This document shows, in pieces, positions 1 to 64,000 of a stretch of 64,000 bases of DNA. How positions within the stretch are numbered: position 1 is the first letter of the stretch; the number at the start of each line of letters is the position of its first letter. The position numbers and the translations under genes are program-made. The DNA comes from Persephonella sp. IF05-L8 (GTDB lineage: Bacteria; Aquificota; Aquificia; Aquificales; Hydrogenothermaceae), in the NCBI RefSeq assembly GCF_000703045.1, contig NZ_JNLJ01000005.1, positions 163,023 to 227,022 of the forward strand. Direction: 5' to 3'. Under the pieces are notes generated by a model. That model searched no databases. It had not been told where the DNA came from and saw only the letters and a program-made list of their open reading frames with translations.

Positions 1-59
1 GTTTCAACAACTGTTTTCTGTTCTTCAACTATGGTTTTTTCAAAAATTGTTTTTTCCAT
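1..59 (-). CDS. 5' end of an unidentified gene (runs off the window)
   Basis: An ATG at 57-59 on the minus strand opens a frame that stays open to the window edge. Its first 19 residues are charged (MEKTIFEKTIVEEQKTVVE) and could be a helical or coiled-coil N-terminus. A good promoter candidate lies about 35-60 bases upstream and supports a real gene start. Only the first residues are present, so no function can be given. Confidence 0.45.
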   Translation of the reverse strand, partial: MEKTIFEKTIVEEQKTVVE

Positions 60-92
60 AATTTGAACCTTTTTAATTAATTATAGTTTATT

Positions 93-120
93 AACATATC
101 AAAGAGATCAAAAAGGTCAA
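93..120 (-). promoter_or_regulatory. Candidate sigma-70 promoter for the gene starting at 59
   Basis: On the minus strand a TTGACC box (115-120) is followed after 16 bases by TATGTT (93-98). That places transcription start near 86 and a leader of about 27 bases before the ATG at 59. The -35 matches five of six consensus bases and the -10 four of six. This is inference from sequence only. Confidence 0.45.
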
Positions 121-145
121 GGGGTTTTAGATAGGGGTGGTTAGT

Positions 146-289
146 TTATAAGTCCATAAATAAGAAATTCCAGTAAATAAAAACTGAAGCCGAAGCTCTT
201 TTCATTGAGTCAATACTTTTCGCATAAGCTTTCATCCTTCTTCTGAACATTGCCAATCTATCTCTTGTTATTAAATTATAATCCTTCAT
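146..289 (-). pseudogene. Possible C-terminal remnant of an IS1-like transposase
   Basis: A 47-codon frame from ATG 289 to TAA 146 reads MKDYNLITRDRLAMFRRRMK at its start and then AYAKSIDSMKRASASVFIYW. The run of Arg residues followed by Y-x-K-S-I-x-S and aromatic residues resembles the C-terminal tail of IS1-like transposases, where the end of the DDE domain has an RRK...SKS pattern. There is no ribosome binding site, and a stop codon (TAA, 299-301) lies in frame just upstream. It is therefore probably a decayed fragment. No terminal inverted repeats were recognised. It could equally be a chance frame. Confidence 0.3.
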
Positions 290-455
290 TTTAATTTGTT
301 AAACCAATTTTCTTGTTTTTTCTATTACCTCAGGTTTTCATATGGATAAAATATCTTGATGTTTTCAAGAAAAAAGAAATTCCTGATTTCTAAATAAAAA
401 TTCAATTTTTAATATGAATAGCTAACTAAAGTTGCTCAATTTCTATTTTCAAACT
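290..455. other. AT-rich gap with no recognisable gene
   Basis: Together with 60-289 this is the longest non-coding stretch of the window. Both strands carry frequent stops. No tRNA, terminator or clear promoter was found between 290 and 455. It lies downstream of hisC on the minus strand, so it may hold the 3' untranslated region of that operon and decayed insertion-sequence DNA. Confidence 0.5.
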
Positions 456-1562
456 TTATTTGCAGGAAATTCCAAGTTTATCCAGTGCTTGCAGGAATTT
501 TTCATTCTCATCCTGTCTGCCGATGGAAACCCTCAGGTAGTTATCAAATCCAAAAGCTGGTCGGACTATAACTCCCAGTTTAAGCAGATTTTCATAAACT
601 TCTTTTGCATTGTCCACCTTAAACATTATGAAATTTGCATAAGTGGGAATAAACTCTATACCTCTCCTTTCTAAGCCTTCATAAAGCTGTTCCTTTCCTT
701 TTTCATTTTCTTGAACACAAAACTCAACAAACTCCTGGTCTTTTAAAGCCTCAATTGCAGCAACCTGTGCAAGATGGTTTGTGTTAAAGGGCTGTCTAAC
801 TTTTTCCAGTATCTCAATTATCTCTTTTTTGGCAATACCGTATCCTATTCTAAGCCCTGCAAGACCATAAGCCTTTGAGAATGTTCTCAGGACAATAATA
901 TTCTTTTCGGGAATTTCAGGATTTATTCTTCTAATATAGTTTACCGAATTAGGAACACCATGATGTCTTGCATACTCAAAATATGCCTCATCAATAATTA
1001 GAAGAACATGGTCAGGTAAATTTTTGATAAACTCATTAAATTCTTCTTTTTTATTGGCAAAACCTGTAGGATTACAGGGATTATCAATAAATATAATCCT
1101 TGTTTCTGGAGTTATAGCATCAAGGAGTTTATTTAAATCCCTTGAAAAATCACACTCAAGGGGAATTTCTCTGAACTTTCCACCATTAATCTGTGTTATT
1201 AATTTATAAACAACGAAACTTCCCTGAAAAAATAATGCCTCCTTTCCACCTGTAAGGAAAACCCTTGCTATCATATCAAGAATTTCGTTTGAGCCGTTTC
1301 CGAATATAATCTGGTCGGGGTCAATAACGAGAAATTCAGACAAAGCCTTTCTCAGATAATATGCTCCTCCATCTGGATACCTGTTTATCTGGGTTGCTTC
1401 TGCTTCTATTTTTTTCTTAACAAATAATGAACAGCCGAAAGGATTTTCATTTGAAGCCAGTTTTATTATTTCTTTAATACCAAGCTCCCTTTGAAGTTCC
1501 TCAATTGGTTTTCCCGGCTGATATACCTGCACATTTTTTAGATATTCAGGATACTCAATCAT
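456..1562 (-). CDS. hisC: Histidinol-phosphate aminotransferase
   Basis: This PLP-dependent enzyme transfers the amino group of glutamate to imidazole-acetol phosphate in histidine biosynthesis. The 368-residue length is normal for HisC. Visible fold-type I aminotransferase signatures are the N-terminal LASNENPFG, the NPCNPTG turn, IIDEAYFEYA with the PLP-contacting Asp and Tyr, and RTFSKAYGLAGLRIGYG. In the last, Lys230 is the expected Schiff-base lysine. The ATG at 1562 overlaps the moeA stop as ATGA, which indicates translational coupling in a moeA-hisC operon. Paralogues acting on phenylalanine or tyrosine precursors share these motifs, so exact substrate preference is inferred. Confidence 0.93.
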   Translation of the reverse strand: MIEYPEYLKNVQVYQPGKPIEELQRELGIKEIIKLASNENPFGCSLFVKKKIEAEATQINRYPDGGAYYLRKALSEFLVIDPDQIIFGNGSNEILDMIARVFLTGGKEALFFQGSFVVYKLITQINGGKFREIPLECDFSRDLNKLLDAITPETRIIFIDNPCNPTGFANKKEEFNEFIKNLPDHVLLIIDEAYFEYARHHGVPNSVNYIRRINPEIPEKNIIVLRTFSKAYGLAGLRIGYGIAKKEIIEILEKVRQPFNTNHLAQVAAIEALKDQEFVEFCVQENEKGKEQLYEGLERRGIEFIPTYANFIMFKVDNAKEVYENLLKLGVIVRPAFGFDNYLRVSIGRQDENEKFLQALDKLGISCK

Positions 1563-2806
1563 ATCTTTTCACCTTCCATAAATGAGGTATCAAATACGCT
1601 TACTTTAATTTCTTCTCCATCTTTTATTTCCGTGACCCCTACATCAACAATTCCAAAACCATGGGCATAAACCATTCCTGTTAATATGTTTGAGCCCTGC
1701 TTACCAAAAGGTGTTGCTATGAAGCCTTCATCAGTAAGTTCCAGCGCTACCCTGATAAACTCCAGCCTTTCTCCTTTTTTCCTTTTGTATCCACCTTTAA
1801 GTTTTGCTTTTATTACAGGATTAAATAATTTTTCATCTCCTCTCATTTTTCTGATGGCAGGTTTAACCATATTTTCAAATACAACCATTGCAGCAACAGG
1901 GTTACCAGGAATACCGAAAAATAATTTTTCTTTTTCTGCTCCCCAAACACCAAATGCAACAGGCTTTCCAGGTTTTTGTTTTACCTTCCAGAATAGTATT
2001 TCTACTCCCAGTACTTTGACTACAAAATCTTTAACAAGGTCATATTCTCCTACAGAAACACCACCTGTTGTCAGTAAGATATCGCAGCTTTTTGCATAGG
2101 ATAGTTTTCTTTCTATATCTTCAGGTTCATCTTTTGCAAATCCTATAATCACAGGCTCTCCACCTGCTTCTATAACCTGTGAATATAAAGAGTATGTATT
2201 TGATGTCCTTATCTGTGATTTTCTTTCAAATGGTTCTCCAACGTCTATTATTTCGTCCCCTGTTGTAATAATTCCAACCCTTGGAACCTGATAAACGTAA
2301 ACTGTAGGCTTGTTTACAGATGATAAAATTCCTATCTCTGCAGGTCTTAGTCTTTTACCCTTTTTGATTAAAAGGTCTCCTTTTTTATAATCTCCGCCCT
2401 GTGGTCTTATATTTGCTCCTTTAGGTAGTTCCTGAAATATAAAAACTTTGTTGTCTTCCACTTTTGTTAATTCCTTTTGGACGACTGTATCAGCTCCATC
2501 AGGAATTAATCCTCCAGTGTATATATAAGCAGCTGTTCCTGGTTTGACTGATACAGGTTCTCCACCTGCCTTTGACTCCCCAATGATTTCTAAAACAACA
2601 GGTTCTTCTTCTGTTGCACCTTTTATATCTTCATATCTGACAGCAAAGCCGTCCATACCGCTGTTATCTGCAGGTGGATTGTCTGCATCTGCATATATAT
2701 CTTCTGCAAGAACTCTCCCCAGTGCCTTATCCAGAAATACTTTCTCAATTCCAAGTCTTTTTGTGTTATCAACGATTATCTTTACTGCTTCTTCATAGCT
2801 TATCAT
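1559..2806 (-). CDS. moeA: Molybdopterin molybdenumtransferase MoeA
   Basis: MoeA inserts molybdate into adenylylated molybdopterin, the last common step of molybdenum cofactor assembly. The 415-residue protein shows the family order. Near the N-terminus is the NSGMDGFAVR motif. The central MoCF-binding domain has ITTGDEI and TTGGVSVGEYD, then FGIPGNPVAA. A C-terminal beta domain follows (about 345-415). The ATG at 2806 has an AAAGGAG ribosome binding site seven bases upstream. The gene sits 36 bases behind an aldo/keto reductase and overlaps hisC by four bases, so the three are probably one transcript. Confidence 0.95.
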   Translation of the reverse strand: MISYEEAVKIIVDNTKRLGIEKVFLDKALGRVLAEDIYADADNPPADNSGMDGFAVRYEDIKGATEEEPVVLEIIGESKAGGEPVSVKPGTAAYIYTGGLIPDGADTVVQKELTKVEDNKVFIFQELPKGANIRPQGGDYKKGDLLIKKGKRLRPAEIGILSSVNKPTVYVYQVPRVGIITTGDEIIDVGEPFERKSQIRTSNTYSLYSQVIEAGGEPVIIGFAKDEPEDIERKLSYAKSCDILLTTGGVSVGEYDLVKDFVVKVLGVEILFWKVKQKPGKPVAFGVWGAEKEKLFFGIPGNPVAAMVVFENMVKPAIRKMRGDEKLFNPVIKAKLKGGYKRKKGERLEFIRVALELTDEGFIATPFGKQGSNILTGMVYAHGFGIVDVGVTEIKDGEEIKVSVFDTSFMEGEKI

Positions 2807-2842
2807 ACTGGGCTCCTTTGAGGCTGATTTAACACAATTATA

Positions 2843-3865
2843 TTAAATTTTTCTTGAGTTTATCATATTATCTATTTCCTCAGGTGGCAACGGTGGGGTA
2901 TTTTCTATCTCAAGATTTTCTAATAGATGCTGCTTTTTTGACATTCCTATTAGAGTAGTGCCTACTCCTTTTGTGCTTCTGACAAACTGGATAGGAATAT
3001 GGGAGTATCTTTTGACTTTAAATCTTTCTAAAATTTCAGGAGCTACTGGTCTGATTAATCTTCCCTGCATTGTTGGTGCACTAATATATGTATAAATCCC
3101 TAATTTTTCTGCTGCTTCCAGAGTAGAAAGTTTTTCCCCATCTATTTCTTGATTTTTAAGATTGTATGCCTCAAGCATAGCCAGATTATAAGGCAGTTGT
3201 ATAAATCTAAAGTGGTGATTTACTCCTCCTACTTCTTCAGCCAGTTTATATATTTCATTCAGATTTAGATATTGTTGGTGGTTTTCAGGAACTCTGAAGC
3301 CATTCCATGTGGCAAGGCCGTAAAATTTGAGTTTGCCTTCCTGAATTTTTCCTTCAAGAAGTCTGAAAACACCTCTTAATCTGTCTAAAAATGCTTTTCT
3401 ATCAAACTTCAGTAGCTGGTCTTCCGGATTATGCAAGAAATAAATATCAATATAATCTGTGTCCAGATTTTTTAAACTTTGCTCAAAAGCCCAATCAATA
3501 TATTTGGTAGTGATAATATTTCCTGTCTGGGTTATTTCTGAGGGGGATACTATTCCGGTCTGAACGAAATTTTCTTTAAACCACTGGGTTGCATCCTGCT
3601 GGATGTTGTAAGGAACTGCAATATATCCACCTTTGGTAGAAATATAAACATTTTTTCTATCGGTGTTTTTTATAGCTTTGCCTACAATAATCTCACTTCG
3701 CATATTCCTGTAGTTTATTGCTGTATCTATTACAGTTATTCCTCTTTTTATTCCTTCTGTGATTGTTTCAAGATAACTTTTATCTGTCTGGTCATCAGGT
3801 TGACCAAGATATGTTCCAATTCCTATTTCTGATAATTTCATACCAAGAAAATTTTTATACACCAC
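2843..3865 (-). CDS. Aldo/keto reductase family protein
   Basis: This is an NADPH-dependent oxidoreductase with the TIM-barrel aldo/keto reductase fold. It has GIGTYLG at the start, DTAINYRNMRSE (catalytic Asp and Tyr region), a catalytic-type Lys in STKGGY, and a His in FLHNPEDQ. The near-C-terminal stretch RSTKGVGTTLIGM binds the cofactor in this family. Length is 340 residues. The start is one of two adjacent GTG codons (3865 or 3862), with AGGAG about seven bases before the first. The substrate cannot be deduced. It is the first gene of the probable AKR-moeA-hisC transcription unit. Confidence 0.85.
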   Translation of the reverse strand: MVYKNFLGMKLSEIGIGTYLGQPDDQTDKSYLETITEGIKRGITVIDTAINYRNMRSEIIVGKAIKNTDRKNVYISTKGGYIAVPYNIQQDATQWFKENFVQTGIVSPSEITQTGNIITTKYIDWAFEQSLKNLDTDYIDIYFLHNPEDQLLKFDRKAFLDRLRGVFRLLEGKIQEGKLKFYGLATWNGFRVPENHQQYLNLNEIYKLAEEVGGVNHHFRFIQLPYNLAMLEAYNLKNQEIDGEKLSTLEAAEKLGIYTYISAPTMQGRLIRPVAPEILERFKVKRYSHIPIQFVRSTKGVGTTLIGMSKKQHLLENLEIENTPPLPPEEIDNMINSRKI

Positions 3866-3941
3866 GGGACTTCTCCTGAGTTTTTGAGAAAATTAAAGGA
3901 TATTCAGGAAGATAAAAAAATGATTTTTATTAGGAGAAAAT

Positions 3942-3969
3942 AAAAAAAGCCCCGTTTAAGCGGGGCTTT
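3942..3969 (-). terminator. Rho-independent terminator of the DUF2267 gene
   Basis: A nine-base-pair GC-rich stem (AAAGCCCCG at 3946-3954 with CGGGGCTTT at 3961-3969) closes a six-base loop. On the minus strand it is followed by a run of seven T. It begins five bases past the stop of the gene at 3974. It is the clearest intrinsic terminator in the window. Confidence 0.9.
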
Positions 3970-3973
3970 GAAA

Positions 3974-4411
3974 TTAAGCTTCTTCTATAAACTCCCTTAG
4001 TTGTTTTGGAAGTTCAGCCTCAACATCTTTTATCTCGCCATCAGATACATGTCTTTTGATAACTCTAATTACAGCTTTTATAGCTTCTTTTGCATGTTCT
4101 TCATTGCCAAGGTCTCTGGCAGCTGTTCTTCTGTCTTCTTCCATAACTGCTTCAATAAGGTCTTCTATATGTTTTATAGATTTGTCTGGACTTTCATGTA
4201 TTCTCCAGCCATCAACAGCTATTGCTTTTATGCACATTGGAAGTTGTGCAAGTAAATCAAGAAATTCCTCTGGTGTAAGTCTTCTTCTGAGGGCGTGTAA
4301 TACTGCACGGAGTATCCTTCCTGCTCTATCTTTGTCTCCGGGAGTTCCAAGTTCTTCTGCAAGTTCTTTTAAAAACTCATTTCCTTTTTGGACATACTTT
4401 TCGAAATTCAT
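3974..4411 (-). CDS. DUF2267 domain protein
   Basis: A 145-residue, helix-rich, acidic cytoplasmic protein made of two repeats of the DUF2267 fold. The first holds DRAGRILRAVLHALRRRLTP and LPMCIKAIAVDGW. The second holds EEHAKEAIKAVIRVIKRHVS and ends LPKQLREFIEEA. The family motif 'AxRxLRAVLxxLRxRL...QLPxxIRxxxxxGW' is clear. Molecular function of DUF2267 proteins is unknown. The start has AAGGAGGG upstream. The gene is monocistronic, with its own promoter, an adjacent palindrome and a strong terminator, which suggests high and separately controlled expression. Confidence 0.85.
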   Translation of the reverse strand: MNFEKYVQKGNEFLKELAEELGTPGDKDRAGRILRAVLHALRRRLTPEEFLDLLAQLPMCIKAIAVDGWRIHESPDKSIKHIEDLIEAVMEEDRRTAARDLGNEEHAKEAIKAVIRVIKRHVSDGEIKDVEAELPKQLREFIEEA

Positions 4412-4449
4412 GGCTCGCCCTCCTTTGTTTTATGATTTTTTACATAAAA

Positions 4450-4477
4450 AATATAAGTCTATTTATATCAAATTCAA
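4450..4477 (-). promoter_or_regulatory. Candidate promoter of the DUF2267 gene
   Basis: On the minus strand TTGAAT (4472-4477), 16 bases, then TATATT (4450-4455). Predicted start is near 4443, giving a leader of about 30 bases with the ribosome binding site before ATG 4411. A perfect palindrome lies directly upstream of the -35 box. Confidence 0.5.
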
Positions 4478-4478
4478 T

Positions 4479-4499
4479 CCTGAAATTGAAAATTTCAGG
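4479..4499 (-). promoter_or_regulatory. Perfect palindrome abutting the DUF2267 promoter
   Basis: CCTGAAAT (4479-4486) and ATTTCAGG (4492-4499) are exact inverted repeats separated by five bases, one base upstream of the -35 box. There is no T-run after it, so it does not look like a terminator for the radical SAM gene ending at 4536. A dimeric transcription factor site is the simplest reading, inferred only from symmetry and position. Confidence 0.4.
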
Positions 4500-4535
4500 T
4501 TCATTAATTAATAATAGGTGGTATTTTCAGGCAGG

Positions 4536-5447
4536 CTACCCTGGAAGTATAAAAGATGTATTTCCTACTTTTTTCTCAATAAGTTTTCCGTTTGCAATCA
4601 TATCTTTTATTTTGTTTACCGTTTCTTGATTAAAAACCTTTTCTATGTCTGAGTAGGTGTAAGGTCTTCTTCGGAAAGTGTTTAGTATTTCTTCTTCAGA
4701 TAGCTCAAATTCAGAAAGAATGTTATCTTTACCACGGGTTATGATATTCAGATTAAAATCTTTCAAATACTCTCCCAACTTAAGCAATTCTTCATCCGAT
4801 ACAGGAAAAACACGATAAGCAGGGGGTCTATCAATTGTTCCAAGGTCAACTCTATCAGGCTGTATATCTTTCAGAACTTCTGCTATTTTTTTTATATTTT
4901 CTGGAGAATCATTTACATTTTTTACCACAAGGATTTCAATAATTAGAAATCCTTTGAAAATCTTTCTAAACTCTTTTAACCCTTGAATAATATTTTTTAT
5001 ATTTATATCTTTCAGTGTTTTGTTTACTTTTTGGAGAGTTTTCTGGTCGGCAGCATCAAAGGAGATTTTTACAATATCAAGGTTTTTGAGAGTTTCCTGA
5101 ATTTCTTTTTTATGTATTGTTGAACCATTTGAAAGTATGAGAAGCTTGGAGTTTCCTTTTATCTTTTGTAGTTTTTCAATTAGAATATCAAGTTTTGAGT
5201 ATAAGGTTGGCTCGCCATTTGCAGTTATTGTGATAACTTCAGGATACGGATTTTTTTGTAAAAAATATTTTACTTCAGATATTATATCCTCAGGGTCAGG
5301 CTCATTTTGTATCATAGAAACAGGCTTTGCTTTGTCCAGTTCACAATAAAGGCAGTCAAAATTGCAGGATTTTTTATCTGGGGATAAGTCTATCCCCAGA
5401 GAAAGTCCAAATCGTCTTGAATTAACAGGTCCAAACAGATACTTCAT
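4536..5447 (-). CDS. Radical SAM protein with C-terminal winged-helix-like domain
   Basis: The protein starts MKYLFGPVNSRRFGLSLGID, typical of the COG0731-type radical SAM family. The cluster motif is CNFDCLYC (CX3CX2C) at about residues 28-35, and it should bind a [4Fe-4S] cluster and S-adenosylmethionine. ITANGEPTLY is the family's glycine-rich SAM-contact strand. The last 60 residues (from about 240) look like a small winged helix and end in a hydrophobic strand. Length is 303 residues. The substrate is unknown. The family is related to wyosine-synthesis enzymes but is widespread in bacteria without that pathway. Confidence 0.8.
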   Translation of the reverse strand: MKYLFGPVNSRRFGLSLGIDLSPDKKSCNFDCLYCELDKAKPVSMIQNEPDPEDIISEVKYFLQKNPYPEVITITANGEPTLYSKLDILIEKLQKIKGNSKLLILSNGSTIHKKEIQETLKNLDIVKISFDAADQKTLQKVNKTLKDINIKNIIQGLKEFRKIFKGFLIIEILVVKNVNDSPENIKKIAEVLKDIQPDRVDLGTIDRPPAYRVFPVSDEELLKLGEYLKDFNLNIITRGKDNILSEFELSEEEILNTFRRRPYTYSDIEKVFNQETVNKIKDMIANGKLIEKKVGNTSFILPG

Positions 5448-5467
5448 GGCTTTTATATATATTCCAG

Positions 5468-5496
5468 TTGCATTTAATTTTTATGAGCCATATTAT
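5468..5496 (+). promoter_or_regulatory. Candidate sigma-70 promoter for the lytic transglycosylase
   Basis: TTGCAT (5468-5473), a 17-base spacer, then TATTAT (5491-5496). The spacing is ideal. It lies about 65 bases before the ATG at 5563 and the nearby AAGGAGC, in the divergent gap with the radical SAM gene. Confidence 0.45.
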
Positions 5497-5562
5497 AAAT
5501 AATTTGAGTGTTTGATGATAAATTCAAATAAAAATTATTAAGGAGCAGTAATTAAGTCAGGA

Positions 5563-6855
5563 ATGAGAAAGTTGACAGGATTAATTATAGCATTTTTAGG
5601 GGTATTTTTCTTTTCTATAGCAAATGAAAGAGATGAGACTAACTCCTGGACATATAAGAACTTTAAACTTCAAAAGATAGGGATTACAAACTATTCTCTA
5701 ATTAGAAACAGGGAAATCCTTTTCAGGAAAAGAGGTTTACCAAGAATTAAAGTTATTCTAAATAGAGGCAAAAAGTATATTCCTGCCATAAGAAAGATAT
5801 TTAAAGAACATGGAATTCCAGAGGATTTAGCTTTTCTACCAATAATAGAAAGCCATTTTAATATCCGTGCTAAATCTCCTGCAGGTGCAAGGGGTTTATG
5901 GCAATTTATGCCCCACACAGCAAGGACATATGGACTTAGAATTAATAAATGGGTAGATGAAAGGCTTGACCCTGAAAAATCCACCATAGCTGCAGCACTT
6001 TATCTTAAAGACCTGTATAGTATTTTTGAGGATTGGGGGCTTGCCCTTGCCAGCTATAATGCAGGCGAGGGAGCAATAATAAGAAAAATTAACAGATACA
6101 GAGCTACAAACTTCTGGGACATAGACGAGTATCTCTCACGGGAAACCAGAAATTATGTTCCAAACTTTATCGCAACTCTAATAATAGTAAAAGATTTATT
6201 AAAAAAAGAAAACTTTAATTATGATTATATCAGTTATGACGTTGTTAAACTAAATAAACCGGTATCCCTTAAGTATATATCCAGACATACAGGTATTCCA
6301 TACAAAAAACTAAAAGAGATGAACCCTCATCTCAAAAGAGGCGTTATTCCACCAGATAATCAGGAGTATAACCTGTATGTTCCCAAAGGAATGAAAAATG
6401 CTGTTTTATATGTTGTTGAAAATGCCCCACTTAAAAAATATCCTGCACTTATAAATTACGAGGTGCAGAAAGGAGACACACTTACTAAAATAGCCAGAAA
6501 GTTCCATACTTCTGTCAAAAAACTTAAGAAACTCAATCGTCTAAAGTCTTCCTATATAAACTCAAAAATGATAATCACTGTTCCTTCATATATACTTGCT
6601 CCACCTGATTACTACAGAGGCTTAATTGACCTGACAGATGAATTAATCTATACTCAAAAAGGATTTTATTACAGAGTTAAGAGAGGTGATACTTTAAGGA
6701 AAATCTCCCGTAAGTTTGGTGTTTCTATAACTGTTATTAAGCTGTGGAATAGATTTAAAGGAAATATTTATCCTAATATGAAGTTATTTATACCTGCGAA
6801 GAAAAGAGATATTAAACAGGTTAAAAAGCTGATAAAAGTTAAAATGGATGGATAA
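5563..6855 (+). CDS. Membrane-bound or periplasmic lytic murein transglycosylase with LysM domains (MltD-like)
   Basis: It cleaves peptidoglycan to anhydromuropeptides in the periplasm. Residues 1-20 are a signal peptide. The SLT domain (about 75-200) has the catalytic Glu in IIESHFNIRAKSPAGARGLW, then QFMPHTARTYGL and LASYNAGEGA, all SLT signatures. After a LysM-like segment (about 235-275), two LysM domains follow, YEVQKGDTLTKIARKFHTS and YRVKRGDTLRKISRKFG, which bind glycan chains. Length is 430 residues. No lipobox Cys is visible after the signal, so anchoring is unclear. The stop overlaps the next small gene by eight bases. Confidence 0.9.
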   Translation: MRKLTGLIIAFLGVFFFSIANERDETNSWTYKNFKLQKIGITNYSLIRNREILFRKRGLPRIKVILNRGKKYIPAIRKIFKEHGIPEDLAFLPIIESHFNIRAKSPAGARGLWQFMPHTARTYGLRINKWVDERLDPEKSTIAAALYLKDLYSIFEDWGLALASYNAGEGAIIRKINRYRATNFWDIDEYLSRETRNYVPNFIATLIIVKDLLKKENFNYDYISYDVVKLNKPVSLKYISRHTGIPYKKLKEMNPHLKRGVIPPDNQEYNLYVPKGMKNAVLYVVENAPLKKYPALINYEVQKGDTLTKIARKFHTSVKKLKKLNRLKSSYINSKMIITVPSYILAPPDYYRGLIDLTDELIYTQKGFYYRVKRGDTLRKISRKFGVSITVIKLWNRFKGNIYPNMKLFIPAKKRDIKQVKKLIKVKMDG

Positions 6856-7042
6856 CCTGCAAAAAGAGATAGAGGTTAAGAAATTAGAAATAGAGAAGTT
6901 AAAAATTAAGGAAGGATTAGCCCGAACTGTTTTAATTTTAATTTTGACTGTTGGTGCGGGGATAGGGACTTTAGCTAAAATTGTAAATATACCAAAGATA
7001 TGGTATGAGGTAGTTTTTATATTTTTGTTGGTGGTTTTTTAA
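6848..7042 (+). CDS. Small membrane protein, probably frameshifted at its 3' end
   Basis: A 64-residue product. Residues 1-24 form a charged heptad-like helix rich in Lys and Glu, followed by a hydrophobic segment (about 26-47) and a second one that stops abruptly at VVF. The stop lies within a run of six T (7035-7040). Reading one base back there continues as LIFSTYFLIIVITIRTKLKE and ends at 7119. This would give a complete second transmembrane helix with a charged tail. A -1 slip on TTTTTTA, or an indel, would join them. Function is unknown. It overlaps the transglycosylase by eight bases and is probably cotranscribed. Confidence 0.55.
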   Translation: MDNLQKEIEVKKLEIEKLKIKEGLARTVLILILTVGAGIGTLAKIVNIPKIWYEVVFIFLLVVF

Positions 7043-7106
7043 TATTTTCTACTTATTTTTTAATTATAGTAATAACCATCAGAACAAAATTAAAGGAGCT
7101 TGAAAA

Positions 7107-7223
7107 ATGGAAACCTTAATAATGGTTTTAACTATAATAGGACTTTCTATCCTTGCTATAGGTGGCTTTATTCTTGTTTTCCAGTCTATACAGGATTATA
7201 TAGAAGAAAAAAAACAAAACTAA
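7107..7223 (+). CDS. 38-residue single-span membrane protein
   Basis: ATG at 7107 is preceded by AAAGGAG (7092-7098). The product is a single hydrophobic helix (about residues 4-26, METLIMVLTIIGLSILAIGG at the start) with a charged tail ending EEKKQN. It lies between two membrane-protein genes on the same strand and ends 18 bases before the psiE-like start. Its size fits small integral membrane proteins, but no family is recognised. Confidence rests on the ribosome binding site and the clean transmembrane profile. Confidence 0.55.
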   Translation: METLIMVLTIIGLSILAIGGFILVFQSIQDYIEEKKQN

Positions 7224-7241
7224 GACAGGACTTATTATACC

Positions 7242-7739
7242 ATGAGGGATAAATTTAAGAATATTTTAAGACCAAACGAAATACACCGACAGTTAGGAAA
7301 TTTTCTTGAGTTTTTAGAGGATATTATTGTTCTTATTTTACTTATTCTACTTTTTGTTCTCAGTTTATATGCTCTTTATGACATATTTCTTTCCCTAACC
7401 AAAGTAAAAGTCAAAGTTTATGACCTGATACCTAAGTTTATATACCTGTTTATACTTGTTGAGTTATTCAGGTTAACTATCCAGTATTTAAAAGAAAGAA
7501 GGATAGATACTTCGCTGATAGTTAAGACCACTCTTATAGCTGTTTTAAGGGAAATAATAATAAAGGCACCCCACTTTAAGCCTCTTGACTATATAGGAAT
7601 AGGAATTCTTACTCTTATTCTTGCATTGATGTATTATGTTCCCAAATATATCTTTGTTTCAGAAGAAAAATTTGAGATTAAACGAAAACCTGAGAAATTA
7701 AAAGCAAGAAGACTTGCAAGAGCCTTCAAGAATAAATAA
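7242..7739 (+). CDS. PsiE-like (phosphate-starvation-inducible) membrane protein
   Basis: A 165-residue integral membrane protein with about four transmembrane helices (near 25-47, 62-78, 90-105 and 115-133) and a basic C-terminal tail. The stretch ELFRLTIQYLKERRIDTSLI followed by TTLIAVLREIII is the PsiE family signature. PsiE is induced by phosphate starvation in E. coli, and its biochemical role is unknown. No Pho-box-like repeat was recognised upstream here. The gene is close behind two small membrane-protein genes and nine bases before mfd. Confidence 0.75.
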   Translation: MRDKFKNILRPNEIHRQLGNFLEFLEDIIVLILLILLFVLSLYALYDIFLSLTKVKVKVYDLIPKFIYLFILVELFRLTIQYLKERRIDTSLIVKTTLIAVLREIIIKAPHFKPLDYIGIGILTLILALMYYVPKYIFVSEEKFEIKRKPEKLKARRLARAFKNK

Positions 7740-7748
7740 TTTTCCCCA

Positions 7749-10556
7749 ATGAAAAAGTTATACGGTTTTACAGGTTCACTCCCTGAATATTATCTGGTTT
7801 CTAAAACAAAAGAAAAATCTTTAGTAATTGCTGAAGACCAGAAAAGAAAAAAATTATTTTTGAATGATGCCAGAGTATATGCTGATTATCTCAAGAAAGA
7901 TATTCAGATTGTTGAACTACCATCCCAGATTGATAAATATGACCTTGAACTCCAAATTAAAAGAAATTTTGCCCTTACCCAGCTAATAAAAAGCAAAAAG
8001 CCTGTCATAGCTGTTTCAGACCCTAATATATTCAATACATTTATGAGAAAGAATTTCGACAAAGAGATAATTACCATCACCACAGGTATAGATTTAGATA
8101 GAGATTACCTAATCCATAAACTTGTTGAACACGGATACATTAGAGAAGAAAATCTTGAAAATGAAGGAGAGTTTTCAGTAAAAGGTGGAATTATCAGGAT
8201 TTATATCCCTTTTGCCGGTATTTTTGAGATAGATTTTTTTGGTGATACAGTTGAAAATATATTCCAGGTCTCAAAGCTAAATACCAGAAAAGAGATAAAT
8301 CAGATAGATATCTATCCTCTCTATGATGAACCTGTTATTCTCCGTTCAGGGATTGAAATCCAGTTTAGAGAAACAGAGAAAGAAAATGTTAGTAAATTTC
8401 TCAAAGATACAGATATTTATTATCTAAATATATACACAGAAATTGGAGAAGGTGTTTATTTATTAGATAAAGTATCTGAAGGAAAAAGAACTGACCACTC
8501 AGATTTCAAAAAAGTCCGTCTTCCACTAAGACAACCTGCTGTCTTAGAAGAAGAAAAAACTGTTTTTATACCAGAAAGCCAGGAAAATCTTGATTTTGAA
8601 TTTTCTCCCCTTGAGGTTGGAGATTACATAATCCATGAGGATTACGGGATAGGTATATTCAGGGGAATAGAAACAAGGGAAATCAAAGGAAAGACCTATG
8701 ATTTTATGATACTTGAGTATGCAGGGGGAGAAAAGATATATGTATCCTATCTACATTTTGATAAGATTTACAGATATACTCCACAGGGAAATGTTGTTTT
8801 AGACAAAATAGGTGGAACCTCATGGCGTAATCTCAAAAGAAAAATAAAAAATTCTCTAAAAAAAGTAGCAAAAGAACTGATTAAGCTCTACTCCCAGCGT
8901 CAGCAAATCACACGACCACCATTTGATATATCAGATGAGCTTATTTCTGAATTTGAAAAAAGTTTTCCCTACATAGAAACTCTAGACCAGCTAAAAGCCA
9001 TAAATGACGTCAAAAAAGATATGTCCTCTAACAAACCTATGGAAAGGGTTATTTGTGGAGATGTGGGATTTGGTAAAACAGAAGTTGCCCTTAGAGCCGC
9101 TTTTATTGCTGCAATGAATGGTAAGCAAACGGCAGTTTTAACTCCAACTACTATACTTTCTTATCAGCATTACAGAAATTTTAAGGAAAGACTTGAGCCA
9201 TTTGGAATAAAAGTTGAAAATCTGTCAAGGCTGAAATCCAAAAAAGAAACGGAAGAAATCTTAAGGCAGCTTGAAGAAGGGAAAATAGATATTGTTATTG
9301 GCACCCATAAACTACTTCAGGATAATGTTAAATTCAAAAATCTGGGCTTATTAATCATAGATGAGGAACACAGGTTCGGCGTCCGTGCAAAAGAAAAGAT
9401 AAGACATATCAAAAAAGATGTGGATACCCTTTATCTGACAGCAACTCCTATACCGAGAACATTAAATATGGCACTTTCAGGTTTAAAAGAACTATCTGTA
9501 ATTAAAACTCCCCCTGAAGGCAGGCTTGAGACAAAAACATACGTATTTGTGGAAAATGAAAATATGCTCAAAAAAGCAGTTGAGTTTGAGCTTAAAAGAA
9601 AAGGTCAGATTTTCTATCTGCACAACCGTATTGATACAATTGAGGAAAAGGCAAAAACACTTAAAGATATGTTCCCACAGGCAAATGTAGCAGTTGCTCA
9701 CGGCAGAATGAAGCCTAAACAGATAGAAAAGGTAATACTTGATTTTATTGAAGGAAAAATAGATATCCTTGTTTCAACCTCAATAATAGAAACAGGAATA
9801 GATATTCCAACTGCAAACACACTTATTGTTGAAAGGGCAGACCTTTTTGGTCTTGCACAGCTTTATCATCTTAGAGGAAGGGTAGGTCGGGGAAATATTC
9901 AGGCATACTGCTATCTACTTGTTCCTCCTGAGATATCAAAAGATGCAGAAAAAAGACTTGATGCAATTCTGAGATTAACCAGACCAGGTGCAGGTCTTAA
10001 AATTTCTATAGAGGATATGCAGATTAGAGGAGCAGGAAATATACTTGGGGTTGAGCAAAGCGGACACATAAAAGCCGTAGGATATGAGATGTATATTAAA
10101 CTACTTCAGGAAACTATTTCAGAAGAAAAGGGTGGCTCAGAAAAAGAACCTGTGATGGTTGTTGATATAGAGAGTTATATACCTGAGGAGTTTATACCAG
10201 ACCCTAAAGAAAGGATGAATATATATATGACTGTGTCAAAAGCTATAGATTATCAGGAAATAGAACATATCCGTAAATATCTGAAGGATTTTTACTCAGG
10301 ACTACCAGATGTGTTTGAGCTATATCTGGAGATTGAAAAACTCAAAAAGGCCGCAACAGGAAAAGGCATCAACAAAATAGAGCTAAGGGAACCTGTTACA
10401 ACAATTTATATGGATACAGAAAATCCGCCGTCACCGGAGTTTATAATGGAACTACCAAAAAATTTTGATATTAAGTTTTTATCACCTGAAAAAGTTGAGA
10501 TATTTTTAAATAAAAAGGAAATACCTAAACTAACAGAATTACTCCTGAGATTGTGA
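7749..10556 (+). CDS. mfd: Transcription-repair coupling factor
   Basis: Mfd removes RNA polymerase stalled at lesions and recruits UvrA. In order: a UvrB-like N-terminal module (about 1-230; GEFSVKGGIIRIYIPF, IDFFGD), the CarD-type RNA polymerase interaction domain (about 280-345; VGDYIIHEDYGIGIF), and the SF2 translocase core. The core has Walker A in GDVGFGKTEVALRAA, DEEH in IDEEHRFGVRAKEK, TATPIPRTLNMA, and RGRVGRG. The C-terminal TRCF domain starts near 790. At 935 residues it is about 200 shorter than E. coli Mfd, mainly at the N-terminus. It has no clear ribosome binding site. Its end overlaps the convergent flavodoxin gene by 18 bases. Confidence 0.95.
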   Translation: MKKLYGFTGSLPEYYLVSKTKEKSLVIAEDQKRKKLFLNDARVYADYLKKDIQIVELPSQIDKYDLELQIKRNFALTQLIKSKKPVIAVSDPNIFNTFMRKNFDKEIITITTGIDLDRDYLIHKLVEHGYIREENLENEGEFSVKGGIIRIYIPFAGIFEIDFFGDTVENIFQVSKLNTRKEINQIDIYPLYDEPVILRSGIEIQFRETEKENVSKFLKDTDIYYLNIYTEIGEGVYLLDKVSEGKRTDHSDFKKVRLPLRQPAVLEEEKTVFIPESQENLDFEFSPLEVGDYIIHEDYGIGIFRGIETREIKGKTYDFMILEYAGGEKIYVSYLHFDKIYRYTPQGNVVLDKIGGTSWRNLKRKIKNSLKKVAKELIKLYSQRQQITRPPFDISDELISEFEKSFPYIETLDQLKAINDVKKDMSSNKPMERVICGDVGFGKTEVALRAAFIAAMNGKQTAVLTPTTILSYQHYRNFKERLEPFGIKVENLSRLKSKKETEEILRQLEEGKIDIVIGTHKLLQDNVKFKNLGLLIIDEEHRFGVRAKEKIRHIKKDVDTLYLTATPIPRTLNMALSGLKELSVIKTPPEGRLETKTYVFVENENMLKKAVEFELKRKGQIFYLHNRIDTIEEKAKTLKDMFPQANVAVAHGRMKPKQIEKVILDFIEGKIDILVSTSIIETGIDIPTANTLIVERADLFGLAQLYHLRGRVGRGNIQAYCYLLVPPEISKDAEKRLDAILRLTRPGAGLKISIEDMQIRGAGNILGVEQSGHIKAVGYEMYIKLLQETISEEKGGSEKEPVMVVDIESYIPEEFIPDPKERMNIYMTVSKAIDYQEIEHIRKYLKDFYSGLPDVFELYLEIEKLKKAATGKGINKIELREPVTTIYMDTENPPSPEFIMELPKNFDIKFLSPEKVEIFLNKKEIPKLTELLLRL

Positions 10557-11072
10557 TTTTTTATACTCCTTTTTGCCGTCAACATAGACAAGAACCCATT
10601 GGGCAAGCCTTTCTCCCAGTCTTTCACAGGCTTTAATTTCTTCTTCCTTTCTCGGCTCACCTGCAGATACAGCTCCATAGTGGAGCGTAAATTTATCCCC
10701 TGTGTAATCTGTAACTCCAAACACTAAAAATCCATAGTTCATCAAAATTGTAAGAATAGACATACAGGCTATCTCATTTCCGCCGCCCCATCCACCAGAG
10801 GAAGAAAATGCACATCCAATTTTGCCATCTATCTCACCCCATAAATCAACAAGGTCATCCCAGAACTTTTTCATTTTCCATGAAACAACGCCAAGATGTG
10901 TAGGGCTACCAACAGCTACACCATCACACCAGAGGATATCCTCTTTTGTAGCTTCATCAACACTTTTAAGCCTGACCTCAACAGGATATTTTTTTGCTCC
11001 TTTTGCCACATATTCAGCCATTTTCGCAGTGTGTCCTGTCTGTGTGTCGTATAAAACCAGAACCTTACCCAT
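10539..11072 (-). CDS. Flavodoxin-family NAD(P)H:quinone oxidoreductase-like protein (WrbA-like)
   Basis: The 177-residue sequence opens VLVLYDTQTGHTAKMAEYVA, the FMN phosphate-binding loop of flavodoxins. VGSPTHLGVVSWKMKKFWDD and FSSSGGWGGGNEIACMSIL form the isoalloxazine-contacting loops seen in WrbA and related flavoproteins. It should bind FMN and carry out one- or two-electron transfer in the cytoplasm. It is shorter than classical WrbA (about 198), so a general flavodoxin-family label is safer. It has a strong AGGAGAGG ribosome binding site and is 15 bases from dnaE, downstream of it on the same strand. Confidence 0.82.
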   Translation of the reverse strand: MGKVLVLYDTQTGHTAKMAEYVAKGAKKYPVEVRLKSVDEATKEDILWCDGVAVGSPTHLGVVSWKMKKFWDDLVDLWGEIDGKIGCAFSSSGGWGGGNEIACMSILTILMNYGFLVFGVTDYTGDKFTLHYGAVSAGEPRKEEEIKACERLGERLAQWVLVYVDGKKEYKKSQSQE

Positions 11073-11087
11073 TTTTACCTCTCCTTT

Positions 11088-14000
11088 CTATTCAAAGAAG
11101 AATTCCTCTGGAGATAGAATTTTTGATATTTCCTGTTTAAACTCATCATTTATATCAACTGCAAAATTACTATGGGCTGCTATTTCTGCTTTAAACTTAC
11201 CTGGTTCATTAATTTCAATTATTACATCTTTATCGCCTTTATATTTTTCGCAAATTTCCTTTAGTTTAACTGCAACCCCGTTCATTGCTTTTTCCTTGGA
11301 TAAAACAAACCTGACTGCTGAAACCTGTTTGTTGATATATTCAACAGGAGTAACATTTATTGCGTTCATTGAGACTTTTTCCTGTTCCTCATTTATCTCA
11401 ATGCTTCCTTCTATAATCACAATTTTATCCTCTTCCAGAAATGATGTATCTTCCATTTTATCGGTAAAAACTCTGACATCTATAATTCCTGTTTCATCCT
11501 GAACTGTCATTATTGCCATTGTAGCTCCTGAGCGGGTTTTCTTCCTTTTGATATCAGAGATAACCCCTGCAATTTTGACTTTGTCCCCTGTTTTCCTATC
11601 AATCAGTTTGTTTATAGGAGTTACATATCCTCTTAGTTCTTTTTCGTAGGCCTTTAATGGATGTCCTGATAGGTAAAACCCAAGAACTTCTTTTTCATAA
11701 TTGAGTTTTTCCTTTTCAGATAAAGGATTTGCCTTTTCATAGGAAACAACTGGTTCGGTGTTTTCAACAGTCATCAAACCAAATAATGAGTTTTGACCAG
11801 AGGCTTTAAGCTCCCTTGTTTTCTGGCCGGCTGATAATGCTTTGTCCACTGTAGCAAGCATAATGCCTCTATCAACACCTGTAAAATCAAAGGCACCGGC
11901 TTTTATCAAAGCTTCAAGAACCCTTTTGTTTAACTTTTTGGAATCCACTCTTTCTGCTATATCAAAGATATCTGTGTATTTTCCGTTTGCTTCTCTTTCT
12001 TCTACTATCTCTTCTGCTGATTGCTCTCCAACATTCTTAATCCTTGCCAGTCCAAATCTGATTTTTCCTTTATCCTCAATATAAAACTCTGCACGGGATT
12101 TGTTTACATCAGGTGGAAGCAGTTGTATTCCAAAATCTTTCATATCCAGAAGAAGATTAAGGAATTTATCATCATTTCCTTCTGTTGTCAGCTTAACTGC
12201 AAAGAATTCCTCTGGATAGTAGGTTTTGATATAGGCTGTCCAGTATGTAAGATAAGCATAGGCTGTTGAGTGTGATTTGTTAAATGAGTAAGATGCGAAC
12301 TTTTCTATATCATCCCATAGCTTTTCTATCTTTTGTTTATCAAATCCGTTTTTGACTGCTCCGGATATAAATCTATCTTTCATTTTGGCCATGACATCGG
12401 CCTTTTTCTTACCTATAGCTTTCCTGAGGGTATCAGCTTCTGCCATTGTGAAACCAGAAAGAATGTTAGCCATGAACATAATTTGCTCTTGATAAATACA
12501 GTTATGGGAGATGATATCATTTGCTATAAAGTTATGGGTTCCTTTTACTTCTATATCATAAACATGTTCTTTACCAACATACTCAATACTCTTTATAGGA
12601 ATAAATCCTATATCTCCATCTAACAGTGCAAAAAGTTCTTTATCTTCTATTACAGAGGCAACTTTTTCTATCACTTTTGTAGATACAAAATTCTGCTCTC
12701 CATTAAAGAAATTGCTTCTCCGAATTCCTGATTTCCTTGCAAATTCTCTTCTTGATAAAGCGTTTTTATCGCAAAACTCATTAACTTTTTCAAGAATAAC
12801 ATCTTTAGGATAAAAACAGCTATCTTTAGAAGATGACATTTCTCTGTTTTTCTTTTCAGAGGTCATGAAAGGTAATATCCATTTTTTGAATGCAGACAGG
12901 TCATAAATGGTTATTTGATAAGCTGTTTTATCAGAATAGGTTGATTTATATATATGTGCTTTTATACCAATCCTTAGAAGCAGAGAATATAAGCCTTTAG
13001 CCAAATCTTCAGAAATTGTTTTTATATGGGCTAAATTTTTTCCTATAAAACCATCACAATCGCAGTAGTATGCAAGGAATTTTGCAATGGATTTTTTATC
13101 TAAAGAAAAGACGAACTCAGGGATAAATTTTTCATTGGATTTTTTATGGAAAAGTCCCAATTCTTTTAGCCAGTTTATAAGCTGATTGCTATGATAAGAG
13201 TTTCTCTCTTTACTCGTTACATATATATTCCATACATCTCTTTTTCTCTTGAATTCTTTAAAGGTTATGTTATCAAAAGCATTTAAAACAGCTTCTTTAA
13301 ACTTATCTATTAAAGATTTATCCTTATTTACAAAAGCGACTGAACTTTTTGCAAGGTAACCATCAGCAAGAAGATAAGCTAAAACTCTTAGTTTTTTTTC
13401 ATCATATTCTTTGCCTTCAATATCAACTGATGTTGGAATAGCCAGCAGGTCTTTATCTATATCTAAGTCTTTTAGTTCTTTCCATCCAAAAGGAGTTAAA
13501 AACTTATGTTCAGCTGTTGCTTTTATCTCAAGACCATTTTTAAGGGTTATTTTGTAAACATCTTTTATTCCATTATCAAAACAGTGGGTTATTTTCCCTT
13601 TTCTAAGTTTATTAGTTTTTGTATCTAATGTAAGGACTTCTTCATCTACTAAGTTGTTTTCCACAATATCTTTTATTGTTTTTCTTGTTCCATCTGCAAA
13701 GGTTATTAGAGTATCCCCTGTCAAACACAAGCCGTATGTTTCTTCAAGAATATCCTTAACCTCTTCAAATGGATACTCAACAGGTTTTCTACCATGCTTT
13801 CTTTCTATAAAATCATCTACCATTCCGGACATAAGGGGTCCTGGTCTGAACAGGGCAAGGATAGCTATGATTTCATCAAATTTATCCGGTTTTAGCCTTG
13901 TAAGGAGATTTTGCATTCCTTTTGATTCAAGCTGGAATACTCCTGTGGTTTTGCCTGATTGAAGCAGCTTGTAAACATTAGGGTCATCAAAACCAAGCTC

Positions 14001-15812
14001 AAGGAAATTCAGCTCAACACCGTGTCTTTCCTTGACCAGTTTTCTCATATAATCAAGTTCGGTAAGGGTTTTCAGACCGAGAAAGTCCATTTTAACAAGA
14101 CCAAGCATCTCAAGGGTTCCCATATCAAACTGGGTGGCTTTTGTGCCATCTTTATCAACGTATACCGGAACATACTCATCAAGGTCGCCTGGAGCAATAA
14201 CTACACCGGCGGCGTGAATTCCTGTATGTCTTGCTGAACCTTCAAGCTTCCTTGCAAGGTCTATAAGTTTTCTGACCTTTTCATCTGTTTCGTAAAGCTT
14301 TCTAAACTCTGGATTTGCCTCAAGGTTTTCATCAATTGTGAGGGTTGAGCCTTGCACAGGACCCGGCAGTATCATTTTTGCAATCTTGTCGGCTTCTGTG
14401 TAAGAAAATCCCAGAGCCCGTGCAACATCTCTGATAACCATTTTGGATTTCATAAAGTTGTATGTAATAATCTGGGCAACAGCATTTTCGCCGTATTTAT
14501 TTTTTACATACTCTATGACTTTAGGTCTGTTTTCCTGACAGAAATCCACGTCAATGTCAGGCATAGAAATTCTATCCGGATTTAAAAATCTCTCAAAAAT
14601 CAGACCGTGTTGTAGTGGGTCAACATCGGTAATTCCCAGAGTGTATGCAACAAGCGACCCTGCTGCACTACCTCTTCCGGGACCAACAGGAATACCGTTT
14701 TGTTTCGCATAGTTAATAAAATCCTGCACTATCAAGAAATACTCAGGGAAGCCCATTTGTTTTATAACATTTATTTCATACTCAAGTCTTTCTTTATACT
14801 GCTGATATTTTTCTTTTGGGAGGTCTTTCATTTTAGATAATCTTTTTTCCAGCCCTTCCCATGCCAGTTTTTCAAAATATTTTTCTTTTTCTTCATAGGT
14901 GGCTTCTCTGTCAAGTCCAGGAATTTGGAATTTAGGGAATAGGTATCCTCTTGTTTCTGCTGTATCTATCTCAACATTACATTTTTCCGCAATTTCCATT
15001 GTGTTTTTTAGGGCTTCTTCATAGCCTTTGAATTTTTGATACATCTCTTCTGGTGTTGTGAAATGAAGCCCCCTAACTTTGAATGCTCTACCTTTTTCCT
15101 TAAGCTCTTTTAAGGTCATTTTCATTTGAAGGGCTTTTATGATATCGTGGGCTTCTGCATCTTCTTCGTTAAGATAATGGGAATCGTTTGTTGCTACTAT
15201 CTTTACGTCAAGTTTTTTGGCCAGCTCAAAAAGACCTTTATTTGCTTCCTCCTGCTCCTCAAGACCATTAAGCTGTATTTCAAAATACAGGTCTTCTCCG
15301 AATATATCCTTCAGCCTTTTTGCATATTCATAGGCTTCATCAAATTTTCCCTTTGAAAGCAGATGAGGAATAAATCCTTTAAGACAGGCTGTCTGGCATA
15401 TCAGTCCTTCATGGTATTTTTCAAGTAGTTCCCAGTCTATACGGGGTTTGTAATAAAAACCTTCTGTATATGCAAGGGAGGAAAGTTTCATGAGATTTTT
15501 AAATCCCTGTTTGTCTTTGGCATGCAAAATCAGGTGATAGTTCTTGTCTGCAAGAATGCTGTCTGAACCTTCTCCCTTTTTCTCAAATCTATTGTTGGTG
15601 AAATATGCTTCCATTCCGATGATTGGCTTTACGCCAACCTTTTTCATCTCTTGATAGAACTCTATGGCACCGAATATGTTTCCATGGTCTGTTAAGGCTA
15701 CTGCTTTGTATCCATACTCCTGTGCTTTTTGTGCCAGTTCAGGTATTTTTATCATTCCGTCAAGCATTGAGTAATGGCTGTGAAGGTGTAAATGGACAAA
15801 ATCTTTTGACAT
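11088..15812 (-). CDS. dnaE: DNA polymerase III alpha subunit, interrupted by an in-frame intein
   Basis: This is the replicative polymerase subunit. The frame encodes 1574 residues. Removing the intein (696-1104) leaves 1165, the normal DnaE length. The N-terminal PHP domain shows HLHLHSHYSMLDG and ALTDHGNIFGAIEF. The palm has GPGRGSAAGSLVAYTLGI and PDIDVDF with catalytic Asp419 and Asp421, plus KMDFLGLKTL. The conserved YG-x-x-YQEQIM motif is the intein site. FASYSFNKSHSTAYA is intact. The OB fold (VKIAGVISDIKRKKTRSG) lies in the last 250 residues. The PHP histidines look intact, so a metal-dependent nuclease activity is possible. ATG 15812 has only a weak ribosome binding site. Confidence 0.97.
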   Translation of the reverse strand: MSKDFVHLHLHSHYSMLDGMIKIPELAQKAQEYGYKAVALTDHGNIFGAIEFYQEMKKVGVKPIIGMEAYFTNNRFEKKGEGSDSILADKNYHLILHAKDKQGFKNLMKLSSLAYTEGFYYKPRIDWELLEKYHEGLICQTACLKGFIPHLLSKGKFDEAYEYAKRLKDIFGEDLYFEIQLNGLEEQEEANKGLFELAKKLDVKIVATNDSHYLNEEDAEAHDIIKALQMKMTLKELKEKGRAFKVRGLHFTTPEEMYQKFKGYEEALKNTMEIAEKCNVEIDTAETRGYLFPKFQIPGLDREATYEEKEKYFEKLAWEGLEKRLSKMKDLPKEKYQQYKERLEYEINVIKQMGFPEYFLIVQDFINYAKQNGIPVGPGRGSAAGSLVAYTLGITDVDPLQHGLIFERFLNPDRISMPDIDVDFCQENRPKVIEYVKNKYGENAVAQIITYNFMKSKMVIRDVARALGFSYTEADKIAKMILPGPVQGSTLTIDENLEANPEFRKLYETDEKVRKLIDLARKLEGSARHTGIHAAGVVIAPGDLDEYVPVYVDKDGTKATQFDMGTLEMLGLVKMDFLGLKTLTELDYMRKLVKERHGVELNFLELGFDDPNVYKLLQSGKTTGVFQLESKGMQNLLTRLKPDKFDEIIAILALFRPGPLMSGMVDDFIERKHGRKPVEYPFEEVKDILEETYGLCLTGDTLITFADGTRKTIKDIVENNLVDEEVLTLDTKTNKLRKGKITHCFDNGIKDVYKITLKNGLEIKATAEHKFLTPFGWKELKDLDIDKDLLAIPTSVDIEGKEYDEKKLRVLAYLLADGYLAKSSVAFVNKDKSLIDKFKEAVLNAFDNITFKEFKRKRDVWNIYVTSKERNSYHSNQLINWLKELGLFHKKSNEKFIPEFVFSLDKKSIAKFLAYYCDCDGFIGKNLAHIKTISEDLAKGLYSLLLRIGIKAHIYKSTYSDKTAYQITIYDLSAFKKWILPFMTSEKKNREMSSSKDSCFYPKDVILEKVNEFCDKNALSRREFARKSGIRRSNFFNGEQNFVSTKVIEKVASVIEDKELFALLDGDIGFIPIKSIEYVGKEHVYDIEVKGTHNFIANDIISHNCIYQEQIMFMANILSGFTMAEADTLRKAIGKKKADVMAKMKDRFISGAVKNGFDKQKIEKLWDDIEKFASYSFNKSHSTAYAYLTYWTAYIKTYYPEEFFAVKLTTEGNDDKFLNLLLDMKDFGIQLLPPDVNKSRAEFYIEDKGKIRFGLARIKNVGEQSAEEIVEEREANGKYTDIFDIAERVDSKKLNKRVLEALIKAGAFDFTGVDRGIMLATVDKALSAGQKTRELKASGQNSLFGLMTVENTEPVVSYEKANPLSEKEKLNYEKEVLGFYLSGHPLKAYEKELRGYVTPINKLIDRKTGDKVKIAGVISDIKRKKTRSGATMAIMTVQDETGIIDVRVFTDKMEDTSFLEEDKIVIIEGSIEINEEQEKVSMNAINVTPVEYINKQVSAVRFVLSKEKAMNGVAVKLKEICEKYKGDKDVIIEINEPGKFKAEIAAHSNFAVDINDEFKQEISKILSPEEFFFE
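12501..13727 (-). mobile_element. DnaE intein with LAGLIDADG-type homing endonuclease motifs (409 residues)
   Basis: The protein splices itself out post-translationally. It starts at Cys696 of the precursor (CLTGDTLITFADG, block A) and ends HN at 1103-1104, followed by the +1 Cys of CIYQEQIM. Block B is TAEHKF (intein residues 71-76). Block F/G is VYDIEVKGTHNFIANDIISH plus Asn. Two LAGLIDADG-like helices, VLAYLLADGYL (115-125) and FLAYYCDCDGFI (217-228), keep the acidic residue before Gly, so the endonuclease may be active. Residues about 305-360 look like a helix-turn-helix. Hand counts in sampled 60-base rows give about 22-35% GC inside against about 48% in an extein row, which fits transfer. 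Confidence 0.93.
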
Positions 15813-15896
15813 TTTCCCAACCCCGTATCTGTTTTGAGGAATAAAAATCTATAAAAATTTTTCGATTAAATCAATCTTGAAATTTAGGGAAATTTG

Positions 15897-18569
15897 TTAT
15901 ATAGAAACGGGGGAAAAGTATTTGTTTTCAATCTCTTGTGGTGATACAGGTTTACTGAAGAAATAACCCTGACCGTAAGTACATCCCAGTTCTTTTAAAA
16001 TATTTAGATGTTCCTCTGTTTCTATCCCTTCGGCAAGAGAGTTCATTGAAAGTATCTGGGTTAATTTTATTATAGTAAAGACAATCCCTCTATCATATTC
16101 ATCATGGGTCATGTCCTTTACAAACTCTCTATCTATTTTCAGAACAGATATTGGAAATTTTTTTAGATATGTTAATGATGAATATCCTGTTCCAAAGTCA
16201 TCCAGCATAATTTCTATGCCATTTTGAACAAGCTTATTCAGGAGACGTTTATTGTGGTCTATATTTTCAAGGAGTATATTCTCTGTAATTTCCACACAGA
16301 TTTGTCCTTCCAGTTTATTTTCTTTTACTTTTTTTATTAAAAACTCAAGAACATTTTCGTTTTTAAAATCTACAGGGGAGATATTTATTGAAGCTCTTAC
16401 CTCTATTCCTTTTTCTTGCCAGATTTTTATCTGTTTCGTTACCTTTTCAATAACTATTTTTGTAATAGAACTGATAATGCCTGTTTCTTCTGCAATCGGT
16501 ATAAAAACAGATGGTTGCATTAGTCCGAATTTTATTGAGTTCCATCTTAGGAGAGCTTCCACCTTGACCGGTCTGTTTGTCTGTAAGTCAAAAATAGGTT
16601 GATATAAAACGAAGAATTCTTCGGGAAATTCCTGAACAGCTCTTTTAAGTTCTTTTTCTATTTCAAATTTTTCTTTAATCTGTTTTTCAAATTCTGGAGA
16701 GAAAAATACAAAACTACTTTGATTTGTTTTTCTGGAATTTTCTTTTGCTCTATACATAGCTATGTCGGCTCTTTTTATCAGTTGTTCAGCAGAGAGACCA
16801 TCTTCAGGAAATACTGTTATTCCTATACTTGCAGTTATTGAAAATTTATGACCATTTATCTCAACTGGTTTTTCTATTTCTTTTATTATTTTTTCCAGTA
16901 TGATTACTATATCGTCAAATTTGGCAAAATTAGGGATTATAACTCCAAATTCATCTCCTCCAAATCTTCCGATGATATCTTCTTTCCAAAGAGCTTTTTT
17001 TAACTGATTTCCTATAACTTTCAAGACTTCATCTCCCATAGAATGTCCATAACTATCATTTATATTTTTAAAGTGGTTCAGGTCTATAAAAAGAAGAAAG
17101 AATTTGCTTTTATTTTTACGGTAAAGATTGATAAAGTATTCCAATTTGTTATAAAACCCTCTTCTGCTTAGTAAGTTGGTTAAACTATCCTTTTCTACCA
17201 TTTCCTTCAATCTATTTTCCAGTTCTTTTATTTTGGTAATATCAATGGCTATTCCCATACCGTATGGTTTTCCATTAATAAATACCGTATTTGATATAAT
17301 CAATAAGTCTTTTAAGGTTCCATCTTTTGCTTTCAATTTCATCTGGAATTCATTTCGGAATTTTTCTCCTCTAAGTCTTTTTTTAATGTTTCTGGTAATG
17401 TTTTCTTTAAGTCTGGTATCTGTTTCTATCAAAAAATCTGTAATGGGTCTTCCGATAACTTCTGCAGGGGTATATCCCAGAATATTTTTGATAAATGGAT
17501 TTATATACTCAATTTTCTCCCTAAAAAGATACACTCCAACTGGAGCATTTTCGGCAAGAACTTCAAACATCTCGGATTTTTCTTTTGCCTGTTTTAGATA
17601 ATTTTCTGCAGCTAATAGTAAAAGGTTTATTTCCTTTGAAAGTGTGTTGAATTCTTCTGAAGAAAATTTTTCTGGTAATCTCTGGCTAAAATCACCGTTG
17701 TTTGCTATCTCATCTAATTTTTTTATAATCTCGGCAAGAGGTTTTCCAAAAAAGTTTCTGAATGAGAAATACAATATTAAAAATGTTATTAGAAATATAA
17801 AAATGAATACCGAGCTTGAAATTAGCATAAAAGTGTGAGCTTGTTTTGTAATATGTGGTTGTATATATCCAGAATAGACAGTTAAAGGAGTTCCATTGAT
17901 ACTTTTTCTTGTTAAACTGAAGATATAATCATCAGAACCTTCCTTGAGGTATAATGTTCCCTCAATGAGCTTTTCTTTTTTATCTAAAAAATTAACCTTT
18001 ATAGAAGATTGGGTGGGTTTTATTAAGGATAGGTCTAATCCCTCTACTTTTTTGCCAAATACCAGGTAGCCAACCTTTTTATCTTTTTTATTTTTAGAAG
18101 GTATATACTGAACCGAGACTATCCATGGTTTGTTGTTTAAAGAAACAAAACCTGTAATGCTTTTGTTCATAGATACAATATGGGTTAAGGTGTTAGTTAA
18201 ATGATAACAGTTCAAAGAAGAAGGATAACATTGCATTAGGATAATTTCCCCTTTTGAATTCAGAAGCATATACAGATTTATCCTGTATTCTTTTAGGATG
18301 GATGTATCAAAGCTGTTTGTGGCAATATTTTCATTTTTTATAAGTAAGTGAATATTGTCGCTGTTAGCTTCTTTTTCTGCCAGTTTTTTTAAGTTGTGAA
18401 GCTGTTTATTAAGGTCAGCATCTATATGTTTAAATGTTGAATATATGTACTCATATTCAATGTTTCTAAAATTTTTAGTTTCCAGACCAAAGTAAAAAAT
18501 CAGAAAAAAGGTAACAAAAAATAAAAATATCCCTGCATAAAGTAATAAAAACTTTTTCTTTAAACTCAT
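15897..18569 (-). CDS. Membrane sensor with PAS, GGDEF and EAL domains
   Basis: A bifunctional cyclic-di-GMP enzyme of 890 residues. A transmembrane helix (about 7-28), an extracytoplasmic sensor region (about 30-240) and a second helix (about 247-270) come first. A HAMP-like linker and a PAS domain (about 340-450) follow, then GGDEF (about 455-620) with intact GRFGGDEFGV, and EAL (about 640-885). EAL signatures KVEALLRWNS, VEITEN, LDDFGTGYSS and LKIDREF look catalytically complete. The autoinhibitory RxxD is absent (WKED). Whether synthesis or hydrolysis dominates is unknown. No ribosome binding site is obvious. It is downstream of the exchanger gene. Confidence 0.92.
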   Translation of the reverse strand: MSLKKKFLLLYAGIFLFFVTFFLIFYFGLETKNFRNIEYEYIYSTFKHIDADLNKQLHNLKKLAEKEANSDNIHLLIKNENIATNSFDTSILKEYRINLYMLLNSKGEIILMQCYPSSLNCYHLTNTLTHIVSMNKSITGFVSLNNKPWIVSVQYIPSKNKKDKKVGYLVFGKKVEGLDLSLIKPTQSSIKVNFLDKKEKLIEGTLYLKEGSDDYIFSLTRKSINGTPLTVYSGYIQPHITKQAHTFMLISSSVFIFIFLITFLILYFSFRNFFGKPLAEIIKKLDEIANNGDFSQRLPEKFSSEEFNTLSKEINLLLLAAENYLKQAKEKSEMFEVLAENAPVGVYLFREKIEYINPFIKNILGYTPAEVIGRPITDFLIETDTRLKENITRNIKKRLRGEKFRNEFQMKLKAKDGTLKDLLIISNTVFINGKPYGMGIAIDITKIKELENRLKEMVEKDSLTNLLSRRGFYNKLEYFINLYRKNKSKFFLLFIDLNHFKNINDSYGHSMGDEVLKVIGNQLKKALWKEDIIGRFGGDEFGVIIPNFAKFDDIVIILEKIIKEIEKPVEINGHKFSITASIGITVFPEDGLSAEQLIKRADIAMYRAKENSRKTNQSSFVFFSPEFEKQIKEKFEIEKELKRAVQEFPEEFFVLYQPIFDLQTNRPVKVEALLRWNSIKFGLMQPSVFIPIAEETGIISSITKIVIEKVTKQIKIWQEKGIEVRASINISPVDFKNENVLEFLIKKVKENKLEGQICVEITENILLENIDHNKRLLNKLVQNGIEIMLDDFGTGYSSLTYLKKFPISVLKIDREFVKDMTHDEYDRGIVFTIIKLTQILSMNSLAEGIETEEHLNILKELGCTYGQGYFFSKPVSPQEIENKYFSPVSI

Positions 18570-18634
18570 TTACAAATAATAATATAGACTTTGTACTTAG
18601 AGGCAACAGTTGATATTATTAAGGCTGAAAAGCC

Positions 18635-19636
18635 TTAGTAGGAAGCTACAAAAATAATATATATCCCGATTATATATATGAATATTAATATAATTGTTTC
18701 GTAGGCAAGAGGTAGTAACTTTTTTTCTGCTTTGTATATTAATCCGGCTATCACAATACTGGTCATTAAGACTGAAAAGCTTGCAGGTAGGAGGTTTATA
18801 GAATTCATATCAGCAAAAATAGAACCCTTCATATAAAAAATATCTGCTATAGGCAAAATAAAAACATTGAAAATATTACTTCCAAGAAGATTGGCTACAG
18901 CAATCTGAACCAGATTAAGTCTGATAGCAGCAATAGATACTGCAAGTTCTGGTAAGGATGTTGAAATTGCTATAAATAAACTTCCGAAAAAGGTTTCACT
19001 TAATCCGAAAATCTCTGTTATTTTATGCCCTACATCAGGAAGAAATATTGCTGCAATAATTATTAATATTGAGAAGAAGATAGATTTTATAATTACTTCT
19101 TTCAACTGCACTTTTTCATACTGAAGTTCTTCTGCAACTTCTCTAACAGCTATTTTTATAAGTCTTCTTTCGTAATCAGTGGTTATTTTTAGCGCAATTA
19201 TATAAATAAGAATTATCACAAAAGAGGAAACACTTATCCATCCAATAGATGGAATAATGTCATCTAAAAGGAGGCTTATTCCTGCAAATGTGATTAACAT
19301 AATCCCGAAGGCTGAGCTTAAAGTAAAACCATGATGAACCTTTGTGGTTAAAGGCTGGTCTCTAACAAAGGCGTCTAAAATTGCAAGGAGAAATAAGTTT
19401 GCCATACAACTACCAAAAATTTCTCCAGCCACTAAATCTGGAGATTGAACATAGGCAGCAGCACTGATACCTGTAATAAGCTCAGGAAGGGAAGTAACAG
19501 AGGCAATAAATATCAGCCCTATAATACTTCTTCCAATATTTAGCTTTTCAGCTAATATATCCCCATACTTAACTAAGTTTTTCCCTGCAAAAAATATTAT
19601 TACAACTAAAATCAGAAACTCTATCCAGTAAATCAT
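18635..19636 (-). CDS. Ca2+/Na+ antiporter family membrane protein (CaCA, YrbG-like)
   Basis: A 333-residue inner-membrane exchanger with about ten helices arranged as two inverted halves. The two alpha repeats are visible. The first is SVTSLPELITGISAA with GEIFGSCMANLFLL, and the second is AISTSLPELAVSIAAIR with ANLLGSNIFNVFIL. The conserved Glu of each SLPEL and the GSN motif bind the cation. The first repeat has GSCMAN instead of the usual GSN-type sequence. It starts at the TAATG overlapping the stop of the cation ATPase gene. The pair probably acts together in Ca2+ or Na+ homeostasis. Confidence 0.88.
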   Translation of the reverse strand: MIYWIEFLILVVIIFFAGKNLVKYGDILAEKLNIGRSIIGLIFIASVTSLPELITGISAAAYVQSPDLVAGEIFGSCMANLFLLAILDAFVRDQPLTTKVHHGFTLSSAFGIMLITFAGISLLLDDIIPSIGWISVSSFVIILIYIIALKITTDYERRLIKIAVREVAEELQYEKVQLKEVIIKSIFFSILIIIAAIFLPDVGHKITEIFGLSETFFGSLFIAISTSLPELAVSIAAIRLNLVQIAVANLLGSNIFNVFILPIADIFYMKGSIFADMNSINLLPASFSVLMTSIVIAGLIYKAEKKLLPLAYETIILIFIYIIGIYIIFVASY

Positions 19637-22155
19637 TAAATACTTCCTTTATTCATAAAAAATTCAGCCCATTTTTTTATCTCAATAATTATAAAGAATG
19701 CTAAAGCAACCCCTAATATAACCATCCAGTCTGAAAGGGTTAAAGGAACTGTATGTAGCCAGTCAGGAAATATGTATGTTGCCAGTAATTGTAGAACAAC
19801 ACCTATACCAACCCCTACATACATATACGGGTTAACAGTTAGACTTACAAAGATATTTTTAAAGAAAGGCTGGGTAATTATTGATTGAAATCCATTAAAC
19901 CATTGAATAACTATCAAAGATGTAAAGGCCATGGCAATAGCATGCTGCAGCTGTGTTGTATTCAGGAAGTAAAGAAAGACAGAAAGGGTAAGGATAGCCA
20001 TCAGCAGTCCTGCAAAAATAATATCTAAAATCTGCTTTTTATCAAAAAATGTTTTTTCTGGCGGCTTTGGTTTTTCGTTCATTACGTCTTTATCTTCTTT
20101 ATTAAAAGCAAAGGTTTTGTCCTGAACTCCTTCTGTTACAACATTTATCCATAAAATCTGTATAGGATGTAAAGGAAGTGGAAAGTTCAGCAAAAATGCA
20201 GAGCTAATTAATCCAATTTCTCCTAAGCTGCAGGACATTAGGTAGTAGATGGTTTTTCGTAGGTTTAAAGCAATATTTCTTCCATACCGAATAGCATCCA
20301 CAATAACAGAGAGATTATTATCTGTTATAATCATCTTTGCCACTTCTTTTGCTGCTTCTGAGCCAGACCCCATAGCAATTCCTAAGTCTGCTACTTTTAA
20401 GGCAGGGACATCATTTACACCATCTCCTGTAACAGCTACAATCTCTTTGTTGGACTGGAGAACTTTTACTATTCTGTATTTGTCTTCAGGGGTTGCCCTT
20501 GCCACAACAGATGTTCTTTTTAATACATTATAAAGCTCCTTATCTGAATACTTTTTCAGGTCTTCTCCTAAAAGGGAGAAATCTCCTTTCTGATATATAT
20601 CAACCATCTTGGCAATGGCTATGGCTGTTTTAATATTATCCCCTGTTACCATTATTACTCTAATTCCGGCTTTTCTGGCAATTTTTACAGCTTCCTTTAC
20701 ATTTTCTTTTGGAGGGTCTAAAAATCCAATCAGTCCTATAAGTTTTATTTTTATTTTTGTTATATCATCTGGAATTTTATCTATTTCAGAATATCCTACA
20801 GCTATAACCCTAAGGCCGTTTTCTGCCATTTCATCGTGGACTTTTTGAAGCTGTGAAACATCATTTATAGCAAAATTTATCAAACTTTCAAAAGCCCCTT
20901 TTATAAATAAAAACTTTTTACCATCAATTTCATTTATAGTAGCCATTAATCTTAGTTTTGTATCAAAGGGGTGTTCCCAAATTCTTTTATATTTTTCCCT
21001 TGCTTTTCTCCAGTTAAAACCTTGATTTTCCAGCCACTTTAATAATGCAACTTCCAGAGGGTCTCCCTTTGTATCAAAGGCATCATTACATAATGCAGCT
21101 GTAAGAAGCAGTTTTTCTTTGTCTAAAGTAAAATAATCTTTTACTTGTAGTTTTCCTTCGGTGATTGTTCCTGTCTTATCAGAAACTATAAATGTGGCAC
21201 TTCCAAGGGTTTCCACAGAGGGTAAATATTTTACCAATGTTTTTTTCTTTGCAAGTCTTAATGCCCCTATTACCAGTATAAATGTAACAACCAGAGGTAA
21301 TCCTTCAGGAACAGAAGATACCAGTTCAGAAACAAGAAGTAAAAATAGTGTATAAAAATCTCTTCCCTGTAAAATCCCTATAACAAATATTACAGATAGA
21401 ACTCCTATCAAAAGAAATATCCATTTTTTAGAAAATGTTTTTAGAGACCTCTGCAATGGTGTTTCAGGGGATTTTTCTTTTACTTTTTCTGCTATCTTTC
21501 CAATTTCTGTGTTCTTGCCTGTTGCATAAACTATTCCTTTTCCCTTTCCTCTAACAATTAACGTTCCTTTGAAAAGGATATTTACTCTTTTATAAACAGG
21601 GGTATCCTCTGGAAGAACCACAGAAGCATCTTTTTCAACAGGTATAGACTCTCCTGTCAAAATAGCCTCATCTACAAGAAGACCTGCTGTCTCAATTAGT
21701 CTTATATCAGCAGGAACAACATCCCCTTCTCCAAGGATAACAATATCCCCGGGAACTACCTGAGATACAGGAATTTCTATCTCTTTCCCATCTCTTAAGA
21801 CTGTTGTTTTTGTCTGGGTTAATTTTTTTAAGGCTTCCAAAGAAGCCTGGGCTTTTAGTTCCTGTAGAAAACCTAAAAAACCATTTATAAAGATAATTCC
21901 AGCTATTATTCCAGTGTCTAAGTAATCTCCCATAAAAAAGGTTATGATGGAAGCTGCAATAAGTATATAAACCAGAGGATTATTAAACTGTCTGATAAAA
22001 ATTAAAAATTTACTTTCTTTTTTATCTTCTAACTCATTTAGACCGAATTTTTTTAATCTTTTTTCAGCTTCCTGTGAGTTTAAACCTTTTGGTGAACTAT
22101 TTAAAAGCTTAAAAGTTTCTTCTATGGATAATGTATGGAATTTATACTCTTTCAT
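19636..22155 (-). CDS. P-type cation-transporting ATPase (Ca2+-type, P2)
   Basis: This 839-residue pump uses ATP to move cations across the inner membrane. It has an N-terminal cation-ATPase domain, LTGES in the actuator domain, SDKTGTITEG with phospho-acceptor Asp326, and VTGDGVNDVPALK. About ten membrane helices are expected. The M4 motif is VPEGLP as in SERCA and PMR1-like pumps. In M6 the usual N-x-x-T-D-G is LWINVVTEGVQD, with Glu replacing the ion-binding Asp, so ion specificity is uncertain. ATG 22155 has GAGGTAA just upstream. It is translationally coupled to the exchanger gene. Confidence 0.92.
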   Translation of the reverse strand: MKEYKFHTLSIEETFKLLNSSPKGLNSQEAEKRLKKFGLNELEDKKESKFLIFIRQFNNPLVYILIAASIITFFMGDYLDTGIIAGIIFINGFLGFLQELKAQASLEALKKLTQTKTTVLRDGKEIEIPVSQVVPGDIVILGEGDVVPADIRLIETAGLLVDEAILTGESIPVEKDASVVLPEDTPVYKRVNILFKGTLIVRGKGKGIVYATGKNTEIGKIAEKVKEKSPETPLQRSLKTFSKKWIFLLIGVLSVIFVIGILQGRDFYTLFLLLVSELVSSVPEGLPLVVTFILVIGALRLAKKKTLVKYLPSVETLGSATFIVSDKTGTITEGKLQVKDYFTLDKEKLLLTAALCNDAFDTKGDPLEVALLKWLENQGFNWRKAREKYKRIWEHPFDTKLRLMATINEIDGKKFLFIKGAFESLINFAINDVSQLQKVHDEMAENGLRVIAVGYSEIDKIPDDITKIKIKLIGLIGFLDPPKENVKEAVKIARKAGIRVIMVTGDNIKTAIAIAKMVDIYQKGDFSLLGEDLKKYSDKELYNVLKRTSVVARATPEDKYRIVKVLQSNKEIVAVTGDGVNDVPALKVADLGIAMGSGSEAAKEVAKMIITDNNLSVIVDAIRYGRNIALNLRKTIYYLMSCSLGEIGLISSAFLLNFPLPLHPIQILWINVVTEGVQDKTFAFNKEDKDVMNEKPKPPEKTFFDKKQILDIIFAGLLMAILTLSVFLYFLNTTQLQHAIAMAFTSLIVIQWFNGFQSIITQPFFKNIFVSLTVNPYMYVGVGIGVVLQLLATYIFPDWLHTVPLTLSDWMVILGVALAFFIIIEIKKWAEFFMNKGSI

Positions 22156-22251
22156 ATTACCTCTTTTATAAAGGATTTTTAAATAATACTATGATGAAAA
22201 AATTAGTTGTCTATAATCTCCTTCAGAACAGTTTTAAAATTAGTGAGAATT

Positions 22252-22569
22252 TTAATAAATTCTAATTCCTGTTGATTTTGCTTCTTGAGATATATAATCC
22301 TGACTGTTCAGTAGCTTTATTACTAAATCAATTTTTTGCTCACCAATTTTTTTATCAAGTTCCACCAAAAAGTTTAACTTCTTATCAAGGATATTTTTGT
22401 ATTCTGGCGTTTCTATGTATATATCAATATCTCCACCTTTTTTAGTTAAATCTGCCCGTGAACCAAAAATCCAGACTTGACAATCTTTTCCAAAAATTTT
22501 TTGGGATAAATTTATGATTTCATCAATAACATATTCAGGAAGCCTGATTTTTTCATATACCTTTTGCAT
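22252..22569 (-). CDS. MNT-type nucleotidyltransferase (probable antitoxin)
   Basis: A 105-residue minimal nucleotidyltransferase. The core is VWIFGSRADLTKKGGDIDIY, with the GS motif followed by the D-x-D metal ligands. A third acidic position is in KIDLVI. In MNT/HEPN toxin-antitoxin systems this protein neutralises the HEPN RNase, in characterised cases by adding AMP to it. Its ATG overlaps the end of the HEPN reading frame by 17 bases. This gene order (HEPN first) is the opposite of the second module at 31.6-32.2 kb. It lies downstream of the efflux operon. Confidence 0.85.
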   Translation of the reverse strand: MQKVYEKIRLPEYVIDEIINLSQKIFGKDCQVWIFGSRADLTKKGGDIDIYIETPEYKNILDKKLNFLVELDKKIGEQKIDLVIKLLNSQDYISQEAKSTGIRIY

Positions 22570-23004
22570 ACAGATAGTTCCTTATTTTGAAGAATGTGTT
22601 TTTGATATAATCTAATTTTTCTATTGCATTTTTAACTGCTTCTGATTTTATATCAGTTTCCCAGGGATATATATGGATAAATTCATTTCTTAGTTTTCTA
22701 ATTTGTTCCATTCTTCAGCACTTTCTAAAAAACCATATTTTTCAAGAGTGTTTAATATGTCTATAAAGATAGCTTCTGTATAACTTTTTCCAGTTAAAAT
22801 TTCAAAAAATATTGGAAATAATTTTTCTCCTATGGCACTTTTAAGCTTTATAAACCTAAAAATAAAAGCATCAAGTAAAACTATATTTTCATAATTATCC
22901 AAATTTTCTGGAACCAAGTTAAGCTCTTTTAGCTTTTTTGTTTCATAGTCCAGAGTTTCAATATGCTTTTCTATTTCCTGTAAAATCAGCTTTATATCCT
23001 TCAT
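22553..23004 (-). pseudogene. HEPN-domain protein gene broken by a one-base frameshift
   Basis: The first part (23004 down to 22690) encodes 104 helical residues and runs into a stop right after AEEWNKLEN. In another frame, from about 22711, the sequence continues as RKLRNEFIHIYPWETDI and ends at TGA 22553-22555. The joined product of about 150 residues has the normal HEPN size. The catalytic R-x4-H (RNEFIH, followed by IY) lies entirely in the second frame. One missing base in TTAGAAAACTAAG (near 22700) explains it. The gene may be inactivated, phase-variable, recoded or mis-sequenced. A HEPN-family substrate-binding or toxin role is inferred from the neighbouring MNT gene. Confidence 0.85.
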
Positions 23005-23041
23005 TATTCAAATTTCCTAAGACTTTTAAATTTTAAACTTT

Positions 23042-24661
23042 TTAATTTTCTTCATAAAATCTAACAAAAATATCCTCAAAAGTTTTGGCGTCTGGGAATT
23101 TTTTGTGAAGGTTTTCAGGAGTGTCGTCAACGATTTTCTTACCTTGTTTCAGGACAACTACCCTATCGCAGTATTCTGCTTCGCTCATGTAGTGGGTTGT
23201 TATAAGGATTGAAATCCCCCATTTTTGCTTAAGCTGGTGTAGTAGTTTCCAAAGCTGTGCCCTCGCAACTGCGTCAACGCCACTTGTAGGCTCATCTAAG
23301 AATAAAACCACTGGCTCGTGTAATATTGCAGCAGCAACAGAAAATCTCTGGTTGATACCAAGGGGCAGCTCTGTTGGTAGGTAGTTCAGATAATCTTTAA
23401 ATCCCAGACCTTCTGCCAGTTTTTCTATTCTTTTTATGGCTTTTGAGGTAGGTATTTTGTGCATATTGGCAAAATAGATTAGATTTTCTCTGATGGTCAT
23501 ATCTTTATAAAGAGCAAACTTCTGACTGACGTATCCGATTTTGCTTTTTAGCTCAAGTCTGTCTTTATAGCTTTTTATCTTTTTCCCAAGTAGCCATAGC
23601 TCTCCTTCATCAATTGGATAAAGTCCAAGTAGCATTTTTATAAATGTTGTTTTTCCTGCACCATTGGCACCTAACAGCCCAAGAATTTCTCCTTTTCTTA
23701 AAACCATATCTATATGGTCATCTGCAATAAAATCTCCAAATCTTTTTGTTAAGCCTTTAGCTTCCATAACTATTTCAGGGATTTCAATCTGAGTTTCCCT
23801 TTCTTCTATGGTTATTTCTGGGATATGTTTGTATTTTTTTAGAGCATCAACAAAGAAAACACTTTCAAGGTCTGGCTCTGCATGGGGAACATTAAGAGGC
23901 TTTAAAGAATATGTTCTTTTATTAAATGAAAAACATTCTTCGTGGCAGTCAGTTTCAACATATGTATATTCTCTAACAGAGTTTATTAGTTCTTGAGCTG
24001 TTCCTTGTGCGATAATCTGCCCATCTTCAAAAAGGAGAACTCTATCCATCTTTTCCGCTTCCTGCATATATCCTGTACTGATAAGAGCAATAATCCCTTC
24101 TTTTTTTCTTATTTCGTCAATAATTTCCCAGAGTTCTCTTCTACTGAGTGGGTCAACGCCTGTTGTAGGCTCATCAAGAATTAGAAGTTTTGGTTTATGA
24201 ATAAGAGTGCAGATTAAAGATAATTTCTGCTGCATTCCACCACTAAGGTGTCCAGCCTGTCTGTCCTGAAACTGATATAAACCTGCCATTTTAAGCAGTC
24301 TTTCCCGATATTGCCAGTATGCATCATCTTTTTTAAGATTTCTTATTGCCGTAAAAAAATCTAAATGTTCTTTTACAGTCAGAAGTGGATAAAGAACCAG
24401 CCCAATTCCCTGTGGCATAAAGCCAATATGTGGTTTTACTTTTTCTGCTTCTTTCGGTGAATGATAGGTATATCCTTTATAAACTATTTCCCCTTCAAAC
24501 TTAATCACACCTGCAATGGCATGCATTAATGAACTCTTCCCTGCCCCATCAGGTCCGATAAAGCCAATAATTTCCCCTTCATTAGCCTCTAAAGAAGCCT
24601 CTTTTATCCCAATTTTTTTCTTATATCTAACTGTCAGATTTTTTACTTGTAGTGTTGTCAT
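23042..24661 (-). CDS. ABC transporter ATP-binding protein with two ATPase domains (YbhF-like)
   Basis: A 539-residue protein of two fused nucleotide-binding domains. The first (about 1-235) has Walker A GPDGAGKSSLM, signature LSGGMQQKLS and Walker B LLILDEPTTGVDP. The second (about 295-535) has GANGAGKTTF, a divergent signature LPLGINQRFS and LFLDEPTSGVDA. The fusion and the odd second signature are typical of YbhF/RbbA-type exporters, which work with an HlyD-type protein and two ABC-2 permeases. The HlyD partner is encoded nearby, but no permease gene is in this window. It overlaps mscS by 35 bases. Confidence 0.92.
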   Translation of the reverse strand: MTTLQVKNLTVRYKKKIGIKEASLEANEGEIIGFIGPDGAGKSSLMHAIAGVIKFEGEIVYKGYTYHSPKEAEKVKPHIGFMPQGIGLVLYPLLTVKEHLDFFTAIRNLKKDDAYWQYRERLLKMAGLYQFQDRQAGHLSGGMQQKLSLICTLIHKPKLLILDEPTTGVDPLSRRELWEIIDEIRKKEGIIALISTGYMQEAEKMDRVLLFEDGQIIAQGTAQELINSVREYTYVETDCHEECFSFNKRTYSLKPLNVPHAEPDLESVFFVDALKKYKHIPEITIEERETQIEIPEIVMEAKGLTKRFGDFIADDHIDMVLRKGEILGLLGANGAGKTTFIKMLLGLYPIDEGELWLLGKKIKSYKDRLELKSKIGYVSQKFALYKDMTIRENLIYFANMHKIPTSKAIKRIEKLAEGLGFKDYLNYLPTELPLGINQRFSVAAAILHEPVVLFLDEPTSGVDAVARAQLWKLLHQLKQKWGISILITTHYMSEAEYCDRVVVLKQGKKIVDDTPENLHKKFPDAKTFEDIFVRFYEEN

Positions 24662-25751
24662 TATCCTCTTCTTTCTGGATTATCAGTTTATTTTTGAACC
24701 AGACATCTCTTTGTGGGTATGGGATTTCTATGCCTTTTTCTTTGAATGCATACCAGATGCGGTAGTTAAGTTCACTCTTTGCAAGGGGGATGGGAGTTCT
24801 TTTTACATTTATCCAGACAAGGAGTTCAAAATTAAGGGAGCTATCCCCAAACTCCACAAACCTTGCTTCACGGGGACGGTTTTTCAGAACAAAAGGTGTT
24901 TTTTCTGCAACTTCAAGGAGTGTCATTTTTACCTTTTCAACATCTGAGTTGTAAGATACTCCTACAGGAATATGAATACGAACAACCGGGTCAGTGTGAG
25001 ACCAGTTAATCAGTTTGTTAGAAACCAGATGTGAGTTCGGGATAATAATATCAATGTTATCAAGAGTTCTAAGAACGGAAGTTCTAACTCCAATATCTAT
25101 GATTTTACCAAACTGGTCTTCAATAGAAATCCAGTCGCCTCTTTTTATTGTTTTCCCAAGAAGTAGAATAAAACCGCTAATAAAGTTATTTACAATATCC
25201 TGAATACCGAAACCAATACCTATTCCCAGTGCTCCAGCAATTGGAATAAGTAGTTTCCATGTTATTCCCATTGCAGACAGGGTGATTAGAACAATAATAA
25301 CCAGTGCAAAGTGATAAACCAGAATATCAATTGTTGTGGCAACTTCTTCGCCTTTGGCTTTGTAATAAAAATAGATTTCCAGAATTTTGCGAAGAAGTCT
25401 GGTTATCAGAAGAAGAACGTAAAAAATAATTATTCCTCTAATTATTGAATAAATGCTTAGTTTAATCGATTCGGTCTCTATAATATTGGTTTTTAAAACT
25501 GATATAACATATTTTTCAAAATATTTATCCAGATAAGGAAAATGGGCTATTAGATTGAACAAAATAATAAATAGCAAAATCCCTGCTATTTTTAAAAATA
25601 TATCTTCCAGTTTTATAATGTCCTTTTCCCGAATTGAGAACTTTTTTTGAAGTTTTTTCAATATACGGGGTGTTAACTTTTTAAGAATAAAAAATCCTAC
25701 AATGGTTAAAGTTATTAAAGCCAGATACAAAACAACTTTTTCATATATCAT
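24627..25751 (-). CDS. MscS-family mechanosensitive channel
   Basis: A 374-residue inner-membrane channel that releases solutes under osmotic downshock. About five hydrophobic segments precede the pore helix, which reads GIGIGFGIQDIVNNFISGFI, a near-perfect MscS TM3. KRGDWISIEDQFGKIIDIGV starts the beta domain, and RTLDNIDIIIPNSHL is also characteristic. The C-terminal cytoplasmic domain ends in a charged tail. GAGGAAG is the ribosome binding site. Its placement inside an efflux operon between the adaptor and the ATPase is unusual and may simply be cotranscription. Confidence 0.92.
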   Translation of the reverse strand: MIYEKVVLYLALITLTIVGFFILKKLTPRILKKLQKKFSIREKDIIKLEDIFLKIAGILLFIILFNLIAHFPYLDKYFEKYVISVLKTNIIETESIKLSIYSIIRGIIIFYVLLLITRLLRKILEIYFYYKAKGEEVATTIDILVYHFALVIIVLITLSAMGITWKLLIPIAGALGIGIGFGIQDIVNNFISGFILLLGKTIKRGDWISIEDQFGKIIDIGVRTSVLRTLDNIDIIIPNSHLVSNKLINWSHTDPVVRIHIPVGVSYNSDVEKVKMTLLEVAEKTPFVLKNRPREARFVEFGDSSLNFELLVWINVKRTPIPLAKSELNYRIWYAFKEKGIEIPYPQRDVWFKNKLIIQKEEDNDNTTSKKSDS

Positions 25752-25761
25752 TTAAACTTCC

Positions 25762-26919
25762 TCAAAGTTCTGGAAGTTCCTTTAAACTTCTGGGTAGCCC
25801 TTTTCCATCAAGGGAAATAACTCCAATTGCTGGAAGACCAAGTTTTAGTAGTGGGTTAGGCTTAACAGGTTTTATATGGATTGCATAAACCCTCTGTATT
25901 CTATCTTCTCTAACTGCAACCTCTTTTGGTGTAAACTCTGCTTTTTTTGCAATTTTTACAACAACAGCAGGAATTGGTTTGTCCGGATAAGCATCAAGAA
26001 ATATCTCTGCTTTATCCCCTACTTTTATTTTTCCTGTGTAAATGGTATCAACAAACATTTTCAGGTATAAATCGTCTGGATTTATAGCCGTTACCACAGT
26101 CATTCCTGCTCCAAGCACTTCACCAACATTTGCTACCTTATCAACTATATAACCATTAATTGGAGAGTATATACTTAGCTCATCAATAATAGCCTGTATC
26201 TGCTGCTTTTTTGCATTTAAAGCCTTAATGCTTTCTTGCAAGGCTGCTATGGATTTTTCAAGAGCCTGAACCTTTTTTAAAGTAGATTTTGCCTGTTTCA
26301 GTGAACTTTCTGCAGCATTTATCTGCTGAATTAACTGATTTTTCTTTTTTAACAAGGCTTTTAGTTTATCTTTATCTGTTTCCAGCTTGAGTTTTATTTT
26401 TTCAAACTTTTCCTGTGGGAAGAGTGATTTTTCTGCTAAAGATTTAAATCTTTTATAATCTCTTTCGTCCTGCTGGACAACTTTTCTCATAGAGTTTATC
26501 TGCTGGTTCAGTTCCTCAAGCATAAACTTGCTGGATTTAAGGTTTGCGTAGGCTTTCTGAACATTTTCAGGCAGAGTTTCTTTTGTGATTTGAAGCTGAA
26601 CTTTCTGGGCTTCTATTTCTTTTTGTTTTGCTTTAATTTCTGCCTGTATAGCCTCAAGCTGTGCCTGATACTCTTTGCTTTGTATTTTAGCAATTAACTG
26701 ACCTTTTGTTATGTTGTCCCCTTCATCTACAGTAAGAAGTTCTATCCTTCCAGGGTATTTTGTATTTATATTGATTAGGTCTCCATCTATTCTTCCTGTG
26801 CCCATAACGAGATTAGGGGGCAGTTTTTTAGGATTTAATTTTAGATAAATAAAATAAGCTGCTACCACGACAAGAAACAGGACTATGAAGCCAAGCCAAT
26901 ATTTTTTAATAGTGTTCAT
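25762..26919 (-). CDS. HlyD-family membrane-fusion protein (YbhG-like)
   Basis: A periplasmic adaptor of 385 residues that links an inner-membrane exporter to TolC. An N-terminal membrane anchor (about 8-27), a biotinyl-lipoyl half (INTKYPGRIELLTVDEGDNI), a long alpha-helical coiled coil (about 75-235, rich in Gln, Lys and Glu), the returning lipoyl half (IYSPINGYIVDKVANVGEV) and a beta-barrel domain follow in order. It overlaps the MFS gene by four bases (ATGA). With the YbhF-like ATPase downstream it probably forms an ABC-type exporter, separate from the EmrAB-like pump encoded upstream. Confidence 0.88.
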   Translation of the reverse strand: MNTIKKYWLGFIVLFLVVVAAYFIYLKLNPKKLPPNLVMGTGRIDGDLININTKYPGRIELLTVDEGDNITKGQLIAKIQSKEYQAQLEAIQAEIKAKQKEIEAQKVQLQITKETLPENVQKAYANLKSSKFMLEELNQQINSMRKVVQQDERDYKRFKSLAEKSLFPQEKFEKIKLKLETDKDKLKALLKKKNQLIQQINAAESSLKQAKSTLKKVQALEKSIAALQESIKALNAKKQQIQAIIDELSIYSPINGYIVDKVANVGEVLGAGMTVVTAINPDDLYLKMFVDTIYTGKIKVGDKAEIFLDAYPDKPIPAVVVKIAKKAEFTPKEVAVREDRIQRVYAIHIKPVKPNPLLKLGLPAIGVISLDGKGLPRSLKELPEL

Positions 26920-28472
26920 GCTTTTCTCCTTTTGAAAATATCAAAATAAACAAGGATTAATGCAGGTAAAGCTCCCAATAACCCCCATAATCCTGCAACA
27001 AAAAATGTATCCTGAAAAGACCAGTTCATACTATAAAGATACTGGACTTTATAAATTAGTGCCATCGCAAGTTCTTTGGCTTTTTCTGGATAGGTAAACT
27101 GGGAGAATATATGGCTAAGTTTGGCTATAAAGATTTCTACATAGGATATGTTTTGCTGATTGTTTATCCCCTCAAAATGCTGATATCCATACTTATACAG
27201 GTCATTTGTTGCTATAGCTGTTCCGAAAGAACCCCCAATAAATCTGGAATAGTGAAGTAATCCGGTTCCCAGTGATGTTTTTTCTCCAAGATTTCTCAAA
27301 GCCAGTGTGGTAACTGGGGCAAAAAACATTCCCAGTGCTATTCCCAGAGGAATTGTCATAATTGCGGCTTTTATATTCGGTGTGAAATAATCAAGCCGTG
27401 GTAGGAAATATAATGATGCTATCAAATAAATAACAATTGCCATGTATAAAACCTTTTTCTCTCCTATTTTGTCTGATAGTATTCCTGCCACAGGAGAGAA
27501 AATTGCAATAAATACGGCAAATGCAAGAATGTGTAATCCTGCATCAAATGTGGATAATCCCTTTAAGTATTCAAAATAAAGAGGCAGTAGATAAAAAACC
27601 TGATACATTGAAAAACCAAGAAGCAGAAAGAATATAGAAAACCCTACAAAATATTCCTTTATCTTAAATATTGAAAAATCAATTAAAGGTTGTTTGGAGA
27701 GCATCTCAGACAGGATATAAAACAGCAGAGAGAAAATAGCAATTATGAACATATAAACAATAAAGTCTGACATAAACCAGCCAAGCTGCTGACCCTTGGA
27801 AAGTATTACAAGGGTGGATATTGTGAACAGGGACAATAGGCTAAAGGAAATAAAATTAAGTCTTGTTTTTTCTCGGATTAAACTTGTTTCAGGAAGATAA
27901 AAAAGTGCCAGTAAAACAGTTATAATTCCAACAGGAACATTTATGAAAAATACCCACCTCCAGTTTAGATATTCTGTGATATATCCACCGAGGGTAGGAC
28001 CTATAGAAGGAGCAAAACTAACACCAAGCCCAAAAATTCCCATTGCCAGACCTTTTTTTTCAGGGGGATACACAGAAAATAAAATTGCCTGTGCAGTTGC
28101 CATAATAAAGGCTTCCCCCATACCTTGAAAAATTCTGGCAGCAACCATGGTCTCAAGACTATCTGATAAGCCACAGGCAAAAGAAGAAACAGCAAACAGA
28201 AAAACTCCAAATATATAAATCCTCCTTAATCCGAAATTTTTATCAAGCCATTCTGCCAGTATCAGCATAGTTGCAGAGGCTATCATATATGCTGTGATAA
28301 CCCACTGGGCACCGTAAAGGTCAGTTTTTAAAGGAGCTGTGATTTTTGGGACAATAATGTCAACAATGGTTGTATCCAGAATGGCCATAAAAGCCCCAAG
28401 CATTACTATTATGGTAATAAGGGTTCTTTCCCAGACTGATATCTGCTGATAAATAGGTGTTTCTGCACTCAA
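26916..28472 (-). CDS. MFS drug exporter of the DHA2 family (EmrB/QacA-like)
   Basis: A 518-residue inner-membrane proton-driven exporter with about 14 helices. The DHA2 motif is present at the start (MAILDTTIVDIIVPKI), followed by WVITAYMIA and later GLGVSFAPSIGPTLGGYIT, the antiporter motif C. The start is TTG 28472, with AGGG upstream and one base after the stop of the adaptor gene. The next ATG lies inside the first helix, so TTG is preferred. It should work with the EmrA-like adaptor and the TolC protein of the same operon. The drug substrate is unknown. Confidence 0.92.
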   Translation of the reverse strand: MSAETPIYQQISVWERTLITIIVMLGAFMAILDTTIVDIIVPKITAPLKTDLYGAQWVITAYMIASATMLILAEWLDKNFGLRRIYIFGVFLFAVSSFACGLSDSLETMVAARIFQGMGEAFIMATAQAILFSVYPPEKKGLAMGIFGLGVSFAPSIGPTLGGYITEYLNWRWVFFINVPVGIITVLLALFYLPETSLIREKTRLNFISFSLLSLFTISTLVILSKGQQLGWFMSDFIVYMFIIAIFSLLFYILSEMLSKQPLIDFSIFKIKEYFVGFSIFFLLLGFSMYQVFYLLPLYFEYLKGLSTFDAGLHILAFAVFIAIFSPVAGILSDKIGEKKVLYMAIVIYLIASLYFLPRLDYFTPNIKAAIMTIPLGIALGMFFAPVTTLALRNLGEKTSLGTGLLHYSRFIGGSFGTAIATNDLYKYGYQHFEGINNQQNISYVEIFIAKLSHIFSQFTYPEKAKELAMALIYKVQYLYSMNWSFQDTFFVAGLWGLLGALPALILVYFDIFKRRKA

Positions 28473-28473
28473 T

Positions 28474-29601
28474 TTATTTTTCCCTTTTTATTTCTACTTC
28501 TCCACCAAGACCAACTTTCAGGACAGATACATCTCCTTTTGTAATCTTGATTTTGACCGGAATTCTTTGGGCTACTTTTGTAAATTCTCCGGCAGTTACA
28601 TCCCTTGGAACCAGAGCAAACTTGGCTGCTGTTGCAGGGTTTATTTCAAAAACTTCCCCTTCGTATTCTTTGTCTGGATAAGCATCAATGTGTATTATTG
28701 CTTTGCTACCTATTTTTATACCCTCTAATTTTGTTTCTTCAAGCAAAACAAGGATATAAAGTGAGTTGTCTGGAACAATTGCATAGATTGGCCTTCCTGC
28801 TGGAACTACCTCACCTTCGCTGACAAATTTTTTGGCTATTTTGCCATTATAGGGAGAAACAAGCTTTGTGTATGAGATTAGATTTTCCAAATCTTTCTTT
28901 TGCTGCTGCAATGCCAGAATTTTGTTCTGAAGGCTTTCTATATTTTTCTTTATTTCCGGAATGCTCAGCTTTTCTGCTTCTGCCAGTTTTATATTTTCCT
29001 GAGCTTTTTCAAGGTTAAGTTTCAGGCTTTCTATCTGCTGGAGAGTGGCTTTTTTCTGTTGGATTAATATTTTAAGCTGTGTCTGGGCTTCTTCATATTT
29101 TCTGTGGGGGATTAATTCCTTTTTTGCAAGTCTCTCAAATCTTTCAACATCTCTTTTAACTAGCTGGATTTTTGCTTTTATCTGTTTTAACTGATGTTCA
29201 AAGGCTTTTATGGAGGTTTCTACCTGCTCTTTTGTTAGATAGGCTGTTTTTTCTTTTATTAATACTTTTTGGGTGGTTTTTTTTAGTTTTTCCTCAAGGG
29301 ATGCCTTTTTTGCCTCAAGGGCTTGTATCTGGTGCTTTACCTGATTTAGCTTTGTTATATAGTCTGTAGGGTCTATCTCGGCGATAACTTCTCCTTTTTT
29401 GACTGTATCTCCTTCATTTTTATACAACTTTATGATTTTTCCCTCTGCCCTATAAAAAGAAAGATTAGCCATCTGGTCACTTTCAACAAAAACTGCATCT
29501 GTAACAGCATAATCAATTCTGTGTTTCACCCATTTAAATGCCACAAAGGCAAAAACTATTATCAAAACTACAATTATGATTAATCCTATCTTATTGCGCA
29601 T
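28474..29601 (-). CDS. HlyD-family membrane-fusion protein (EmrA-like)
   Basis: A 375-residue adaptor with an N-terminal anchor (about 5-24). The lipoyl half-motif follows (GKIIKLYKNEGDTVKKGEVI), then a coiled-coil hairpin (about 80-235), the second lipoyl half (LVSPYNGKIAKKFVSEGEVV), and a beta-barrel with IHIDAYPDKEYEGEV, a typical EmrA-like sequence. It overlaps the TolC gene by 11 bases and is one base from the MFS exporter, its likely partner in a tripartite pump spanning both membranes. Confidence 0.9.
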   Translation of the reverse strand: MRNKIGLIIIVVLIIVFAFVAFKWVKHRIDYAVTDAVFVESDQMANLSFYRAEGKIIKLYKNEGDTVKKGEVIAEIDPTDYITKLNQVKHQIQALEAKKASLEEKLKKTTQKVLIKEKTAYLTKEQVETSIKAFEHQLKQIKAKIQLVKRDVERFERLAKKELIPHRKYEEAQTQLKILIQQKKATLQQIESLKLNLEKAQENIKLAEAEKLSIPEIKKNIESLQNKILALQQQKKDLENLISYTKLVSPYNGKIAKKFVSEGEVVPAGRPIYAIVPDNSLYILVLLEETKLEGIKIGSKAIIHIDAYPDKEYEGEVFEINPATAAKFALVPRDVTAGEFTKVAQRIPVKIKITKGDVSVLKVGLGGEVEIKREK

Positions 29602-30871
29602 TTATTTTGCCCCCTACAGCTTTTTGAAGTTCTACGAAGGCTTTTATTAGCTGGTAATAAGAAATTTCTCTGCCTTTTCTGGCAGATGTAAGCATACTCT
29701 CTGCATCAAGAACATCGGTTGTGGAGGCAAGCTGATTTTTAAACTGTTCAACCACCATTTTGTAATATTCCTCTGCTTCTGCAAGGGTGTCTTCTGCTAC
29801 CTTGAGATTTTCCTTTGCTGTCTGGAAGTTTTCATAGGCAGCTTTTACCTCAAGTTTTATGTTGTTCTTTAGCTGTTTTAACTGAAGTCTCACCTTTTTT
29901 GCCTCAAGTTTGGTTTTCAGTGCTGAGTAATAAGGCTTTATACCTTGAAATTTCCATTGAAGACCTATTGATAAGGCATAATTGTCTTTTGGGTCTAAGT
30001 ATGGATACTGGTCTGTATAAAAGTAATAAGCCTGCGCTGCTATTTTGGGAAAAAAGGAAGATAGCTGGATTTTTTCAAGTTTTTGAACTTCTTTTTCCTT
30101 TAATCTGACAGATTTGATTATATTTCTATTTTTTAAAGCTAAATTATATAAAACTTGAAGGTCTAAGTTTTCCGGTATTTTTATATTTACCGGCTGTAGT
30201 TCAAAATCATCATTTATATTTTCATTTAAAATGTTTCTCAGTCTTGCTTTTGCTATTTTCAGGTCTCCTTCTGCTTTTCTCAGGTTTCTTTTTACCTCAG
30301 ATAGTTTTACCTGTGTTTGAAGGATATCAACCTTTGTTACCAGACCTTCTTTATAGAACTCTTTTACACGGTATAGGTGCTTTTCTACAGCCTGAAGCTG
30401 TTTTTTATAAACTTCAACAATTGCCTGTGCCATAAGGGCATCAAGGTATGCAGCTTTTGTCTGTGCTGTTATCTGGGTAATGGTTTCCTTTAGTAGTTGT
30501 TTGTTAGATTTAATCTCAAGCTTTGATATGGAAATCTTATTAGGCCGTGCAAATCCTGTAAAAATAGGGAAATTTATCCCTGCAGAGAAGTTTTTAAAAT
30601 CTTTGTCTGTTTGTTTGAATGAGAGAGGAAATGGTAAAACGCCAGGAGGAATTTTTGTATAAGGAGTGTCTTTGTAAGTTGTATAGGAAAAGTTCAGGAA
30701 AAATTCAGGTGCCCACAGATTGTAGTCCTCTTTTAACTGGATTTTAGCTTTTTTCAGTTCTACTTTTTGCTGTTTTATCTCAAGGTTCTGCTTTATTGCC
30801 TTTTCCACTGCCTCATCTATAGTTAGCCCGTAAGCAAGCATTGGAATAAGCGCAAATAATACTCTTTTCAT
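29591..30871 (-). CDS. TolC-family outer-membrane efflux protein
   Basis: A 426-residue outer-membrane channel subunit. A signal peptide (about 1-15) is followed by two OEP repeats made of long amphipathic helices and short beta strands. AYLDALMAQAIVEVYKKQLQ and AYENFQTAKENLKVAEDTLA are the repeated helical segments. Near the end, LASTTDVLDAESMLTSAR is the common TolC-family TxxDVLxAE signature. The gene follows tetR by one base, is preceded by GGAGCC, and supplies the exit duct for the adaptors encoded downstream. Confidence 0.9.
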   Translation of the reverse strand: MKRVLFALIPMLAYGLTIDEAVEKAIKQNLEIKQQKVELKKAKIQLKEDYNLWAPEFFLNFSYTTYKDTPYTKIPPGVLPFPLSFKQTDKDFKNFSAGINFPIFTGFARPNKISISKLEIKSNKQLLKETITQITAQTKAAYLDALMAQAIVEVYKKQLQAVEKHLYRVKEFYKEGLVTKVDILQTQVKLSEVKRNLRKAEGDLKIAKARLRNILNENINDDFELQPVNIKIPENLDLQVLYNLALKNRNIIKSVRLKEKEVQKLEKIQLSSFFPKIAAQAYYFYTDQYPYLDPKDNYALSIGLQWKFQGIKPYYSALKTKLEAKKVRLQLKQLKNNIKLEVKAAYENFQTAKENLKVAEDTLAEAEEYYKMVVEQFKNQLASTTDVLDAESMLTSARKGREISYYQLIKAFVELQKAVGGKINAQ

Positions 30872-30872
30872 A

Positions 30873-31418
30873 TCAGGCTCCTGTTATTATTTCTATTGCC
30901 CTGTCAAATTTTTGTATGATTTCCTCATAGCTAAGATTGTTAATTAGAAGTTCAACTTCGGTAAGTCTTTTGCCATAGCCTATCAGGATATCTGCTCTAA
31001 CTTCATTATCCGGAAAGTCTTTAAGGTTATTTTTATAAAACTCAAAAATCTTTCTTGAAGTGTCAAAGTATATCTTCTGGAATTCTTCATTTACACAGAT
31101 TATCTGGAAGAAGAATATATAGGCTATCTGTTTATATTGATAAAGAAGGGCAAAAACTTCCCTGGCAAAGAGTTTAATTACTTTTTCCGGTTTATCATTA
31201 AAAGAGGAATATTTTTCAATGGTCTGGTTTATCTGGTCAACTATCATCAAAACAATATGGAGAAATATATCTTCTTTACTTTTGAAGTAGATATAAAATG
31301 TGCCCTGTGCCAGTCCAGCATTCTGGACGATATCAGATATTTTGGTGTTATAAAATCCCTTTTGGGAAAAAATCTGTATCGCCGAGTTTATAAGCTTGTC
31401 CCTGGTTGACTGACCCAT
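30873..31418 (-). CDS. TetR-family transcriptional regulator of the efflux operon
   Basis: A 181-residue repressor. The N-terminal helix-turn-helix is classical: RDKLINSAIQIFSQKGFYNT, then KISDIVQNAGLAQGTFYIYF and KSKEDIF. The C-terminal ligand-binding half is all-helical. As first gene of an operon for two export systems it probably represses its own transcription and releases when a drug binds. The ATG at 31418 lies inside a perfect inverted repeat and only a few bases after the predicted transcription start, so the message would have almost no leader. Confidence 0.9.
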   Translation of the reverse strand: MGQSTRDKLINSAIQIFSQKGFYNTKISDIVQNAGLAQGTFYIYFKSKEDIFLHIVLMIVDQINQTIEKYSSFNDKPEKVIKLFAREVFALLYQYKQIAYIFFFQIICVNEEFQKIYFDTSRKIFEFYKNNLKDFPDNEVRADILIGYGKRLTEVELLINNLSYEEIIQKFDRAIEIITGA

Positions 31419-31424
31419 CAGTCA
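31407..31424 (-). promoter_or_regulatory. Perfect palindrome over the tetR start codon (candidate operator)
   Basis: TGACTGA (31407-31413) and TCAGTCA (31418-31424) are exact inverted repeats around CCCA. The site covers the predicted transcription start and the ATG of tetR. TGACTGA-like half-sites are common in operators of TetR-family efflux regulators. Binding here would block the operon promoter, which suggests autorepression. This is inferred from symmetry and position. Confidence 0.6.
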
Positions 31425-31427
31425 TTA

Positions 31428-31456
31428 AATTTAAATAAAAAGATTTCAGGTGTCAA
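31428..31456 (-). promoter_or_regulatory. Near-consensus promoter of the tetR-efflux operon
   Basis: On the minus strand a perfect TTGACA (31451-31456), a 17-base spacer, then TAAATT (31428-31433). Predicted start is near 31421, inside the palindrome. This is the best -35 box found in the window and likely drives the genes from tetR down to about 23 kb, since they overlap or are separated by at most about ten bases. Confidence 0.65.
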
Positions 31457-31561
31457 TTGGAAAATGATTTATATAAGAGAAGCACAAGAATAGATTTTAG
31501 ATAAAGTTAGTTCAAGGAAAACTGTCTTTAGTTTGCCAGAGAGATTTTCAAAACTATTAAA

Positions 31562-31897
31562 TCAAGGGTTTAAAATTTTCTCTAATTTTTCTTTAAAAAT
31601 AGGGATATCTTCTTTTACAGTTAACCAGATTACTTCATAATCCACTCCGAAATAGTCATGAATTACTTTATCTCTCATTCCTGCAATTTCCTTCCAAGGA
31701 ATTGTTCTGTCTCCCTCTTTTATATCTTCTGGTAATTTTTTAACTGCTTCTCCTATAATTTCCAGACTTCGAATAAAAGCTCTTTTTAAATCTTCGCTTT
31801 CTACAAACTCGGAAAATGTCAGATGTTTACTTCTATTTATCAGATAATTACATTCTTCTAAAATATCATTAATGTAATCTTGATAGTATCTTTTCAC
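31562..31897 (-). CDS. HepT-like HEPN (DUF86) toxin RNase
   Basis: A 111-residue all-helical protein of the DUF86/HepT family. The catalytic motif is MRDKVIHDYFGVDY, giving R-x4-H-x-Y as in characterised HepT RNases. The Tyr is the residue that MntA modifies with AMP in studied systems. RSLEIIGEAVKKLP is the other conserved helix. The start is GTG 31897, overlapping the mntA stop as GTGA, with AAAGGAAG about ten bases upstream. This frame is intact, unlike the HEPN gene at 22.6-23.0 kb. Confidence 0.9.
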   Translation of the reverse strand: MKRYYQDYINDILEECNYLINRSKHLTFSEFVESEDLKRAFIRSLEIIGEAVKKLPEDIKEGDRTIPWKEIAGMRDKVIHDYFGVDYEVIWLTVKEDIPIFKEKLEKILNP

Positions 31898-32187
31898 AAT
31901 TGAATAGCTTCCTTTAGGACTTGCTTTTTTATATAAGGTTTCAAAGAGTTCTTCATAACAAGGTCTACTTTAGCACCAAGTAAATCAGAAAGATAGTTTT
32001 CCAGTTTTATGAAATGTATAAGTGTAATAGGTTTCTTAAACTCTACAAGAATGTCTATATCACTTTCTAAGGTTTGAGAGCCTTTAGCATAAGAACCAAA
32101 TAGGGCAATGTTTGTGACATAATATTTATCTTCCAACTCCTTTTTATGATTTTTCAGAATTTTTTTTATTCTTTCTACATTTTGCAT
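31894..32187 (-). CDS. MntA-like nucleotidyltransferase antitoxin
   Basis: A 97-residue minimal nucleotidyltransferase. ALFGSYAKGSQTLESDIDIL holds the GS motif and D-x-D. KVDLVM gives the third acidic residue, and the C-terminus continues in a short helix. In MntA-HepT systems it AMPylates and inactivates the HepT toxin using ATP. The four-base GTGA overlap with the HepT gene ensures coupled expression, with the antitoxin first. The module sits just upstream of the efflux operon on the same strand. Confidence 0.9.
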   Translation of the reverse strand: MQNVERIKKILKNHKKELEDKYYVTNIALFGSYAKGSQTLESDIDILVEFKKPITLIHFIKLENYLSDLLGAKVDLVMKNSLKPYIKKQVLKEAIQL

Positions 32188-32252
32188 GATAATAAATCCA
32201 TTATAAATCTCTTAAATATAAAATTATTATAAAATGCTTTATAAGCAAATCT

Positions 32253-33554
32253 TCACACATCCAGTTCTGTTTTTATATAGTCATCTATTGCGTTGACAAG
32301 AAATTTTTTACCGGAGATAACTGCTTGCTCTCTTACCTGATTTGCAAGCTGTTTTGCTTTTTCTTTTTCTCCTTGAACTGCCAGAATTCTGAACAGTGGG
32401 ACATCCAGACTGTATGCATTTTTTAATCTGGATTTATGTTCAATTATTTCTTTTTTAATCTTTTTAAGGAATTCAATATCATCATAAAATACAGAAATTA
32501 GAGCATTGTAATAAACATAAAGCACGCTTTCTTTTTTGTCAGAGGACAGATTATTAAATGCCCTTTCTATTTCATCCTTAAGGGATAAAAGCTTTCTCTC
32601 TTTGGAAGGGTCTTTTACCAGGATTTCGTTAATCTCAACTATAAGTTTGTGGTCTATTGTTATAATTTCAGGAAAGGTCTGGCTTACCTGATGATATTCT
32701 TCGTCAAAGCCCATTATATAAATATTTGTTAAAAACTGATTGATATATCTTTTAAATGGTTGCTGTAAATATAATTCAAGAATGGAAGGGCTTTTTTGGG
32801 AAAATTCTTTTAAATCTTTCATCTGTTTTGCAAATTCCTTAATATATTCATCAATGTCCATAACAAGTGAAACAAAAGAGTTCTCTATTTGTAGATAGCT
32901 ACCGACTATATTTATAATTTGGAAAATATTGTTTTCTTCTGGATAAGGTAAAAGCTGATTTTCTATCATTAGTTTTTTAATATTGTAGCTTTTTATTAAT
33001 GACCCAAGAGCCTGCTCATCATCAGATGGAAATCTTGAATAATAAACATAAATAAATTGGTAAAAATCCATGGCATTGCGATAGTTCTCCTTGAGTAGTT
33101 TGTTGTATGAACTGAAAAATTCTTTGGAGGTTTTTGTATACTCAATTAGATATTTTAGATATTCCAGCCCATCATCAAGAATTAAAAGGGCATTAAGCAT
33201 TCTTCTCAGTGTGTAAAGTCTAATTAAATACTCATCTGCTTCCTGACCTTTGAATTTTTCTAAAATACGATTTCCATAAAAGATTGATAACTCAAACTCT
33301 CCGGAATGCTCAATGGTATCAAAGATACTGTCTATAACCGAGTATTTTTTCTGCTGAATATTTTTGTAAATGCTGGTAAGAAAGCCAAGTGTAAATTTAA
33401 GTTCTTCTGTGCCATAGTTAAGCAGAATTTGCTCGTAATCCTTCTTATCTGAAATAAAAACCTGATTAAGAGTAAGATATTCCTGATAATATCTTTCTAT
33501 CTCTTCCTCAAGCCTTTTTAAATCCTGAAAATATCCTTCCAGTAATAAATCCAT
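32253..33554 (-). CDS. Unidentified helical cytoplasmic protein
   Basis: About 433 residues, almost entirely alpha-helical with many Tyr, Phe, Glu and Lys. There is no signal peptide, membrane segment or recognised motif. Residues 1-30 look like a short coiled coil (FQDLKRLEEEIERYYQEYL). The repeated helical pattern could be TPR-like, and AVQGEKEKAKQLANQVREQA near the C-terminus resembles a TPR helix pair. ATG 33554 is preferred over an upstream TTG (33566) because GAGG lies six bases before it. The gene starts one base after the xth stop, so it is cotranscribed with the exonuclease. Function is unknown. Confidence 0.8.
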   Translation of the reverse strand: MDLLLEGYFQDLKRLEEEIERYYQEYLTLNQVFISDKKDYEQILLNYGTEELKFTLGFLTSIYKNIQQKKYSVIDSIFDTIEHSGEFELSIFYGNRILEKFKGQEADEYLIRLYTLRRMLNALLILDDGLEYLKYLIEYTKTSKEFFSSYNKLLKENYRNAMDFYQFIYVYYSRFPSDDEQALGSLIKSYNIKKLMIENQLLPYPEENNIFQIINIVGSYLQIENSFVSLVMDIDEYIKEFAKQMKDLKEFSQKSPSILELYLQQPFKRYINQFLTNIYIMGFDEEYHQVSQTFPEIITIDHKLIVEINEILVKDPSKERKLLSLKDEIERAFNNLSSDKKESVLYVYYNALISVFYDDIEFLKKIKKEIIEHKSRLKNAYSLDVPLFRILAVQGEKEKAKQLANQVREQAVISGKKFLVNAIDDYIKTELDV

Positions 33555-33555
33555 A

Positions 33556-34338
33556 TTAAACCTCAAATATTGCTATTACAGGTGCGTGGTCTGATGGTTT
33601 TGGTGTTCTTCTTCTCCTTGGCCATAAATCAACATATACATCTTTCAGGTGTGGGATTAACGGTTTTGTGGCAAGAATGTAATCTATTCTCATTCCTTCA
33701 TTTTTCCAAATAGCACCACCTATATAATCCCACCATGTAAACTGCTGTTTGTCCGGATACAGATATCTGAAAGTATCAACAAAACCAAAATCAAGGATAT
33801 TTTTGAAGGCTTCCCTTTCTTCTGGCATTGTGCCGATGCTGTCAGCAAGAAGCTCCGGGTCGTAAACATCTATATCTTCAATGGCAATATTAAAATCCCC
33901 AAGTGCTATTATCTTATCCTCAGGTGAAAAGTTTTCGTCCAAAAACTGCCTGAACCTTTTATACCAGTCCAGTTTGTAGTAGTATTTATCTCCGCCTCTT
34001 AAATCTCCGTGGGGAGCATACACATTTATGACCCAGATATCTCCTATCTTTGTGGATAAAATTCTTTTCTGCTGGTCAAAGTATTCATCCCTAAGACCTT
34101 TTTTGACTTCTACAAAATCTTTTCTTGAGAGTGTTGCAACACCGTTATATCCTTTCTGTCCATAGACTACAGCCTTGTATCCAAGCTGTTCAAAATCTTT
34201 ATAAGGGAATTTATCATCTTCTACTTTTATCTCCTGAAAACAGAGAATATCTATATCCTTTTCCTTTTCTGTAAGCCAGCGTATTATAAGGTCTTTTCTT
34301 GTTCGTATAGAATTTACATTAAAAGTGCATACTTTCAT
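33556..34338 (-). CDS. xth: Exodeoxyribonuclease III (AP endonuclease)
   Basis: The enzyme cuts DNA at abasic sites and degrades 3' ends in base-excision repair. The 260 residues match the family: KVCTFNVNSIRTR at the start (metal-site Asn), ILCFQEIKVED (metal Glu), YAPHGD, LGDFNIAIEDIDVYDP (catalytic Asp/Asn), and SDHAPVIAIF at the end with the Asp-His pair. WWDYIGGAIWKNEGMRIDYI is the conserved substrate-binding region. It is in a run with the ytfJ-like and nucleotidyltransferase genes upstream and the helical protein downstream. Confidence 0.95.
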   Translation of the reverse strand: MKVCTFNVNSIRTRKDLIIRWLTEKEKDIDILCFQEIKVEDDKFPYKDFEQLGYKAVVYGQKGYNGVATLSRKDFVEVKKGLRDEYFDQQKRILSTKIGDIWVINVYAPHGDLRGGDKYYYKLDWYKRFRQFLDENFSPEDKIIALGDFNIAIEDIDVYDPELLADSIGTMPEEREAFKNILDFGFVDTFRYLYPDKQQFTWWDYIGGAIWKNEGMRIDYILATKPLIPHLKDVYVDLWPRRRRTPKPSDHAPVIAIFEV

Positions 34339-34393
34339 AATTATCCCCTATTTTTATTTTATGTCTGGAATAAAAAGTAATAACTGAAATAAA

Positions 34394-34888
34394 TCATAAA
34401 TTTTGATTTATAAGCTGGATGACCTTCTGGGTATCTTCTGGGGTTAGTTTTCCTGATTTGTAGAATAACAATCTGCCATTTTTATCAAAGAGCAGCACAT
34501 TGTAATCCTCATCCTTTAAACCCCATTTTTTGACAAAAACTTTCTGGTAATCTTTCACATAGATGGTATGGGGATATTTTTTCTGCTTTTTCTTCAGAAT
34601 ACTTTCCAGCACAAAGTTTGGAAGCCATGTTGCTTTCATATTTATGATTGCAATTGAACCAAATTTTGAGTGGTCAAAATGCTGTTTTTTTAATGCTTCG
34701 GTAAAATCCTCATTTAACTCTCTTTTATCAGGGTCAACGTATAAAACCAGGTAAACCTTTCCTTTTATCATTTCTGTGGAAAATGGTTTTCCATCAATTG
34801 TGCCTCCTATTTTTCCGTCCAGATGGACAACAGGGGGAACCTGTCCAATAGAAAGGATTACAGCAGCAATTACACTCAGGAAAATCAT
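34394..34888 (-). CDS. YtfJ-family periplasmic thioredoxin-fold protein
   Basis: A 164-residue exported protein with an N-terminal signal peptide (about 1-15). GKVYLVLYVDPDKRELNEDF, the KKYPHTIYVKDYQKVFVKKW segment and VLLFDKNGRLLFYKSGKLTP align in pattern with E. coli YtfJ, a thioredoxin-like protein without the CXXC pair. No redox Cys pair is visible here either. Function is unknown. Its ATG overlaps the stop of the upstream nucleotidyltransferase gene (ATGA). Confidence 0.75.
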   Translation of the reverse strand: MIFLSVIAAVILSIGQVPPVVHLDGKIGGTIDGKPFSTEMIKGKVYLVLYVDPDKRELNEDFTEALKKQHFDHSKFGSIAIINMKATWLPNFVLESILKKKQKKYPHTIYVKDYQKVFVKKWGLKDEDYNVLLFDKNGRLLFYKSGKLTPEDTQKVIQLINQNL

Positions 34889-37488
34889 TTTATCTCCTCT
34901 CTGTATTTTGATTTTATATATTCAATGGCTTCTTTTTTTGTTTTTATCTCATCATCAAGATATTTTTTGAATACATCGTCAATTATGACTTTGTATATAG
35001 GAGATGGTTTAATACCAAGCTCCTGCAGGTCTTTCCCTGATATGAGGAGTTTTTTCTCTTCTTCTTTTTTCAGGATTTTTATAATTCTTTCTGAAAGTTC
35101 AATATCGCTGCTGGCACATATAAAGACAAGTAAATCTTTGCTGATAAATTTTATTTTTTTGTAAAGTTCAGAATTTTTCTCAGGAATTTTTCTGAATTTG
35201 TCTTTTACATCAAAATATTCCTCAAAGAATTTTTTACTTTTTTCAAAATGGTATTTTTCAAGAAATTTGTAAGAAATCTCAAAAGGCAGATGGTATAAAA
35301 GAGAAAGGAGATAGTTGGAAATTCTATCTATTTTAATATCAAGAAACATCTCAAAAGAGATAATTGTATCCCTAACTCTACTGATTATTTCTTCCCTTTT
35401 TTCATCCATATAAAATTCAGGAATAAGACTATGGAGAACTTTGTATCTGTTCATTAGCATAAGAATATCAACCACTTTTTCCTCGTTGAAAGTATAGGTA
35501 AATTCAAGATTTACTCTGCCTGTTGGAGCAAATTCAAGCATATTCTCATCAACAGCCAATTTAAGCAGTTTTTCTGTATGTTTACCAAGTTTAAAGCTAA
35601 GCCTTCCGGCAAATCTAAGGGCTCTGAGTATCCTGATAGGGTCCTCAACGAAACTTAGCTGGTGTAGAATTCTGATTACTTTGTCTTTTATATCCTTTAT
35701 GCCATTGAAATAATCTATCAGTGTTCCAAAACGGCCTTCTGTGATTTCTATTGCAAGGGTGTTTATGGTGAAATCTCTGCGATAAAGGTCTTCTTTTATG
35801 GTTGCTTTTTCTACCTTTGGGTATGCTCCCGGATGAGTGTAAATTTCTTTTCTGGCTGTTGCTAAATCTATTTTCTGGCCATTTTTCAGGGTTATCTGGG
35901 CTGTCATAAATTCTTCAAAGGTATGTACAGGTAGTTTTTCCCTTTTAGCATACTCTCTGGCAAGATGTATTGCATCTCCTTCAACAATCAGGTCTATATC
36001 AAGGCTTTTTTTACCTAAGATAATATCCCTGACTATTCCTCCTACCAGATATGTGTTATAGCCAAGTTGTTTTGATATTTTTCCTATTTTTTCAAGATGG
36101 GAGATTATATCTTCAGGTAGATAATTTATCAGGCGGTTTTCATAATTAAGATAGCGGGGTTTAATTCTTTCCCGTGATATAAAAATGTCCTTTTCTGTGT
36201 CAAAAACCTGCCCGTGCAAAATCTTGATTATATAGGTTCTGTTTATTATTCCAACAGGCTTACCCTTTTTTAAAACTGGAAAGTATTCCTGAGATGAGTT
36301 TATGATTTGTTTTTCTGCTTCAACAAGAGTTGTTTCAGGCTCAAATGTGATTACACTATCAATGATAAAATTTTCTACTTTTGCTTCTGATAGGCCATGC
36401 TTGAGGCTTTCCTTTAAAACCTTTGTTATCACTATTCCTTCAAATTTTCCGTTTTTATTTACAACAAAAAGCACAGGTGCTTTATCAAGAAGGTCTTTAA
36501 TCTGAGAAAGCTTTTGGTTTTTATTCACTGTGATTATCTGGTCTGACATGAACTCTTTTATTTTTCTGTTTTTATGGGTTTCTCCGATAAGCACCATTTC
36601 TATATAATTTTTTATCTCCTGAACAGTCAAACCCTTTACCGTGGCACTGGCAGCTGTATAATGCCCCCCTCCACCTAAAAAGGACATTATCTTTCCTACA
36701 TCTATTTCAGGAGTTTTTGAACGGGCAATTATACTAATTTTTGTTTTTTCTGCAATCAGAATAAAAAAGGCATCTGCTTCCTGCAACGGTTTTATCATGT
36801 GAAGATGAGAAGATATATCAGGTATATACTGGCTGCTGTAAGCTGTGGAAAATATGATTTTTTTGTCTTTAAGATAAAAGTTTTGAATATTATCAACTAT
36901 CTGGTGGATTATTTCTATCTCCTGAATATCTATTTTTTCCTCAATTATATTTTTTATTAAATTCAGGTCAGCACCTTTTGATATCAGGTAAGATGCTGCC
37001 CTTAAATCCTGTGGAGTTGTTATCTCATAAAGGAAACTGCCTGTATCTTCATATATACCAAGGGCAAGTATTGTTGCTTGGTCAGGGGATACAGGGATTT
37101 TCTGTCGCTTTATTTTATTTACCACTATTGTGGCTGCTGCACCTGTTTTTTTTATATGTTTTTCTATTTTGTTAGGGAGCTTTATTCTTACAGGATGATG
37201 GTCAAAGATAACTATCTTAGTTTCTGGGGATACATACTCATTTAGCTCTTTTAGGGCTTTTCTGTAGTTATTGGTATCTGCAAGGAAAAGGGTATTAATC
37301 TGGGATAATTCTTCTTTTTTTATCAGCCTGTTTTCAAATAGTTTTTCAAAATGTTTTAAAACCAGTCTAACCCCGGGGGACAAAGCCCCAGGAAGCAAAA
37401 TTTTTGCCTCAGGGTATAAAAGTGTTATACCATAAGCCGTTGAAAGTGCATCAAGGTCTGCACCCTCAGTTAAAAAAACTACTTGCAA
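34885..37488 (-). CDS. DHH-CBS-tRNA nucleotidyltransferase fusion (CCA- or A-adding enzyme)
   Basis: An 867-residue fusion. Residues 1-300 form a DHH/DHHA1 phosphoesterase-like domain (VIFDHHPV, SFLGGGGHYTAAS). A CBS pair (about 305-420) follows, then a class II nucleotidyltransferase head (about 460-600). The head has YLVGGIVRDIILGKKSLDID with the D-x-D metal site, RRDFTINTLA, and EDPIRILRALRFAGRLSFKL. A helical tail ends the protein. In Aquifex a similar fusion adds only the terminal A, with a second enzyme adding CC. That division is likely but not provable here. The start is TTG 37488 with a strong AAGGAGGG. Confidence 0.9.
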   Translation of the reverse strand: MQVVFLTEGADLDALSTAYGITLLYPEAKILLPGALSPGVRLVLKHFEKLFENRLIKKEELSQINTLFLADTNNYRKALKELNEYVSPETKIVIFDHHPVRIKLPNKIEKHIKKTGAAATIVVNKIKRQKIPVSPDQATILALGIYEDTGSFLYEITTPQDLRAASYLISKGADLNLIKNIIEEKIDIQEIEIIHQIVDNIQNFYLKDKKIIFSTAYSSQYIPDISSHLHMIKPLQEADAFFILIAEKTKISIIARSKTPEIDVGKIMSFLGGGGHYTAASATVKGLTVQEIKNYIEMVLIGETHKNRKIKEFMSDQIITVNKNQKLSQIKDLLDKAPVLFVVNKNGKFEGIVITKVLKESLKHGLSEAKVENFIIDSVITFEPETTLVEAEKQIINSSQEYFPVLKKGKPVGIINRTYIIKILHGQVFDTEKDIFISRERIKPRYLNYENRLINYLPEDIISHLEKIGKISKQLGYNTYLVGGIVRDIILGKKSLDIDLIVEGDAIHLAREYAKREKLPVHTFEEFMTAQITLKNGQKIDLATARKEIYTHPGAYPKVEKATIKEDLYRRDFTINTLAIEITEGRFGTLIDYFNGIKDIKDKVIRILHQLSFVEDPIRILRALRFAGRLSFKLGKHTEKLLKLAVDENMLEFAPTGRVNLEFTYTFNEEKVVDILMLMNRYKVLHSLIPEFYMDEKREEIISRVRDTIISFEMFLDIKIDRISNYLLSLLYHLPFEISYKFLEKYHFEKSKKFFEEYFDVKDKFRKIPEKNSELYKKIKFISKDLLVFICASSDIELSERIIKILKKEEEKKLLISGKDLQELGIKPSPIYKVIIDDVFKKYLDDEIKTKKEAIEYIKSKYREEIK

Positions 37489-37511
37489 AAGACCCTCCTT
37501 TTGCTTATAAT
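37483..37511 (+). promoter_or_regulatory. Promoter of tRNA-Leu(GAG)
   Basis: TTGCAA (37483-37488), exactly 17 bases, then a perfect TATAAT (37506-37511), 13 bases before the tRNA. The -35 box overlaps the TTG start codon and neighbouring codon of the nucleotidyltransferase gene on the other strand, and the spacer carries that gene's ribosome binding site. Confidence 0.75.
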
Positions 37512-37524
37512 ATTATCCTCAATT

Positions 37525-37612
37525 GCCCAGGTGGCGGAATTGGCAGACGCGCTGTCTTGAGGGGACAGTGCCCTTAACGGGCGTGCGGGTTCGACTCCCG
37601 CCCTGGGCACCA
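37525..37612 (+). tRNA. tRNA-Leu, anticodon GAG
   Basis: The acceptor stem GCCCAGG pairs with CCTGGGC, and the 3' CCA is encoded. The anticodon arm CTGTC-TTGAGGG-GACAG gives anticodon GAG, reading CUC and CUU. A long variable arm (GCCCTTAACGGGC region) marks a class II tRNA, and GGTTCGACTCC is the T arm. The only RNA gene found in the window. It is on the plus strand between two minus-strand genes, and ends one base before the stop codon of pmbA. Confidence 0.97.
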
Positions 37613-37613
37613 T

Positions 37614-38930
37614 TTAATCTCCTCCAATATTTATTCTGGAAACAAATACTGAAGGACTTCCAAATCTCCCGTAAAATTTAAGGTCATTACCTATCTGGAC
37701 TATATCTCTAAGTAGCTCAAAAAAGTTACCTGATATGGTTATTCCACTTACCGGATATTCGTATCCGTCCTGAGTAAGCAGTCCTGTTGCTCCTACAGAA
37801 AAATCACCTGTAACAGGATTTGCTGTATGAAGCCCCATCATTTCTATTACTTTGAAGTATTTTCCTTCCGGTTTTACAGGTTGATTGCCATTTTCTATAT
37901 AGAAGTTTGATGGCTGAACTGAGGGGGTATCTTTAAAAGAGCTTCTAAATCCGTTTCCTGTTGGAGAAGATGAGGCTTTATTTGCTGTATATATACTATG
38001 GAGGAATGTCTGGAATACTCCATTTTTGATTATCTCTGTGTTTTGAGTTGAAGTTCCTTCATCATCGTATTTTCTGGAACCTGTTTTTCTATTAAGTAAA
38101 CCGCTGTCTATTAATGTTAAAAAATCAGGTGCTATTTGCTCCTGTAGTTTGTCTTTAAGATATGTTTTTTCTGTTATGAGACTTTCTCCTGAAAATACAG
38201 GGAAAAAGGCTTCCAAAATCTGTGTAAACGCATAAGGGGGAAATAAAGCAGGTATTACCTGTGATGAAATAGGTTTAGCTCCCAATAGGGAAACAGCATT
38301 ATGAACTATTTCTTCTGAAGTTTTGTTTATATCTAAATCAGCCAAAAATCTGGAAGATTTAAATCCCCATGCAATCTGACTGTCTTTTTTTCCTGTTGCT
38401 ATGGCTGCTGCCATAATTGTGTAGTTTGTGGATTTTTCGGAGATTTCCACCCCATTACTGTTTATCAGGGTGTATTCGGATATTTTTTCAATAAAACTGC
38501 AATTTCTAATATTGGTTATTCTGCTATCCTTTGACCTTATTTTGTCCTCAAATTCCAGTGCAATCTGTGATTTTTCAATATCGGTCAGATTTTCTGCAGA
38601 GTATTTATCGTATATTTTCAGATTTACAGGATTATCTGTAAGGGTTGAAAACTGGATATAAGGGTCATCTTCAGATATTTCAAGGGATTGGATGGCTTTT
38701 TGCAATGCTTTATTAATTTTTTCTTCTGTTGGGTTAGATACATAAAAAAATCCGATTTTTTCTCCTTTTTTAATTCTAACACCTACCCCTGTTTCTTTTG
38801 ATTTGGTCAGGCTTTCTATAGCCAGATTGCTGGAAATAGATTTTAGAGTTTGAATTGAGGATATATATATCTCCCACTGATAACCTGATAAAAGGTCTGA
38901 AATTGAGGATATAATTTTATCTCTCTCCAT
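37614..38930 (-). CDS. pmbA: TldE/PmbA-family metalloprotease component
   Basis: A 438-residue protein of the TldD/PmbA family, which with TldD forms a protease that processes antibiotic peptides and unfolded peptides. The N-terminal ferredoxin-like part includes GVGVRIKKGEKIGFFYVS. The C-terminal half has DDEGTSTQ, SSPTGNGFRSS and the family end motif SVGATGLLTQDGYEYPVSGI. As is usual for TldE, the HEXXXH motif of TldD is absent, so activity would require a TldD encoded elsewhere. It overlaps the thioesterase gene by 14 bases and ends one base from the tRNA. Confidence 0.88.
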   Translation of the reverse strand: MERDKIISSISDLLSGYQWEIYISSIQTLKSISSNLAIESLTKSKETGVGVRIKKGEKIGFFYVSNPTEEKINKALQKAIQSLEISEDDPYIQFSTLTDNPVNLKIYDKYSAENLTDIEKSQIALEFEDKIRSKDSRITNIRNCSFIEKISEYTLINSNGVEISEKSTNYTIMAAAIATGKKDSQIAWGFKSSRFLADLDINKTSEEIVHNAVSLLGAKPISSQVIPALFPPYAFTQILEAFFPVFSGESLITEKTYLKDKLQEQIAPDFLTLIDSGLLNRKTGSRKYDDEGTSTQNTEIIKNGVFQTFLHSIYTANKASSSPTGNGFRSSFKDTPSVQPSNFYIENGNQPVKPEGKYFKVIEMMGLHTANPVTGDFSVGATGLLTQDGYEYPVSGITISGNFFELLRDIVQIGNDLKFYGRFGSPSVFVSRINIGGD

Positions 38931-39315
38931 AGCCTTTTCTCAGCACCTCTGGAACAGAAACTAATTTTCTGGAAAATCTGTCTATACAAGCATGTTTTGT
39001 CTTTCCCGTTGCAATCTGGGTCTTGTTTACTGTTATAACATAATCAAAATCAAAGAAAAATCTGTCCATATGTGAAATCCAGAACTCTATATTAAAAATA
39101 TCCCCATATTTTAATGGGTTTTTGTATTTAACAGAAAGCTCAACAAGAACTACATCTATATTCAGTTCTTCTCTTACTTTGTGATAGGGGTAGCCTATTT
39201 TTTCTAAAAAATATCCCCTTGCCTCTTCAAAATAACGGGGATAGTTTGAGTGGTGAACCACCCCCTGTGCGTCTGTTTCATAAAAATGAACCTTTCGGCT
39301 GTAGTTTAGTTTCAT
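38917..39315 (-). CDS. Acyl-CoA thioesterase, YbgC/4HBT hot-dog family
   Basis: A 132-residue hot-dog-fold hydrolase. FYETDAQGVVHHSNYPRYFE contains the catalytic Asp (about residue 15) and conserved H/N-Y of 4-hydroxybenzoyl-CoA-type thioesterases. LVELSVKYKNPLKYGD is the second conserved strand. It hydrolyses acyl-CoA or acyl-carrier-protein thioesters. YbgC is often linked with the Tol-Pal system, but no tol genes are present here. It overlaps the acidic upstream gene by four bases (ATGA) and pmbA by 14. Confidence 0.87.
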   Translation of the reverse strand: MKLNYSRKVHFYETDAQGVVHHSNYPRYFEEARGYFLEKIGYPYHKVREELNIDVVLVELSVKYKNPLKYGDIFNIEFWISHMDRFFFDFDYVITVNKTQIATGKTKHACIDRFSRKLVSVPEVLRKGYGER

Positions 39316-39725
39316 TCTTCCTCAATCTCTTCACTCACAGCTTCCCACATTCTCATTGCACCTGCTATGTAGCCTTTCAGGAAGCCATCTATCTCAACGG
39401 TTATGGAAATCAAATCTGAAGTATCTCCATGGTCAAGGTCAAACTGGGTAAGGAGAACTACAGATATTACTCCTTTTTCTGATAGAGCTTCCCATGCTTC
39501 TCCGTAAGGGAAAGCCATGGCAATCTGGCCTTTGTCTTTGAGGAGAGTTACCATAAGGTATGGTTCGTGTTCTTCCTCATCATAATCAACATCAATATCA
39601 ACTTCCCAGCATGTTTCTTTGTTTTCTATCATCTCTTTCAGGTATTCATCAGGTTCAACTATTGCAATTATCTCTCCTTCTTCGGACATCCTTACATCAT
39701 AAGGATGAAAAACAAGCTCCTCCAC
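39312..39725 (-). CDS. Unidentified acidic protein
   Basis: A 137-residue strongly acidic cytoplasmic protein with no recognised family. The middle has an aspartate/glutamate-rich stretch, CWEVDIDVDYDEEEHEP, and the tail ends EAVSEEIEEE. Predicted beta strands alternate in the first 100 residues, followed by a helix (GFLKGYIAGAMRMWEAVS). The start is GTG 39725 with GGAGGA six bases upstream. It lies three bases behind the phosphohexomutase gene and overlaps the thioesterase gene, so it is part of a tight operon. No function can be given. Confidence 0.75.
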   Translation of the reverse strand: MEELVFHPYDVRMSEEGEIIAIVEPDEYLKEMIENKETCWEVDIDVDYDEEEHEPYLMVTLLKDKGQIAMAFPYGEAWEALSEKGVISVVLLTQFDLDHGDTSDLISITVEIDGFLKGYIAGAMRMWEAVSEEIEEE

Positions 39726-39728
39726 GGT

Positions 39729-41105
39729 TTATCCTCCAATCAGTTTTTTACTTTCTTCTAATATCATATCAACTTCTGATTTTTCTGGCATCTCAACATA
39801 AATTCTAAGGACAGGTTCTGTTCCGGAGGCTCTGAATAACACCCAGCCATCATTTTCAAAAATAAGCTTAACTCCATCTGTAAGGTCTGTTTCTTTTACT
39901 TTAAATCCTGCTATTTCTTTTAGGGGTTCTTTTTTCAGCTTTTCAACAAGAATTCTTCCCTGGTCTCCTTCTACTTTCAGGTCCAGTCTTTTGTAATAGG
40001 CTGTTCCAAATTCTGAGAATAAATCTTCTACAAGCTGTGTAAGGGATTTTCCGTGGAGATGTATCATTTCCAAAATCATAAGACCTGATAATAATCCATC
40101 CCTTTCAGGAATATGAAAACCAAAGCCATATCCTCCTGACTCTTCACCACCAAAGGCTATTTTTTCCTTCAGGAATAAGTCTGCAATATATTTGAAACCT
40201 ACAGGTGTTTTGTATAACTTTCTTCCTTCTTTTTTAGCAATTCTATCAACCAGATATGTTGTTGATACTGTTTTCGCTATTGCTCCTTCTGTCTTTTTAT
40301 TTCTTATTGTGTGGAGAAGTAAAAGGGCAAATACGATTTGTGTGCTTATGAATTCTCCTGCTTCATCTACTACGCCAACCCTGTCCCCATCTCCATCATT
40401 CGCAATACCTGCTACTGCTTCTTCAGCAACAGTTTTCCCCCTTAAAAGAGGTAGATTTTTTTCCACAGGTTCAGGATGTTTAAAACCGAAAAATGCATCT
40501 CTAAAATGGTTTATTTCGATAACATCAATTAGAGTGTCTTCAAGTATTCTGTTTAGCAGTCCTATTGTTGCACCGTGCATCGGGTCGTGGATTACTTTTT
40601 CAGGTTTTTGATTAAAAACCCCTGGGGTAAGATATTTCTTTAATGTTTTTATGTAATGGCTATTAAAATCCATTTCCTCCCATTTGGTAGTGCCAGTTTT
40701 GGGAGATGTATTACCTAATTTTTTCTCAACATTGCCAATAATCTCTGGGGTTGCGGGGCCTCCGTATCCACCTTTTATTTTATAGCCGTTGTATTCATAG
40801 GTATTATGGGAGGCTGTTATCATTACTCCTTCATCTGCATCAAAATCCCTTGCTGCCAGTGAAAGGGCAGGGGTAGAGCAAAAAGTGGAGGATAGTATTA
40901 CTTCAAATCCGTTTGATGAAAATACTTCGGCAACTGCTGCAGCAAAATTTTCTGACATAAATCTGGTGTCGTATCCTACTACTACTTTTTTTCCGTTTTT
41001 TTCTTTGAGATGGTCTGCATGTGCTTGTGCTACTTTTAGAAGGTTATCAAATGTAAAATCCTTCGCTATGACTGCTCTCCATCCATCTGTTCCAAATTTA
41101 ATCAT
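39729..41105 (-). CDS. Phosphoglucomutase/phosphomannomutase family enzyme
   Basis: This enzyme moves a phosphate between C1 and C6 of hexoses through a phosphoserine intermediate. The 458 residues show the four-domain alpha-D-phosphohexomutase order: FGTDGWRAVI; the phosphoserine loop MITASHNTYEYNGYKI; the metal loop NDGDGDRVGVVDEAG; the sugar-binding GGEESGGYGFG; and the phosphate-binding FRASGTEPVLRIY. It could feed glycogen, lipopolysaccharide or exopolysaccharide synthesis. Glucose versus mannose preference is not clear. Its start directly abuts the stop of the GGDEF-EAL gene upstream. Confidence 0.93.
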   Translation of the reverse strand: MIKFGTDGWRAVIAKDFTFDNLLKVAQAHADHLKEKNGKKVVVGYDTRFMSENFAAAVAEVFSSNGFEVILSSTFCSTPALSLAARDFDADEGVMITASHNTYEYNGYKIKGGYGGPATPEIIGNVEKKLGNTSPKTGTTKWEEMDFNSHYIKTLKKYLTPGVFNQKPEKVIHDPMHGATIGLLNRILEDTLIDVIEINHFRDAFFGFKHPEPVEKNLPLLRGKTVAEEAVAGIANDGDGDRVGVVDEAGEFISTQIVFALLLLHTIRNKKTEGAIAKTVSTTYLVDRIAKKEGRKLYKTPVGFKYIADLFLKEKIAFGGEESGGYGFGFHIPERDGLLSGLMILEMIHLHGKSLTQLVEDLFSEFGTAYYKRLDLKVEGDQGRILVEKLKKEPLKEIAGFKVKETDLTDGVKLIFENDGWVLFRASGTEPVLRIYVEMPEKSEVDMILEESKKLIGG

Positions 41106-43736
41106 TTATAAGTCCTCCGTATTTATCTTTTTTATAAAAGTACTGTGGGGTTTTCCGAATATGTATCCCTGGGCATAAGATACTCCTAATCTTTTAAGTG
41201 TTTCAACTTCTTCTTGTGTTTCAACCATCTCAGCCAGAAGCTTTATTCCTTTTTCTTTACATATATGGGCAATTCCACCAACAATAATCTGATTATCTCT
41301 ATCCTTGTCTATATTTTTAATGAGGCAACCGTCAAGTTTAATTATATCAATATCAAAATACTTTATGTAGGAAAATGTTGAGTATCCTACACCAAAATCA
41401 TCCAGAGCAAATCTAATTCCATTTGATTTTGCAATTCTTATGGCTTCTTTAACGATGGTAATTTCGCTTATAGCTTCTTCTTCTGTTATTTCCAGTACTA
41501 TGTTTTCTTTGGGTATATTATTTTTCTCAAGTAGTTCAACAAAATGGGATATATGTTGTACATCCTGAATATAGGGACGGGATAAATTAAAAAATAACAT
41601 CTGTGGGATTTCTTTTTGTTCAGATAAAAGCTGTATGGTTTTTCGTTGAATTATTTCATCTATTCGTAGAATAATACCAAATTTTATGGCAGTTGATATA
41701 AATTTATATGCAGGAATAGCTCTATCTTTCTCCTGTATTCGTGCCAGTACTTCATATCCCACTACCTCAAGAGTGTTTAAGTCCACAATAGGTTGAAAGT
41801 AAGGTATTACTCTGTCTTCTTGAATTGCGTCAATAAGGAAGTTTTTGCTTTTAAACTCTTCTTCAAGTATCTGGGATATTTCTTCTTTCCCTAACATAAC
41901 AACCTGGTTTTTGCCACTTCTTTTAGCTTGATAAAGTGCCAGGTCGGCAGCCTGAAGTATTTCTTCAAAAGTATCCCCGTGAATTCTAAGTCCTGCAACC
42001 CCTGCACTTAAGGTTATAGAAATTTTGTAGTCTTTTATTCTGCATTCTTTCTCAAATATCTTTTTTCTAATTCTTTCTGCCAGCTTTAGAGCGTCTTCTA
42101 TTTTTGTTTCTGGTAAAACAACAATAAATTCTTCTCCACCATATCTACCAACTTTGTCTATATCTTTCCTTATCTCTTTTTTTATTATTTCTGCTACCTG
42201 TTTAAGGATTATATCTCCTATTGCATGACCATAGGTATCGTTTATACCTTTAAAATCATCTATATCCATTAGAATTATGCTAAATTCATGATTGTATCTT
42301 TTTGCTCTTTCTACTTCTCTTTCTGCATATTCAACAAGGGCACGTCTGTTGTATAAACCGGTAAGAGGGTCGTAAGTGGCAAGATTTAATATGTTAATGT
42401 TGTAAACCAGATGAGATAAAATCATGTCTGTATATTTAAGCTCTTCTTCTGATAGTTTTTCCCCCCGTTTGAAGATAACTATATATAAAGAGTATTCATC
42501 ATCAATATCTTTTTTTATAGAAACGGTATAACCATCTTTGTTCTCATTCCAGATAATATCATTATCTTTATATGTTTGTTGTAATTTTCTAAACTCATTT
42601 TTCTCTAAGTTTAGAGGGATTTTATTAAGTAGGTATCTTTCAGAATGAACCAGCACGGCACATTGATTTTCTACCTTTGAGAATAGACATAAGACATTCC
42701 CATCTGCATTTAAAAGTTCGTCTAATTTGTTTATTGTAAATAGAGCAAAATTATGAATATCTCTGGTCATAGATATCATTTTAGCTGTTGTTGTGAGAAC
42801 TAAGTTCATTCCCCGTTGATGTTTTAATATTTTTTGTCTTGTTATTTCCAGAACTTGAGATATTTTTGCAAATTCATCATTTCCATACAGATGAAGGTCA
42901 AAGCTCACATTTTCAAGCCCTTTATCACTCATATATTGGATATTTTTTTTCAAATAATTAACAGGATAAAGAAGTATTTTTTTGAAGAAAAAGTTATAGA
43001 AAGCAAGAGATAAGAGAAAAAATACAGAGAAGACAATAATACTTCCAATTATAGAGGAAATTACTTTTTTGTTTATAACAGCTGATTTTTCTACACATCC
43101 TACTATATAGAAATTACCATTATCAAATTTAGAATGGGAGCATATGAAAGATGTAAATGTCTTTGGTGAAGTTTGTAATACGAATACAGGTTCATAACTA
43201 CCAAGGGGAAAATTTTGAGGTGAAAGTATATGCTCCAGAGCAGATTTATCTATAATAGCATAATACATGTTTTCCATATTTATTATTAAGTATTCTGCCC
43301 AAAGTATGTACTTGTTATTTGAGTATTGGTTTAGTTGTATTGATGAAAGAGGAAACTTTTTCCCTATTGTGTAGCCTTGAACTCTATTATAGATACTGTA
43401 TATATGGAACTTTTTCAGCATGTTAAAGTCTAAGTTGAGATTTTTATCTCTATAATCTGAAATAAATATCTTGGCATTATTTTCTATAGTCTCAAGCTCT
43501 TTTTTGATTAATCTCTTTTCAACTTCAATGGTTTTCTTTAAACTTACTTTGATTTTTTGAATTTCTTCTTGAATATTTATAGCTGTTAATATTCCAACAG
43601 CCGTTATAAAGGATATCATAAAAAGAAAAATCAGAATTAATACTACTTTTTGCCCATAACTTTCAACACCAAATTTTTTTTCAAGAAACTGATTATATTT
43701 AAGATACCTGTCCATACGCTTTTGTTTTGATAGCAT
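41106..43736 (-). CDS. Membrane GGDEF-EAL cyclic-di-GMP protein
   Basis: An 876-residue sensor. A transmembrane helix (about 28-52), an extracytoplasmic region (about 55-225), a second helix (about 228-250), a HAMP-like stretch and a GAF-like segment (about 310-430) precede GGDEF (about 450-610; VGRYGGEEFIVVLP) and EAL (about 625-870). The EAL signature is VGYEVLARI, with LEITEEEA, LDDFGVGYSTFSY and IIKLDGC kept, so hydrolysis is likely. The inhibitory RxxD site is absent. It shares architecture with the protein at 15.9-18.6 kb but has no PAS. It is the first gene of the operon down to pmbA. Confidence 0.92.
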   Translation of the reverse strand: MLSKQKRMDRYLKYNQFLEKKFGVESYGQKVVLILIFLFMISFITAVGILTAINIQEEIQKIKVSLKKTIEVEKRLIKKELETIENNAKIFISDYRDKNLNLDFNMLKKFHIYSIYNRVQGYTIGKKFPLSSIQLNQYSNNKYILWAEYLIINMENMYYAIIDKSALEHILSPQNFPLGSYEPVFVLQTSPKTFTSFICSHSKFDNGNFYIVGCVEKSAVINKKVISSIIGSIIVFSVFFLLSLAFYNFFFKKILLYPVNYLKKNIQYMSDKGLENVSFDLHLYGNDEFAKISQVLEITRQKILKHQRGMNLVLTTTAKMISMTRDIHNFALFTINKLDELLNADGNVLCLFSKVENQCAVLVHSERYLLNKIPLNLEKNEFRKLQQTYKDNDIIWNENKDGYTVSIKKDIDDEYSLYIVIFKRGEKLSEEELKYTDMILSHLVYNINILNLATYDPLTGLYNRRALVEYAEREVERAKRYNHEFSIILMDIDDFKGINDTYGHAIGDIILKQVAEIIKKEIRKDIDKVGRYGGEEFIVVLPETKIEDALKLAERIRKKIFEKECRIKDYKISITLSAGVAGLRIHGDTFEEILQAADLALYQAKRSGKNQVVMLGKEEISQILEEEFKSKNFLIDAIQEDRVIPYFQPIVDLNTLEVVGYEVLARIQEKDRAIPAYKFISTAIKFGIILRIDEIIQRKTIQLLSEQKEIPQMLFFNLSRPYIQDVQHISHFVELLEKNNIPKENIVLEITEEEAISEITIVKEAIRIAKSNGIRFALDDFGVGYSTFSYIKYFDIDIIKLDGCLIKNIDKDRDNQIIVGGIAHICKEKGIKLLAEMVETQEEVETLKRLGVSYAQGYIFGKPHSTFIKKINTEDL

Positions 43737-43850
43737 GACTTATCTCTTAATTATTTTTTATGTTGTTCTTTTTAATAATATTCATTTTCGGAAAAAATCA
43801 AAGAGTTATATAATTTAATACTGCTAATAATAAACAAAATGAGGTTGTAA

Positions 43851-45752
<1,902 letters not shown>

Positions 45753-45764
45753 ACGGGGTTATAA

Positions 45765-46250
45765 ATGGAATTTAAATATTTAAATGAGCAGATTATTGCT
45801 GAAATAAAAAAGTGCAGGGAAAGGTTTCCTCTAAAGGAGCAGTGTATCATTCCTGCACTGCATAAAATTCTTGATGTTTATAGGGATATTCCTCAGCAAG
45901 CCATAGAAGAGCTATCAGAATATCTTCAGGTGCCTCTTGCAGATATAGAAGGTATAGTCACCTTCTATGATATGTTCAGATACAGGAAAAATGCCAAAAA
46001 CCATATAAGAATTTGTAGAAATCTACCATGCCATCTTGCCAGATACCAGAATATTCTTGAAATCATTAAAAAGAAAACAGGGGCAGATATTGGCAAAAAC
46101 AGTCCAGATGGTAAATGGTATATTGAGCTGGTTGAGTGTATAGGAAGTTGCGGTATTGCGCCAGCCTTTTTAATAAATGATGACCTGTATGATGGAAGTA
46201 AAATTAAAACTGAGGAAGATATTGAAGAAATCCTTGGCAGGTATGAGTGA
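45765..46250 (+). CDS. nuoE: NADH dehydrogenase-type 24 kDa subunit
   Basis: A thioredoxin-like [2Fe-2S] protein (N1a cluster) of the NADH-oxidising module. The 161 residues carry the four cluster cysteines as CRNLPC and CIGSCG, the N-terminal helical region (PQQAIEELSEYLQVPLADIE) and GIVTFYDMF. It lies 12 bases behind metG and is coupled to nuoF. It could belong to complex I, or to a soluble hydrogenase or formate dehydrogenase diaphorase; the gene context does not decide. No nuoG is adjacent. Confidence 0.93.
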   Translation: MEFKYLNEQIIAEIKKCRERFPLKEQCIIPALHKILDVYRDIPQQAIEELSEYLQVPLADIEGIVTFYDMFRYRKNAKNHIRICRNLPCHLARYQNILEIIKKKTGADIGKNSPDGKWYIELVECIGSCGIAPAFLINDDLYDGSKIKTEEDIEEILGRYE

Positions 46251-47539
46251 TGAATATAAGGGATAAAATTCCAAGACTACCTGAGATACATGTTGAAAGT
46301 AATCTGAACCTGCTGCTTAGAAGGGCAAAAGAAAACAGGACAGTTGATATAGAGGAATATGTAACAACAGGAGGATACTCTGCATTAAAAAAAGCCCTTA
46401 CAAAGTTTACACCGGAGGATATAGTTGTTCTGGTTGAGGAAAGCACACTGAGGGGAAGAGGTGGTGCAGGTTTTCCAACAGGTAGAAAGTGGCGTTTTGC
46501 TTTGATGAACCCGCCCCCAAGATATCTTGTCTGTAATGCAGATGAATCTGAGCCGGGAACATTTAAGGACAGAATAATCATAGAGAGAGACCCTCATCTG
46601 CTTCTTGAAGGAATGATTATTGCCGGATATGCTCTTGGTGCAAAAGAGGGATACATATATATAAGAGGAGAATATCCTGCAGGATATCTCATACTGGAAA
46701 ATGCCATACAGGAAGCAAAAGAATATGGATTTTTAGGTGAAAATATACTGGGAACTGATTTTTCCTTTGATATAAAGGTTTACAGAGGAGCAGGTGCCTA
46801 TATCTGTGGAGAAGAAACAGCACTTCTTGAAAGTCTGGAAGGAAAAAGAGGACATCCCAGACTGAGACCTCCATATCCTGCTCAGGTTGGTTTATACGGC
46901 AAGCCTACAGTTGTTAATAATGTGGAGACCTTATCCAATATCCCGATTATTGTTACCTATGAAGCACATTTTATGAATATTGGTCCTGCAGGATTTTTTG
47001 GTCCTAAACTATTCCCAATAAGCGGGAAGGTTAACAAACCCGGTGTTTATGAAGCCACTATGGATATAACCCTCAATGAGCTTATTGAGATGGCAGGTGG
47101 TGTAAAAGATGGCAAGAAGGTAAAAGCTGTTTTTGCAGGAGCTCTTGGGGTGTATTCTGCAGATGAGCTTGACACCCCAATGGATTATTCACCAAAAGGA
47201 TTTGGTGGAACAGGGACAACAATCGTTCTGGATGAGGATGACTGTATAATTGATGCTCTACTTGTAATTACAAACTTTTTCCATCATGAAAGCTGCGGAA
47301 AGTGCACACCTTGTAGGGTTGGGACATATGAGCAGCATGTTATTATGAAAAAGCTAAAAGAAGGCACTGCAACCGAGAAGGATTTAGAATACCTGAAACA
47401 TCTTGCTAAAAATATTCCTGCAAACTCAATATGTGGACTTGGCTTTTCTGCTCCTAATGCGATAGCAGATGCCTTAAATAAATTTCCAGAAGAATTTGAG
47501 GCACATCTGAATAAAACCTGTAAGGTATGTTTCGGTTAA
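46250..47539 (+). CDS. nuoF: NADH dehydrogenase-type 51 kDa flavoprotein subunit
   Basis: This subunit binds NADH, FMN and one [4Fe-4S] cluster. Signatures in its roughly 429 residues: the NADH-binding GRGGAGFPTGRKWRFAL, FMN-binding ESEPGTFKDR, the GAGAYICGEETALLESLEG flavin/NAD loop, and the cluster motif ESCGKCTPCRVGTYEQ with a fourth Cys in SICGLGFSAP. The start is either ATG 46250, overlapping the nuoE stop as TGATG, or GTG 46247. ATG is preferred. Its TAA shares a TTAA with the stop of the convergent HD gene. Confidence 0.95.
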   Translation: MNIRDKIPRLPEIHVESNLNLLLRRAKENRTVDIEEYVTTGGYSALKKALTKFTPEDIVVLVEESTLRGRGGAGFPTGRKWRFALMNPPPRYLVCNADESEPGTFKDRIIIERDPHLLLEGMIIAGYALGAKEGYIYIRGEYPAGYLILENAIQEAKEYGFLGENILGTDFSFDIKVYRGAGAYICGEETALLESLEGKRGHPRLRPPYPAQVGLYGKPTVVNNVETLSNIPIIVTYEAHFMNIGPAGFFGPKLFPISGKVNKPGVYEATMDITLNELIEMAGGVKDGKKVKAVFAGALGVYSADELDTPMDYSPKGFGGTGTTIVLDEDDCIIDALLVITNFFHHESCGKCTPCRVGTYEQHVIMKKLKEGTATEKDLEYLKHLAKNIPANSICGLGFSAPNAIADALNKFPEEFEAHLNKTCKVCFG

Positions 47540-48084
47540 TCGGTAAATATTTCTTTTAAGACCCTCTGTGCCTCTTCATAAAGTTTTTTTATTACTTCAT
47601 CCTCTACACCGCTGCCGCAGGCTTCAACCATTGAGGTGTAGTACCATTTCTGCTGTTCTTTACCTCTGCTGAACCTATTCCACAGGTTTTCTCCGTGCTC
47701 TTTAAGCTCATGTTTTATGCTGTATAGATTGGCCAGTTTATCTGCAAGGGCAACTCTTTTGGTTGAAATATCAGCTTCTTTTAGATGGTCAATATGTTGT
47801 TTCTTTCTTTCTTCCCATGGAAGTTCCTTTTCTTCAGAAAGCTGAAGAACAATATCTGCTATTTTTCTTCCAAATTCATTTTTAATATCCTCATAGGTAT
47901 ACTCTGTATCCTCTATAACATCATGGAGCAAGCCTGCTATTATCTCATCTTCTTCTGCACCAAATTTGGACAGTATCAGACCTACAGATAAAGGATGTGT
48001 AATATAAGGCAGGTCTGTTGATTTTCTTTTCTGGTGTTTATGGGCTTCATTTGCAAATTCAGCAGCCTTAAGTATTCTTTCCAT
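47536..48084 (-). CDS. HD-domain protein resembling small alarmone hydrolases (MESH1-like)
   Basis: A 182-residue stand-alone HD hydrolase domain similar in pattern to the (p)ppGpp hydrolase half of RelA/SpoT. YITHPLSVGLIL supplies the first His, GLLHDVIEDTEYTYEDI the HD and ED motifs, and VALADKLANLYS the last Asp. It should bind Mn2+ or similar and may remove pyrophosphate from alarmones, but only HD-fold membership is secure. It has no synthetase or TGS domain. It overlaps the upstream repeat-protein gene by 17 bases, and the convergent nuoF by four at a shared TTAA. Confidence 0.82.
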   Translation of the reverse strand: MERILKAAEFANEAHKHQKRKSTDLPYITHPLSVGLILSKFGAEEDEIIAGLLHDVIEDTEYTYEDIKNEFGRKIADIVLQLSEEKELPWEERKKQHIDHLKEADISTKRVALADKLANLYSIKHELKEHGENLWNRFSRGKEQQKWYYTSMVEACGSGVEDEVIKKLYEEAQRVLKEIFTD

Positions 48085-48721
48085 TGTTAAGCTCCCTTAC
48101 AGCCCTTTCAAGGTCTCCATGTTTTAATATTTCTATTAATTTATGCTCATCAAAATCTGGTGTAAGTTTTTTCCCTGTTTTTATATCAAGTATGAAAAAT
48201 ATTTCGTCTCCATAACTGCCTACAATAAGGTTTTCTGATTTTCCGATTAGAGCCCCTGCTATAACAGAGGATTTAAAATCATCTGTAAGTTTTTCTCCGG
48301 TGGTGATATCATACAAAGCAAAATGTTTATTTTTCTTGCCCCAGTAGTAGTTGCTTTCCCCTGTTAAAGCTCCTCTATCTCTAATCTTTTCAAACCAGTC
48401 TGTTTTTTGTTCCTTTAGAGAAAATAAAGCATCTTTCCCGTTTAATGTTCCTCTGAAATATGGAGATTGCCCTTTTACCAGTCCCAGCGGGGAAATCCAA
48501 TCAAAATCCTGTGTTAATTTTTCTCCAGTTTTTCCGCTGTATAATGCCCATTTGACCTCCTTTAGATATTTTAAGGGATTTTCTTTATCCTTTATTATTT
48601 CCTCTGTTGCGATGAAATACTCGGAAGCTCCTTTAGGATAACCCTCTGAAAAAATCCATCCAAATCTTTTTTCTCCATTTTCCGTTTTTATAATCATATA
48701 AACGCCTTCTTCTCTTATCAT
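48068..48721 (-). CDS. Unidentified repeat protein (WG/beta-repeat-like)
   Basis: A 217-residue cytoplasmic protein with an internal repeat. GEKLTQDFDWISPLGLVKGQ, GEKLTDDFKSSVIAGALIGK and GKKLTPDFD recur at roughly 65-75-residue spacing. Each is preceded by aromatic beta-strand segments such as ALYSGKT, FALYDITT and FFILDIKT. This looks like a beta-repeat of the WG type, but the family is not certain. No signal peptide is seen. It is upstream of and overlaps the alarmone-hydrolase-like gene by 17 bases, so the two proteins are probably coexpressed. Function is unknown. Confidence 0.75.
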   Translation of the reverse strand: MIREEGVYMIIKTENGEKRFGWIFSEGYPKGASEYFIATEEIIKDKENPLKYLKEVKWALYSGKTGEKLTQDFDWISPLGLVKGQSPYFRGTLNGKDALFSLKEQKTDWFEKIRDRGALTGESNYYWGKKNKHFALYDITTGEKLTDDFKSSVIAGALIGKSENLIVGSYGDEIFFILDIKTGKKLTPDFDEHKLIEILKHGDLERAVRELNNGKNT

Positions 48722-48873
48722 CCTTCTCTCCTTTGTATTTGTAAAATAGACAACAGTATCGTTATTTTTTTCAGATATAGGTATGAGAAACCTCAGAGAA
48801 AGTTAATCCCAAGCTGTTTAATGCTTAATGAATTTGTTATCTGATAATTGTTTGCACAGGAAAATTTATTAGT

Positions 48874-49707
48874 TTAAAAGTTCTTAAGATATTCAATTAC
48901 CATTTGATAGGCTTGGTTTTTAGAGATTTGGCATTGCTGGGATATTATTTTTGCTATTTCTTTTGATTTTAATCCTTGCTGGTGAAGTTCTCTAATGGTT
49001 TTTTCTATTTCCTTGATATTAATCTGTTTTTCTACAACAGGATAGCATATTATTACAAATTCACCTTTCAGGTATTCCTCTTTTGAGCTTAATTCCTGTA
49101 TAACCTGTGCAGGTTTTCCTCTGAAGAATTTTTCATGGATTTTTGTAAGTTCTTTTGCCACTACAATATCAGATGCAGGGGCAAGTTCATTTATTATTTG
49201 GAGGGTATTTAAAACCCTTTTGGGACTTTCATATAAAATAAAAGTAATTTCCAAATTTATCAGTTCTTCTAATCTTTTTAGCTTTTTTTCTTTTTTGTTA
49301 GGCAGAAATCCCTCAAACAAAAATCTGTCTGTTGGAAGCCCCGAAGCTGATAATGCCACTGCTCCTGCAAATGCTCCCGGTATCGGAACAACCTGATAAC
49401 CTTTTTCCCAAGCCAGTTTTACTACTCTGTATCCAGGGTCAGATATGCAAGGAGTGCCGGCATCAGATACAAGGGCTATATCTTCCTTCTCCAGCAAAGA
49501 AACAAGTTTTTTTGCTGTTTCTTCTTCATTATGTTCATGGTAGGAAATAAGTTTTTTTCCTGTAATTGAGTAATAGGAAAGCAGCCTGTGGGTTACCCTT
49601 GTATCCTCACAGGCTATTATGTTCACTGATTTTAGAACTTCTATAGCTCTAAATGTAATATCTTTTAGATTTCCTATTGGGGTTGCAACGACATAAAGCG
49701 TTCCCAT
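48874..49707 (-). CDS. rsmI: 16S rRNA 2'-O-ribose methyltransferase RsmI
   Basis: It methylates the 2'-OH of C1402 in 16S rRNA with S-adenosylmethionine. The 277 residues begin GTLYVVATPIGNLKDITFRA, with ACEDTRVTHRLLSYY and VSDAGTPCISDPGYRVVK, the tetrapyrrole-methylase-fold motifs of the family. The C-terminal part is a small helical domain. Its ATG overlaps the stop of the upstream DUF4139-like gene by one base (TAATG). Confidence 0.95.
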   Translation of the reverse strand: MGTLYVVATPIGNLKDITFRAIEVLKSVNIIACEDTRVTHRLLSYYSITGKKLISYHEHNEEETAKKLVSLLEKEDIALVSDAGTPCISDPGYRVVKLAWEKGYQVVPIPGAFAGAVALSASGLPTDRFLFEGFLPNKKEKKLKRLEELINLEITFILYESPKRVLNTLQIINELAPASDIVVAKELTKIHEKFFRGKPAQVIQELSSKEEYLKGEFVIICYPVVEKQINIKEIEKTIRELHQQGLKSKEIAKIISQQCQISKNQAYQMVIEYLKNF

Positions 49708-50504
49708 TATGGAAGGACAGCAGATAAAGTTGTGTTTTTGACAAATATACCATTTTTGTAAACAGAAACTTCTCCGTTAATCAGACCGGAAATACGCTGG
49801 TTTATTTCCTGCTGGATTATTTTTATCCTTTTTTCTGTGTGTGGAGGTATGGATATTTCAGAAAATTTTTTGTTTTTCATTTCCCATATAATAAGATTAA
49901 TCTTTCTAAAATCAACTACTGTGTTGTTGTCTATGATTAGATATCCTGTTAAGTATTTTTTTCCATTTTTTATATCCAGAATATAATGAACTTTCCAGCT
50001 TATCCCCTGTATTGGATATTTTATTTTGAATATCTCAGATTTTGCTTCATTTGAATTTACTTTTAATGTTATTTGAGGAGAGAAAAGTTCTTCCCATCTT
50101 TCAGGTGAAGATATTCTGGAAGGGAATTCAGGGAGAGTTGTAACCATAAATCCTTTTTTAGAGTTTATTGTAATGTATTTGCCGTTAATTGAGATAACAT
50201 CTCCCCTGATTATTCTGCCTTCCCCTTCAATTGTTACATGTTTTCCTATGAGATTTTTTTTCCAGTTTAGAGAAGTCTTTTCCAGAATATAGCTGCTGAT
50301 TGTTGAACCACCTGTTGTTGATATCTTAATCGCATTGTAATCTCCAATAGGGAGAATTGATATGGGGCCAATAAGATTTTCCCCCTGAGCAACCATAAAT
50401 TCTTCTTCTTGAATGTATGTTGCGTATTTACCTTTAGTTAAAATCAGAGTGTCTGCAAAACTGATTGAGAATATACACAGAAACAATATTAGAAATCTTT
50501 TCAA
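49707..50504 (-). CDS. Exported DUF4139-like protein
   Basis: A 265-residue protein with a signal peptide (about 1-17). After the leader come an N-terminal beta domain (about 20-130) and a second domain (about 145-265) with IQGISWKVHYIL and LTGYLIIDNNTVVDFRKINL. This is the 'GLSWxAxYxL...NxTxxDF' pattern of DUF4139 proteins. The usual C-terminal part of the family is missing, so it may be a short form. The start is TTG 50504 with AAGGAGAGG about eight bases upstream. Function is unknown. It is coupled to rsmI, although the two have no obvious functional link. Confidence 0.7.
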   Translation of the reverse strand: MKRFLILFLCIFSISFADTLILTKGKYATYIQEEEFMVAQGENLIGPISILPIGDYNAIKISTTGGSTISSYILEKTSLNWKKNLIGKHVTIEGEGRIIRGDVISINGKYITINSKKGFMVTTLPEFPSRISSPERWEELFSPQITLKVNSNEAKSEIFKIKYPIQGISWKVHYILDIKNGKKYLTGYLIIDNNTVVDFRKINLIIWEMKNKKFSEISIPPHTEKRIKIIQQEINQRISGLINGEVSVYKNGIFVKNTTLSAVLP

Positions 50505-50595
50505 TTTCTTACCTCTCCTTAGTTATTTGAAGATAATAATATAACAAATATTTTATAATATCTTATTGGCTAAATAATTGTCAGGAGGACTTTCT

Positions 50596-53280
50596 TTGAG
50601 CAGAGAATATAACTTTTCCCAGATAGAAGAAAAACTTCTTAAAGAATGGGAAGAAAACAATGTTTTTAAAACAGAAGAAAAGTTAGATAAAGAAAAGTTT
50701 TATGTTTTAGAAATGTTCCCTTACCCTTCTGGAAGAATTCATATGGGGCATGTCCGAAATTACGCTATTGGTGATGTTGTAAATAGATACCTTAGAATGA
50801 AAGGTAAAAACACTCTTCATCCAATGGGATGGGATGCTTTTGGAATGCCTGCTGAAAATGCAGCAATAAAAAGCGGTGTCCATCCTGCAAAATGGACTTA
50901 TGAAAATATTGATTATATGAAAAAAGAGCTTAAAAGACTTGGTTTTTCTTATGATTGGGATAGAGAGGTTACAACCTGCTCCCCAGAATACTATAAATGG
51001 AACCAGTGGATTTTCCTTAAGATGCTTGAAAAAGGTATAGCATATAGAAAATCAGCAGTTGTTAACTGGTGTCCCCATGATATGACTGTTCTTGCAAATG
51101 AGCAGGTTATAGAAGGAAGATGCTGGAGATGTGATACACCTGTTGTTCAAAAAGAGATACCTTCATGGTTTCTCAGGATAACAGATTATGCTGAAGTTCT
51201 TCTTGATGACCTTGAGGAGCTAAAAGGTAAATGGCCTGAAGCAGTTCTTACTATGCAGAAAAACTGGATAGGAAAGTCTATTGGAGCGACAATTAGATTT
51301 CCTATAGAGAATTCAACATCTGTTTTAGAGGTTTTCACCACAAGACCAGACACCATTTTTGGTGTTACATTTATGGCTTTAGCCCCTGAGCATCCCCTTG
51401 CAATAGAGCTTGCAAAAGGAACTGATTATGAAGAAGAAGTTGAAGCATTTGTAAATAAATATCTTTCCATGTCCACAAGGGATAGAAACATCATTGATGA
51501 AAAAGAGGGTGTTTTTACAGGTAGATATGCCATAAATCCGCTAACCAATGAAAAGGTTCCTATCTGGATAGCAAACTATATCCTCTGGGGATACGGAACA
51601 GGAGCTATTATGGCAGTTCCAGCCCATGATGAGAGAGACCACGAGTTTGCTAAAAAATACGGTATTCCTATAAAGCCTGTTATAAAGCCTGTTGAAGGGG
51701 AATGGAATTACGAAAAAGAGGCTTTCACAGAGGAAGGTATTTTAATCAACTCCAATGGATTTGATGGATTAACCTCAGAAGAAGCAAAAGAAAAAATCAC
51801 TCAGGAGCTTGAGAAAAAAGGCATAGGAGAAAAAACTATAAACTTCAGGCTTAGAGACTGGAATATATCAAGGCAGAGATACTGGGGAACACCTATCCCA
51901 GTTATATACTGCGATGAGTGTGGAATAGTTCCTGTTCCTGAGGAAGACCTTCCTGTAGTTCTTCCTGAAAATGTTGAGTTTACAGGAATGGGAAATCCAC
52001 TGGAAAAGGTTGAGGAGTTTGTAAATACAACCTGTCCAAAATGTGGAAAGCCTGCAAGAAGAGAAACAGACACAATGGACACATTTATAGATAGTTCATG
52101 GTATTTCCTTAGATACTGCGACCCCCACAACGATAAAGCACCATTTGATAAAGAAAAAGCAGATTACTGGATGCCTGTTGACCTTTATATAGGTGGAATT
52201 GAGCATGCGGTTCTCCATCTGCTTTACTCAAGATTTTTCACAAAATTCTTGAAAGAAATAGGACTTGTAGATGTAAAAGAGCCATTCACACAACTTTTAA
52301 CTCAAGGAATGGTTCTTAAAAAATGGATAAAAATAGAAAAACTTCTTGATATATTAGGGCTCACCGAGAATTCAACTCTAACAGAGCTTTTCGCCAAATA
52401 TAATATAGACAAAACAGAAAACAAAACTATAAAACAGTGGCTTGAGGAAAACCATTTAACAATAAATGATAATGCCAAACTGCTCTTTGAAAAACTTGGT
52501 CTGCCTATGGAAAAACTCAAAGAGCTTGAGGAGGAATATGGAAAAGCAGATAAAATGTCCAAATCCAAGCATAACACAGTTGACCCTGATGAAATGATAG
52601 CAAAATATGGAGCTGATACAGTTAGACTTTATACATTATTTGCTGCACCACCACAAAATAGCTTTGCATGGACAGATAGCGGTATAGAGGGGGCACATAG
52701 ATTTTTAAGAAGGGTGTGGAATTTTGTAAATGACAAAGCAGAAGAAATAAAAGGAGTATCTTATACAAAAGAAGACTTTAGAAATCTGCCTGAAGAAGAC
52801 CAGAAACTCAGAAGAAAACTCCACCAGACAATCAAAAAAGTAAATGATGATATAACCAGAGAATACCAGTTTAATACTGCGATAGCAGCTGTTATGGAGC
52901 TTATGAATGAGCTTACCTCCTATAAAGGAGAAAATAAAAAGCTTTTAAGGGAGGCTATAGAAAATCTCATTCTGATGCTTTCTCCATTTACACCATTTAT
53001 TGCAGATGAGCTATGGAGAACAATTGGAAACAATGGTTATACGATTGAACAAAAATTCCCTGAGCCAGATGAAGAGGCACTAATAGAAAAAACAAAAGAA
53101 ATTCCAGTTCAGATTAATGGTAAAGTTAGAGCTAAAATAACTGTGCCTGCAGATGCTGACGAGGAAACCGTTAAAAACATTGCATTTGAAAATGAGAATG
53201 TCAAAAAATGGACAGAAGGAAAAAATATAGTTAAGGTTATTTTTATAAAAGGGAAAATTTTAAATATAGTTGTTAAATAA
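50596..53280 (+). CDS. leuS: Leucyl-tRNA synthetase
   Basis: It charges tRNA-Leu. The class I motif is [15 protein letters not shown] (HIGH as HMGH), the CP1 editing domain includes [13 protein letters not shown] and [18 protein letters not shown], and KMSKSKHN is near residue 652. A stretch of about 79 residues separates GMVLK (about 570) from KMSKS, longer than the corresponding leucine-specific segment in E. coli. Aquifex has LeuRS split near this region; here the chain is continuous. The start is TTG 50596, with AGGAGG seven bases before it, not the earlier TTG at 50578, which precedes that site. Confidence 0.96.
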
Positions 53281-53296
53281 CAGTTCGGGAGAGGGG

Positions 53297-54121
53297 ATGA
53301 AAAAGGACTTTAAGGAAGTATGGAGTTGGGCTTTTTCTATTATTGGTATTCCCAGATTATTCTGGAGCTTGTTTTTTCTATATTGGGGAACAACATTAAT
53401 ATCCTTTATTCCTATTATTGGAAATGTTGCTATACTGATAGAAATTGTATTTTTTTCAGCGTCTTTAAGAATAGCAAAAATCTTTGATGAAAGTTTTTCA
53501 CAACAGGAATATAGAAATAAATTGGCTTCACTTGAATTTAAAAAACTTCTTTTTGATGAAATAATCAAAGCTGGTGCTGTTTTTCTGGGGCTTATTATTG
53601 TCGTTATTATTGTGGTTATTTTTGGGTTGCTCCCTATTTTCTTTATTATGGTAAAAGGTATTGTAGAAAGAAGCATAGATTTTTATGATTTTCTTTACGT
53701 TCTGCCATTTATTGTAATTATATCAGTTATTTTTTATATGTATCCCTATATAATAGGTAAAATTGCTCTGGTATCAGAAACTTTTGAAGAAGCTTTAAAA
53801 TCCATGTTTTCTTTTGTTTTCCCTTCTGAGATTAAAAAGGTTCTTTTTAATCTAAAATATTTTATTCTTTCTTTGAAGGCTTTTTTAGTTATTCTGGTTG
53901 TAGGTATTGTATTTGTTATTTCTTTAATTCCCATATTTCCTGCGCTGGAAACTTTAGATGAAAATGAATTTAATGTTCTGGTAGCTCTTGATTTTATTTA
54001 TGTTTCTGTCATTATTTCTTTTTTAAATCTTTATATGATGTTTTTTTTATCCCATTATTATGCTCTCGCCTACAGAGTAGTTAAGAAAAAAGAAGAAATT
54101 GAGGAAGACTTCTCAGGATAA
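53297..54121 (+). CDS. Unidentified integral membrane protein
   Basis: About 274 residues with roughly six hydrophobic segments (near 15-30, 38-58, 95-120, 135-160, 190-215 and 230-255) and a charged tail ending EEIEEDFSG. No family motif is recognised. The overall look is like DUF4013-type membrane proteins, which is a weak comparison. ATG 53297 is preferred, with GGGAGAGG just before it. An earlier in-frame start at 53270 would overlap leuS. The gene starts 16 bases after leuS and may be cotranscribed. Confidence 0.75.
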   Translation: MKKDFKEVWSWAFSIIGIPRLFWSLFFLYWGTTLISFIPIIGNVAILIEIVFFSASLRIAKIFDESFSQQEYRNKLASLEFKKLLFDEIIKAGAVFLGLIIVVIIVVIFGLLPIFFIMVKGIVERSIDFYDFLYVLPFIVIISVIFYMYPYIIGKIALVSETFEEALKSMFSFVFPSEIKKVLFNLKYFILSLKAFLVILVVGIVFVISLIPIFPALETLDENEFNVLVALDFIYVSVIISFLNLYMMFFLSHYYALAYRVVKKKEEIEEDFSG

Positions 54122-54186
54122 AGATTTTAGAGATTACTCTGTATATGATAAACTAAAAAAGTCTCATAGTGGTTAGGAGGAGAAAA

Positions 54187-54621
54187 ATGGCATATAAAAA
54201 GATACTTGTTGGTTATGATGGTTCTCAGTCCAGCAAAAAAGCCCTTGATAAAGCTATTGACCTTGCCAAAAGTTGTGGAAGTGAACTCCATATAGTTGGA
54301 GTTGTTAGACCTTTTGAATTTGCTGCTATAGATTATATTCCTCCTGAAGAAATTGAAGAATATGAAAAAGAAGAATTAACAAAAGAAGAAAAATACCTAA
54401 AGGAAGCAAAAGAAATTGCAGCACAAAGAGGCGTTGGAGCAATTACCAAAGTTCTTGAAGGAGAACCGGCAGAGGAGTTAATGGCTTATGCTGATGATAA
54501 TGGCTGTGACCTAATAGTCGTAGGACACAGAGGAGTAGGTGGTTTTAAAAGAATGCTTCTTGGAACAACTGCTGGAAACCTTGTTAAATATGCGAACCAG
54601 TCTGTTCTGGTTGTTAAATAA
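54187..54621 (+). CDS. Universal stress protein (UspA family)
   Basis: A 144-residue ATP-binding-type Usp. The N-terminal KKILVGYDGSQSSKKALDKA has the Asp that contacts adenine, and the phosphate-binding GHRGVGGFKRMLLGTT fits G-2x-G-9x-G-(S/T). VLVVK ends the last strand. Such proteins form cytoplasmic dimers induced by stress. ATG 54187 is chosen because AGGAGGAG ends five bases upstream; an earlier in-frame start at 54169 lies ahead of that site. It converges on dedA with no gap. Confidence 0.93.
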   Translation: MAYKKILVGYDGSQSSKKALDKAIDLAKSCGSELHIVGVVRPFEFAAIDYIPPEEIEEYEKEELTKEEKYLKEAKEIAAQRGVGAITKVLEGEPAEELMAYADDNGCDLIVVGHRGVGGFKRMLLGTTAGNLVKYANQSVLVVK

Positions 54622-55188
54622 TCAGGTTTTTTTCCATTTATCCATTAATTTTGGATATATAAGAATAATAAATAGTACAAGAATAAGAAAAGCTACAGCC
54701 GCAAAATAATACTCCTTGGCTTCTCCAAAGAAATGTTCTGCTGCTTTTCCAAAAAAGTACCCAATAGAAAGATAAATCACTGCCCAGAAGAAAAGGGATA
54801 TCAGATTAAAAAATATAAATTTACCTGTGCCAAAGCCTGTGGCACCCATAAGCATCATAGGAACAATTCTCATTCCATATAAAAATCGGATTATGAAAAT
54901 AGATAGCACACCATATTTTTGCAAAAGTTTCTTCGCCCTTCGGTATTCCCTACGGGTATGCCTGTTCCGTAATAAAATCTGGCGACCTTTCCATTTTCCT
55001 GCAAAAAAATACAAAAGTTCATGCAGAAAAGCCCCTGCCATTGCAGATACAAGGGATATATAGGGATTGAGCAGTTTCATTTTTATAAAAAATCCAACAA
55101 CCAGTAAGAACAGTTCACCCTCTAAAAAGGTACCTATAAATACAGCAATATATCCGTAATGTTGAAGAAATTCCTCTAAGTGTTCTAT
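54622..55188 (-). CDS. DedA-family membrane protein, apparently starting at an AUA codon
   Basis: DedA proteins are inner-membrane, SNARE-associated-type proteins needed for envelope homeostasis. FIIRFLYGMRIVPMMLMGAT and LISLFFWAVIYLSIGYFFG are typical. The first ATG (55080) would give 152 residues lacking the N-terminus. The same frame upstream reads HYGYIAVFIGTFLEGELFLL, the conserved DedA start, back to ATA 55186-55188. That ATA is directly preceded by a TAG. No ATG, GTG or TTG lies between. A GGGGG tract eight bases before the ATA could be the ribosome binding site, and a TATAAT box is at 55220-55225. The full length would be 188. Confidence 0.8.
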   Translation of the reverse strand: MEHLEEFLQHYGYIAVFIGTFLEGELFLLVVGFFIKMKLLNPYISLVSAMAGAFLHELLYFFAGKWKGRQILLRNRHTRREYRRAKKLLQKYGVLSIFIIRFLYGMRIVPMMLMGATGFGTGKFIFFNLISLFFWAVIYLSIGYFFGKAAEHFFGEAKEYYFAAVAFLILVLFIILIYPKLMDKWKKT

Positions 55189-55265
55189 CTATCTTACCCC
55201 CGTGTATATATCAGATTTTATTATATCCCATTGATATAAAAGTAAAAAATAGGTATTATTCCAGT

Positions 55266-55838
55266 ATGAAAAAGGAAATAGTCCTGTGTATTACTGGTGC
55301 AAGTGGAACTATTTATGGGTTACGGCTTCTTGAGATATTGCCTAAAGATTTTATAGTCCATCTTATTGTGTCAGATAGTGCTTTCACAGTAATGGAAAAA
55401 GAGATGGATATTTCAAAAGACAAGTTTTTAAAAAATCTACCTGAAAACTGTCTTTTTTATTCTCAAGACCAGATATATGCCCCTGTAGCAAGCGGTTCTA
55501 AGCTTGTTCAGACAGAAGGGGTTATTGTTGCTCCCTGTTCTACTGGAACCTTAGGAGCTATTGCAAATGGATTATCCAACAATCTAATTCATAGGGTCTG
55601 TGATGTTGCATTAAAGGAGAGGAAAAAACTATATCTGCTTGTCAGGGAAATGCCTTTATCTTTGATACATATTCAAAATATGGAAAAGGTTACGCAGGCA
55701 GGTGCTATTGTTTCGGTGGCTTCTCCGGGATTTTATCATAAGCCTCAAACAATAGGAGATATGATTGATTTTGTTGTTGGGAAGGTGCTGGATAGTTTCG
55801 GAATAAAGCACAATTTATACGAAAGATGGCAAGGATAA
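55266..55838 (+). CDS. ubiX: Flavin prenyltransferase UbiX
   Basis: UbiX makes prenylated FMN, the cofactor of UbiD-type decarboxylases. The 190 residues hold the N-terminal VLCITGASGTIYGLRLLEIL flavin loop, VAPCSTGTLGAIANGLSNNL, and LVREMPLSLIHIQNMEKVTQ with the phosphate-binding Arg and Glu. The C-terminus GFYHKPQTIGDMIDFVVGKV is also typical. It is divergent from dedA, with a gap of 77 bases. A ubiD gene is not in the window. The product could serve quinone synthesis (menaquinone or demethylmenaquinone). Confidence 0.93.
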   Translation: MKKEIVLCITGASGTIYGLRLLEILPKDFIVHLIVSDSAFTVMEKEMDISKDKFLKNLPENCLFYSQDQIYAPVASGSKLVQTEGVIVAPCSTGTLGAIANGLSNNLIHRVCDVALKERKKLYLLVREMPLSLIHIQNMEKVTQAGAIVSVASPGFYHKPQTIGDMIDFVVGKVLDSFGIKHNLYERWQG

Positions 55839-56378
55839 TCAGGCAAAAAGTTCTTTTATATCTATTTTTGCCTTGCAGCCATTTTTTAAACTGATTTCAA
55901 GAAAGCCATCTTCACCATCAAAATATTTATCAAATTTACCATTTACAAGCTGAAAAACCCTTACCTTTTTAATATCCGGATAGGCCAGAATATAAAAGGG
56001 CACTTTTTCCCTTTCGTATATCTCAAATTTTATATGCTCATCTTTATATGCTGTTGATTTTGAAACAACCTCAACAACTATTTCAGGAGTTTCCTTTAAG
56101 TATTCCTCTATATCTTTGCATATTACGATTAAATCTGGCCTGACTACAGTATCTTCTGATATAATCCAGTCAAGTTCAGGATAAAGTTTACAATTTTTAT
56201 CGCAGCTTTTTAACTGATTTGAAAGTTGAATTATAAACTCAGAAATTACTTTCTGATGCCTGCCAAATGGAGATGGAGCCATAGCATAAGCAGTTCCTTC
56301 TATAAGCTCCCAATCCCCTTCCCATTGCTTATAATCATCTACTGTGTATCTGGGTAAATGTTTAGCTTCTATCCCCAT
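55839..56378 (-). CDS. Uma2-family (DUF820) restriction-endonuclease-fold protein
   Basis: A 179-residue PD-(D/E)XK nuclease-fold protein. YTVDDYKQWEGDWELIEGTA is the N-terminal family motif, TVVRPDLIVIC holds the catalytic Asp, and PEIVVEVVSKSTAYKDEHIK the E-x-x and Lys residues. FEIYEREKVPFYILAYPD completes the motif. Uma2 genes are often multiplied in cyanobacteria and linked with mobile DNA; their target is unknown. It ends one base after ubiX and is divergent from the Xer recombinase. Confidence 0.88.
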   Translation of the reverse strand: MGIEAKHLPRYTVDDYKQWEGDWELIEGTAYAMAPSPFGRHQKVISEFIIQLSNQLKSCDKNCKLYPELDWIISEDTVVRPDLIVICKDIEEYLKETPEIVVEVVSKSTAYKDEHIKFEIYEREKVPFYILAYPDIKKVRVFQLVNGKFDKYFDGEDGFLEISLKNGCKAKIDIKELFA

Positions 56379-56443
56379 TTAAGTCCTCAAAAAGTTGTTT
56401 TAATGGTATTATAAATTTTAATATTTATAGGTAGTTTGGCAAG

Positions 56444-57322
56444 ATGAAAATTTCCGAATGTGCTGAGCTGTTTTTGTCTTATATATCCGATAAGTCACCG
56501 CATACAATTAAAAACTACAGGTCTGACCTGAAGCAGTTTGCCCAGATTGTTGGGGATAAAGATGTAGAAAAGGTAACAAAGGCTGATATTGCCAAATTTA
56601 GAATGGTTCTGCAATCAAACAGAAAAAAATCCTCAACAATAGCCAGAAAGCTTGCCTGTATAAACTCATTTTTTGAGTATCTTATAGATTTAGAGATAGT
56701 AAGCTCATCCCCTATAACCCGTTCACACCGACCAAAAATATCCCAGAAAATACCTTCTGCTCTATCTCATGAAGAGATAAAAAGGGTTATAAATGCAACA
56801 AAAACATTAACAGAAAGGGTTATAGTAGTTATTATGCTCACAACAGGGCTCAGGGCATCGGAGCTGCTTGGGATAAAACGGGATAATATCTTACTGGAAA
56901 AGGATGGGAAGATTTTTAATGTTGATGCCATTTATAACACAGATTTTTCTGAAGAAGATATTATGTATATAAGGGTTACAGGAAAAGGGGATAAAGAGCG
57001 GGAAGTTCCAATAACAGGGGAACCTATGAAGTTGTTTATAGAGTATCTAAAGTTTAATAACTCGCCGCAGGTATTTCCTATCTCTTACTATTCCCTGTGG
57101 AAGATGATTGTAAATATAGGAAAAAGGGCAGGTTTATCCCTGCATCCCCATAAACTCAGGCATACAGCAGCAACTATTGCGCTACAATCTGGAGCTGAAC
57201 TGAGGATTATTCAGGAGCTTTTAGGCCATGCCTCTCCTATTACAACAGCACGATATGCAAAGGTTGGTCAGAAACAGCTTCTGAAAGCTACCAAAGCCCT
57301 TTCAGAGAATATCAAGTTTTAA
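56444..57322 (+). CDS. Tyrosine recombinase, XerC/XerD family
   Basis: The 292-residue enzyme has the SAM-like N-terminal domain (about 1-85) and a catalytic domain. Arg137 lies in TTGLRASELLG and the beta-hairpin Lys in TGKGDKEREVPI. HPHKLRHTAATIAL gives H-x-x-R, ELLGHAS the next His, and TARYAKV the nucleophile Tyr271. All six catalytic residues are present. Length and lack of extra domains fit the chromosome-dimer resolvase. An integrase of an element cannot be excluded, but no attachment site or cargo is visible. Its end overlaps pabB by 21 bases, convergently. Confidence 0.9.
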   Translation: MKISECAELFLSYISDKSPHTIKNYRSDLKQFAQIVGDKDVEKVTKADIAKFRMVLQSNRKKSSTIARKLACINSFFEYLIDLEIVSSSPITRSHRPKISQKIPSALSHEEIKRVINATKTLTERVIVVIMLTTGLRASELLGIKRDNILLEKDGKIFNVDAIYNTDFSEEDIMYIRVTGKGDKEREVPITGEPMKLFIEYLKFNNSPQVFPISYYSLWKMIVNIGKRAGLSLHPHKLRHTAATIALQSGAELRIIQELLGHASPITTARYAKVGQKQLLKATKALSENIKF

Positions 57323-58453
57323 TCCCATAGCATATAGATTTGCTTTTGCTTTAAGAATAGTTTCTCTATATTCGTTTTCAGGCTCAGAATCCCATACTAT
57401 ACCACTTCCCACATAAACATATGCCTTATTCTTTTTAAAAATACTCTGTCTAATCGCCACACTTGATACAAAATCAAGGTTAGGTTTGATTAAAAATGTT
57501 ATTCCGCAGTAAACTCCCCTTCTATGCTCCTCAAGTTCATCAATAATTTCAATTGCCCTTTTTTTAGGGGCACCTGTTACCGAGCCAGGGGGAAATGTGT
57601 TTTTTATGATATGGCTAAATAGTGTGTTTTCATCTATTTCTGCTGATACTGTAGAAACCATCTGCAACAGGGAATTGTATTCCTCAATATCAAATAATTT
57701 TTCAACACGGACAGAACCTGCAACAGCTATTCTTCCAAGGTCATTTCTCATAAGGTCTGTTATCATAAGATTTTCTGCCCTTTCTTTTTCTGAGTTTAAG
57801 AGCTCATGGTAATAATTCTTACCAACAGGACGGGTTCCTTTGATAGGTTTGGTATATATTTTATTGCCTGTTTTTTCCAGAAAAAGCTCCATTGAGCCGG
57901 ATATAAGAGAAAAATCCTTTTCCTGTATATGCATCAGATAAGAGGCAGGCTGATATTCAATCAGATTTCTGAAAATCTGGTCTGTATTGAAAAATCCATC
58001 TATTTCTATTCTATGGGCGAGATTTACCTGATAAATATCCCCTTCTGATATGTACCTTTTAGCTTCCTGAACTATTTCTATAAATCTATTTTTATCTGGA
58101 ATTTTTGTTTTTTTAATCTGGGATAGGTGTCTTTTCCCCTTTTTTAGTTCAGGTTCAAATTTTTTAAAAAATACTATGTATATCTCAGGTAATCCAGTGT
58201 CATTATTTTTTTTATATAACTCTGGTTGAAATAAATATTTTTTATAATCATAGGAAATGAACCCTATAGCGAACAGTTTGTTTTTCAGAATTAATTTTTC
58301 CAGAATAGGAAGAGGGTTTTTTGTTCTTATAGGTTGTTTATTGATAATTAAGATATTATTTTTATAAATAGCCCTATATACAGGCTTACTTATAGTTATG
58401 CTTTTATATCCAGAAAGCCATTTTTCTTTATCCGAAAAGAGTTCTATCTTCAC
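57302..58453 (-). CDS. pabB: Aminodeoxychorismate synthase component I
   Basis: It converts chorismate with ammonia to aminodeoxychorismate for folate. About 383 residues. The family-typical PIKGTRPVGKNYYHELLNSE contains the PIKGT lysine that distinguishes PabB from anthranilate synthase (PIAGT). LMRNDLGRIA, FPPGSVTGAPKKRA and GVYCGITF complete the chorismate-binding fold. There is no C-terminal lyase. The start is GTG 58453, with AGGAAGGA upstream. An upstream in-frame codon at 58525 would overlap the divergent SpoA gene. No pabA is adjacent. Confidence 0.88.
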   Translation of the reverse strand: MKIELFSDKEKWLSGYKSITISKPVYRAIYKNNILIINKQPIRTKNPLPILEKLILKNKLFAIGFISYDYKKYLFQPELYKKNNDTGLPEIYIVFFKKFEPELKKGKRHLSQIKKTKIPDKNRFIEIVQEAKRYISEGDIYQVNLAHRIEIDGFFNTDQIFRNLIEYQPASYLMHIQEKDFSLISGSMELFLEKTGNKIYTKPIKGTRPVGKNYYHELLNSEKERAENLMITDLMRNDLGRIAVAGSVRVEKLFDIEEYNSLLQMVSTVSAEIDENTLFSHIIKNTFPPGSVTGAPKKRAIEIIDELEEHRRGVYCGITFLIKPNLDFVSSVAIRQSIFKKNKAYVYVGSGIVWDSEPENEYRETILKAKANLYAMGLKLDIL

Positions 58454-58514
58454 GCTTCCTTCCTGAAAAAAATCATATATAATTATAATTAAGGAATTTT
58501 CTAAGAGGGGGATG

Positions 58515-59261
58515 ATGAAATACAAAGTTTCTAAAGAGGAATTAGACGCCCTCTTTAGAGAAGTTTACAGCACTCCTCAAACAGAGAAAAATTATACTAT
58601 ACCTTCTTTAAAAAGAAAAGAAGAGTATAAATTTCTGGCTTATAAATATAAATATGCTCTAAAGAATTTCCTGATATCAAATATCCCTGTGGAATTTAGC
58701 ATAGTATCTTTTAATTCATTTACAGGTAGTCAGGTTTCTGAAAAGAATTTTTATATAAACGGATATGATGTTGAAAAAAAATACAGGTTATACATATGTG
58801 CTTCTGAGAGTATAGAATATATAATAAATGAACATCTTAGCTATGATGTAAATAAGTTGTTAAATGAAAAGTTCAATACCCAGTCTTTTCTGGATAGTCT
58901 ATCAGAAACGCTAATAAGCCAGCTGAAAAATGATTTTCCATTTACTTTCAGGAAAATAAACAGACCTGTTATTCAGTTTTATGAAGATGAGTTTATAAAA
59001 CTGGAGTATAAGCTTGATATAAAAGGTGAACCAGCTCAGATAAATTTGTTGATTGAAAAAACAATGGTAAATTCGGTTGATATATCACCTTTTATATTCT
59101 CAATACCTACAACAGCAGGAAAAAGAAAATTAAAAAAATTAAAAGACATTCTTCCTGTTTCAGTAGAAATAGTCTCTAAGCCTATTAATATTAGTGTAGA
59201 TATGCTTAAATCTGGTCAGGAAATAGAAATAACACCTGAGTTTATAAAGCAGATAAGGTAG
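58515..59261 (+). CDS. Divergent SpoA-domain (FliM-like) protein
   Basis: A 248-residue protein. The N-terminus, SKEELDALFREV, resembles the EIDALL motif with which FliM binds phosphorylated CheY. The middle (about 40-190) has weak beta-alpha segments like a CheC/FliM-fold domain but no clear motif. The C-terminus, LKDILPVSVEIVSKPINISV with LKSGQEIEI, fits a SpoA (FliN-type) domain. It is shorter than standard FliM (about 330). It may be a flagellar C-ring or type III secretion sorting protein. The start is ATG 58515 or 58512, with GAGGGGG just upstream. It is followed by the FliN-like gene. Confidence 0.65.
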   Translation: MKYKVSKEELDALFREVYSTPQTEKNYTIPSLKRKEEYKFLAYKYKYALKNFLISNIPVEFSIVSFNSFTGSQVSEKNFYINGYDVEKKYRLYICASESIEYIINEHLSYDVNKLLNEKFNTQSFLDSLSETLISQLKNDFPFTFRKINRPVIQFYEDEFIKLEYKLDIKGEPAQINLLIEKTMVNSVDISPFIFSIPTTAGKRKLKKLKDILPVSVEIVSKPINISVDMLKSGQEIEITPEFIKQIR

Positions 59262-59270
59262 GAGGCTATC

Positions 59271-59858
59271 ATTAAGGAAAAAATAGTTGAATTCTTATCT
59301 AATGATATAGATAACATTCAGGCAATAGATGTAAAAAGTCCACAAAGTTTAAAAGAGCCTTATTTTCTGATAACTGATAGTAAGAATACTCTTCTAATCA
59401 AAGGAGATTTACTTGTTAGACTAATCTTTTCTCAGGGTTCAAACTGGGGAGAAAAATTATTTAAAAAGATTTTTGGTTCAGAAAATTTACAGACAGAAAT
59501 TCTGGAAGAGGTACAACTTCAGCCTGGAAATATTTCTTTTAATATAGAAGTGGCTGATGAATATTTTGAGAATGGCATTATCATAAAAGCTTTTAATAAC
59601 CAGCTTGAAATAAAAGAGAAATCAGCATCCATTTCACAAACACCTTCAAAAATATCTTTGCCTGTTGTTATAAGAATATTTAATAAAAAAATATCCCTAT
59701 CTGATATAGACAAATTAGGTGAAACATCAGAAATTCTTTTATCCCAAAATAGAGAAATGAATGTTGAACTTCTTGTAAATGGAAATATTATAGGTAAAGG
59801 TATATTAAAAAAAGTTGATGATAGATACAAACTAAAAATTTCAGAGTTATATCTATAA
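59271..59858 (+). CDS. SpoA-domain FliN/FliY-like protein, apparently starting at AUU
   Basis: About 195 residues. The frame opens at ATT 59271, with AGGAGG (59260-59265) five bases upstream. No ATG, GTG or TTG follows in frame until GTG 59550, which would remove half of the protein. The N-terminal half (about 1-120) is a mixed fold. The C-terminus (about 125-195; KISLPVVIRIFNKKISLSD, LVNGNIIGKGILKKVDD) matches SpoA, as in FliN, FliY or HrcQ-B. It follows the FliM-like gene by nine bases, and its stop is directly followed by the kinase ATG. A switch or export-sorting role is inferred. Confidence 0.7.
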   Translation: MKEKIVEFLSNDIDNIQAIDVKSPQSLKEPYFLITDSKNTLLIKGDLLVRLIFSQGSNWGEKLFKKIFGSENLQTEILEEVQLQPGNISFNIEVADEYFENGIIIKAFNNQLEIKEKSASISQTPSKISLPVVIRIFNKKISLSDIDKLGETSEILLSQNREMNVELLVNGNIIGKGILKKVDDRYKLKISELYL

Positions 59859-61886
59859 ATGCAGGCATTAATTTTTTCCTGGCTTACCTTTTGGGTAGGA
59901 ATTGTTTTTTTAGAAAAAGGACTGAAAAATATTAAGTATCTAACAGGTAGTTTTTTCACTCTTGTGGCAATCATTGTTCTTGGTAGTTTTCCATTAAATC
60001 ACCATTTAGTTAATTCGCTATTTATCTGGTATTTTTATTTTATTTCCCTCCATATATTTTCAGACAAAAGCTGGAAATTAAAGGGATATATAACCGTATA
60101 TTACTTAATTGTATTTATTACTTATATCGGACTTTTTTTTTATAAACCAGAATATTTAAACTTTGTTATTCCTTTTGCTGCTATTCCTCTTTTCTTTAAA
60201 AGAAGTTTTAGTAGACTGGATACGGCTTTATGGACTTTGATTGTTACAGTGGTGGCTTTAAGTTATTTATTAAATCATCAGGTTTTTTATATCTTAAATA
60301 TTTTATTTGTTTTATTTTTCATCAAGGAAAGTGTTCAAAATCTCCATATAGAGCTTGAAAAAGAAAAAAGAAGATACAAAGATTTCGTAGATAGAGCTAT
60401 TAATAGTGAAATTCAAAAACAACACACCCAGTTAGATGATGAACTTAAAATAACCTACAAAAAGCTAAAAGAAATATTTAAATTAAGCAATTATACACTT
60501 TCACCCTCAAAAATAGAGGATATTGCTGAAAGAGTTGTTGAAGGACTGCATAATCTTGGGTATTCAGGTGTTATTGTTTATGTAGATACTGGAGAGGAAA
60601 ATATTTATAGAAAAAGTGGATTTTTCCCAAATATAAATTCTTATTTAAGCGATAAATTCCAAAGTATTGAAAAAATCACCATATCTTTTGATGAAAAACA
60701 TATTTTTCTTCCACTAAAAAGCGACAAAGGAAAGATAGGAGTTTTAGGAGTATACAAAAAGGAAGGCATTATGCCCAAAGAAATTGAATATTTATCCACT
60801 TATGCAAACTCTGTAGCTATATCCATAACAAAAACAATATATTTCAGAGAAATTAACAAACTTCAGGAACTTCTGGAAAAAACATTTGAGTCTGTGGATA
60901 TTGGTATTGCTATTGTAAATAAAGACCTTAAAATTGAAAAAGCCAATAAAGCCCTGCATAACATAATTGGTAAGCAGATAGAAGGGGAAATCTTTAGCCT
61001 TATACCTGAATTGCAACCCCTTGAAAAAGATTTCAAAGAAGTAATTCAGAAAAGAAAAACAATAGATACAGTGCTTTCATCAATAAGTAAAAAAGGTTCA
61101 ATTTATAGAGTAAAGGCGCTTCCTCTGATATCCGGTGATTTTGAAGACCCTGAAAATATTGTTTTGATTATTGAAGATATAACCGAGAAAGAGAAATTAG
61201 AAGCACAGCTTCTTGAAACAGAAAAACATGCAGTTATAGGTAAAATGGCAGCAGGTTTATCCCATGATATAAAAAATCCACTGGCAGCTATAGCTGCCTC
61301 AGCCTTTGCAATTAAGAAAAGAGCAAAAACCCTCAATGATAACAGAATAATCCAGCTTTCTGAAAAAATAGAGAAAAATAGCCAGAGGGCTTCTGATATC
61401 ATTACAAGACTTTTAAACTATGCAAAACCGTCATACTATAAGATAGAAAAAATAAACCTAAGAGATATACTTTTATCAGCCCTTGACCTTGCCTTACCTG
61501 AAAATCTAAAAAGAAAAGTCAAGATAACAAAAAGACTGGGTAAAAATATTTATACCTATGGAGATGCAACGGCACTACAACGGGTGTTTATAAATCTTTT
61601 GATGAACTCAATAGAAGCTATGAATAACGAAGGTAGGATAGATATAAGGCTAACTAAAAATGAGAAATATGCAGTTATATCTATAAAAGATTATGGGCCA
61701 GGAATTCCTGAAGATATGATAGAACATATATTTGACCCATTCTTCACAACAAAAGAAAAAGGAACAGGACTTGGTCTTTCTGTCGTAAGTAAAATAATTA
61801 AAGACCATAGAGGAGAAATTGAAGTAAAAAGTAAAGAAAATGAAGGAACTGAATTTATCATAAAACTACCTTTAGCTGAGGACTAA
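59859..61886 (+). CDS. Membrane sensor histidine kinase with GAF and PAS-like regions
   Basis: A 675-residue kinase. About eight hydrophobic segments occupy residues 1-155, then a short coiled coil (about 160-205). A GAF-like domain (about 215-330) and a PAS-like region (about 345-440) follow. HisKA has the phospho-acceptor His469 in AAGLSHDIKNPLAAIAAS, and the HATPase domain (about 560-675) has KDYGPGIPEDMIEHIFDPFF and GTGLGLSVVSKIIK. The domain order resembles the PrsK-type kinases of exosortase systems, which is not proof. It ends one base before the response-regulator gene, its likely partner. Confidence 0.9.
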   Translation: MQALIFSWLTFWVGIVFLEKGLKNIKYLTGSFFTLVAIIVLGSFPLNHHLVNSLFIWYFYFISLHIFSDKSWKLKGYITVYYLIVFITYIGLFFYKPEYLNFVIPFAAIPLFFKRSFSRLDTALWTLIVTVVALSYLLNHQVFYILNILFVLFFIKESVQNLHIELEKEKRRYKDFVDRAINSEIQKQHTQLDDELKITYKKLKEIFKLSNYTLSPSKIEDIAERVVEGLHNLGYSGVIVYVDTGEENIYRKSGFFPNINSYLSDKFQSIEKITISFDEKHIFLPLKSDKGKIGVLGVYKKEGIMPKEIEYLSTYANSVAISITKTIYFREINKLQELLEKTFESVDIGIAIVNKDLKIEKANKALHNIIGKQIEGEIFSLIPELQPLEKDFKEVIQKRKTIDTVLSSISKKGSIYRVKALPLISGDFEDPENIVLIIEDITEKEKLEAQLLETEKHAVIGKMAAGLSHDIKNPLAAIAASAFAIKKRAKTLNDNRIIQLSEKIEKNSQRASDIITRLLNYAKPSYYKIEKINLRDILLSALDLALPENLKRKVKITKRLGKNIYTYGDATALQRVFINLLMNSIEAMNNEGRIDIRLTKNEKYAVISIKDYGPGIPEDMIEHIFDPFFTTKEKGTGLGLSVVSKIIKDHRGEIEVKSKENEGTEFIIKLPLAED

Positions 61887-61887
61887 A

Positions 61888-63270
61888 ATGGAAAAAGGAA
61901 AAATTCTTCTGGTAGATGATGAAGAAGATATACTTACCTCATTTCAGATAATACTGGAAGATGAAGGTTATACTGTGGATATTGCAAGCAGTGCTGTAGA
62001 AGGACTGGAAAAGGCGAAACAGGAATTATACGACCTGATTATATCTGATATGCGTATGCCTGAGATGACAGGGGAGGAGTTTTTAAAAAAGCTCAGAACT
62101 TTCAACAAGATAACAAGTTTCATTGTTATGACAGCCTATGGAACTATCCAGAATGCAGTTGAGTGCATGAAAGAAGGGGCTTTTCATTATCTTACTAAAC
62201 CTATTGATTTTAACGACCCAGCTGTATGGAAACTTATTCAGGAAGCTGTTGAAAAAGCCCAAATTCTCAAAGAAAATCAAAGGCTAAAGGAAGAACTTGA
62301 AGTTGTTAAGGCTGAGGTTGATTTTATCATCACAAGAAATCCTTTAATGCAAAATATAATTGAGTTTATTAAAAAGATAGCGTTGTTTGATAATACTGTT
62401 CTGGTTTATGGTGAAAGCGGCGTAGGAAAAGAACTTATAGCAAAAGCTATCCACAAATTAAGTCCCAGAAAGGACAAACCATTTATTCCTGTAAACTGTG
62501 CAAATATATCCCCTGACCTTATGGAAGCAGAATTTTTTGGGTATAAAAAAGGTGCATTTACAGGGGCAGATAAAGACAGTGCAGGGCTAATAGAAAAGGC
62601 CAACGGTGGAACATTATTTTTAGATGAGATTGGAGAGATACCGTATGATATGCAGGCCAAGTTTTTAAGATTTCTTGAAACAAAAGAAATAAGAAGGATA
62701 GGCGAGGAAAAACCCAGGAAAATAGATGTCCGTATAGTTGCAGCAACAAACAGAAATCTGGAAGAAATGGTTAAAAGGGGAGAATTCAGAGAAGACCTGT
62801 ATTTCAGAATAGGTGGTTTCAAAATAGAAATTCCACCTCTCAGAGAAAGGAAGGATGATATCCCCCTGCTTGTTGAATATTTTATCCAGAAATTTAATGA
62901 GAAATATAATAGAGATGTAAAGGGAATAACCCCACAGGCTCTAAAAATACTTGTTGAGTATGACTGGCCGGGAAATGTTAGACAGCTGGAAAATATGATA
63001 TACAAAGCCTGTATGCTAACAGAACCGGGACAGCCTATAGATGTAAAAAATATAGACCCTGAGATAAAAGGTGCTTCAGAATTCCCTCTAAGCTATTCAG
63101 AAGCAAAAAAACAGTATATGGAAAAATTTATGAAAAAATATCTCAGTGTTCTGCTTTCTATGACAAATGGAAATATCTCAAAAGCTGCCAGAATGGCAAA
63201 TATAGAAAGACAATCTTTACAAAAATTACTTAAAAAATATAATGTTGACCCAGCAAAATATAGAAAATAG
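61888..63270 (+). CDS. Sigma-54-dependent response regulator (NtrC family)
   Basis: The 460-residue protein has a receiver domain (1-120) with Asp54 in IISDMRMPEMTG, and an AAA+ sigma-54 activation domain (about 150-385). The latter has Walker A GESGVGKELIAKAIH, the GAFTGA loop at 222-227 that touches sigma-54, and FLDEIGEIP and RLRERK-type sensor motifs. A Fis-type DNA-binding helix-turn-helix (about 410-460; NGNISKAARMANIERQSLQK) ends it. All catalytic elements look intact. It should switch on sigma-54 promoters once phosphorylated by the preceding kinase. No -24/-12 promoter was recognised within the window. Confidence 0.95.
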   Translation: MEKGKILLVDDEEDILTSFQIILEDEGYTVDIASSAVEGLEKAKQELYDLIISDMRMPEMTGEEFLKKLRTFNKITSFIVMTAYGTIQNAVECMKEGAFHYLTKPIDFNDPAVWKLIQEAVEKAQILKENQRLKEELEVVKAEVDFIITRNPLMQNIIEFIKKIALFDNTVLVYGESGVGKELIAKAIHKLSPRKDKPFIPVNCANISPDLMEAEFFGYKKGAFTGADKDSAGLIEKANGGTLFLDEIGEIPYDMQAKFLRFLETKEIRRIGEEKPRKIDVRIVAATNRNLEEMVKRGEFREDLYFRIGGFKIEIPPLRERKDDIPLLVEYFIQKFNEKYNRDVKGITPQALKILVEYDWPGNVRQLENMIYKACMLTEPGQPIDVKNIDPEIKGASEFPLSYSEAKKQYMEKFMKKYLSVLLSMTNGNISKAARMANIERQSLQKLLKKYNVDPAKYRK

Positions 63271-63348
63271 CTATTGAAATTTATTTCAAAAAATACTATT
63301 TTTCTGTCAGTTATAAATTACTGGAGGTTATGGAAAAATTTGAAAACA

Positions 63349-64000
63349 ATGGTAAAACAAAGAACAGACGACCTGAAAACACTGGAATATTTTAAATTCC
63401 TTGAGTATCTATCACAGTTTACCCCAAATGAAAAAACAAAAGAAAAAATAAAAAGTCTCAAACCTGCCATAGATAAATATTCTGTAGAGAACAGAATTAC
63501 AAGAACGCAGGAGTTTTTAAATATACTTAATCATGCAGGATATTTCCCTCTTTCTGAAATCCCTGAAATAGATACAGCCCTTGAATTACTATCAATAGAA
63601 GAAAGTATTCTTTCCCCTCAGGAAATACTTGATATAGGTAGTATTCTAAAAATATCCAGAGATATAAAAAACTTTTTATCTCCATACATAAAAGAAACCC
63701 AGCAATTACAAATCATATACAAAGACCTTTATTCCTCTCGGGAAATAGAAAGGATTATTACCGATAGTATAGACCCTTCAGGAATGATAAAAGATACAGC
63801 CAGCAGAGACCTATACAACATCAGAAAAAATATAAAAGAGGTTGAAAAACAAATCACAACAATTCTGGAAAAATTACTTAACAACTCAAAATTTACAGAT
63901 ATTTTGCAGGACAGGATTATTACAATAAGAAGAGACAGGTATGTAATTCCTGTTAAGCATAATTTTGCAGGAAAAATTCAGGGAATTATACAGGACAGGT
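63349..64000 (+). CDS. mutS2: MutS2 N-terminal part (cut by the window end)
   Basis: About 217 residues of an open frame without stop to 64000. DDLKTLEYFKFLEYLSQFTP is the MutS2 opening, and SREIERIITDSIDPSGMIKD followed by DRIITIRRDRYVIPVKHNF are conserved MutS2 core and lever segments. MutS2 acts on recombination or stalled ribosomes, depending on species. ATG 63349 fits the family's usual N-terminal length. An upstream TTG 63340 is also in frame; the GGAGG at 63323-63327 is 12 bases before it. The ATPase and Smr domains are outside the window. Confidence 0.88.
   Translation, partial: MVKQRTDDLKTLEYFKFLEYLSQFTPNEKTKEKIKSLKPAIDKYSVENRITRTQEFLNILNHAGYFPLSEIPEIDTALELLSIEESILSPQEILDIGSILKISRDIKNFLSPYIKETQQLQIIYKDLYSSREIERIITDSIDPSGMIKDTASRDLYNIRKNIKEVEKQITTILEKLLNNSKFTDILQDRIITIRRDRYVIPVKHNFAGKIQGIIQDR

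Follow-up and report, generated by a model that had tools for sequence, protein, structure and literature searches.

The window analysed here, a 64-kb stretch of DNA from Persephonella sp. IF05-L8, belongs to a genome of 1.83 Mb on 5 contigs and contains a dnaE precursor open reading frame of 1574 amino acids on the minus strand (11088-15812); no second DnaE was found in this genome. Within this frame, a 409-residue intein (12501-13727, minus strand) interrupts the DnaE finger domain at ETYGL↓C-I-YQEQ, in which the arrow marks the point of insertion, and splits the finger profile PF17657 at profile position 117 of 166. The boundaries, from Cys1 to Asn409, were set by comparison with empty alleles. 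The insert is followed at the +1 extein position (12498-12500, minus strand) by the codon TGT for Cys, where the empty sister genome G006 has GTA for Val. A preliminary description of the DNA had claimed a 409-residue insert with Cys as its first residue, His-Asn at its end and a further Cys directly after it, and these limits proved exact at 12501-13727 with TGT at 12500-12498. It also held that removal of the insert restores a normal DnaE of 1165 residues, as the subtraction of 409 from 1574 confirms, and that the insert appears richer in AT than its host, which agrees with a GC content of 0.301 in the intein versus 0.376 in the exteins. The conserved motif that it named as interrupted is located correctly, but its spacing is not, since the joined sequence is YG-L-C-I-YQEQ with three residues, not two, between YG and YQEQ. 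Splicing is presumably needed for growth because no other DnaE was found in the genome. Elsewhere in the 64-kb window, tRNA-Leu (gag) at 37525-37612 is the only tRNA found, and none of the Rfam families scored at or above its gathering threshold there.

The splicing part of the insert consists of two segments. The N-terminal (Hint) half, residues 1-100 (13428-13727, minus strand), is recognised by TIGR01445, Pfam Intein_splicing and a phmmer match to 1mi8, and contains block A as CLTGDT and block B as T71-A-E-H74. The C-terminal half, residues 370-409 (12501-12620, minus strand), is recognised by TIGR01443 and Pfam, and contains block F as VYDIEVKGTHNFIAND and block G as IISHN. The class 1 residue set is thus complete, with C1, T71-A-E-H74 (TxxH), H408-N409 and the +1 Cys. 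Pfam Intein_splicing scores 102.5 bits in the insert and LAGLIDADG_3 scores 58 bits over two stretches; both exceed their curated cut-offs, as do TIGR01445 and TIGR01443. A match by chance is not a concern in view of an E-value of about 1e-29 over the full length of an open frame. The blocks A, B, F and G and the two LAGLIDADG-like helices that the preliminary description had picked out are matched by these profiles, and its reading of a DnaE intein with homing-endonuclease motifs is borne out by the profiles together with the intein-free relatives. This anatomy identifies the insert almost certainly as a class 1 intein that carries a homing endonuclease of the LAGLIDADG family, and its site within the finger domain of DnaE is a distinct one.

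The first LAGLIDADG motif, VLAYLLADG (residues 115-123; 13359-13385, minus strand), was placed by alignment and by a fold match to TliVMA, and its presumed catalytic residue is Asp122. The second, LAYYCDCDG (residues 218-226; 13050-13076, minus strand), was identified by LAGLIDADG_3, with Asp225 as the presumed catalytic residue. Both Asp residues are invariant in six aligned alleles. The AlphaFold model is mostly confident over the endonuclease domain (residues 108-290), and the modelled fold matches TliVMA (Z 20.9), PI-SceI (Z 17.9), PI-PfuI (Z 17.1) and I-DmoI (Z 15.6). TliVMA and PI-SceI share this LAGLIDADG fold, but differ in having VMA as host and in their targets. Residues 300-365 (12633-12830, minus strand) may form a helix-turn-helix-like bundle with predicted helices at 308-321, 326-333, 337-340 and 350-360, for which pLDDT is mostly 65-87. 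The Hint half was modelled at low confidence owing to a shallow alignment of only six input sequences, and it was judged from the sequence profiles alone.

The same DnaE site is occupied in 14 of the 136 Aquificota genomes searched, and empty junctions were read in 76, the remainder being unsampled or having an incomplete dnaE. Eight genomes carry complete 409-residue inteins (G000, the genome of the window, G103, G022, G010, G020, G014, G004 and G110), the intein of G007 is incomplete at a contig end, and that of G028 is split over two contigs. Four others carry mini-inteins of 189 (G017), 168 (G105), 139 (G108) and 139 (G030) residues, all of which lack the endonuclease core, and the 189-residue form of G017 retains the helix-turn-helix stretch. 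Relatives with the same insert carry the names Persephonella and Hydrogenothermaceae in public records. The occupied alleles are patchy and span two families of the order, and the extein tree forces at least six gains or losses, as counted from its starred branches. The open frame across the insert would also suit an additional, unspliced domain of a normal polymerase. However, the canonical intein blocks and the HN↓C junction speak against this, and the empty alleles restore the conserved motif: the 76 sampled intein-free relatives run YG-x-x-x-YQEQ, 75 of them without Cys there, so the insert is no regular part of the polymerase. The comparison with related dnaE genes, which the preliminary description had proposed, thus found close relatives empty rather than the insert common to all, and together with the profiles it leaves an extra DnaE domain practically no probability. 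A literature search found no paper joining intein, DnaE and Persephonella.

The residue that follows the insertion point distinguishes occupied from empty alleles almost perfectly. Cys is present at +1 in 14 of 14 occupied alleles versus 1 of 76 empty ones, in which the residue is Ile (39), Trp (21), Phe (8), Val (7) or Cys (1), although these counts are inflated by shared ancestry. When near relatives on the extein tree are paired as occupied and empty (G000/G006, G010/G011, G110/G106, G108/G107, G017/G024 and G030/G034), the +1 Cys difference appears in all six pairs. G028 and G030, which belong to another family, have the flanks YGL↓CI versus YGI↓WA in their empty relatives. Inteins are generally described as inserted in front of a C, S or T that the host already has (PMC2814812); this site breaks the rule, since I, W, F or V stands at +1 in 75 of 76 empty alleles. 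The rule is obeyed by a second DnaE site, where empty dnaE reads GPGRG↓S, and the DnaB, GyrA and UvrB inteins precede Ser, Thr and Thr, respectively, within recognisable host motifs, the GyrA Y↓T and UvrB GK↓T junctions being judged from the joined motif only.

Several further inteins were recorded in these genomes. The second DnaE site, GPGRG↓S(AAGS) (L037-L047), is occupied in G009, G017, G023, G002, G013, G022, G026, G028, G030, G034 and G036, and the DnaE of G030, a 2213-residue open reading frame, appears to hold three inteins. The genome of the window also carries a UvrB intein in Walker A (L055, G000:C1:1119500-1124500; GATGTGK↓S...VHN↓TFTIAN), with an apparent Ser start and LAGLIDADG-like motifs, and a GyrA intein (L056, G000:C5:262600-267200; MRY↓C...HN↓TEARL), whose site also holds an intein in several other Aquificota. 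The sister G006 has a shortened DnaB intein of about 207 residues at RESG↓SIEQDAD (L054, G006:C1:1864000-1867500).

The history of the intein in the lineage of the window can be addressed by comparing the divergence of intein and exteins. The exteins of the empty sister G006 are 95.0% identical to those of G000 at the nucleotide level. G103, which belongs to the same species as G000, is 98.5% identical in the intein and 99.5% in the exteins. The closest intein outside the species is that of G022, which represents a different genus; it is 92.9% identical with a synonymous difference of 0.27, compared with 77.3% and 0.69 (near saturation) for the exteins. In the intein tree, G000 and G103 join G022 and G010 with support of 96/99, whereas the C-extein DNA beyond the junction tract described below places them with G006 and G001; these C-extein data reject a clade of G000, G103 and G022 in the AU test (p-AU 7e-45). 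By these sequence comparisons, the intein moved recently into the G000/G103 lineage from another species. The donor was not G022 itself because the intein synonymous difference of 0.27 slightly exceeds the value of 0.21 between the exteins of G000 and G006. G022 and G103 appear to share one source metagenome, and an assembly chimera was considered for the G022 intein; it is unlikely because the inteins of G022 and G103 are 93%, not about 100%, identical, so that mixing of assemblies is not the explanation. A phage or plasmid vector was also considered and rejected, since the phage and plasmid records yielded only inteins below 60% identity, at 25-29% among the matches listed, and many lie in helicases. 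The IMG/VR matches fell in other genes, except for one dnaE-like contig in which the site is shifted.

The DNA flanking the intein bears a trace of this event. The most divergent 160-bp window of dnaE between G000 and the sister G006 is the junction itself (-90 to +70), which contains 25 mismatches in 160 bp versus 152 in 3371 bp elsewhere. The tract contains 17 changes particular to G000, and G022 agrees with G000 at 14 of them and with G006 at 1; among such changes outside the tract, it agrees with G000 at 8 and with G006 at 10. The excess of donor-like bases in the tract (Fisher p 0.004; 0.018 without the +1 codon) is indicative only, since the edges were chosen after viewing the data and the junction region is moderately variable between empty relatives too, as illustrated by a somewhat variable 0.83 at 0 to +60 between empty G006 and empty G001. 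The patch of about 160 bp around the junction looks donor-derived, as co-conversion during homing predicts, and the approximate co-converted segment (12431-13815, minus strand) would comprise the intein with about 88 bp of N-extein and about 70 bp of C-extein.

The patchiness could instead reflect loss, with an intein ancestral to the genus that disappeared from G006, G001 and other lineages. Loss belongs to the homing cycle, decay is visible in the mini-inteins, and the intein-free allele of G085 has a Cys that resembles a scar. Nevertheless, the +1 Cys should persist after precise loss, and G006, G001, G011, G009 and G002 have Val, an argument that is evaded only if loss took place as conversion back from an empty allele. 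The mismatch between intein and extein divergence and the AU test demand horizontal transfer regardless, and the donor-like tract at the occupied junction argues for gain in the lineage of the window. Ancestral presence followed by loss is consequently a very improbable account of the distribution. G085, the sole Cys-bearing empty allele, reads ILEETYGLCIYQEQIM with flanks of the intein type, and nearer relatives of this genome read YG(V/I)(W/I)VYQEQ at the same point. Its DnaE is 52% identical to that of the window. G085 is a plausible relict of a departed intein, as a single case from a fragmented genome.

A mechanism can be proposed that combines splicing of the protein with cleavage of the DNA and repair as the transfer route. 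To judge from the conserved residues, Cys1 would take over the upstream peptide bond and the chain would then be handed to the +1 Cys; Asn409 would cyclise and free the intein, and the extein halves would join as ETYGL-C-I-YQEQ. In a cell with both occupied and empty dnaE, the footprints at the junction suggest that the endonuclease would cut the empty allele near the junction and that repair from the donor would copy the intein and flanking bases into the cut allele. Since Val, Ile, Trp or Phe occupies +1 in the empty alleles, each successful invasion would also require the donor TGT codon to be copied. The mobile unit at the DnaE site therefore probably includes the +1 codon in effect, such that homing succeeds only if repair overwrites this codon with Cys, and Cys would mark every allele that has ever been occupied.

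Between G000 and G022, dN in the endonuclease core is 0.016, far under the synonymous difference (pS 0.33), which suggests that the core has been held by selection between the two, as expected of a still-moving element. Motif 2 of the window allele departs from all other full-length alleles in having C222 instead of Trp, and its helix-turn-helix stretch contains K332 and R336, which are rare or unique among alleles; these residues imply that the endonuclease of this allele may be weakened. The enzyme could even be inactive already, the intein being kept by splicing alone at a later stage of the life cycle, and the mini-inteins at the same site indicate that endonuclease loss is tolerated. We regard this as possible but less likely than an active enzyme, given that the frame is open, that both presumed catalytic Asp residues are present, and that G103 of the same species lacks C222, K332 and R336. 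A further proposal is that the intein is a domesticated switch, whose conditional splicing, by redox or temperature, regulates replication, with the junction Cys residues as the sensor. The residues at the junctions are indeed Cys1 and the +1 Cys, and conditional splicing is reported for some inteins, e.g., in hyperthermophiles (PMC5790916). On the other hand, a selfish element is indicated by the patchy presence between near-identical species and by the recent horizontal acquisition, and purifying selection acts on both the splicing domain and the endonuclease core; a regulatory role is thus very unlikely here.

Among known systems, the DnaB inteins provide the best full-length family match (PRK07773, 225 bits), with a common layout of Hint and LAGLIDADG parts and the CLTGDT start, and the best solved relatives of the splicing half are DnaB inteins such as 1mi8 (Ssp DnaB). 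The DnaB inteins of Aquificota, in a form of 420-422 residues at RESG↓S(I/L)EQDAD, the Ssp DnaB site, are 30-37% identical to the DnaE intein. They differ in host gene and site, in having Ser at +1 versus an imported Cys, and in forming a separate clade (100/100). The cyanobacterial DnaE intein (Ssp/Npu DnaE) also lies in DnaE with Cys1 and a +1 Cys, and is split and without an endonuclease. Identity with this split-DnaE site was rejected, as the PRK09532 intein start is at profile position 775 versus about 713 here, i.e., about 60 residues further on. Two other inteins lie within a few residues of the studied site: one in a Paenarthrobacter plasmid dnaE (L181, NZ_CP053545.1) at YGVF↓C, one residue away, and one in a 139-kb viral dnaE-like contig from IMG/VR (L083) at YQEQ↓C, several residues away. 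Both have Cys1 and a +1 Cys and are about 27-36% identical to the DnaE intein, and their positions suggest that the motif region is a recurrent target. The +1 residue of the viral contig may be imported too because cellular DnaE has Val or Ile there. The closest precedent for the +1 change, though a milder one, is the haloarchaeal MCM-d intein, which differs in its archaeal hosts and in lying in a helicase gene. Most of its empty sites have Pro and its occupied sites Ser, so that invasion needs co-conversion of the +1 codon, and invasion through the Pro codon is reported to be rare (PMC10643990). In contrast, the DnaE site has no usable +1 residue in 75 of 76 empty alleles, yet is patchily occupied in two families.

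Collectively, the DnaE homing intein is new as a member and known as a kind, and its added value is the record of a recent invasion together with the imported +1 residue. A site lacks the catalytic +1 residue until it is invaded, so a single codon suffices to tell gain from loss. If the +1 codon is indeed part of the mobile unit, past loss of the intein would be readable from the leftover Cys, for which G085 is the candidate scar. One essential polymerase site presents a natural series of alleles: empty ones, full-length ones, a possible relict and mini-inteins (139, 168 and 189 residues). Moreover, a recent transfer between genera has left a visible conversion tract, and together these features would allow the homing cycle to be tested directly in bacteria of hot springs and vents.
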